Below are positions 1 to 37,082 of a stretch of DNA of 37,082 nt, piece after piece. The DNA lies in the NCBI GenBank assembly GCA_024645025.1, contig JAHEGQ010000073.1, forward strand, positions 1-37,082. Reading direction: 5' to 3'. The stretch is from Sphingomonadaceae bacterium. GTDB lineage: Bacteria; Pseudomonadota; Alphaproteobacteria; Sphingomonadales; Sphingomonadaceae. The position numbers and the translations under genes were made by a program. Position 1 is the first letter of the stretch; the number at the start of each line of letters is the position of its first letter. Below the pieces are notes generated by a model. It did no database searches. It had not been told where the DNA came from and worked only from the letters and a program-made list of their open reading frames with translations.

Positions 1-1008
1 CAGATAGCCTCGGGCCAGCTTGTGTTCGCCTTGCGCCCCGGCTTCGACGCGCGACAGGCCAAGCTCGATCGCGGTTTCGATCGCGCGGTAATAGCAAAGC
101 TCAAAATGGAGAAAGGGCACCTCTTCGGTGCAGCCCCAATAGCGGCCATAAAGCGCCTCATCGCCCACAAAGTTCAAGGCGCCCGCAATGGGCCGGCCAT
201 CCCTTTCTGCCAGATACAAGAGCACCTTATCTCCCATTGTCTCGCCAATCCGGGGAAAGAAGCTGCGTTCCAAATAGGGCCGCCCCCATTTGCGCGCGCC
301 GGTATCCTGATAAAATTCCCAAAAGGCATCCCAGTGTTGGGGCTCAATCTCGGGGCCGCGTAGCGACCGGATCGTCAGGCCCTGCGTGGCCAGCGCCCGT
401 TCCTTCCGAATAGCCTTGCGCTTGCGCGACGACAGCGCCGCCAAAAAGGCCTCAAAATCATCATAGCCCTGATTGAACCAGTGATATTGCAGCCCTTCAC
501 GGATCAGCCACCCGGCGTCCCGAAACAGGTCCAGCTGGTCCGCATCCACAAAGGTGGCATGGGCCGACGATAATTCATTCTGCTCGGTCAGCGCTTGGGC
601 TGCGGCAATCAGCTGCGCAGCGACCTCGGCATCTTGGGTCAGCACCCGTGGCCCTTGTGCCGGCGTGAAGGGAACGGCGATCTGCAATTTGGGGTAATAA
701 GACCCACCGGCCCGGTGCCAGGCCTCGGCCCATCCATGATCGAAGACATATTCGCCTTGGCTATGGGTTTTGAGATAGGCCGGCAAAGCACCGCGCAGCC
801 CATCCTTTGCTTCGATCAGGATCGGCACGCTCTGCCAGCCGGTGCCCGGGCCCACGCTGCCCGATTCTTCCAACGCGGCCAAAAAGGCGTGGCTCAAAAA
901 GGGACTGGCAGACCCGGCGCACGCATCCCATTGCGCGCCGTCCAGCGTCGCCACGCCGTCAGCCACCCGCACTGCAAATTCATCGTCCCCCCATGCGGGG
1001 GAGGTCAT
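1..1008 (-). CDS. GNAT-family N-acetyltransferase (COG3146/DUF482-like), 3' end truncated by the window edge
   Basis: Minus-strand reading from ATG at 1008 is open to position 1 (MTSPAWGDDEFAVRVADGVATLDGAQWDACAG...RKRKAIRKERALATQGLTIRSLRGPEIEPQHWDAFWEFYQDTGARKWGRPYLERSFF...). Not in the ORF track because it has no stop in the window. Start overlaps the upstream gene's stop. Confidence 0.8.
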   Translation of the reverse strand, partial: MTSPAWGDDEFAVRVADGVATLDGAQWDACAGSASPFLSHAFLAALEESGSVGPGTGWQSVPILIEAKDGLRGALPAYLKTHSQGEYVFDHGWAEAWHRAGGSYYPKLQIAVPFTPAQGPRVLTQDAEVAAQLIAAAQALTEQNELSSAHATFVDADQLDLFRDAGWLIREGLQYHWFNQGYDDFEAFLAALSSRKRKAIRKERALATQGLTIRSLRGPEIEPQHWDAFWEFYQDTGARKWGRPYLERSFFPRIGETMGDKVLLYLAERDGRPIAGALNFVGDEALYGRYWGCTEEVPFLHFELCYYRAIETAIELGLSRVEAGAQGEHKLARGYL

Positions 1009-1778
1009 GGGGCAACGCCCTCAAAAATCGGGGCGTCCGCATAACGCGCCACCTTTTCCCGTTCGGCGGCGCTGCAAATCGTCCAGCTCAGAATGGGCAG
1101 CCCGCGCCGACGTTGGCTTTGCACAAAAGCCCCCTCCAAATCGGCAATGTCATAGGCCAGAAAATCCGGCTTTGCCGACCAAAGATCACGGTGGCGGCAC
1201 AGTCCGGCCCGGACCCGATCCGGCAGAGCCGTCGGGCCCTCTTCTGTCACCACCAGACCGCGGATCATGTCTGGCATATTCTGACGAAACCAGCGCGGCA
1301 CCGCCGGGTCGAAGGACATGATCGCCACCGGGCCGGACACGTTCGCCAAAACCCGCCGCACCGATTGGCACAAGGGCGCAATATCGCGCCGGCCGGTTTT
1401 GACCTCCACCAACACCGGCACACGGCCATCCACCATTTGCATGATTTCAGACAGGCGCGGGATTGTTTCGTTGCAGTCCTTCAGGCGTATCTTGTCGAGT
1501 TCCGGGCTTTGCAAAGCGCCTAGGCGGCCCGGCGTTTGGGCCAGCCGATCCAGATCGCGGTCGTGAAAAACAAACGCCTCACCATCCCGGCTGGCCTGCA
1601 CATCGAGTTCAATGCCAAATCCGTTATCAATGGCCGCCTGAAAGGCTCCCCGGCTGTTTTCAACCAGTGTGGGGCCATGCAGGCCGCGATGCGCATAGCG
1701 GTGGGCTTTCAGCCACCCACCCCGTCCAGCGGCGGGGGGCGGCGCCAGCAGCGCGTCAAGCAGCGTGAACGGCGACAA
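1005..1778 (-). CDS. Glycerophosphodiester phosphodiesterase family protein
   Basis: AHRGLHGPTLVENSRGAFQAAIDNGFGIELDVQASRDGEAFVFHDRDLDRLAQTPG is the GDPD HRG...EN...E.D...T.D...HD signature. Confidence 0.9.
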   Translation of the reverse strand: MSPFTLLDALLAPPPAAGRGGWLKAHRYAHRGLHGPTLVENSRGAFQAAIDNGFGIELDVQASRDGEAFVFHDRDLDRLAQTPGRLGALQSPELDKIRLKDCNETIPRLSEIMQMVDGRVPVLVEVKTGRRDIAPLCQSVRRVLANVSGPVAIMSFDPAVPRWFRQNMPDMIRGLVVTEEGPTALPDRVRAGLCRHRDLWSAKPDFLAYDIADLEGAFVQSQRRRGLPILSWTICSAAEREKVARYADAPIFEGVAP

Positions 1779-2238
1779 TTGCGTCCACCTCTACCGCTGC
1801 GCCTCGGGGCAAGACAGGCACGCCAACCGCAGACCGCGCATGGCGCCCCAAATCCCCAAAGACGTCAATCATCAAATTAGATGCGCCATTGGCAACGCTG
1901 GGCTGGTCTGTGAAGTCGTTTGCCGAATTGATGAACACGCCCAGTTTCACAATCCGCGCGACCCGATCCAGACCGCCAAGCGCGGCATTCATCTGCGCGA
2001 TCAGCATGATGCCACAGGCGCGCGCGGCTGCCTCGCCAAAAGCCAAATCCCGGTCTTCGCCTATCCGCCCGGTCATGATCTGGCCTTGGTCGAACGGCAG
2101 CTGACCCGAAATATGCAGCAAGCCACCCACTTCGACCGTGGGCACATAGGCCGCAATCGGGGCGGCGGGTTCCGGCAAGACGATACCCAGCCGCGCCAGA
2201 CGCTGAGCGGGGGTTTCGGGGGACGCGTTACTGGCCAT
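1756..2238 (-). CDS. RidA family protein
   Basis: MASNASPETPAQRLARLGIVLPEPAAPIAAYVPTVEVGGLLHISGQLPFDQGQIMTGRIGEDRDL... typical of the YjgF/RidA subfamily; start taken at the internal Met. Confidence 0.85.
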   Translation of the reverse strand: MASNASPETPAQRLARLGIVLPEPAAPIAAYVPTVEVGGLLHISGQLPFDQGQIMTGRIGEDRDLAFGEAAARACGIMLIAQMNAALGGLDRVARIVKLGVFINSANDFTDQPSVANGASNLMIDVFGDLGRHARSAVGVPVLPRGAAVEVDAIVAVHAA

Positions 2239-2866
2239 TGGCCGCTCCTTCTTTAAATCGATCAACTATCCACTGACGCGCCTGCGCCCAATCGTCAATC
2301 CGGGCATGGGCCGTGGGGTGCGGCGGAATGCGCGGGGCCAAACGCGGCTCCCCCACCATGTGTAGCCGCCAGACATCTGGCGCATGTTCGGCAACTGAGG
2401 CGTGGTTGTGGCCCAGATCATCGACAAACACCGTTGCGCTTGGGCGATAATCGTCGACGATCCGGCGCAGCAGCGGCCCTTTGCCGCCCTGATTGGTGAA
2501 AACCGGAAACTCCACACCAACAGCCCGCAGCTGGTGGATGCGGCCCTCGCGCTCTTCATCCGACAAATTGGTCAGCACAACAATGTCCGCCATCTGGGCG
2601 ATGTCGTGCAGCGCCTCCAAGGCACCGTCGATAGGGTATTGGCGATGCATTTCAGTGGCAAAAAAACCGCGCAGCAATGGCCATATTTCCTCATGGCCCA
2701 GAGCGATGCCCGTGGCCTTGTGCCGCAACGCGTTCACGAAATCACCGCTTTCCAGATCGAAATGGATATGGTGCGCCTCGTCGACCCATTGCGCGAAGGG
2801 AACGACCATGTGCAGCAGCACTTCGTCGCAATCGGTGATCAAAAGGGGACGGCCGCTCATGCCCAA
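2228..2866 (-). CDS. HAD-superfamily hydrolase
   Basis: LLITDCDEVLLHMV (motif I DxD-like), DIVVLTNLSDEERE, and FVDDLGHNHASV (motif IV) HAD motifs. Confidence 0.8.
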   Translation of the reverse strand: MGMSGRPLLITDCDEVLLHMVVPFAQWVDEAHHIHFDLESGDFVNALRHKATGIALGHEEIWPLLRGFFATEMHRQYPIDGALEALHDIAQMADIVVLTNLSDEEREGRIHQLRAVGVEFPVFTNQGGKGPLLRRIVDDYRPSATVFVDDLGHNHASVAEHAPDVWRLHMVGEPRLAPRIPPHPTAHARIDDWAQARQWIVDRFKEGAANGQ

Positions 2867-3129
2867 TGCGCCTGTGCTGGCGGTAGCAATGTTTCTGGCC
2901 GTACACCCAAGGCCGAGGCGCAGGCGAGCAGATCAGGCGGATGCCCTTCCAGAAAAAGACGCACCGCATCGTGAAGGCCCGGCTCCATCAGCCGTAAACG
3001 CAAATCGTCAGGAGAAAATCCCGTCAGGTCGAGAAAGCGTTGCGCGCGGGCATCGTCTGCCAAGACCCAGCCGAGCGCCGCTATTGCGGCGGTCGTGACG
3101 TCTTGTTCATTTGTTTTGGCTATCTTCAT
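2857..3129 (-). CDS. DUF3572 family protein
   Basis: 90 aa protein (ALGWVLADDARAQRFLDLTGFSPDDLRLRLMEPGLHDAVRLFLEGHPPDLLACASALGVRPE) resembling DUF3572, with a divergent DivK-like gene next to it. Confidence 0.7.
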   Translation of the reverse strand: MKIAKTNEQDVTTAAIAALGWVLADDARAQRFLDLTGFSPDDLRLRLMEPGLHDAVRLFLEGHPPDLLACASALGVRPETLLPPAQAHWA

Positions 3130-3165
3130 AGGGTATCACGAACCTTGGAAATCTGGGATCAAGCG

Positions 3166-3555
3166 GTGACAAAAAGGGTGCTCGTTGTCGAGGACAACGA
3201 TCTTAACCTCAAGCTTTTTTGCGACCTGCTCAAGGCGCATGGGTTTGATGCAGAAGCAGTTCGTGATGCGCGAGAGGCTTTGCCGCGCGCGCACGCCGCC
3301 CAGCCAGATCTTATCATCATGGATATTCATATGCCGCATATCAGCGGATTGGACCTGATCGGGATGATTCGCAGCGACCCGATTCTGCGCGCCACCCCCA
3401 TCATGGCGGTGACAGCCTATGCCGGCAAAGGGGATGAGGACCGCATCCGCAGCGCAGGGGCCGATGCTTTTGTGTCAAAACCCATCACGCTCGCGCAGTT
3501 CATCGAACGCACGACCAGCTTGGTCCACAAAACGGAAATGAACGCGCCGCACTAA
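3166..3555 (+). CDS. divK: Single-domain response regulator, DivK-like
   Basis: VTKRVLVVEDNDLNLKLFCDLLKAHGFDAEAVRDAREALPRAHAAQPDLIIMDIHMPHISGLDLIGMIRSDP...PIMAVTAYAGKGDEDRIRSAGADAFVSKPI: stand-alone REC domain. In-frame GTG at 3166 fits better than the ORF-track ATG at 3040. Confidence 0.8.
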   Translation: MTKRVLVVEDNDLNLKLFCDLLKAHGFDAEAVRDAREALPRAHAAQPDLIIMDIHMPHISGLDLIGMIRSDPILRATPIMAVTAYAGKGDEDRIRSAGADAFVSKPITLAQFIERTTSLVHKTEMNAPH

Positions 3556-3569
3556 GGCGGCGCGGCACC

Positions 3570-3737
3570 TTACTTGATCTTGGCTTCCTTGAACTCGACA
3601 TGCTTGCGCACGACGGGATCATATTTGCGGAAGGACAGCTTTTCGGTCTGCGTGCGCGGGTTCTTCTTCGTAACATAGAAGAAGCCCGTATCGGCCGAGC
3701 TGACGAGCTTGATCTTGACGGTGGTCGGCTTGGCCAT
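3570..3737 (-). CDS. rpmG: 50S ribosomal protein L33
   Basis: [58 protein letters not shown] at 3737. Confidence 0.97.
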
Positions 3738-3944
3738 GACCCGATAAACCTTCGTAATAGTTAAAACTGGATTCGCACCAAAGCGCGGTAAGCCGCGGCC
3801 ATTGGGGGAGCCGGGGACTTTTGTCAAGCGCCAGCCCCCGCCAAGGGGCCGCTGATCTGCAAATTCGATCACACAGAACGAACTTATCCGCAACCTATGG
3901 GAAGTGCTGGGTGTATAAGGACTTCACTTCAAGGAGAAGAGCCC

Positions 3945-4388
3945 ATGCCTAACCGAACCCATCTTGATGCCCTGAATGCGGTCCTTGCGGATTATTTCGC
4001 ACTTTACCTCAAGACCAAGAATTTTCACTGGCACGTCTCGGGCCCGCATTTTCGGGATTTTCACCTCCTTCTGGATGAACAGGCGGCCGAACTTTTGGCG
4101 ACGACCGACCAGATTGCAGAGCGCGTCCGCAAGCAAGGGGGGATCACACTCCATTCCATTGGCGAGATTGCCCGGCACAGTCGGATCAAGGACGACGACC
4201 GCACCAACCTGGATGCAGCTGCCATGCTGACCGCCTTGCGCGACGACAATCTGACGCTGGCAAGCCACCTTAAGGACCTGAAGGAGATGGTCGACGCCGC
4301 GAGGGACAATGCCACATCGGGCCTCGTGGACAGTTGGACCGATGAAGCTGAACGGCGTGCTTGGTTTCTGACCGAAAGCCTGCGCTGA
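3945..4388 (+). CDS. dps: Dps family DNA-binding/ferritin-like protein
   Basis: LNAVLADYFALYLKTKNFHWHVSGPHFRDFHLLLDEQAAELLATTDQIAERVR is the Dps ferroxidase signature; AAGGAG SD 9-14 nt upstream of ATG 3945. Confidence 0.93.
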   Translation: MPNRTHLDALNAVLADYFALYLKTKNFHWHVSGPHFRDFHLLLDEQAAELLATTDQIAERVRKQGGITLHSIGEIARHSRIKDDDRTNLDAAAMLTALRDDNLTLASHLKDLKEMVDAARDNATSGLVDSWTDEAERRAWFLTESLR

Positions 4389-4440
4389 CCCGTTTGTCGG
4401 GTTCGTCCTCGCCTCCCCTCACCTCTTCGCCTAGCGTCTT

Positions 4441-5823
4441 ATGGCGCAACGCAAAGAGGGGATGGGCATGACGGTTGACGATGGGCAGGACAGGGCCTTT
4501 TTGGGCCATCCCAAGGGCCTGGGCTATTTAGCCTTTACGGAAGCGTGGGAACGCTTTTCCTATTATGGAATGCAAACGCTGCTTGTCTTGTTCATGACGA
4601 AGCAATTGCTGCTGCCCGGCCATGTTGAAAATATCGCGCTCTTCAAGCCCTTTGCTGCGCTTTATGGCGGCTTGCAGGGTCAAGCGCTCGCCTCCGCGAT
4701 CTTTGGAACCTACACGGCGGCCGTCTATCTGACGCCAATTTTAGGCGGATTTCTGGCGGACCGCGTTCTGGGCAAACGGCGCACGGTTTTGCTGGGCGCC
4801 GTCACGATGGCGCTTGGCCATTTTCTGATGGCGTTTGAGGTGACCTTCCTCTTCGCACTTGCCTGCCTCATTCTGGGCTGCGGCATGTTCAAGGGCAATA
4901 TCGCCAGCCAAGTTGGCGCTCTGTATCGCCCCGATGATCTGCGCCGGGCCGACGCTTTCCAAATCTTTTATCTAGGGATCAACGCTGGTGTGATCCTGTC
5001 GCCGCTGATCGTCGGCACGCTGGGCGAGGTTTATGGCTGGCATTATGGCTTTGGTGCCGCTGGCGTTGGGATGCTGATCGGCCTTACAATTTATATCGCA
5101 GGCCAGAAGCATCTCCCAAAAGAGCATTTTGCGCCACAAACCCAACAAGCCGAAGCCGCCCGGCCCAAGCTGCAATCCGGTGATTGGCCAGCCTTGATCG
5201 CGCTGCTGGTCCTTATCCCGGTGCTGGCGGTTGCGATCGTCCCGAACAATCAGATTTTTAACGCCTATCTCGTCTGGGGCGACGCACAGTTCAATCTGGT
5301 CTGGCAGGGACATAAGTTGCCAACGTCTTGGCTGGTGACGCTCGATGCCATTGTGAGCGTGTCTTTCCTGGCCATCGTAGCCCTGTTTTACCGCTGGTAT
5401 GGCCAAAGGTGGCCGGAACCGGATGAAATCACCAAGATCATTATCGGCTCTGCCTTTTCGGTCTTGGGGATGTTGTGCCTATTTGTGGCGGCTGCCGGTC
5501 AGGCCCATGGCGAAAAGATTGGCCTGTTCTGGCCCGTGATGTTCCACATCCTCAACAGCATCGGCTTTGCCCATATGCTGCCGGTCAGTCTGGCCCTGTT
5601 TGCAAAGGTTGCCCCCAAGGCGGTCAACGCGACGGTGATCGGCCTTTACTACCTGGCCTTCTTCACCGCCAATGCGATTGTTGGGTGGATTGGCGGGTTT
5701 TACGAAACCATGGCCACACCGCATTTCTGGCTGATGCACGCAGCCTTAGCCGGCGCCGCGGGAGGCTGCTTCCTTCTGTTCCGGTTGGTCATGGGGCGAT
5801 ATCTGCGGTCAGCGACCGACTAA
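4441..5823 (+). CDS. POT/PTR family proton-dependent oligopeptide transporter (MFS)
   Basis: LAFTEAWERFSYYGMQTLLVLFM and FQIFYLGINAGVILSPLIVGTLGE PTR2 signatures; about 12 hydrophobic segments. Confidence 0.93.
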   Translation: MAQRKEGMGMTVDDGQDRAFLGHPKGLGYLAFTEAWERFSYYGMQTLLVLFMTKQLLLPGHVENIALFKPFAALYGGLQGQALASAIFGTYTAAVYLTPILGGFLADRVLGKRRTVLLGAVTMALGHFLMAFEVTFLFALACLILGCGMFKGNIASQVGALYRPDDLRRADAFQIFYLGINAGVILSPLIVGTLGEVYGWHYGFGAAGVGMLIGLTIYIAGQKHLPKEHFAPQTQQAEAARPKLQSGDWPALIALLVLIPVLAVAIVPNNQIFNAYLVWGDAQFNLVWQGHKLPTSWLVTLDAIVSVSFLAIVALFYRWYGQRWPEPDEITKIIIGSAFSVLGMLCLFVAAAGQAHGEKIGLFWPVMFHILNSIGFAHMLPVSLALFAKVAPKAVNATVIGLYYLAFFTANAIVGWIGGFYETMATPHFWLMHAALAGAAGGCFLLFRLVMGRYLRSATD

Positions 5824-5835
5824 AGGCCCAAACGA

Positions 5836-5863
5836 AAAGGGCGGCGCCGAAGCACCGCCCTTT
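5836..5863. terminator. Intrinsic terminator, probably bidirectional, between the convergent POT and CSD genes
   Basis: aaagggcgg-cgccgaagca-ccgcccttt hairpin with A/T flanks 12 bp after the POT stop. Confidence 0.75.
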
Positions 5864-5885
5864 CTCTATTCGGTTGATCCCGACC

Positions 5886-6680
5886 TCAGTCCGAAGAGCT
5901 GAGATTGACCGCCGAGTTCTTACCGCGATTGTCGACTTCGATGTCGAACTTTACGCGATCGCCTTCGTTCAGCGTGCCCATACCGGCGCGCTCAACAGCA
6001 GAGATATGGACAAAGGCGTCCGGCTGGCCGTCATCGCGCTGGATGAAGCCAAAGCCCTTCATGGAATTGAAGAACTTCACCGTGCCCGAGGCCGTCTCGC
6101 CGGTCAGCGTGCGCTGCACGCGCTGGGGACGGTCGCCGCCGAAGCCGCCACGCGGCTCGCCGCCGAAACGGTCCTGACGCGGGGCGCGTTCTTCCACCGG
6201 AAGCGGGTCCCCTTCAATCACCAGATCGGTTGCAGAGATTTTGCCGCCACGATCCACGAGCGTGTAGCCCAAGGGCTGGCCTTCCGCGAGGCCAGCAAGG
6301 CCAGCCTGTTCCACCGCGCTGATGTGCACGAAGACATCTTCGCCGCCGCCATCTTGCACGATGAAGCCAAAGCCCTTTTGAGCGTTGAAGAATTTCACAA
6401 CGCCCTTGCCTTCGCCAACGACCTGGGCCGGCATCTGCGGGCGCGGGCTGCCGCGGAAACCGCCGCCACCGCCACCGCCGCCGAAACGATCGCCGCCGCC
6501 GCCGCCGCCGAAGCGATCGCCGCCGCCGCCAAAGCGATCACCGCCGCCGCCAAAACGGTTGCCGCCGCCGCCAAAGCGATCACCGCCGCCAAAGCCAGCT
6601 TCAAAGCCGCCATCAAAACCGTCGCGCTTGTCAAAGCCACGACCACCACGCTCACCGCGCCGCCCTCTATCAAAACCCAT
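5886..6680 (-). CDS. Tandem cold-shock-domain protein with Gly/Arg-rich N-terminal repeats
   Basis: Two CSDs: GVVKFFNAQKGFGFIVQDGGGEDVFVHISAVE and GTVKFFNSMKGFGFIQRDDGQPDAFVHISAVE; N-terminus is (GGGGDRF)n. Confidence 0.93.
   Translation of the reverse strand: MGFDRGRRGERGGRGFDKRDGFDGGFEAGFGGGDRFGGGGNRFGGGGDRFGGGGDRFGGGGGGDRFGGGGGGGGFRGSPRPQMPAQVVGEGKGVVKFFNAQKGFGFIVQDGGGEDVFVHISAVEQAGLAGLAEGQPLGYTLVDRGGKISATDLVIEGDPLPVEERAPRQDRFGGEPRGGFGGDRPQRVQRTLTGETASGTVKFFNSMKGFGFIQRDDGQPDAFVHISAVERAGMGTLNEGDRVKFDIEVDNRGKNSAVNLSSSD
6456..6611 (-). repeat. In-frame repeats encoding (G)nDRFGGGG units
   Basis: Repeated cgccgccgccaaagcgatcac units on the + strand encode GGGDRFGGGGNRFGGGGDRFGGGGDRFGGGGGGDRFGGGGGGGG. 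Confidence 0.85.
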
Positions 6681-6975
6681 CCGTCAATAAACTTTCTTCG
6701 TAATCGTGTTCGCCCAGATCTTACATACTCCGGCGCAGGACGAGCGCGACGGAAATTCAGCGCAATTCACACTACGCCCTGCGCAAATCATAGCCCAGAT
6801 TGCAGCCTTCGGATAGTATTTTCGCACAGGCGTATTTTTAAGCTGTTCACATAGTCTTGCAGGCACTCCTGCCCCTGTGCAATGGAGAGTCTCTTTGCGC
6901 CGTCAGCACCGTGATGGCACAGACAGATTCGGCCCGTTGGGCCCGCGTTCCAGCCAATTTGACCGGGAGACTTAA

Positions 6976-7593
6976 ATGGCCATCTATCTTCACGAAGAAG
7001 ACCTCCCGATCGATGCCTTGGGGCCCGGCCCTGTTGCTGTCGACACAGAGACGATGGGCCTGCATCCGGGTCGCGACCGGCTGTGCCTTGTCCAAATCTC
7101 AGACGGCAGGGGCGATGAACACCTTGTCCGATTCGCGGCCGGCTCTGCTTTTGACGCGCCAAATCTTAAAGCCGTCCTGACAGACCCTGCGCGGCTCAAG
7201 CTCTATCATTTCGCGCGCTTCGATCTGGCTTCTATCATGGCCTATTTGAAGGTGATGGCTGAACCCGTCTATTGCACCAAAACCGCATCCCGGCTGGTGC
7301 GCACCTATACCGACCGGCATGGCCTGAAGGATTTGGTGCGCGAAACGCTGGGCGTGGAATTGTCAAAGCAGCAGCAATCCTCTGATTGGGGCGCGCCCAC
7401 ACTAACGGACGCGCAGAAGGAATACGCCGCGTCTGACGTGCGCTACCTTCATCGCCTGCGCGATGCGCTTGACCCGCGCTTGGTGCGCGAAGGGCGCGAC
7501 GCGCTGGCCCAGGCCTGTTTTGACTTCTTGCCCCACCGCGCCCGGCTTGACCTTGCGGGATGGCCCGAAGTCGATATTTTTGCGCATGTCTGA
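6976..7593 (+). CDS. Ribonuclease D-type 3'-5' exonuclease
   Basis: VAVDTETMGL, YHFARFDLA and YAASDVRYL DEDDy exonuclease motifs; 205 aa, so no obvious HRDC domain. Confidence 0.9.
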   Translation: MAIYLHEEDLPIDALGPGPVAVDTETMGLHPGRDRLCLVQISDGRGDEHLVRFAAGSAFDAPNLKAVLTDPARLKLYHFARFDLASIMAYLKVMAEPVYCTKTASRLVRTYTDRHGLKDLVRETLGVELSKQQQSSDWGAPTLTDAQKEYAASDVRYLHRLRDALDPRLVREGRDALAQACFDFLPHRARLDLAGWPEVDIFAHV

Positions 7594-8227
7594 GCTTGCC
7601 CTTCAAGAACGTTCGGCCCGGCAGATTTGGGCACGGCCCAATGGCCATCATGACCAGCTTGTTCGCGGGCTGCGCATTGCCTTACCGGCCGGGATTGCCG
7701 TGTTGGGCCTTTTCCTTGTCCTCGCCCCGGTTTCTAGCCCGAATGGCGATGTCAGCTTCATGCTGGCAAAAGACAGCGTGTCGATGGCACGGGAACGGCT
7801 GCGCGTCACGACGGCCACCTATCGCGGTGAAGACAGCAAGGGCCGGCCCTTTGAAATCTCGGCAGGATCTGCGGTTCAACGCAGTTCGCTAGAGCCGGTC
7901 GTCCGGCTTTCCGATCTGGTCGCCCGCCTGCAATTGGAAGAAGGCCCGGCCACCCTGTCAGCGAAGGCCGGGCGCTATGACATGGAGCGGGAAATCGTTG
8001 CGGTAGATGGGCCGCTGCGGTTTGAAACGGCGGATGGCTATCGCGTGGAAGCCAACAATGTCGCGGTTGGCCTGAAGACGCGCAAGTTGGCCAGCGATTC
8101 TCGCGTGGATGGCACCCTGCCGCTTGGCAGCTTCAGCGCCGGGGGCATACAAGCCGATTTGAAAGCCCGAACGGTGACGCTGAATGGCAGGGCACGCTTG
8201 CATATCGTGCAGCACACGGCCAGATAG
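7586..8227 (+). CDS. lptC: LPS export ABC transporter periplasmic protein LptC
   Basis: N-terminal TM (LRIALPAGIAVLGLFLVLAP) and LptC-like fold; sits directly before lptA and lptB. Confidence 0.85.
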   Translation: MSELALQERSARQIWARPNGHHDQLVRGLRIALPAGIAVLGLFLVLAPVSSPNGDVSFMLAKDSVSMARERLRVTTATYRGEDSKGRPFEISAGSAVQRSSLEPVVRLSDLVARLQLEEGPATLSAKAGRYDMEREIVAVDGPLRFETADGYRVEANNVAVGLKTRKLASDSRVDGTLPLGSFSAGGIQADLKARTVTLNGRARLHIVQHTAR

Positions 8228-8232
8228 CAGCC

Positions 8233-8739
8233 ATGCGAAACATCCCTTTTTTGACCGGTCTTGTTCTGCTTGTCGCTGTTCCCGCGCTCGGCCAAGCATT
8301 GAAGGGGCATAACACAGGCGCCCCGGTCGATGTCGAAGCTGACCGAATCGAAGTGCAGGACCGGGCTGACCGCGCGGTCTTTTCTGGCAACGTCGTGGCC
8401 CGCCAGAATGACATGACGTTGAACGCCGGGCGACTGACTGTTGCTTATTCGCGCAATGGGGGCGGTGTCGACATTGAACGGCTGGATGCCTCTGGCGGTG
8501 TGACGGTCCGCAGCGCGAGCGAAACCGCGCGCGGCGAATTCGCAATTTACGACCTGAGCCAGCGGATCATCACCGTCGTTGGCAATGTCCAACTGACGCG
8601 GGGCGGCAATGTGGTGCGCGGTGGGCGATTGGTCATCAATTTGGATACGGGGCGAGCCGTAATGGATGGCCGCGGCGTCAACGATGCTTCGGGCGGGCGC
8701 GTCTCGGGCCGGTTCACAGTCACAGGCCAAACCAAGTAA
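8233..8739 (+). CDS. lptA: LPS transport periplasmic protein LptA
   Basis: Signal peptide, then PVDVEADRIEVQDRADRAVFSGNVVARQNDMTLNAGRLTVAY, typical OstA/LptA. Confidence 0.9.
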   Translation: MRNIPFLTGLVLLVAVPALGQALKGHNTGAPVDVEADRIEVQDRADRAVFSGNVVARQNDMTLNAGRLTVAYSRNGGGVDIERLDASGGVTVRSASETARGEFAIYDLSQRIITVVGNVQLTRGGNVVRGGRLVINLDTGRAVMDGRGVNDASGGRVSGRFTVTGQTK

Positions 8740-8877
8740 TTTCACCCAAAAGCGACAAAAACCTGCGTCTGTGGCGCATGGCAAGGTTGCCTTTCTGCTA
8801 CGCCGTGCAATATTCCTGCCAAACAGGCGACGCATTCACGCAGCGTTTACGAACCCGGCTTAGTCACGACAGGACCG

Positions 8878-9651
8878 ATGATGACACAGGCACCCCTTCT
8901 TGACCGTGACCCGGATGCAAAGCTGGCGGCTGGCGGCTTATCGGTCGTGTCCATCGCCAAATCCTATGACAAGCGGGTGGTGCTGTCCGACGTTTCGCTG
9001 TCTGTCGCCCGGGGCGAGGTGGTGGGCCTGCTCGGCCCCAATGGCGCGGGCAAGACGACCTGCTTTTATTCGATCATGGGGCTGGTGAAGCCCGATGGGG
9101 GCCGCATTGAGCTGGACGGTCAGGATATTACGGGCCTGCCCATGTATCGCCGCGCCATTTTGGGCCTTGGCTATTTGCCGCAGGAAACATCGATCTTTCG
9201 GGGCCTGACCGTTGAACAAAATATCATGGCGGTGCTGGAACTGGCCGAACCGGACGCACAGGCCCGAAGCGGCCGGCTGGAACAACTGCTTGATGAATTT
9301 GGCCTGACGCGGCTGCGCACCGCCCCGGCTATGGCGCTTTCCGGTGGGGAGCGGCGGCGCTGCGAAATCGCGCGGGCCTTGGCGGCTGACCCCTCCATCA
9401 TGCTGCTGGACGAACCCTTTGCCGGCATCGATCCGATTTCGATCGCGGATATTCGCGACCTTGTGAAGCAGTTGAAGCAGCGCCAGATCGGCGTGCTGAT
9501 TACAGACCATAATGTTCGTGAGACGCTGGATATCGTGGATCGAGCGTGCATCATCTATGACGGTCGGGTGCTATTTGCCGGCAGCCCGGAAGATTTGGTC
9601 GCGGATGAAAATGTCCGCCGCCTCTATCTGGGAGAAGGCTTTAGCCTATAG
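8878..9651 (+). CDS. lptB: LPS export ABC transporter ATP-binding protein LptB
   Basis: Walker A GPNGAGKTT, signature LSGGERRR, Walker B IMLLDEPFAGIDP, LITDHNVRETL. Confidence 0.96.
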   Translation: MMTQAPLLDRDPDAKLAAGGLSVVSIAKSYDKRVVLSDVSLSVARGEVVGLLGPNGAGKTTCFYSIMGLVKPDGGRIELDGQDITGLPMYRRAILGLGYLPQETSIFRGLTVEQNIMAVLELAEPDAQARSGRLEQLLDEFGLTRLRTAPAMALSGGERRRCEIARALAADPSIMLLDEPFAGIDPISIADIRDLVKQLKQRQIGVLITDHNVRETLDIVDRACIIYDGRVLFAGSPEDLVADENVRRLYLGEGFSL

Positions 9652-9653
9652 CC

Positions 9654-11195
9654 ATGGCGCTCGGCCCGCGTCTTGATCTGCGACAAAGCCAGTCGCTGGT
9701 AATGACGCCACAGTTGCAACAGGCCATCAAGCTGCTGGCGCTTTCAAATCTGGAAATCGAAGCCTTTATTGTCGAAGAAGTGGAACGAAACCCGCTTCTT
9801 GAGGCAGAGCGGGATGCACCTGAAGATCGCTTTGATACCGAAGACACTGCCGATGATGGCGCCGCCCCAGACGATGATCTGGATGGGGGGAGCGGGCCGC
9901 CCGACCCCAGCACCACCGACCACTTGCTGCGCCAGGATGAAGGCCCGGGGGCCGATAGCCCGCTGGACGCCGATTATACCAATGATCTGTTCCACCACGA
10001 CAGCGCGGCAGATGGCGGCCCTGGTTTGGATGGGCGGCTTGGTTTGGACGGTCCGACCAGCAGCAGCAGCTTCGACGATGACGGACCAGATTTTGACAGC
10101 TTTGCCGCAACAGGCCTGTCGTTGCAGGATCATTTGCTGGCACAGGCGGGGGCCGCGCTGTCGGGGCACGCCTATCTGCTTGCCGCCCATATCATCGCGC
10201 AGATTGATGAAGCGGGCTATCTGGTGACGCCTTTGGTCGACATCGCCCTTCAGCTTGGCGTCCCCTTGCCCGAGTGCGAGGCGGCGCTCGCCACCATCCA
10301 GTCCTTTGATCCCACAGGTGTCGGTGCCCGCAGCCTTGCTGAGTGCATCGCCCTTCAAGCGCGCGAAGCTGACCGGCTAGACCCGGCCATGGCCCGCTTG
10401 CTCGACAATCTGGACCTGTTGGCCCTCGGCCGCATTGCCCAGCTGAAACGCATCTGCGCCGTCGATGATGAGGACATGGCCGACATGATCCGCGAAGTCC
10501 GCGGCTATGATCCAAAGCCCGGCCTGCGCTTTGGCGCAGAGCCCGTCCAAAGCATCACGCCCGACATCTTTGTTGTCGCGCGCGGCGCGGGATGGGCCGT
10601 CGAAATCAACAGCGCCAGCCTTCCCCGATTGCTCATCAATCGCAGCTATTATGCCGAATTGCGGCAGGCCGGCTGCGACGATCCGAGTTCCAGAGCCTGG
10701 CTGAATGAATGCCTCACCTCTGCCAATTGGCTGGTCAAGACGCTGGATCAGCGCCAGCGCACCATCCTGAAGGTCGCGTCCGAAATCGTTCGCCAGCAGG
10801 ACGGCTTTTTCCGGCAAGGGGTCAGCCAGCTCAAACCGCTGACCTTGCGCCAGATTGCCGATGTCATCGGGATGCACGAATCAACCGTCAGTCGCGTAAC
10901 CTCCAATAAGTATCTGGCCTGTGCGCGCGGGGTATTTGAGCTGAAATATTTCTTCACCAGCGGCATTGCAGCCGCCGATGGCGGCGACGCCATTTCGGCT
11001 GAGGCCGTGAAAACAGAGATCCGTGCGCTGATTGGCGCGGAAGACCCCAAGGCCATCTTGTCAGACGATACGCTGGTTGATCTGCTCAAGGCCCGGGGCT
11101 TTGACCTCGCGCGCCGCACCGTTGCCAAATATCGCGAGGCAATGGGCATCGGATCATCGGTGCAGCGCCGTCGCCAAAAGGCGATCCGCGGCTGA
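9654..11195 (+). CDS. rpoN: RNA polymerase sigma-54 factor
   Basis: N-terminal LDLRQSQSLVMTPQLQQAIKLLALSNLE, HESTVSRVTSNKYLACARGVFELKYFFTSGI, and RpoN box ARRTVAKYREAMGI. Confidence 0.97.
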   Translation: MALGPRLDLRQSQSLVMTPQLQQAIKLLALSNLEIEAFIVEEVERNPLLEAERDAPEDRFDTEDTADDGAAPDDDLDGGSGPPDPSTTDHLLRQDEGPGADSPLDADYTNDLFHHDSAADGGPGLDGRLGLDGPTSSSSFDDDGPDFDSFAATGLSLQDHLLAQAGAALSGHAYLLAAHIIAQIDEAGYLVTPLVDIALQLGVPLPECEAALATIQSFDPTGVGARSLAECIALQAREADRLDPAMARLLDNLDLLALGRIAQLKRICAVDDEDMADMIREVRGYDPKPGLRFGAEPVQSITPDIFVVARGAGWAVEINSASLPRLLINRSYYAELRQAGCDDPSSRAWLNECLTSANWLVKTLDQRQRTILKVASEIVRQQDGFFRQGVSQLKPLTLRQIADVIGMHESTVSRVTSNKYLACARGVFELKYFFTSGIAAADGGDAISAEAVKTEIRALIGAEDPKAILSDDTLVDLLKARGFDLARRTVAKYREAMGIGSSVQRRRQKAIRG

Positions 11196-11203
11196 CACGC
11201 GGT

Positions 11204-12007
11204 TCAGCCGATCTGGTTCAGCCAGATCAGCGCCACTGTGCCTGCCACAATGCGGTACCAGGCAAAGGGGGTGAAGCCATAGCGCGTCACAACCGCCAGA
11301 AATGCCTTAATGACACCCAGCGCGACCACGAACGACACACCAAAGCCCAAGGCGATATTGCTAATGTCGTGCGCCGCCAAAGCCGCGCCTTCCTTGTAAA
11401 GCGCCAGCGCAGTCGCCCCCATCATCGTCGGGATCGCGACAAAAAAGCTGAACTCTGCAGCGGTCTTGCGGGAAATGCCCATGGCGCGCGCACCCATGAT
11501 GGTCGCCCCAGAACGACTGACGCCCGGGATCATCGACAGGCACTGAACAACCCCGATGGACAGGGCTGTCTTCCAGCTCATCGCCTCTACGCTTTCCGTG
11601 TGCGACCCACGCGCGACGCGCTCGATCACCAAAATGGCGACACCGCCCAAAATCAGCGCCCAAGCAACAATCGCCGGCGTTTCCAGCATCGCCTTAATCG
11701 CCTTGTAAGCGAGCGCGCCCATGAAGGCCGACGGCAAAAAGCCCAAAAGGATGTTGCGGGTAAAACGCAGCGGCCCTTCCTGCCATGAAAAAAGCCCAAC
11801 CGCGACATCCCAGAAGCGTCGCCAATAGAGCACCAAGACCGCCAGAATGGCCCCCAGCTGGATCACGACGTCAAACGCCCCGCCCGACCCGTCCTTGAAC
11901 CCCAGCAACGTGCCCGCCAAGACCAGATGGCCCGTCGACGACACAGGAATGAACTCTGTCAGTCCCTCGACGATGCCCAACAGGATGACGGTCGCTAGGT
12001 CGCTCAT
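11204..12007 (-). CDS. uppP: Undecaprenyl-diphosphate phosphatase
   Basis: LGIVEGLTEFIPVSSTGHLVLAG and GVSRSGATIMGARAMGISRKTAAEFSFFVAIPTM BacA/UppP signatures; true start is ATG at 12007, not the ORF-track 12268. Confidence 0.95.
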   Translation of the reverse strand: MSDLATVILLGIVEGLTEFIPVSSTGHLVLAGTLLGFKDGSGGAFDVVIQLGAILAVLVLYWRRFWDVAVGLFSWQEGPLRFTRNILLGFLPSAFMGALAYKAIKAMLETPAIVAWALILGGVAILVIERVARGSHTESVEAMSWKTALSIGVVQCLSMIPGVSRSGATIMGARAMGISRKTAAEFSFFVAIPTMMGATALALYKEGAALAAHDISNIALGFGVSFVVALGVIKAFLAVVTRYGFTPFAWYRIVAGTVALIWLNQIG

Positions 12008-12930
12008 GCAGCGGCTCCAAACCGGCCATGGCGGCGATAGATCAGCAACCAGCCCGGTGCGACGGCATCCAACGGGGTTGCGACGACACCCAGCGCCGAC
12101 AGGCCCTTGCCCTTGGCCGACACCACATTGTCCGACTGTAGCATCAGCCATTGGTCCCGCGTGATCGGGGCACCCGGCAGCCACCCGGTCAGCGTGGCCA
12201 GCGCGGCGGCCGCAAAATCCGGCACATCGATGAAAAAGCGCGACCGGCCGGTCTTCGCGGCGATCCATTCATTGATCTCGCGCATCGACAGGACTTGGGG
12301 ACCGCCCAGTTCAAACACCTTACCCGCATGAGCGGCCGGGTTTGCGACAAGCGCGGCCACGGCATGGCCGACATCACCGGCAAAAACCGGCTGGAACTTG
12401 GTCTTGCCACCAATCACCGGAATGATCGGGAACGCACGGATCAGCGCTGCAAAGCGATTGATAAAGGCATCCTCCCGCCCAAAGATGATCGAGGGGCGCA
12501 AGAGGATGGCCTTGGCGAAGGCTGCACGAACGGCGGCTTCGCCTTCGCCCTTGGTTCGGCCATAGGCCGACGGGCTTTCCGCATCGGCACCAATGGCCGA
12601 CATATGGATCAGGGTTTTCACGCCAGCGCGCGCGGCTGCCTCGGCGACATGGCGCGCGCCCTCTACATGGATGCGCTGCATATCGGCAAAGCTGCCAACC
12701 AGATTGACGACCGCATCGGCCCCGGCAACAGCTGCGACCAAGGTCTGCGGACGCGTAATATCTGCCGCAACATACGTGATCTGGCCCAGATTCGCCTGCG
12801 CCTTCAGGTAATAGGCATTTTTGGGACGGCGTTCTGCCACGCGCACGCGCGCGCCGCTGCGCAACAGCGCCTCAACCACATAGCGACCGACAAAGCCGCC
12901 GCCGCCAAAAACCGTCACTAGCGTGTCTGT
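12004..12930 (-). CDS. Complex I NDUFA9 subunit-like NAD(P)-binding protein (atypical SDR)
   Basis: MTDTLVTVFGGGGFVGRYVVEALLRSGARVRVAERRP...; overlaps the uppP start by 4 nt. MTDT start chosen among several closely spaced Met codons. Confidence 0.87.
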   Translation of the reverse strand, partial: TDTLVTVFGGGGFVGRYVVEALLRSGARVRVAERRPKNAYYLKAQANLGQITYVAADITRPQTLVAAVAGADAVVNLVGSFADMQRIHVEGARHVAEAAARAGVKTLIHMSAIGADAESPSAYGRTKGEGEAAVRAAFAKAILLRPSIIFGREDAFINRFAALIRAFPIIPVIGGKTKFQPVFAGDVGHAVAALVANPAAHAGKVFELGGPQVLSMREINEWIAAKTGRSRFFIDVPDFAAAALATLTGWLPGAPITRDQWLMLQSDNVVSAKGKGLSALGVVATPLDAVAPGWLLIYRRHGRFGAAA

Positions 12931-13059
12931 CATCATTCCCAACATCAAAACCAAACGGGCCTATGCCAATGCCCGCGCCAACGCCTGTTGACAAGCGCGA
13001 ATGGCCCCCGTAATCGCGCCGCTTCAATCCGCAGCGATCCGGGATCGGATCCGCGCCGT

Positions 13060-13146
<87 letters not shown>

Positions 13147-13185
13147 TTTCTTGTCGACGACCTATGGCGTTCGCCCTTGGGCCCC

Positions 13186-13202
13186 GCCTATCGCGGATAG
13201 GC
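13186..13202 (+). terminator. Possible short terminator downstream of tRNA-Leu
   Basis: gcctatc-gcg-gataggc perfect 7-bp stem followed by cttt; the T tract is short. Confidence 0.4.
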
Positions 13203-13211
13203 CTTTCACGA

Positions 13212-14165
13212 TCAGCCGCGGATAAAATCCGCGCTGGTCATGTCTGCGGCCAAACGCAGCGCACCCAAGCGGCGGGCCCAAAAGCTCTCCGCCCCATCGG
13301 CCAACCGCCACGCATGGAGCCGGCGCGTAAAAAGCTGCAGATCATATTCGGCGCTGATGCCTATGGCGCCGTGGACGGCATGGGCAATGCCCGCAATCTC
13401 GGCGGCAGCGATACTCGTGACGTGCTTGGCGGAGGCCGCTGCCTGTTCGGTGGGGGGCAATCCTGATGCGCACCCAATTTGGGCCGCAATCCGCGCGGCG
13501 ATGACGTGTTCAGCCATCACGGCCAATTGCTGTTGGATGGCCTGTTGCTTGGCTATGGGCTTGCCAAACTGAACGCGGTCATTCGCATAGTCCACCGTCA
13601 TCTCCAGCAAGCGGGCAGAGGCCCCGGCAATGGCAGCCGCCCGCAGCACTGCGGCTATCGGCAAGAGGCCGCCCGATGGGGCCACCCCAAGGGCAACGGC
13701 GTGGGACTGGCAGCGCAGTGTGGCGGCCAAAGGCGCATGCTCCCCCGCAGGGACCGCCTCAGCCACCTCGGCAAGCGTCAGGCGCCCGTCCGCTTCTGCC
13801 ACTGCCCAACGGGCGTGTGCCCCACCCAAAACGGGCCAGCGACTGTCCTTGGGCATAAGGACGATTGGTCCGTCGGGCAGCTTGCCGCCGGCAGCAGCGA
13901 TCAGCGCCCGCGCGATCATGGTTTCGCCCACGGGCAGGGGCATGGCAAAGCGGCCCAAGGCCATCAGCAACGGCCCAATTTCCGCAAGGCCAAGCCCCGC
14001 ACCGCCCGCCGCTTCCGGCACAAGGGCGTCCAGATAGCCCGAGCCAGAAACCGCCGCCCAAAGCGCGTCGGCAGACCCGCCCGCATCAATCGCGTGTACA
14101 ACAGCGGGGCTGCACGCGTCCGCCAACAGGCGCACAAAGGGATCAATCAGGATATCTTCGGCCAT
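13212..14165 (-). CDS. Acyl-CoA dehydrogenase family protein (short, 317 aa)
   Basis: LDALVPEAAGGAGLGLAEIGPLLMALGRFAMPLPVGETMIA and VDYANDRVQFGKPIAKQQAIQQQLAVMAEHVIAARIAA ACAD motifs. Confidence 0.9.
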   Translation of the reverse strand: MAEDILIDPFVRLLADACSPAVVHAIDAGGSADALWAAVSGSGYLDALVPEAAGGAGLGLAEIGPLLMALGRFAMPLPVGETMIARALIAAAGGKLPDGPIVLMPKDSRWPVLGGAHARWAVAEADGRLTLAEVAEAVPAGEHAPLAATLRCQSHAVALGVAPSGGLLPIAAVLRAAAIAGASARLLEMTVDYANDRVQFGKPIAKQQAIQQQLAVMAEHVIAARIAAQIGCASGLPPTEQAAASAKHVTSIAAAEIAGIAHAVHGAIGISAEYDLQLFTRRLHAWRLADGAESFWARRLGALRLAADMTSADFIRG

Positions 14166-15343
14166 CAGCGCAACCCCAATCCGCGCGCGATGATGCCGCG
14201 CAGAATTTCACGCGTGCCGCCGCGCAAGGAAAAGCTGGGCGCGACCTGCGTGACATAAAGCAGCGTGCGATACAGGTCTGCGTCCACCGTCTCATCCGGG
14301 TGCGCCGCCAGATCATCGCCAATCAGCCGCGGCACATCCTGTTCAAACCCCGTCCCCAAATCCTTGACGAGCGAAGCTTCAACAACCGGGCTTTCGCCCG
14401 CCGCCAGCCGCGCCGTGCAAGCGACCGACATCGCGCGCAGCACGGACAGCCGGGCCGTCAACCCACCCAGCAGCGTCAGGCGCGCATGATCGTCCCGGCC
14501 CACCGCCTTTAGGTGCCGGGCCCAGGCATCCAGCAAGACGACGCTGGAATAAATCCGTTCGGGCCCGCTGCGTTCAAAGGCGAGTTCGGCCGTCACCTGA
14601 TGCCAGCCCTGCCCTTCGGCCCCAACCAGCGCGTCTTCGCCCAAATCCACATTGTCGAAAAAGACTTCGGCAAAATGCGCATCGCCCGTCAGATCGGTGA
14701 TCGGGCGGATATCGACGCCGGGCGCCTTTAAATCGATGATGAGCTGCGACAGCCCGGCATTGCGGTCTTCGGGGCCACCCGATGTGCGCACCAACGCGAT
14801 CATATAATCGCTGTGCATCGAATTGGTCGTCCAGATTTTCTGGCCGTTGACGCGCCAGCCCGTGGCCGTGCGTTCCGCCCGGGTGCGCACGCTGGCCAGA
14901 TCAGATCCGGACCCCGGCTCGCTCATCCCGATGCAGAAAAAGGCGTCGCCCCGGCAGATGCGGGGCAGATAAAATTGGCGTTGCGCCTCTGTGCCGTAAT
15001 TCAGGATCAACGGCGCGCTTTGCCGGTCTGCAATCCAGTGCGCCGCCACGGGTGCGCCCGCCGACAGCAATTCTTCCACCACGACAAAGCGGGCAAAAGG
15101 CCCCCGTCCTGCGCCGCCATAAGCGGGCGGCAAGGTCAGCCCCAGATAGCCGGCGGCCCCCAAGGCCCGGCTGAACGCGGCATCAAAGCCCTGCCACGAC
15201 CGCGCCCGCTGGTCCATCGGCCGATCCCGAATGGCATCCGCAATCAGCGCCCGCACCGGCGCCCGCAGCGCCTCATCCTCTGCCGGGATGCTGGACAATG
15301 TCAGACTGTCAAACACGCGCATTCCTTCCGTTAAGCGCGTCAT
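14165..15343 (-). CDS. Acyl-CoA dehydrogenase (392 aa)
   Basis: CIGMSEPGSGSDLASVRTRAERTATGWRVNGQKIWTTNSMHSDYMI is the ACAD signature; start/stop overlap TGATG with the short ACAD. Confidence 0.93.
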   Translation of the reverse strand: MTRLTEGMRVFDSLTLSSIPAEDEALRAPVRALIADAIRDRPMDQRARSWQGFDAAFSRALGAAGYLGLTLPPAYGGAGRGPFARFVVVEELLSAGAPVAAHWIADRQSAPLILNYGTEAQRQFYLPRICRGDAFFCIGMSEPGSGSDLASVRTRAERTATGWRVNGQKIWTTNSMHSDYMIALVRTSGGPEDRNAGLSQLIIDLKAPGVDIRPITDLTGDAHFAEVFFDNVDLGEDALVGAEGQGWHQVTAELAFERSGPERIYSSVVLLDAWARHLKAVGRDDHARLTLLGGLTARLSVLRAMSVACTARLAAGESPVVEASLVKDLGTGFEQDVPRLIGDDLAAHPDETVDADLYRTLLYVTQVAPSFSLRGGTREILRGIIARGLGLR

Positions 15344-15346
15344 CCC

Positions 15347-15670
15347 ATGAGACCGCGCTGTTTGGCAAGAATGGTCGGAAGTTTAGGTGTTGCGGGGTGC
15401 CTTTGGTTCGCTGATGATGGCGGTCACTACATCGCGCCCCGGTTTAAGGGGCCGACTGACGCGTTTAATCATTTTGCGCAGAACCGAACCGTCAATCGCG
15501 GTCGGTACCGCGTGATGGAGGACAGATGGGCGCAGGCGCTGAAGCAAGGGAAAAAGGTTTATGTGGAGATTCGCCCCGCCTATGCGGGGCACTCCAAGCG
15601 GCCCTTCCGATTGGATGTAAAATTCGACATCAATGGACAACAAAGCATAGACCGGTTTTCAAATGAGTGA
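15347..15670 (+). pseudogene. Orphan C-terminal toxin fragment, DNA/RNA non-specific endonuclease (Endonuclease_NS_2-like)
   Basis: DDGGHYIAPRFKGPTDAFNHFAQNRTVNRGRYRVMEDRWAQALKQGKKVYVEIRPAYAGHSKRPFRLDVKFDINGQQ matches my memory of the family pattern (D.GGH.IA..F.GP.....N..........N.....WA.AL..GK.V.V.I.P.Y.G.S.RP....V...I.G). No leader, delivery domain or credible RBS; an in-frame TAA lies 12 nt before the first ATG. Confidence 0.65.
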
Positions 15671-15681
15671 GGTGATGGGAT

Positions 15682-16113
15682 ATGGATGACATCACCCGGC
15701 AGGCATTGGCTGAACTGATTGGTTTCTTTCTGCACGGAAAAAGGACCTTGCATCATTCAAAGATGCTTTTCATCGGATTCTTTGACCCTCAGATTTGTTC
15801 ATGGTCCGTTTTTGAAGACGAGGGTGAAAGGCTACGCTACGTCGATTTGAGTTACGATGAACTTGACACATTCTGTGAAGAAGTTTTCGATATCTGGAAA
15901 GCCCAACCGCAAACGCATCAGTGGCAGACGCTGGAAGCCCTTTTGGAGGGAGACGAGATCAAGCTGCATTTCTTCTATGCAGACAAGCCGCTTGGTAATG
16001 ACGAGGATTTTCCGCCGCGAGAGCCCATTATCCAAAAATATTTCGGCGACAATCCGATTGTCTATCCCCCGCTTCCGCATCTGGGGCCAGATGATTTGGG
16101 GTTCGAATTGTAA
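15682..16113 (+). CDS. Probable immunity protein, YezG/DUF600-like
   Basis: 143 aa acidic protein (LSYDELDTFCEEVFDIWKAQPQTHQWQTLEALLEGDEIKLHFFYADKPLGNDEDFPPREPIIQKYFG) with a DUF600-like layout; starts 11 nt after the toxin-like ORF, preceded by gaggtgat SD. Confidence 0.6.
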   Translation: MDDITRQALAELIGFFLHGKRTLHHSKMLFIGFFDPQICSWSVFEDEGERLRYVDLSYDELDTFCEEVFDIWKAQPQTHQWQTLEALLEGDEIKLHFFYADKPLGNDEDFPPREPIIQKYFGDNPIVYPPLPHLGPDDLGFEL

Positions 16114-16120
16114 AGCGACC

Positions 16121-16160
16121 AGGCCCCGCCCGCCATTTTGGCGCGGGGCGGGCGGCCTTT
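16121..16160 (+). terminator. GC-rich terminator-like hairpin after the immunity gene
   Basis: ccgcccgcc ... ggcgggcgg stem ending in ccttt, 8-47 nt after the immunity stop codon. Confidence 0.55.
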
Positions 16161-16234
16161 GAACACATCACCTAAGGGTGGGTGGAACCGCCCCCGAAGG
16201 CGCGGCCCATCTCACCCGGTTTTTGCGTGGATCG

Positions 16235-17290
16235 TTACTCCGCCGCGACGCCCGCTGCGGCGAACATATCGGCTTCCGATGCTGCTTCGGTGTCGCCGTC
16301 ATTGGCGGCCTTGGTCGATTTGCGGCGGTCGAAGCTATCCCACACGTCGTTCCAATTCCCGCGCGTGGCCGCCTTGGCATATTCTGTCGCGCGGGTTTCA
16401 AAGAAGTTCGCGTGCTCCACGCCGTTCAACAACGGCGCCAGCCACGGCAGCGGATGTTCTTCCACCATATAGATTTGCGGCAAGCCCAGCTGGCCCAAAC
16501 GCCAATCGGCGATATAGCGGATGTAGCGCTTGATTTCCTTGGCCGTCATCCCCGGCACCGGGCCCATTTCAAAGGCCAGATCGATGAAGCTATCCTCCAA
16601 ACGGACAACCTTCTGGCAGCAATCGATAATATCTTCCTTCACTGCCTTGGTCAGGCAGTCGCGTTCCTTCACAAAGGCGTGGAACAGGCGGGTGATGCCT
16701 TCGCAGTGCAGCGATTCATCGCGGACCGACCAGGTGACGATCTGGCCCATGCCCTTCATCTTGTTAAAGCGCGGGAAGTTCATCAGCATCGCAAACGAAG
16801 CGAACAGCTGAACGCCTTCGGTAAAGCCACCAAACATGGCGAGCGTGCGCGCAATATCCTGATCATTATCGACGCCGAACTGGTGCATATAATTGCACTT
16901 GTCCGCCATTTCCTGATAATCGAGGAAGGCCGAATATTCGGTTTCCGGAATGCCGATCGTGTCCAGCAGGTGCGAATAGGCAGCGATGTGGACCGTTTCC
17001 ATGTTGGAAAAGGCCGTCAGCATCATCTTGATTTCGGTCGGCTTGAACACCCGGCCATATTTGTCGTGATAGCAATCCTGCACCTCGACATCGGCTTGGG
17101 TGAAAAACCGGAAAATCTGGGTCAGCAGATTGCGTTCATGCTCGCTGATCTTTTGCGCCCAGTCGCGGCAATCTTCGCCCAGCGGCACTTCTTCGGGCAG
17201 CCAGTGGATCTGTTGCTGGCGCTTCCAGAAATCATAGGCCCAGGGATATTCAAAGGGCTTGTAGGACTTGCGAGCTTCGAGCAGCGACAT
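16235..17290 (-). CDS. nrdB: Ribonucleoside-diphosphate reductase beta subunit, class Ia-like
   Basis: FFTQADVEVQDCYHDKYGRVFKPTEIKMMLTAFSNMETVHIAAYSHLLDTIG and SVRDESLHCEG R2 iron-ligand motifs; SD AAGGAAGAAG upstream. Confidence 0.96.
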   Translation of the reverse strand: MSLLEARKSYKPFEYPWAYDFWKRQQQIHWLPEEVPLGEDCRDWAQKISEHERNLLTQIFRFFTQADVEVQDCYHDKYGRVFKPTEIKMMLTAFSNMETVHIAAYSHLLDTIGIPETEYSAFLDYQEMADKCNYMHQFGVDNDQDIARTLAMFGGFTEGVQLFASFAMLMNFPRFNKMKGMGQIVTWSVRDESLHCEGITRLFHAFVKERDCLTKAVKEDIIDCCQKVVRLEDSFIDLAFEMGPVPGMTAKEIKRYIRYIADWRLGQLGLPQIYMVEEHPLPWLAPLLNGVEHANFFETRATEYAKAATRGNWNDVWDSFDRRKSTKAANDGDTEAASEADMFAAAGVAAE

Positions 17291-17319
17291 TTTCTTCTTC
17301 CTTAAATTACGGCAGGCCA

Positions 17320-17366
17320 GAGTGCTTCCATTGTCAGTGACCCCGTCACTGACAAGCTAAGCACTC
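17320..17366 (-). promoter_or_regulatory. Strong hairpin spanning the nrdA 3' end and the nrdA-nrdB spacer
   Basis: + strand gagtgctt-cca-ttgtcagtgac-ccc-gtcactgacaa-gct-aagcactc: perfect 11-bp stem with 3-nt loop, plus an outer perfect 8-bp stem across a 3x3 internal loop. Confidence 0.85.
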
Positions 17367-19256
17367 ATCATAATCGGTCGTGGTCGCCAGCTCGAACTTG
17401 GGCGCGTCAGGCGTGTTGTCCGCCTCGACACCGCCGGCAAAGCCCGCGCGCTGGATGGATTTTGACCGAAGGTAATAAAGCGACTTCACGCCCAATTCCC
17501 ATGCGCGGAAATGGAGCATCAAAAGATCCCATTTCTCAACATCCGCCGGGATGAACAGGTTGAGCGAGGTGGCCTGATCGATAAAGGGCGTGCGATCCGC
17601 CGCAAGTTCGATCAGCCAGCGCTGGTCGATTTCAAAGCTGGTCTTGAACGTATCCTTTTCGTCCGGCGACAGGAAATCGAGGTGCTGGACAGAGCCGCCA
17701 TGTTCGAGGATCGAATTCCACACGGCTTCTGAGTTTTTCGCCTTTTCGATCAACAGCTTTTCCAGATGGGGATTGCGGATCGAAAAGCTGCCGGACAGCG
17801 TCTTGTGGGTGTAGATATTGGCCGGGATGGGCTCAATACACGCGCTGGTGCCGCCGCAGATGATCGAAATCGACGCGGTCGGCGCGATCGCGGTCTTGCA
17901 GCTGAAACGTTCCATCACGCCGCGCTCTTCGGCATCCGGGCACGCGCCGCGTTCGGTCGCCAAAAGCATCGAGGCTTCGTTGACCTTGGCCGAGATGTGC
18001 TTGAAAATCTTGAGGTTCCAAGATTTCGCCATCGCGCTTTCAAACGGGATGTTGCGCGCCTGCAAGAAGCTGTGGAAGCCCATGACGCCCAGACCGACCG
18101 ACCGTTCGCGCATCGCCGAATATTTGGCACGGGCCATTTCCGGGGGTGCGCGATCAATATAATCGGTCAGCACATTATCGAGGAAGCGCATCACATCTTC
18201 GATGAATTGCTTGTCGCCATTCCACTCATTCCATGTTTCCATGTTGAGCGACGACAGGCAGCATACTGCTGTGCGATCATTGCCCAGATGGTCACGGCCC
18301 GTTGGCAGCGTGATTTCCGAACACAGGTTCGATGTTGACACCTTCAGGCCCAGTTCGCGGTGATGCTTGGGCATCGCCTTGTTCACATGGTCGGAATAGA
18401 TGATGTAGGGCTCACCCGTTGCCAGGCGGGTTTCGACAAGCTTCTGGAACAGCGCGCGCGCATCCACCGTGCCGCGCACCGAGCCGTCTTTCGGGCTCTT
18501 CAATTCCCATTCCGCCCCCTCGCGAACCGCTTCCATAAAGGCATCGGGGATCAAGACACCGTGGTGCAGGTTCAGCGCCTTGCGGTTGAAGTCGCCTGAC
18601 GGTTTGCGGATTTCCAGAAACTCTTCAATTTCCGGGTGCGAGATGTCGAGATAGCAGGCAGCCGACCCACGCCGCAGCGAGCCTTGCGAAATGGCAAGCG
18701 TCAGCGAATCCATCACGCGCACAAACGGAATGATGCCAGAGGTCTTGCCGTTCAAGCCCACCGGCTCGCCAATGCCGCGCACCGACCCCCAATAGGTCCC
18801 GATGCCGCCGCCCCGCGAGGCCAGCCAGACATTCTCGTTCCAGGTGTTGACGATGCCTTCCAGGCTATCGTCCACCGAATTCAGATAGCAGCTGATCGGC
18901 AAGCCACGGCCCGTGCCGCCATTTGACAGAACCGGGGTGGCGGGCATGAACCAAAGCTTGGAGATATAATCATAGATGCGCTGGGCGTGCGCCTGATCGT
19001 CCGCATAGGCCGAGGCCACGCGGCAAAACAAATCCTGATAGCTTTCACCCGGCAGCAGATAGCGGTCGCGCAGCGTTTCCTTGCCGAAATCGGTCAGCAA
19101 ATCATCGCGGCTCCGGTCCAGCTCCAGCGGATAGGCAACGTCCACCGTGCGCGTGTCTTTCACCGCGCCGGACTTTTTCTTGGTCTTGGTCACCTCAACC
19201 GTGCCGCTTGCCACATCATCTCCGCCAGCCGATGCCTGCGTATCCCGAAAATCCAT
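17346..19256 (-). CDS. nrdA: Ribonucleoside-diphosphate reductase alpha subunit
   Basis: MPATPVLSNGGTGRGLPISCYLNSVDDS, NLCSEITLPTG, and C-terminal redox CLACQ tail; 636 aa. Confidence 0.96.
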   Translation of the reverse strand: MDFRDTQASAGGDDVASGTVEVTKTKKKSGAVKDTRTVDVAYPLELDRSRDDLLTDFGKETLRDRYLLPGESYQDLFCRVASAYADDQAHAQRIYDYISKLWFMPATPVLSNGGTGRGLPISCYLNSVDDSLEGIVNTWNENVWLASRGGGIGTYWGSVRGIGEPVGLNGKTSGIIPFVRVMDSLTLAISQGSLRRGSAACYLDISHPEIEEFLEIRKPSGDFNRKALNLHHGVLIPDAFMEAVREGAEWELKSPKDGSVRGTVDARALFQKLVETRLATGEPYIIYSDHVNKAMPKHHRELGLKVSTSNLCSEITLPTGRDHLGNDRTAVCCLSSLNMETWNEWNGDKQFIEDVMRFLDNVLTDYIDRAPPEMARAKYSAMRERSVGLGVMGFHSFLQARNIPFESAMAKSWNLKIFKHISAKVNEASMLLATERGACPDAEERGVMERFSCKTAIAPTASISIICGGTSACIEPIPANIYTHKTLSGSFSIRNPHLEKLLIEKAKNSEAVWNSILEHGGSVQHLDFLSPDEKDTFKTSFEIDQRWLIELAADRTPFIDQATSLNLFIPADVEKWDLLMLHFRAWELGVKSLYYLRSKSIQRAGFAGGVEADNTPDAPKFELATTTDYDECLACQ

Positions 19257-19421
19257 TACTTGCCCCCAAAATCACCGCAGCGATGTTCTACTCTTGTTCT
19301 CAACAAAGCGAAAGCCCTGTATCTCAATTTTATTGGCCCAACGCGCCGAAAATCAGGGTCATTCCCTGAATTCTGCTGGGCCGAAAGACCGGATGTTCGC
19401 CCCCTGTGACGCGACACCAAA

Positions 19422-19437
19422 CCACAAGCTATTGGGC
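19422..19437 (-). promoter_or_regulatory. Candidate NrdR box (distal copy)
   Basis: Minus strand GCCCAATAGCTTGTGG, similar to the NrdR box ACACwATATATwGTGT; 32 bp from a second copy. Confidence 0.5.
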
Positions 19438-19453
19438 TGCCCCCCAGAGCTCG

Positions 19454-19469
19454 CCACAAGACATAGTGC
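19454..19469 (-). promoter_or_regulatory. Candidate NrdR box overlapping a possible -10
   Basis: Minus strand GCACTATGTCTTGTGG; preceded by TTGCTT about 17-18 bp before CACTAT/CTATGT (possible -35/-10). Confidence 0.55.
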
Positions 19470-19620
19470 CTCATTTATAAAGAGAAGCAAGGGGGTAATT
19501 CGTAATTTGCCGCTTCATTCGTCGCAAGCGCGGCCGATGCGCCCCGCCCTGACTTTGCTGCACCGCCGCGACGCGGGGACTTTCCTTGCCTTCCTGAAAT
19601 GCAAGGCCCCAAAGGCATCC

Positions 19621-19697
19621 AAAAAAAATATTCACCCCCCTACCAAAGGGGGGCCAGCACCCCCCAGAGGCGCATCTCTGGATGCGCCTCTGGGGGG
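19621..19697 (-). terminator. Tandem terminator hairpins downstream of topA
   Basis: ccccccagaggcgcatc-tctg-gatgcgcctctgggggg (17-bp perfect, 19660-19697) followed on the minus strand by cccccc-tttggta-gggggg (19635-19653) and a T-rich tract. Confidence 0.8.
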
Positions 19698-19722
19698 CGG
19701 CGTTCTGTTTCTATGGGCCGAC

Positions 19723-22275
19723 TTAGCCTTTCGCGGGAGCCGCCTTCTTCTTTGGAGCGGCCTTCTTCTTGGGTGCCGCCTTACGCGCGGGGGCCTTCTT
19801 CTTCCCCTTGGCGGGGGCCTTGGCGGCCCGATCATCCAGCAGCTGGGCCGCTTCCTCCAGCGTCAAGGCTTCTGGCGCCACGCTTTTGGGCAATGTGGCG
19901 TTGGTTGAGCCATCGGTCACATAGGCCCCATAGCGACCTTCCATCAGTTTGATCTCGGCCCCCGTGCGCGGATGCGCGCCCAGTTCACGCAGGGGTTCCC
20001 GCGCAGCCCCGCCGCGTGCCCGGCCACCGCCGGCCGCCGCTTCGGCCAGCTTGACGACAGCAGCGTTCATCCCCGTTTCAAACACATCGCGCGTCGATTG
20101 CAACCGCGCATATTTCCCGTCATGCGCCAGATAGGGGCCGTAGCGCCCGATGCTCGCCGTAATCGGCTTGCCAGTCTCAGGATGGTCGCCCAGCGTGCGC
20201 GGCAGATCGAGCAGCTTGACCGCCCAATCCAGCCCAAATTCTTCTGCAGGAATGTCCTTCGGGATAGACGCCCGCTTGGCCTCCTTGGCCTCCCCCATTT
20301 CCACATAGGGGCCAAAGCGCCCCGACTTGCGATGGATATCCTGCCCGGTTTCGGGATGCTGGCCCAGCACCTCGGGCCCGGTTGCCCCCAAATCACCGTC
20401 GCTGCCCGGCTGACCGAACTTGCGGGTGAACTTGCATTCAGGGTAGTTGGAACAGGCAATGAAGGCCCCGAACTTGCCGCCCCGCAGCGCCAGCTTGCCC
20501 AGCTTACAAGCCGGGCATTCGCGCGGATCGCCGCCCTCTTCCCGTTCGGGGAACAGGAAAGGCGCCAGAAAGGCATCCAGCGCCTGCGTCACCTCAGAGG
20601 GTTTCTGCTCCATAACCTCGGCGGTCTTGGGCTTGAAGTCGCGCCAAAAGGCCTCCAGCACAGCTTGCCATTGGGCGCGGCCGCCCGACACATCGTCCAG
20701 TTCCTCTTCCAGCCCGGCGGTGAAGTCGTAGCTGACATAGCGTTCAAAAAAGCGTTCCAGAAACGCCGTCAGCAGCCGCCCGCTTTCACACGGGGTGAAG
20801 CGGTTCTTGTCCAGCGTGACATAGTCCCGGTCTTTCAGCACCTGCAGGATGGACGCATAGGTGGAGGGCCGGCCAATCCCCAGCTCTTCCATCTTCTTGA
20901 CAAGGCTGGCTTCGGAATAGCGCGGCGGCGGCTGGGTAAAATGCTGTTCTGCCTCTATTTTGATCTTGGCCGGGGCATCGCCTTCCGACAGCCGCGGCAG
21001 ACGCTTTGCATCCTCATCCTCGGCATCATCCAGGCCTTCTTCGTAAAGCGCCAGGAACCCCGGGAAGAGAACGACTTGGCCCGTGGCGCGTAGCCCGGTT
21101 TGGCCGGTTGCATCCAACAGTTCCACCGTTGTGCGCTCCAGCCGGGCCGACGCCATCTGGCTGGCCAAGGCGCGCTTGAAGATCAGGTCATACAGCCGGG
21201 CGTGATCACCCGAAGCAACGCGATCCCGCCCGAAATCGGTTGGGCGGATGGCCTCGTGCGCTTCTTGCGCATTCTTGGCCTTGGTTTGATATTGGCGCGG
21301 CTTGTCCGGCACATAGCCCGCGTCATACCGATCCGCGATCGCCTTGCGCGCCGCGCTGATGGCAGATCCATCCATCTGCACGCCATCGGTCCGCATATAG
21401 GTGATCGCCCCTTCCTCATACAGCGACTGGGCAAGTCGCATCGTATGGGTTGCGGAAAAGCCAAGCTTGCGCGCGGCTTCCTGCTGCAAGGTGGAGGTGG
21501 TGAACGGCGGCGGCGGGTTGCGCGTGAGCGGCTTGGTTTCCACCGAGGCAACGGTGAAGCGCCCAGCTTCAACCGCGGCCTTGGCATCCGCTGCATCGCC
21601 CGCATTGCCAATGGTCAGCCGATCGACCTTTTCCCCCTTGTGGCGCACAAGCCGGGCAAGGAAGGGCACGCCATCCTGTTCCATTTGGGCGGTGACCGAC
21701 CAATATTCCTGCGCGCGGAACAGTTCAATCTCGCGCTCCCGATCCACGATCAGCCGCAAGGCAACCGACTGAACACGCCCGGCCGATTTGGCGCCCGGCA
21801 GCTTGCGCCACAGCACAGGCGACAGCGTAAAGCCGACCAGATAATCCAGCGCCCGGCGCGCGCGATAGGCGTCGATCAGATCATGGTCGAGATCGCGGGG
21901 GCGGGCCATCGCCTCGGTGACCGCCGCCTTGGTGATCGCATTGAAGGTGACGCGCTCCACATGTTGCGGCAGCGCCTTCTTCTTCGCCAGCACCTCTTTG
22001 ACGTGCCAGCTAATCGCTTCTCCTTCGCGATCCGGGTCGGTCGCGAGGATCAGGGTGTCAGCGGATTTGGCTTCATCGGTAATCGCCTTGAGCTGCTTGC
22101 TTTTGTCGGCATAGGCTTCCCACGTCATCGCAAAGCCATTGTCCGGATCAACCGAGCCGTCCTTGGGCGGCAGGTCGCGAATATGCCCAAAGCTGGCCAG
22201 GACGCGGTGGCCCGGCCCCAAATATTTCTCGATGGTTTTGGCCTTGGCAGGCGATTCCACAATAACGAGTTTCAT
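19723..22275 (-). CDS. topA: DNA topoisomerase I with Lys/Ala-rich C-terminal tail
   Basis: MKLVIVESPAKAKTIEKYLGPGHRVLASFGHIRDLP, ITYMRTDGVQM active site, CPACKLGKLALRGGKFGAFIACSNYPECKF zinc finger. Confidence 0.97.
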   Translation of the reverse strand: MKLVIVESPAKAKTIEKYLGPGHRVLASFGHIRDLPPKDGSVDPDNGFAMTWEAYADKSKQLKAITDEAKSADTLILATDPDREGEAISWHVKEVLAKKKALPQHVERVTFNAITKAAVTEAMARPRDLDHDLIDAYRARRALDYLVGFTLSPVLWRKLPGAKSAGRVQSVALRLIVDREREIELFRAQEYWSVTAQMEQDGVPFLARLVRHKGEKVDRLTIGNAGDAADAKAAVEAGRFTVASVETKPLTRNPPPPFTTSTLQQEAARKLGFSATHTMRLAQSLYEEGAITYMRTDGVQMDGSAISAARKAIADRYDAGYVPDKPRQYQTKAKNAQEAHEAIRPTDFGRDRVASGDHARLYDLIFKRALASQMASARLERTTVELLDATGQTGLRATGQVVLFPGFLALYEEGLDDAEDEDAKRLPRLSEGDAPAKIKIEAEQHFTQPPPRYSEASLVKKMEELGIGRPSTYASILQVLKDRDYVTLDKNRFTPCESGRLLTAFLERFFERYVSYDFTAGLEEELDDVSGGRAQWQAVLEAFWRDFKPKTAEVMEQKPSEVTQALDAFLAPFLFPEREEGGDPRECPACKLGKLALRGGKFGAFIACSNYPECKFTRKFGQPGSDGDLGATGPEVLGQHPETGQDIHRKSGRFGPYVEMGEAKEAKRASIPKDIPAEEFGLDWAVKLLDLPRTLGDHPETGKPITASIGRYGPYLAHDGKYARLQSTRDVFETGMNAAVVKLAEAAAGGGRARGGAAREPLRELGAHPRTGAEIKLMEGRYGAYVTDGSTNATLPKSVAPEALTLEEAAQLLDDRAAKAPAKGKKKAPARKAAPKKKAAPKKKAAPAKG

Positions 22276-22428
22276 AGCAGCTTTGGACGTCCCTTCATGT
22301 GTACGCGCGAGGGTGGGGAGCGGAAGGGTGTGTCGTCAAGCGCCGTTTTCGGGACAAGCCCCCCTTGCGGTCAGGCAAGGCTGGCCCTAGCACGTCGCCC
22401 AAGAAAATAAGGGGTGGAGGTTCCAATC

Positions 22429-23724
22429 ATGACATTGCGCCGTTTTCTGGCTTTGGCCGCGGCAGGCCTTGCTTTTCCGGCAACCGCTTTTGCGCAGACA
22501 GATTCGGGCGTTGATACGGGCGACACCGCCTGGATCCTGACCGCGTCTGCCCTTGTCTTGATGATGACAATCCCCGGCCTTGGCCTTTTTTATGGCGGGC
22601 TGGTGCGGGCACGCAACGTGCTGTCTGTTATCATGCACAGCTTTGTTATTCTGTGCGCTGTCTCGCTGCTTTGGGTGGTGGGCGGCTACAGCCTCGTCTT
22701 TGGCACAGGCTCCCCTTGGTTGGGCGGGCTGGGCAATGCGATGCTCGCCAATCTTGCCGAAGTCCGGGAGGGCCTGACCATCCCGGAATCAGCCTTTGCA
22801 CTGTTCCAGATGACTTTCGCGGCTATCACGCCCGCCCTTGTCATCGGCGCCTTTGTGGAGCGCATCCGCTTTGGCTGGGTCGTTGCCTTTTCAACGCTGT
22901 GGACGCTGGCCGTTTACATCCCCGTCGCGCGCTGGGTGTGGGGCGGCGGCTGGCTGGCCGACCAATTCGGCACATTGGATTTTGCCGGCGGCATTGTCGT
23001 TCACACAACGGCAGGCGTCGCGGCCTTGATCGTTGCCAAGCTGCTGGGGCCCCGCAAGGGCTTCAACAAGGCCCTCCTCGCGCCGCACAGCGCCGCCTTG
23101 ACCATGGTTGGCGCTGGCTTGTTGTGGGTGGGCTGGTTCGGCTTTAACGGGGGCTCTGCTCTCGCGGCGGGCGATGGCGCGGCAACGGCCATTCTCAACA
23201 CCCATTTGGCGGCATCGACAGCGGCGTTGGTCTGGATCCTGATTGAACGAATTCGCATTGGCAAGGCGACGTCCATCGGGATCGTGACCGGCGCGATCGC
23301 CGGGCTTGCCACGGTAACGCCCGCCGCCGGCTATATTGGCCCAGCCGGTGCCATCCTCTTGGGGTTGCTTGGGGGGTCCATCTGCTTTGCGATGGTGCAG
23401 GTGGTCAAACACAATTGGCAGATCGACGATTCGCTCGACGTGTTTGCTGTTCACGGTGTTGGCGGCATCCTTGGATCTTTGCTGATGCCGATCTTCTTTT
23501 CAGAAGCCTTTGGCGGCGGCGGCTTTGCCGAAGGGGCTGACGTCACCTCGCAATTGATCGCGCAAGCGATTGGCGTGGGCAGCGTTGCTGTGTGGACCGC
23601 GTTGATGACGGTGATCGTCGCCTTCATGGTCTCGGCTGTTCTGCCGATGCGGGTGGACGAAGAAGCCGAACATGACGGGCTGGACCTGACCAGCCACGGC
23701 GAACGCGGCTGGGAATTTGACTGA
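22429..23724 (+). CDS. amtB: Ammonium transporter
   Basis: Signal peptide then GLGLFYGGLVRARNVLSVIMHSF, FVERIRFGWVVAFSTLWTLAVYIPVARWVW, DVFAVHGVGGILGSLL Amt motifs. Confidence 0.95.
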   Translation: MTLRRFLALAAAGLAFPATAFAQTDSGVDTGDTAWILTASALVLMMTIPGLGLFYGGLVRARNVLSVIMHSFVILCAVSLLWVVGGYSLVFGTGSPWLGGLGNAMLANLAEVREGLTIPESAFALFQMTFAAITPALVIGAFVERIRFGWVVAFSTLWTLAVYIPVARWVWGGGWLADQFGTLDFAGGIVVHTTAGVAALIVAKLLGPRKGFNKALLAPHSAALTMVGAGLLWVGWFGFNGGSALAAGDGAATAILNTHLAASTAALVWILIERIRIGKATSIGIVTGAIAGLATVTPAAGYIGPAGAILLGLLGGSICFAMVQVVKHNWQIDDSLDVFAVHGVGGILGSLLMPIFFSEAFGGGGFAEGADVTSQLIAQAIGVGSVAVWTALMTVIVAFMVSAVLPMRVDEEAEHDGLDLTSHGERGWEFD

Positions 23725-23775
23725 TCCTTGGCGCGGCGGGGCGGGGCATTGGCCACGCCCTGCCCGCCAAATTGA

Positions 23776-25179
23776 TTAATCGCCGGTCAAAATCCGGTCG
23801 ATCAGTTGCTTCACAGTCGGGACAAACCCGTTGGAATAAAATGGGTCCGTCTTGAAATTATAGGCATTGTGGCCCGCAAACATCAGATTCTGTTCCACGT
23901 CCCCGCCATGCGCGATGGCTTGCAGGGTCTTTTGGATGCAGAAGCTGCGCGGGTCGGCCAGATAGCCGGTCGTGAAATCATCATGGTCTTTCCATGACGA
24001 AAAGCCGCAATGCGACAGGCAGCCCATGCATTCCGCCTGATCGGTCTGGATCAGCTTGCGCTCTTCGGGTGTCACAAAAATCAGCGTGTCATCCGGCGTT
24101 CGCAAGGCTTCGGTAAAGCCCGCGCCAAACCATTCGCGCGCACGCTGCAAATCGGTCAGGCTGACCCAGAAGTTCTTGCCGCGGACGCCAACATCCAGCT
24201 GATGGGTTTTACTGTCATCTGCATCGCGCGCAAAGGCGATCTGCCGCGCGCTGCGCGCTTCCAGATTTTGCAGGAAGGGATTGCGCACCGCGCTGGAATA
24301 AAAACCAGTGGGCGAAAATTTGTGCAGCAACACATCGCCTTCGTTCAGCGTCAGCAGCCGGTCTTTCCACGCCTGTGGGATCGGGCTTTCCTGCGTCAGC
24401 AGCGGCCGCGTGCCATATTGAAAGGCAATCTGGCCCAGCTCCGGATTGTCGATCCAGTTCTCCCAGTCGCGCAAATACCAAACGCCGCCAGCCATCACGA
24501 TCGGCACCGTATCCGAAATACCCGCTTCACGCATGACATCGCGCAGCGCCTTGACGCGGGGATAGGGATCTTCCGGCTTCAACGGATCTTCGGCATTGGA
24601 CAGGCCGTTATGCCCCCCGGCCAGCCACGGGTCTTCATAAACGACCGCGCCCAACAGATCGGCCACCTTTGAATAAGCACGCTTCCACAAGGCGCGGAAG
24701 GCACGACCAGAACTGACGATAGGCAGATAGGACACGCCATATTGCGCCGCAATCTCAGACAGCTTGTAGGGCATGCCCGCGCCACAGGTGACACCATGGA
24801 CCATGCCCTTGGTGCGTTCCAAAACGCCATGCAGAATTTCCTGAGCGCCGCCCATTTCCCACAAGACGTTGATGTTGATTGCGCCCTTGCCGCCCGAAAT
24901 CTCATGCGCGCGCGTCACCTGTTCGACGGCGCCAGCGATGGAGTATCGGATCAGCTGTTCGTGGCGTTCCCGCCGCGTCTTGCCGTTATAAACCTGTTCA
25001 ACGATCGCGCCGGTTGAATCATAGCTGTCGGCGTTTACCGCCGAAACGGTCCCGATACCGCCGGCCGCAGCCCATGCCCCCGCACTTGCGTGGTTCGTTG
25101 CTGATACGCCCTTGCCACCCTCAACCAGCGGCCAAACTTCCCGGCCATGATAAATTATTGGCTTCAAACCCTTGAACAT
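23776..25179 (-). CDS. Nitronate monooxygenase / NAD(P)H-dependent flavin oxidoreductase family protein
   Basis: MFKGLKPIIYHGREVWPLVEGGKGVSATNHASAGAWAAAGGIGTVSAVN...VHGVTCGAGMPYKLSEIA...VIVAGG-like PIVMAGGVWY; start set at MFKGLKP. Confidence 0.8.
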   Translation of the reverse strand: MFKGLKPIIYHGREVWPLVEGGKGVSATNHASAGAWAAAGGIGTVSAVNADSYDSTGAIVEQVYNGKTRRERHEQLIRYSIAGAVEQVTRAHEISGGKGAININVLWEMGGAQEILHGVLERTKGMVHGVTCGAGMPYKLSEIAAQYGVSYLPIVSSGRAFRALWKRAYSKVADLLGAVVYEDPWLAGGHNGLSNAEDPLKPEDPYPRVKALRDVMREAGISDTVPIVMAGGVWYLRDWENWIDNPELGQIAFQYGTRPLLTQESPIPQAWKDRLLTLNEGDVLLHKFSPTGFYSSAVRNPFLQNLEARSARQIAFARDADDSKTHQLDVGVRGKNFWVSLTDLQRAREWFGAGFTEALRTPDDTLIFVTPEERKLIQTDQAECMGCLSHCGFSSWKDHDDFTTGYLADPRSFCIQKTLQAIAHGGDVEQNLMFAGHNAYNFKTDPFYSNGFVPTVKQLIDRILTGD

Positions 25180-25281
25180 GGAGACCCTATACGTCGTTCC
25201 TGACACTTCGCTATAGAACATCATCCCGAAAAAGCGCGGCTTTTCTTGCAATCATCCACATCTGCTTCTGAGGATTAGGGT

Positions 25282-26415
25282 TTATTGGGCGATGGCGTCG
25301 GGCTGAACGGGCAGATCATATAGCTTGCCGTAGCGGCGGATCATTCCCCCCCTGTCAAAGTCGCGTTGCGCCGTCCTCTGATTGGCGGCCCCCAATGCGG
25401 CGCGACGGGCCGGATCCGCCACCAAATCCGCTAAGGCCCGGGCCAATGCCCTTGCATCGCGTGGCGGCACAATATGGCCCCTATTTTCTGGCGCGACCAT
25501 GTGGCGCACATCGCCCACATCGGTCGCCACAACCGCGCGCGCGGCAGCCATGGCCTCAATAAGGGCAATGGGGGCCTGTTCACTGTCGGATGACAGGGCA
25601 AATATATCGAAAAGGCCGATATATTGAGCCGGGTCTGGCAAATGGCCGGGGAGGAGCAGCCGGTCGCCAAGGCCATGTTGCCGGGCGGCGGCTTCTATGG
25701 CGGGGCGTTCTGGCCCATCACCCACCACAACCAGCCGAACCGCGCCCTTCAACTGCGCGACGGCCTCAACCAACAAAGGGATATTTTTAACCGCCCTCAG
25801 GCCTGCAACGGTCCCCACCACCACCTCTTCGGGCTGCGGGATCAGGCCGGGGATGGCAACCGGTGCAGCGGATTGGGCAAAGCGCGCGGTTTCGACGCCA
25901 TTGGGAATGACGACCAATTGATGATCGGGGACCTTCCAGGTCTGGCGGGCAATCCGGGCCAATGCTTGACTGGGAACGACCAGCTTTGCGGCAGTTGGCA
26001 AAACCGCGCGCCGAAACAGCGTCCGCCGCAAAAACAGGCGATCCGCCTCCTCTGCATTAAAACCATCTTCGTGATGGATCAGCGGCGGGCATCCTTTGGG
26101 AAACAACCGCCGGGCGGCGACCATATCCATCGCGCCCCAATTATAGGTCAGGACAAGATCAAATTGCCGCATATAGGCAGCCAGCGCGCGATAGCGGGCG
26201 ATGCTGGGACGCCCTTTGAGCGCGGGGGCCTCCTCTGGAAACGCAACATCAATCCCTTTGCCGATCGCCACGCGCGCGCCAAATTGGCCGGGCATGGCCG
26301 ACAAAATGCTGTGCCGGGCGGCATCGCCAAAGGCATTCATCAAATCGGTTGTGCGCAGTTCCTTGCCGCCCGGCAAAAAGGTTGAATGGGCGTGCAGGAC
26401 GCGCCGGGGCGTCAC
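25282..26415 (-). CDS. Glycosyltransferase family 4 (GT-B) protein
   Basis: VVIPNGVETARF, GTVAGLRAVKNIPLLVEAVAQLKG, LPGHLPDPAQYIGLFDIFALSSDSEQAPIALIEAMAAARAVVATDVGDV. Confidence 0.9.
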   Translation of the reverse strand: MTPRRVLHAHSTFLPGGKELRTTDLMNAFGDAARHSILSAMPGQFGARVAIGKGIDVAFPEEAPALKGRPSIARYRALAAYMRQFDLVLTYNWGAMDMVAARRLFPKGCPPLIHHEDGFNAEEADRLFLRRTLFRRAVLPTAAKLVVPSQALARIARQTWKVPDHQLVVIPNGVETARFAQSAAPVAIPGLIPQPEEVVVGTVAGLRAVKNIPLLVEAVAQLKGAVRLVVVGDGPERPAIEAAARQHGLGDRLLLPGHLPDPAQYIGLFDIFALSSDSEQAPIALIEAMAAARAVVATDVGDVRHMVAPENRGHIVPPRDARALARALADLVADPARRAALGAANQRTAQRDFDRGGMIRRYGKLYDLPVQPDAIAQ

Positions 26416-27284
26416 GCCATCACGGCTTTCAGTAGCGCCCCCAGCGCCCGCGTTGCCGCTGGCTCATTAAGGGCCGGGGCATGACCAACGCCGGGAACCG
26501 TCGTCAGCTTGGCATGGGGCAGACGGCGCACCATGTCCCGCGCTGTGGCTTCAGACAAAAGGTCCGACAGCGCACCTCGCAAAATGGCTACGGGTGCGGT
26601 GCCCAGCGCCGCATATGCGGGCCACAGATCAAAGGCGTCGGTCGGCTGCTTCATCGGCTCTGCAATTTGCAGATCATAATCCAGCACGATTCGCCCCTGC
26701 TGGGTCAGGCGGCAGACGCGCTTGGCATAAGCGATCCAGTCTTCCAGCTGATAGGCCGGATAGATGATGGCCTGCATCTCCCCCAAATCACGTGCGGCAT
26801 GGACCCAAGTTGGCCAGCTGTGCGTCCGCCCGACAGAAGTGCGGATACGTTCCAGCCCGCGCGGATCGAGGACTGGGCCAATGTCGTTCAGAAGTGCGCC
26901 CGCAATCCGGCCCGGTTTTTGCGCGGCCAGCAACATCGTCAGCAAACCGCCTAATGACGTGCCGATGGCCACAAAGCGCTTGATCTTCAAATCCTTCAAC
27001 AAGGCATCCAAGTCGGCCACATAGGTCGCCGGAACATAGGTCATCGGATCGTCGGCATAGGCGCTTTCGCCGCGCCCGCGCAGATCCACGCAGATCACCC
27101 GCCAATCGCCCGAAAGCCGCTGCGCCACATTTTCAAAATCGCGCGCATTGCGGGTTAGCCCGGGGATGCACAAAATGGGCGGGCGCGACTTGTCGCCCGG
27201 ATAATCCCGATAATGGAGCCGAAGGCCATCCTGCGATGTCCAATAGCCATCTGTGTATTGCGCTTTAGCACCCATAGCCCCCAT
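26412..27284 (-). CDS. Alpha/beta hydrolase
   Basis: ILCIPGLTRNARDFENVAQRL, nucleophile elbow AIGTSLGGLL, C-terminal VPGVGHAP; overlaps the GT gene by 4 nt. Confidence 0.9.
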   Translation of the reverse strand: MGAMGAKAQYTDGYWTSQDGLRLHYRDYPGDKSRPPILCIPGLTRNARDFENVAQRLSGDWRVICVDLRGRGESAYADDPMTYVPATYVADLDALLKDLKIKRFVAIGTSLGGLLTMLLAAQKPGRIAGALLNDIGPVLDPRGLERIRTSVGRTHSWPTWVHAARDLGEMQAIIYPAYQLEDWIAYAKRVCRLTQQGRIVLDYDLQIAEPMKQPTDAFDLWPAYAALGTAPVAILRGALSDLLSEATARDMVRRLPHAKLTTVPGVGHAPALNEPAATRALGALLKAVMA

Positions 27285-27292
27285 ATCGCCTT

Positions 27293-28687
27293 ATGTCGTC
27301 AATCCCGCAAGCACCGCTTTTCCAGCCCGAACGCGTCATTGACGCGGTGGCCGATTTTCTGGCCGACCCAGTTGTTGCCGCCGATTTTCCGGACGCCATC
27401 CTACGTTTTCGCAATGACAAGGCAGCGGCACAAATTGGGCTCGACACGTTGGACGATGCCCAGTGGATCGCCCATTTCGGCCGCTTTACGCCGCTTCCCG
27501 GCAGCCTGCCCCAACCGCTGGCCCTGCGGTATCATGGCCACCAGTTTCGGGTGTACAACCCCGATATTGGGGATGGGCGGGGCTTTCTGTTTGCCCAGAT
27601 GCGCGACAAAAAGGGACGGGTGATGGACCTTGGTACCAAGGGGTCCGGCCAAACGCCCTATAGCCGCTTTGGCGACGGGCGCCTGACGCTGAAGGGCGCG
27701 GTGCGCGAAATTCTGGCGACTGAAATGCTGGAAGCTTTAGGCGTGGAGACCAGCCGCACCTTTTCCGTCATTGAAACGGGTGAGGCGCTGCACCGGGGGG
27801 ATGAGCCCAGCCCCACGCGCTCTGCCGTGCTGGTCCGCCTGTCGCATGGCCATATCCGGATCGGCAGCTTTCAGCGGCTGGCGGCCCTTGGCCAAACCGA
27901 GGCGCTGAAGCGGCTCGTCGCCTATGCGCTGTCGATCTATTATGGCGAAACCGATGGGCCGGATGCGGCGGTGCGGCTGGTCCGCCACGTTGTCGCGCGG
28001 ACGGCCGATATGGCGGCCAGCTTTATGGCGGCGGGGTTCGTCCACGGCGTACTGAACAGCGACAATATCAACATTTCGGGCGAAAGTTTTGATTACGGCC
28101 CATGGCGCTGGACGCCAACTTTTGATCCCGGTTTCACCGCGGCCTATTTTGACCAACAGGGCCTTTATGCTTTTGGCCGACAAGCAGAGGCCATCCATTG
28201 GGATGTCGTGCAACTGGCCAACAGCCTGTTGGACCTTGCCGAACGCGACGCGCTGGTCGAGGCGATAGACGGGTTTGCGCCAGCCTATCGCGCAGCCTTG
28301 GTGGCGCGCGTCTTGTGGCGGCTGGGCGTGCAGCCGCGCGGAACGGAAGCCGACATCGCCCTTGTTACCGCGCTGGAAACGGCCCTTTATGCAAGCAAGG
28401 TCAACATCGACCGGTTCTATTTTGACTGGGCAGGCGGGCAGTTGCGCCGTGCCGACGCGGATGGACTGTATCAACAGGCCGAATTTTCTGATCTAACCCA
28501 AGCACTTGCAGGGTATCACCCCCGCCTGCCGCTGACCCATGGTTATTGGGCCGGCTCTGCCCCCTGTTCGATGCACATTGACGAGGTTGAGGCGATCTGG
28601 GCCCCTATTGCCGACCGGGATGACTGGTCAGCCCTGACGGCCAAGGTAGCCGCCATCCGCGCCATGGGCGCGGCCCTTGCAGGCTGA
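27293..28687 (+). CDS. selO: Protein adenylyltransferase SelO (YdiU family)
   Basis: LALRYHGHQFRVYNPDIGDGRGFLFAQM, LGTKGSGQTPYSRFGDGRLTLKGAVREIL, FVHGVLNSDNINISGESFDYGP are SelO/YdiU motifs. Confidence 0.94.
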   Translation: MSSIPQAPLFQPERVIDAVADFLADPVVAADFPDAILRFRNDKAAAQIGLDTLDDAQWIAHFGRFTPLPGSLPQPLALRYHGHQFRVYNPDIGDGRGFLFAQMRDKKGRVMDLGTKGSGQTPYSRFGDGRLTLKGAVREILATEMLEALGVETSRTFSVIETGEALHRGDEPSPTRSAVLVRLSHGHIRIGSFQRLAALGQTEALKRLVAYALSIYYGETDGPDAAVRLVRHVVARTADMAASFMAAGFVHGVLNSDNINISGESFDYGPWRWTPTFDPGFTAAYFDQQGLYAFGRQAEAIHWDVVQLANSLLDLAERDALVEAIDGFAPAYRAALVARVLWRLGVQPRGTEADIALVTALETALYASKVNIDRFYFDWAGGQLRRADADGLYQQAEFSDLTQALAGYHPRLPLTHGYWAGSAPCSMHIDEVEAIWAPIADRDDWSALTAKVAAIRAMGAALAG

Positions 28688-28733
28688 ACATGAGCGACGT
28701 GCATTTTGGTGCAAAAACGCCTAAACCCGGCGC

Positions 28734-30143
28734 ATGACGATGGACCTTATTTCTTTCGAACCGGCCACGGGTGCTGCGTTTTGGCGCGCCCCGGTGAGTC
28801 AAGTTGACCATGAAGTCGCGCTGGCCCGCGCCAGTTGGGGGGCATGGGCCAATCTGCCGGTTGACGCGCGCATCGACCAGTTGCGCAATTTTGCCACCCT
28901 GGTGCGGACCCGCGCGGAAGAACTGGCTCATCTGATCGCGCGCGAAACCGGCAAGCCGCTGTGGGAAGCGCGCACAGAGGTGGATGCCGTCGTCAACAAG
29001 GTGGAGATTTCGGTGCGCGCTTATGCCGCACGAACGCCGCATCAAGACCTTGGCAGCGCCAATGGCGCCGCCACCCATGTCCGCCACAAGCCGCATGGCG
29101 TGATGGCCGTTCTGGGGCCCTATAATTTTCCGGCGCACCTGCCCAATGGCCACATCATCCCGGCGCTGATCGCGGGCAATGCGGTCGTCTTCAAACCGTC
29201 TGAAAAAACGCCCGCAACCGGGGCGCTGCTGGTTGACCTATACCATGCCGCTGGCATCCCCGAAAACGTGGTCCGCCTTGTCATCGGGGGCGTTGAAGAA
29301 GGCAAGGCGCTGGTCGGCCACCCGGATGTCGACGGCATTTTATTTACCGGTTCTGCGCGCACAGGCATTGCCCTAAATCGCCAATTTGCGGACCAGCCGG
29401 GCAAAATGCTGGCGCTGGAAATGGGCGGCAACAACCCGATCATCGTTTGGGATGGCGCCGATGCGAAAGCGGCTGCCAGTCTTGTTATCCAGTCCGCATA
29501 TCTCAGCGCGGGGCAGCGCTGCACAGCGGCCAGCCGGCTGATCGTGCGCCATGGCACCGAAGACACGCTGCTGGCCGAAATCGCGGCCTTGCGCGACCGA
29601 ATCATTGTGGACGCCCCCTTTGCCGACCCTGCCCCCTTCATGGGCCCGGTGATCGACATACCCACAGCGGACGGTCTGTTAGCCGGCTTTGCAGATCTGG
29701 TCGCCCGCGGCGGCAAGGTGATTCATCCGCTCGAATCGCTGTGCGTTGGCCTTCCCTTCCTGTCGCCCGCGTTGATCGACGTGACCGAGGCGCAAAACGT
29801 GCCCGATGAGGAGTTGTTCGGCCCCGTTTTGCAGCTGACCCGGGTCACCGATTTTGACGCAGCGGTTCAGGCAGCCAACGCCACGCGCTATGGCTTGGCC
29901 GCGGCGCTGATCGGCGGCACCCGCGCTGAATTTGACCAATTTTGGCAACAGGCGCGCGCCGGTGTCGTCAACTGGAACCGGCCCACCAACGGCGCTCCGT
30001 CAACGGCCCCCTTTGGCGGCTTGGGCCTGTCTGGGAACCATCGGCCCAGCGCGTTTTATGCCGCGGATTATTGTGCCTACCCTGTCGTTTCAACCGAAAC
30101 AGACGCGCCAAGTGTCACGCTTCCCACCGGGTTGCGGGCCTAG
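28734..30143 (+). CDS. astD: Succinylglutamate-semialdehyde dehydrogenase-like aldehyde dehydrogenase
   Basis: GVMAVLGPYNFPAHLPNGHIIPALIAGNAVVFKPSEKTP, LEMGGNNPIIVWD, AGQRCTAASRLIV; AstD-like NFPAHLPNGHIIPAL. Confidence 0.85.
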   Translation: MTMDLISFEPATGAAFWRAPVSQVDHEVALARASWGAWANLPVDARIDQLRNFATLVRTRAEELAHLIARETGKPLWEARTEVDAVVNKVEISVRAYAARTPHQDLGSANGAATHVRHKPHGVMAVLGPYNFPAHLPNGHIIPALIAGNAVVFKPSEKTPATGALLVDLYHAAGIPENVVRLVIGGVEEGKALVGHPDVDGILFTGSARTGIALNRQFADQPGKMLALEMGGNNPIIVWDGADAKAAASLVIQSAYLSAGQRCTAASRLIVRHGTEDTLLAEIAALRDRIIVDAPFADPAPFMGPVIDIPTADGLLAGFADLVARGGKVIHPLESLCVGLPFLSPALIDVTEAQNVPDEELFGPVLQLTRVTDFDAAVQAANATRYGLAAALIGGTRAEFDQFWQQARAGVVNWNRPTNGAPSTAPFGGLGLSGNHRPSAFYAADYCAYPVVSTETDAPSVTLPTGLRA

Positions 30144-30217
30144 CATTCAAGTTTCGCTAATGGGTGGCCAATAATCTCTGTTTTGCGATCAAGCCGCCGG
30201 GGGTGCAGGGCAACGTG

Positions 30218-30988
30218 ATGATTTCTGGCAAAGTTATCCTTGTGGGCGCCGGTCCCGGCGACCCCGAATTGCTGACGGTCAAGGCCGCGCGCGCTCTATC
30301 CGCGGCTGATGTGATCGTGCATGATGGGCTGGTCGACCCCGCGATCCTTGCGCTGGGCAACGCTAAGGCGCGCTATATTTCGGTGGCCAAACAGCGCAGC
30401 CGCCACACCGTGCCGCAAGATCAGATCAACGCCTTGCTGGTTGAGGCGGCACAGGCCGGGCATCTGGTTATCCGCCTTAAATGTGGCGACCCTTTCATCT
30501 TTGGTCGCGGCGGTGAGGAAGCGGAAGAATGCCGGGCAGCCGGTGTGCAGGTGGAGGTGATCCCCGGCATTTCCGCTGCAATTGGGTGCGCGGCACAGGC
30601 GATGCTGCCCTTGACGCACCGCGATGCGGCCAGCGCGGTCAGCTTTGTTGCTGGCCAGTGCAAGGGCCTGAGCGACCAGAACTGGGCAGGACTTGCCGGG
30701 AAAGGCCGGACGCTGGTGATCTATATGGGTGTGGCGACCGCGCAAGACATCACCGAAAAACTGATCGCAGATGGCGTGGCCCCCGATATGCCGGTTGCCG
30801 TTTTGGAACGCGGCACGCGCAAAGGCGCGCGCGCTTTGCGCACGCTGCTGACAGATCTGGGCGATATGATCGCGCGCGACGGCGTCCAAAGCCCGGCGGT
30901 GATTGTCGTTGGGGACGTAGTTCTGCGTTCGGATGCCGAAGACCGGCTTTCGGCGCTGGCAAAACAGGTGGAAGAGACACAGGCATGA
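30218..30988 (+). CDS. cobA: Uroporphyrinogen-III C-methyltransferase
   Basis: VILVGAGPGDPELLTVKAARALSAADVIVHDGLV and RLKCGDPFIFGRGGEEAEECRAAGV SUMT signatures. Confidence 0.94.
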   Translation: MISGKVILVGAGPGDPELLTVKAARALSAADVIVHDGLVDPAILALGNAKARYISVAKQRSRHTVPQDQINALLVEAAQAGHLVIRLKCGDPFIFGRGGEEAEECRAAGVQVEVIPGISAAIGCAAQAMLPLTHRDAASAVSFVAGQCKGLSDQNWAGLAGKGRTLVIYMGVATAQDITEKLIADGVAPDMPVAVLERGTRKGARALRTLLTDLGDMIARDGVQSPAVIVVGDVVLRSDAEDRLSALAKQVEETQA

Positions 30989-31281
30989 AATTGTTGACGG
31001 GCAACGACCTCGCTTCGGGCGCGGTCACGTGGTGGACGGGCGACGGCTGGTCGCTCCATGTTGAGGACGCGGCGGACGTGGGCGAGCATGGCGAAGCCAT
31101 TTTGACAGCGGAAGAAGGCGCACGTCGCGTCAACGCCCCCTATCTCATTGAAGCGGTGGCGACGCCGGACGGCCCGCGCCCTGCGCACATCAAGGACCGC
31201 ATCCGCGCGTTGGGCCCGACCGTCCGTCTTGACCTGACATTGAAGCCGGCAGATCCCGATGCCGGAAGCTGGGTGATCTGA
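30985..31281 (+). CDS. DUF2849 family protein
   Basis: MKLLTGNDLASGAVTWWTGDGWSLHVEDA..., ATGA overlap with cobA, followed by the sulfite reductase gene. Confidence 0.82.
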   Translation: MKLLTGNDLASGAVTWWTGDGWSLHVEDAADVGEHGEAILTAEEGARRVNAPYLIEAVATPDGPRPAHIKDRIRALGPTVRLDLTLKPADPDAGSWVI

Positions 31282-31304
31282 TGGCGACACCCGCACCCCT
31301 CACC

Positions 31305-31370
31305 CCGTTCGTGTCGAGCATCGTCGAGACACACGGCACCCCGTCCCTCGACTGCGCTCGGGACGAACGG
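31305..31370. repeat. REP-like intergenic palindromic element
   Basis: ccgttcgtgtcgagcatcgtcgagacac...ccctcgactgcgctcgggacgaacgg: outer arms ccgttcgt..cgagc / gctcg..acgaacgg with internal tcgag/ctcga repeats. Confidence 0.75.
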
Positions 31371-31380
31371 AGCAAGGATA

Positions 31381-33012
31381 ATGTATAAGTACGACCAATA
31401 TGACCAAGCGATCGTTGATGCCCGCGTGGCGGAATTCAGCGATCAGGTGCGCCGCCGCTTGGCGGGCGATATTACGGAAGACCAGTTCAAGCCGCTGCGG
31501 CTGATGAATGGCCTTTATCTTCAGCTGCACGCCTATATGCTGCGTGTCGCCATTCCTTATGGCACGCTCGACAGCAAGCAGATGCGGATGCTGGCGCACA
31601 TCGCGCGCACCTATGACCGTGATTATGGCCACTTCACCACCCGCCAGAACATCCAGTATAACTGGATCAAGCTGGAAGATGCGCCCGCCATTCTGGCAGA
31701 CCTTGCCAAGGTGGAGATGCACGCCATCCAGACGTCGGGCAATTGCATCCGCAATATTTCGTCCGACCAATATGCCGGCGCGGCCGCCGATGAAGTGGCC
31801 GATCCGCGCCCCTGGGCAGAGCTGCTGCGCCAATGGTCCACCTTCCACCCGGAATTCAGCTATCTGCCGCGCAAGTTCAAGATTGCGGTGATCGCATCGG
31901 ACGAAGACCGCGCGGCGATGAAGCTGCACGATATCGGCATTCAACTGGTCAAGCGCGACGGAAAGCTGGGTGCCGCCTTTTACGTGGGCGGCGGCATGGG
32001 CCGCACGCCGATGGTCGCGCCCTTGATCAAGGACTTTGTCCCGATTGAGGATTATCTGAGCTACTCAGAAGCGTGCTTGCGCGTCTACAACCGCTATGGC
32101 CGCCGCGACAATATCTACAAGGCACGCATCAAAATCCTGATCCATGAACTGGGGGCCGACGAATATGCCCGTCAGGTGGAAGAAGAATTTGCCCATGTGA
32201 AAACGCTGGGCATTGATCCGCCCGCTGCCGAGCTGGAGCGGATCGCCGCCTTTTTTGCGCCACCGGCCTTTGAGGTTGGGCTGGCCGACACCGTTGATCG
32301 CAACGACCCGGACTTCGCCGTGTGGCTGGACCAGAATGTGAAGGCGCACAAACAACCCGGCTATGCAATTGTAAACATCAGCCTGAAACCCGTGGGCGGC
32401 ATTCCGGGCGATGCCTCTTCGGCGCAGATCGATGTGATGGCAGACCTCGCTGAGAAGTATAGCTTTGATGAACTGCGCGTCACCCATGCGCAAAACATCG
32501 TCCTGCCCCATGTCGCCAAGCGTGACCTTTATGCCGTGTGGCAGGCGCTCAACGAGGCTGATCTAGCGGCCCCCAATCTGGACCTGATCAGCGACATCAT
32601 CGCCTGTCCGGGGTTGGATTATTGCAGCTTGGCCAATGCCCGCTCCATCCCCGTCGCGCAGAAAATTGCGCAGCGTTTTGCCGATCTGGATCGGCAGCGC
32701 ACGCTGGGCGAGCTGAAGCTGAAGATTTCCGGCTGCATCAACGCCTGTGGGCACCACCATGCCGGCCATATCGGCATTTTGGGCGTCGACCGGAAGGGCA
32801 CCGAAAATTACCAGCTGCTGCTGGGTGGCTCGGGTGCTGAAGATACGAGCCTTGGCAAGATCACCGGCCCGGGCTTTGACGAAGACGGCATCGTCGATGC
32901 TGTGGAGCGGGTGACTGACAAATATCTGGCGCTGCGCGAAGGCGAGGAACGCTTCCTCGACACCTATCGCCGCGTTGGCTTTGATCCCTTCAAGGAGGCA
33001 ATTTATGGCTGA
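31381..33012 (+). CDS. cysI: Nitrite/sulfite reductase, hemoprotein type
   Basis: YGHFTTRQNIQYNWIKLED; siroheme/4Fe-4S cysteines in IACPGLDYCSLANARSI and KISGCINACGHHHAGHIGILGV. Confidence 0.93.
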   Translation: MYKYDQYDQAIVDARVAEFSDQVRRRLAGDITEDQFKPLRLMNGLYLQLHAYMLRVAIPYGTLDSKQMRMLAHIARTYDRDYGHFTTRQNIQYNWIKLEDAPAILADLAKVEMHAIQTSGNCIRNISSDQYAGAAADEVADPRPWAELLRQWSTFHPEFSYLPRKFKIAVIASDEDRAAMKLHDIGIQLVKRDGKLGAAFYVGGGMGRTPMVAPLIKDFVPIEDYLSYSEACLRVYNRYGRRDNIYKARIKILIHELGADEYARQVEEEFAHVKTLGIDPPAAELERIAAFFAPPAFEVGLADTVDRNDPDFAVWLDQNVKAHKQPGYAIVNISLKPVGGIPGDASSAQIDVMADLAEKYSFDELRVTHAQNIVLPHVAKRDLYAVWQALNEADLAAPNLDLISDIIACPGLDYCSLANARSIPVAQKIAQRFADLDRQRTLGELKLKISGCINACGHHHAGHIGILGVDRKGTENYQLLLGGSGAEDTSLGKITGPGFDEDGIVDAVERVTDKYLALREGEERFLDTYRRVGFDPFKEAIYG

Positions 33013-33427
33013 GCTGCGTTTTCGGAATGACGAGGCGCTGGAACAGCCCGCCGTTACACTCGATTCCTTCCTGACCCAGTCGAACGCAACCGCAGTCCGG
33101 CTAGAATCGGATGAGGATGCCCGCGCGTTGATCCCGCATCTGGACCGATTGGCGCTGGTCGAGATCGCCTTCCCCAAATTCCGCGATGGGCGCGGCTATT
33201 CGTCGGCCCGAATCCTGCGCGAAGCTGGCTATACGGGCGAGTTGCGGGCGCAAGGCGATGTGCTGGTGGACCAGATCGTCTATCTGCGCCGCTGCGGCTT
33301 TGACAGTTTTGCCCCGGACGCGCCGCTGAACCCGGCGGTCGTTGCCGAAAGCCTCGCCCGCTTTGAGCACGTCTATCAAGGGGCCGCAGATGGCGCTGCG
33401 CCCGTCTGGAAGCGGCGCCATGGCTGA
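33005..33427 (+). CDS. DUF934 family protein
   Basis: IPHLDRLALVEIAFPKFRDGRGYSSARILREAGYTGELRAQGDVLVDQIVYLRRCGFDSF is DUF934; ATG 33005 inside the cysI 3' end. Confidence 0.88.
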   Translation: MAELRFRNDEALEQPAVTLDSFLTQSNATAVRLESDEDARALIPHLDRLALVEIAFPKFRDGRGYSSARILREAGYTGELRAQGDVLVDQIVYLRRCGFDSFAPDAPLNPAVVAESLARFEHVYQGAADGAAPVWKRRHG

Positions 33428-34196
33428 GGCCAACACGCGCATGATCGACCGGATCAATGCCGCCCCGCGCTACACAGAGGCGGACGCCATCCGCCTCAAC
33501 AATATGTTTCGCGGTCGCGACACGGTTGAGATGCTCGACGTCGTCCTCAAAGAACAAATGCTGGGGGAGGCCGCTATTGTGTCCTCCTTCGGCGCGGAAT
33601 CAGCGGTTCTGTTGCACCTGATCTCTCGCATTGACCCGCGCGTGCCCGTTCTATTTCTGGAAACGGGCAAGCATTTTCCCGAAACACTCGCCTATCGCGA
33701 CCAGCTGACGACCCTATTGGGCTTGCAAGATGTCCGCAGCCTGACCCCGGACGCGGATGAGATTGCAAAGCGCGATGAAACCGGGCTGCGTTGGTCCTAT
33801 GACCCCGATGGCTGTTGCGAGATCCGCAAGGTCAAGCCGCTGGCCAAGGCATTGGCGGGGTTTGACGCCCAAATTTCCGGGCGCAAAGCATTTCAATCGT
33901 CGACCCGATCCGCCCTGCCGCGTTTCGAGATTGAAGCCGATCGCCTGAAGATGAACCCACTTGCCGATTGGGACAAAGCGCGGATCGACGCTTATTTTAC
34001 CGACCACAATTTGCCGCGCCACCCGCTGGAGGCGCAGGGTTATTTGTCCATCGGTTGCGCGCCGTGCACCAGCGTCGTCAAGCCGGGCGAAGACCCACGC
34101 GCCGGCCGCTGGCGCGGCTGGGACAAGACCGAATGTGGCATCCACACGCCCATCACACCGCTCGATGATGATGGCGCGAACGATCCGGCGTTTTGA
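33420..34196 (+). CDS. cysH: Phosphoadenylyl/adenylyl-sulfate reductase (cysteine motifs favour the APS-reducing 4Fe-4S type)
   Basis: VPVLFLETGKHFPET, CCEIRKVKPL, GCAPCTSVVKPGEDPRAGRW, ECGIH. Confidence 0.93.
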   Translation: MAEANTRMIDRINAAPRYTEADAIRLNNMFRGRDTVEMLDVVLKEQMLGEAAIVSSFGAESAVLLHLISRIDPRVPVLFLETGKHFPETLAYRDQLTTLLGLQDVRSLTPDADEIAKRDETGLRWSYDPDGCCEIRKVKPLAKALAGFDAQISGRKAFQSSTRSALPRFEIEADRLKMNPLADWDKARIDAYFTDHNLPRHPLEAQGYLSIGCAPCTSVVKPGEDPRAGRWRGWDKTECGIHTPITPLDDDGANDPAF

Positions 34197-34236
34197 TCAA
34201 TGGGGGCCTTGGCTCCCCTGCGGCCCATCTCTGCCC

Positions 34237-36258
34237 TCAGGACTGGGGCACACGCTGTTTTCTGGCTGATTTAATCAGATGACGGGCTGTCAAATACTCC
34301 AGAAAATCAAACCTCTTTGCAAATAAAATTTCACCTTCTGAACTATAATGACTTTCATCAATCCAATATAATTTCTTACAGTTCATGAAATCTCTTGGAA
34401 ATGAGAATTTATATTTCGATATCTGCGAGATAAATTCAAAATTATTTAAATCTTTTGTCGTTTCCTTGAGTATTTTATCCATATTTTTGTAGAGAAAAAT
34501 AACTTCTCTATTTGGAACAAAATCATAATTACATCCAAATTTCAGCGCTATCCTTTGCGAGATGCCGGGCTCAATCCGCGGGCCGAACCAGATCACATGG
34601 GTGAAGTTGGACAGCTTGCCGAGATAGGATTTGACGCCAGCAATCACGTGCCTGTCGTATACCCCTTGAGCTGGACTTTCCGATGACCTGCCAAAGCCGG
34701 GGCCAGAAAGCGAATAGGCCTCTTTGAACATTGTTATGCCGGCCTTCTCGTAAACCGCAGCCAAGAACAGGTGCGGCTGATCCCTGATCAACCTGTAAAT
34801 GCCGACATACGGACAGTTCGGCAGATAATCAGGAAGGTGACAACCATTTTTGGTAATCCCCACAAGGAATGCTGCGCGCCCATTGTTCATCGCGGCTATG
34901 CCGTTGAACAAGCCCGTGGCGTGGCTGTCGCCAAAGATCAGGATACCCGGCCCATGTTTGCGATAGCATAGGTCCAATCTCTGGCGAACAGCCTGATCCA
35001 CCTTGTCGGCATTGAAGATGCAATCACCGTCATCTTTCCGGTTTTTGGCGAGGTAGACGGCGCTCTTTGATCGGGCTTCGGCATAAAGGCGGTAGGTCGT
35101 CGCCACCGACGTCGGCGCCCGCTGCAGCCACAGATGCTTAAAGCCATGCGTTGCATGGCCCACTAAACCCAACACCAAAAAGGCGCCGCCGATGACGCCC
35201 ATTGCCATAAAGGCAGCCCGCTGGCTGCGGAGAAGGGTGGCGGGAAAGGCGCGCAGCGGCTTTTCCACATAATGCCAACTTGAGAGCGCGAGAAGAAAAG
35301 TGGCACCGACCAGAGCGAGCATCAGGCCCGAAGAGGGCTCTTGCGCGCTGCCCAGTCTGGCAAAGGCGAAGAGCGGCTGGTGCCATAAATAGGCGCTGTA
35401 ACTGATAAGCCCGACACCCACAAAGAGACGCCCACCAAGCAGTTGCGCCACCAACGTGCCCGAAACACCAAAAAGGATCACCAGCGCCGAGCCCACCACC
35501 GGAACGAGCGCATAAACGCTAGGGAAGGGCATCGCGCGATCGAAGAAGATGATTGAAAACACGATAAGCGCCAAGCCCGTCAGGCTGGCCAGATTATTGG
35601 CTGTCAGCGGCCGCATCTGGTGCAGGAAAGCACACAGGGATCCTGCCAGAAACTCCCACGCCCGGCTGGGTGCCAGATAGAAATTGGCCTCCGGATTATG
35701 CCGCCAACCCCATTCACTGAGCAAAAGGCTGGCAGTTGCAAGCACCACGAACGCCCAGAAAAGGCGGGCACGACCAAAGCGCCAACAGACGCTCAGAAAC
35801 GGCGGCAGAAGCAGATAAAACTGCTCTTCGACGGCAAGGCTCCACGTGTGGAGCAACGGCTTTAGCTCTGCAGCCGCGGTGAAATAGCCTTCCTCACGCA
35901 GAAAAAGGACGTTGGACGCAAACAGCGTGACTGCGGCAATGCTTTGGGAAAAATCCTTCAGCTCATTTGGCACCATCCACTGCCATGCAAAGGGGATGCA
36001 GCACAGCATGACCAGAAAAAGCATTGGTAAAATGCGCCGCGCCCGTCGTTCGTAAAAGCGCAGAATTGAAAAGTCGCGCTGCTCCAATTCGTCCATCAGG
36101 ATATGGGTGATCAGATAGCCGCTGATCACGAAGAAAATGTCGACACCGACAAAGCCGCCGCGGAAGGCCGAAAAGCCCGCGTGAAACCCAATGACAGCGA
36201 CGACCGCGACCGCCCTCAACCCATCAATCTCGCGGCGATAGATCATGTCGCGTTGCAT
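34237..36258 (-). CDS. Acyltransferase-3 / SGNH-hydrolase fusion (OafA/OatA-like O-acetyltransferase)
   Basis: YRREIDGLRAVAVVAVIGFHAGFSAFRGGFVGVDIFFVISGYLIT, LLHTWSLAVEEQFYLLLP, C-terminal GDSHATGLFNG and DESHYSSEGE. Confidence 0.93.
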   Translation of the reverse strand: MQRDMIYRREIDGLRAVAVVAVIGFHAGFSAFRGGFVGVDIFFVISGYLITHILMDELEQRDFSILRFYERRARRILPMLFLVMLCCIPFAWQWMVPNELKDFSQSIAAVTLFASNVLFLREEGYFTAAAELKPLLHTWSLAVEEQFYLLLPPFLSVCWRFGRARLFWAFVVLATASLLLSEWGWRHNPEANFYLAPSRAWEFLAGSLCAFLHQMRPLTANNLASLTGLALIVFSIIFFDRAMPFPSVYALVPVVGSALVILFGVSGTLVAQLLGGRLFVGVGLISYSAYLWHQPLFAFARLGSAQEPSSGLMLALVGATFLLALSSWHYVEKPLRAFPATLLRSQRAAFMAMGVIGGAFLVLGLVGHATHGFKHLWLQRAPTSVATTYRLYAEARSKSAVYLAKNRKDDGDCIFNADKVDQAVRQRLDLCYRKHGPGILIFGDSHATGLFNGIAAMNNGRAAFLVGITKNGCHLPDYLPNCPYVGIYRLIRDQPHLFLAAVYEKAGITMFKEAYSLSGPGFGRSSESPAQGVYDRHVIAGVKSYLGKLSNFTHVIWFGPRIEPGISQRIALKFGCNYDFVPNREVIFLYKNMDKILKETTKDLNNFEFISQISKYKFSFPRDFMNCKKLYWIDESHYSSEGEILFAKRFDFLEYLTARHLIKSARKQRVPQS

Positions 36259-36494
36259 CCATCAGATGATTTTGTCGGTGGGCATCCGGCAAGCAGGGCA
36301 AAAGGTCCGGCTTTACACTCCGTCACACCAACAAATTTGGCTGGGAAACATACCTATCAGCTGAAATGTATATTTCAGGTTACGAGCGACACCGGCCGAT
36401 GGCGCCGTGCAGGACGCGAGGCCAAAGGCAGACCGATTTTGAAGGACCAAACCTCAGAAAGACGAGCCGCTTTGCAGCAAAATCAAGGGGCGAT

Positions 36495-37082
36495 TTAGCC
36501 AACCAACTTCCAGATCAACTGCGCAGCAACATACAGCACCAGCACGCCCGTTGTCCGGCGCACCAGCGCCGGAGACAAAAGCCGGATGCCAGCCAGGCTG
36601 CCCATCTGCCCGCCGACAACCACCGCCAGCAGCAACGGCCAATACAGCCCAATCGCGTCCACCCCGCCATTGCCCAGCTTGAGCATCTGGCCCGCCAGGC
36701 CCGCGATCGAGTTGACAAGAATGAACAGGCTGGCGGTCGCGGCAATTTGCTTGGCCGATGCCCAACGGGTGATGTGGAGATAGGGCGCCAAAAAGATCCC
36801 GCCACCAATGCCGACCAACCCGGCCAAATAGCCAATAGCAGCGCCCGTCAGAAGATCAGAAAATTGCGTCCGCCTATGTGCGGACGGCGCAGTTGGAACA
36901 GAAGGGGCACTGGCCTCTTCTGGCCGTTGCAGCAACAGCGCGGCCCCAGCGACAATCAAGCTTGCGGCCAGCAAACCCAGAAAGGTCGCTTCCTTGATCG
37001 GGGTCAACCCACCCGCCCAGGCAAAGGGCGCGGCGATCAGGACCAGGGGCCAGGCCCGGCGCAGCGGCAAAAGGCCCGCTTT
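36495..37082 (-). CDS. Sulfite exporter TauE/SafE family permease, N-terminus beyond the window
   Basis: LTGAAIGYLAGLVGIGGGIFLAPYLHITRWASAKQIAATASLFILVNSIAGLAGQ; sequence before the ORF-track Met is still open and coding-like. Confidence 0.85.
   Translation of the reverse strand, partial: KAGLLPLRRAWPLVLIAAPFAWAGGLTPIKEATFLGLLAASLIVAGAALLLQRPEEASAPSVPTAPSAHRRTQFSDLLTGAAIGYLAGLVGIGGGIFLAPYLHITRWASAKQIAATASLFILVNSIAGLAGQMLKLGNGGVDAIGLYWPLLLAVVVGGQMGSLAGIRLLSPALVRRTTGVLVLYVAAQLIWKLVG

Follow-up and report, generated by a model that had tools for sequence, protein, structure and literature searches.

A palindrome at the nrdA-nrdB junction of Sphingomonadaceae: a candidate insertion allele, possibly formed by template switching

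The window analysed here, a stretch of 37,082 nucleotides from a Sphingomonadaceae bacterium, carries a hairpin in which the last codons of nrdA form one arm and the spacer before nrdB forms the other. This raises the question of whether the structure is an element that regulates the two ribonucleotide reductase genes or the trace of an event that rewrote the end of nrdA. The reading that we favour, with modest confidence, is that the hairpin is a recent, patchily distributed palindromic insertion allele that arose via template switching and spread horizontally, and not a conserved regulatory element.

A stable hairpin across the end of nrdA

The minus-strand sequence from 17366 to 17320 reads GAGUGCUU-AGC-UUGUCAGUGAC-GGG-GUCACUGACAA-UGG-AAGCACUC (Table 1), exactly as given in a sequence-only reading of this DNA, and the 5' arm does encode the E-C-L-A-C-Q-stop end assigned to it there, at the close of the 636-aa nrdA frame. 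RNAfold of the plus strand gives the same helix as was described for the 47-nt hairpin. Its stability corresponds to z = -4.98 against 200 dinucleotide shuffles, none of which (0/200) was equally stable. The window has four perfect stems of at least 11 bp with loops of 3-8 nt, where first-order Markov sequences have 0.13 on average. The earlier view that this is not an ordinary intrinsic terminator is also correct: where such a terminator has a U-tract after its stem, this hairpin has none and runs into UGGCCUGCCG (next nucleotides, UGGCCUGCCGUAAUUUAAGG). It had been missed that UGGCCUGCC on this 3' side repeats the end of the NrdA frame of a sister species. The nrdB start lies ~30 nt downstream of the hairpin, and its AAGGAAG site is unpaired in the predicted fold. 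An Rfam scan of 901 nt gave no match above the gathering score and two sub-threshold matches at chance level. Selenocysteine insertion or read-through at the UGA was ruled out by inspection, as the in-frame codons soon meet another UGA. The pattern GTCAGTGAC-N2-6-GTCACTGAC has one match in the searched part of the window's own genome (G000, a 78% complete draft), and this single copy speaks against a repeat dispersed through that part.

Table 1 Features of the nrdA-nrdB junction, in window positions
Feature	Position	Strand	Description
Hairpin, 47 nt	17320..17366	-	8-bp outer stem, 3x3 internal loop, 11-bp inner stem, GGG triloop
5' arm	17345..17366	-	NrdA codons GAG TGC TTA GCT TGT CAG, stop TGA (17348-17346), one C
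GGG triloop	17342..17344	-	
3' arm	17320..17341	-	within the nrdA-nrdB spacer
TGGCCTGCC	17311..17319	-	probable fossil of the old NrdA tail, from sequence comparison and analogy with the second tails of L050, L052 and L054
56-bp block	17311..17366	-	G000 = G004 at every base, sharp edges
AAGGAAG	17297..17303	-	Shine-Dalgarno-like site of nrdB, outside the hairpin
nrdA	17346..19256	-	class I RNR large subunit, 636-aa ORF; Pfam PF02867, PF00317
nrdB	16235..17290	-	class I RNR small subunit, ORF; Pfam PF00268

Presence and absence among relatives

The genus of the window's genome has 13 species, among them Chakrabartia godavariana, and lies in the order Sphingomonadales. The hairpin is present in seven of the 13 species (G000, G003, G004, G006, G008, G009 and G011) and absent from six (G001, G002, G005, G007, G010 and G012). 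These six keep the ECLACQ end intact, with TAA or TAG stops, and write the same peptide in different synonymous codons; in five of them nrdB is directly downstream of nrdA. On a tree built on the nrdA region upstream of the tail, hairpin-bearing and empty species are interleaved, with seven state changes, five of them inside the genus. G006 is paired with the empty G001, and G004 and G009 adjoin the empty G002. The ancestral-looking tails of the empty alleles favour gains in the history of the genus.

The block common to G000 and G004 runs from GAGTGC to CTGGCCTGCC with zero differences; in upstream 60-nt windows the two genomes are identical at 48-55 of 60 positions (~80-92%), and the flanks are about 85% identical. 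Compared with the empty sister G001, five of the last six sense codons of G000 and the stop differ, GAG being the codon in common, and the peptide is unchanged. Most likely, then, the arrival of the hairpin also replaced the NrdA tail. Since the codon differences arrived with the 56-bp block, the G000 copy probably came from outside instead of arising in place.

To gauge frequency across the family, we read 150 nrdA ends from an even draw of 201 genomes. Nine ends passed an automatic filter and six were confirmed by eye: G000, G003 and G008 from the window's genus, and G386, G483 and a decayed copy in G498 from outside it; elsewhere in the family the hairpin is found at 3 of 146 nrdA ends (2%). 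Six of 150 is the pattern of a rare insertion and not of a conserved control element. An intact second tail, described below, follows two of the six hairpin ends and none of the 144 others in this sample. In species of other genera, the distance from the hairpin to the nrdB start is about 450-900 nt, or no nrdB was found within 1.5 kb (G613 and G568).

Second tails and palindromes in other genes

We scanned 84,980 species genomes with a pattern made of the coding tail and the start of the 3' arm, leaving the sequence beyond free. This returned eight records, five from the window's genus and the others from Parasphingopyxis sp., Sphingomonas sp. Root241 and Sphingomonas sp. SRS2, all Sphingomonadaceae. 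In these last three (L050, L052 and L054), for which the hairpin was the sole search criterion, a second, non-coding NrdA ending stands immediately after the 3' arm; the SRS2 junction, for example, reads ...GGCACT followed by CTAGCCTGCCAGTAA. The second tails match the live ones at 12/15, 12/15 and 11/15 positions, and 0, 2 and 8 of 500 shuffles, respectively, were as good. Comparable copies are missing from all 11 hairpin-free nrdA ends that were compared. The window's TGGCCTGCC is identical to part of the G001 ending TTGGCCTGCCAATAA; by analogy, this is suggestive of a 9-nt remnant of the old NrdA tail.

A separate search was keyed on the double tail, and its cases are thus selected for a second tail. 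It yielded eight genomes from seven genera, with two junctions identical to ones from the hairpin-only scan. In one case, G568, the stop is TAG and the opposite arm has CTA; this genome preserves at least two nested generations: a live tail with its hairpin, an older tail with a decayed hairpin and a still older tail. The order in every double-tail case is live tail, loop, inverted tail, old tail. This A-A'-A layout, an inverted copy flanked by a direct copy, is thus present in L050, L052 and L054 unselected, in the others as selected cases, and in the window only through the 9-nt remnant. The palindromic stretch at the last codons of nrdA is ~42 nt, with a net gain of 40 in the window and 38-50 in other species, and consists of a rewritten tail with its stop, a C/G triloop and an inverted tail copy, with the previous tail after it where preserved.

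In 381 family genomes, the tip TGATCC-CCC-GGATCA has 30 occurrences, spread over 27 of them, and the reversed pattern has none, this control containing CTAG, which is rare in many bacteria. A composition-matched palindrome occurs five times in 201 genomes, which makes the tip only about 3-fold commoner, so many single tip matches may be chance; L124, L126, L127, L131, L136 and L137 look like such matches. The convincing cases outside nrdA, marked by long arms or by an empty site that is known, lie in accC, a PilZ-domain-like gene, and IS3 and IS630 genes. For accC, insertion-free relatives end in ...WLARQEP* or similar and G568 ends in ...WLAREETTG*, with the palindrome after this stop, followed by a stretch that can be read as LARQGDA*. 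GAGTG[CG]CTGGC stands at both the accC and the nrdA site, a match that may reflect a target preference or coincidence. Downstream of the PilZ-domain-like gene of G615 (L121/L147, G615:C1:838766-838844) there are three tandem 64-nt units, each with the TGATCC-CCC-GGATCA tip and a second hairpin with a GGG triloop, the farthest unit being decayed. In IS3 orfA, G212 and G612 carry a 42-bp insert relative to the Novosphingobium plasmid pLA1, and the same insertion is found in Croceicoccus marinus. Compared with pNL1, an IS630 transposase gene carries about 41 extra bp, with at most a possible 4-nt GAGA target duplication. The tip TCCCCCGGA and the left arms of the IS3 and IS630 inserts are absent from the empty sites, and the left arm is no copy of the target.

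Across these sites we saw no consistent target-site duplication, and limited searches found no autonomous or long form and no flanking integrase. A search for A'-A junctions, as expected of a long integrated element with tail-like ends, returned four of the known short cases and a G345 match. A search of 400 kb from each of G568 and G008 for palindromes with C/G triloops recovered only nrdA, the accC case and a single GC-rich repeat, so such palindromes are rare. A phage carrier was rejected, as the nrdA-tail patterns matched no viral contig. The bare tip TGATCCCCCGGATCA is present in 39 viral contigs (L150-L188). A ~60-bp sequence 3' of accC (CGTCCTGAGCGAAGTCGAAGGACGG..., L143/L194) has dozens of copies in G568, G498 and G613 and is a sphingomonad intergenic repeat. 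In the congeneric G302 (L145) and G185 (L146), a CGGATTGATCC-GGG-GGATCAATCCG hairpin lies ~15 nt past the stop of an apparent guaA. Our literature search found no paper on this nrdA-nrdB junction or on such sphingomonad palindromes.

Origin of the palindromes

The spacer arm had been said to be complementary to the coding arm, and it both matches that arm and co-varies with it across species. Paired positions change on both sides at synonymous sites, and a right arm folds with its own left arm at a mean of -27.1 kcal/mol, compared to -21.0 kcal/mol with those of other species (0/20000 permutations as good). Of the covariation check that had been proposed for relatives, this half came out positive; conservation of the hairpin did not, given its absence from the six congeners. 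The triloops occur in both orientations (GGG/CCC and CCG/CGG), and inverted loops with homogenised arms are among the outcomes described for template switching. During replication, template switching homogenises inverted-repeat arms and inverts their spacers without selection (PMC8604942), and it creates and maintains hairpins (PMC8794818). Because the arms of a palindrome are homogenised mechanically in this way (PMC8604942, PMC8794818), co-variation by itself does not show that the RNA has a function. A second point against a reading as RNA selection is a single instance: two copies of one IS3-gene insertion (L129 and L190), one of them in a dead gene copy with several stops, differ by a two-sided C-G to A-T pair change. 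The nrdA case suggests that stem co-variation beside a coding arm can arise without RNA selection, a caution for covariation-based RNA discovery.

In the template-switch reading, a DNA polymerase at the gene end would copy the tail, switch template and fold back to copy it inverted, and then return to the tail, so that palindromes would be born locally. Later switching would keep the arms complementary and flip the triloop, and short tracts would spread between species via horizontal transfer or gene conversion. As the new tail must still encode ECLACQ, the insertions that restore it would be those that survive, and any effect on nrdB would be incidental or secondary. The nrdA palindromes fit known template-switch products in most, but not all, features. 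Quasipalindrome correction likewise yields perfect inverted repeats in one event, with homogenised arms and an inverted loop, and the four-switch-point model can yield a tail-inverted tail-tail order (PMC8794818, PMC8604942). Unlike those products, the nrdA insertions occur repeatedly at the end of the same essential gene in several genera; their tip apparently recurs, and there is evidence that they spread horizontally. The recurrence of TGATCC-CCC-GGATCA across genes and genera is not predicted by local switching and appears to count against it, and the non-copied left arms of the IS3 and IS630 inserts are left unexplained; a small mobile palindrome would explain both. Since template switching explains most of the features and not all, we keep a mobile palindrome as an alternative and rank template switching plus horizontal spread ahead of it. 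Read as template-switch products, these palindromes are a natural case of palindromes arising inside an essential gene, with the catalytic C-terminus restored and the old end left as a fossil.

The alternative, which we regard as a tentative possibility, is a mobile element of ~42 bp with the tip TGA(TC)C-CCC-G(GA)TCA and its own in-frame stop, inserted preferentially at gene 3' ends by a transposase or recombinase acting in trans. It would account for the same tip in nrdA, accC, PilZ, IS3 and IS630 genes, the inserts of 41-42 bp relative to insertion-free copies, the similar accC and nrdA targets, and the patchy distribution with identical blocks in diverged hosts. However, one copy was found in the searched part of the window's draft genome, the arms fit each host's own codons and not one element sequence, and neither consistent target duplications, an integrase or long form, nor viral matches to the tail patterns came to light in the searches above. 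A fuller version, in which an undescribed tiny palindrome with host-matched arms repeatedly invades gene 3' ends of Sphingomonadaceae at GAGTGNCTGG-like sites, re-supplies the essential C-terminus and accretes in tandem, pushing older tails downstream as stratified fossils, is rather doubtful. Should the tip and target preferences prove real, they would define a new minimal mobile palindrome.

Known repeat families share some of these properties. REPs are multi-copy, sequence-conserved and extragenic. Like REP/BIME elements, the nrdA palindrome is a short GC-rich hairpin near a gene 3' end, but it is single-copy and overlaps coding sequence. It resembles MITEs as a short non-coding inverted-repeat insertion, but has neither a repeat family in the genome nor a clear target duplication. 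Rickettsia palindromic elements (RPE) are also palindromes inserted inside protein-coding genes, with an altered product (PMC10969869). However, RPE are ~150 bp long and form sequence-conserved families of dozens of copies with an open in-frame peptide, whereas the nrdA palindrome is ~42 bp, was found in one copy, and has gene-specific arms and an in-frame stop, departing from RPE in size and copy number.

It is unlikely that selection acts on the hairpin as an RNA element of the nrdA-nrdB transcript, one that tunes NrdA:NrdB through 3'-end protection, processing or translational coupling. The hairpin is very stable, its arms co-vary despite the coding constraint, and the seven hairpin-bearing congeners have nrdB directly downstream. 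However, it is missing from the remaining congeners and from almost all other nrdA ends of the family, some copies have nrdB far away or none within 1.5 kb, the nrdB ribosome site is free in the prediction, similar hairpins lie inside disrupted transposase genes, and Rfam gave no match above threshold. The earlier suggestion that the hairpin could tune NrdA:NrdB is not supported as a conserved function; six of the 13 congeners make the same NrdA end and lack it. A secondary effect on nrdB is possible in the window's operon, with nrdB only ~30 nt past the hairpin. A U-less transcription terminator or roadblock is very improbable: the strong GC-tipped stem right after the stop codon and similar tips near guaA and tRNA 3' ends speak for it, but there is no U-tract, nrdB 30 nt downstream would be silenced, and most relatives lack the hairpin.

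Other sequences also occupy this region. A CCCTCTCC...GGAGAGGG-type repeat lies directly downstream of nrdA in G010 (L014) and Root241 (L052), which suggests that this junction is an insertion hot spot; elsewhere in the family, genes have been inserted into the nrdA-nrdB interval. At L072 (G483:C12:440083) the palindrome is Y-shaped, with an outer stem GGTTCGGG/CCCGAACC around CCC and GGG triloop hairpins. Near nrdB in the window, a 107-aa plus-strand ORF (15347-15670) matches the C-terminal part of Endonuclea_NS_2 (PF13930, E 2.7e-18) and is followed by an orphan 143-aa ORF (15682-16113, plus strand). The pair looks like a truncated DNA/RNA non-specific nuclease and a possible immunity gene.
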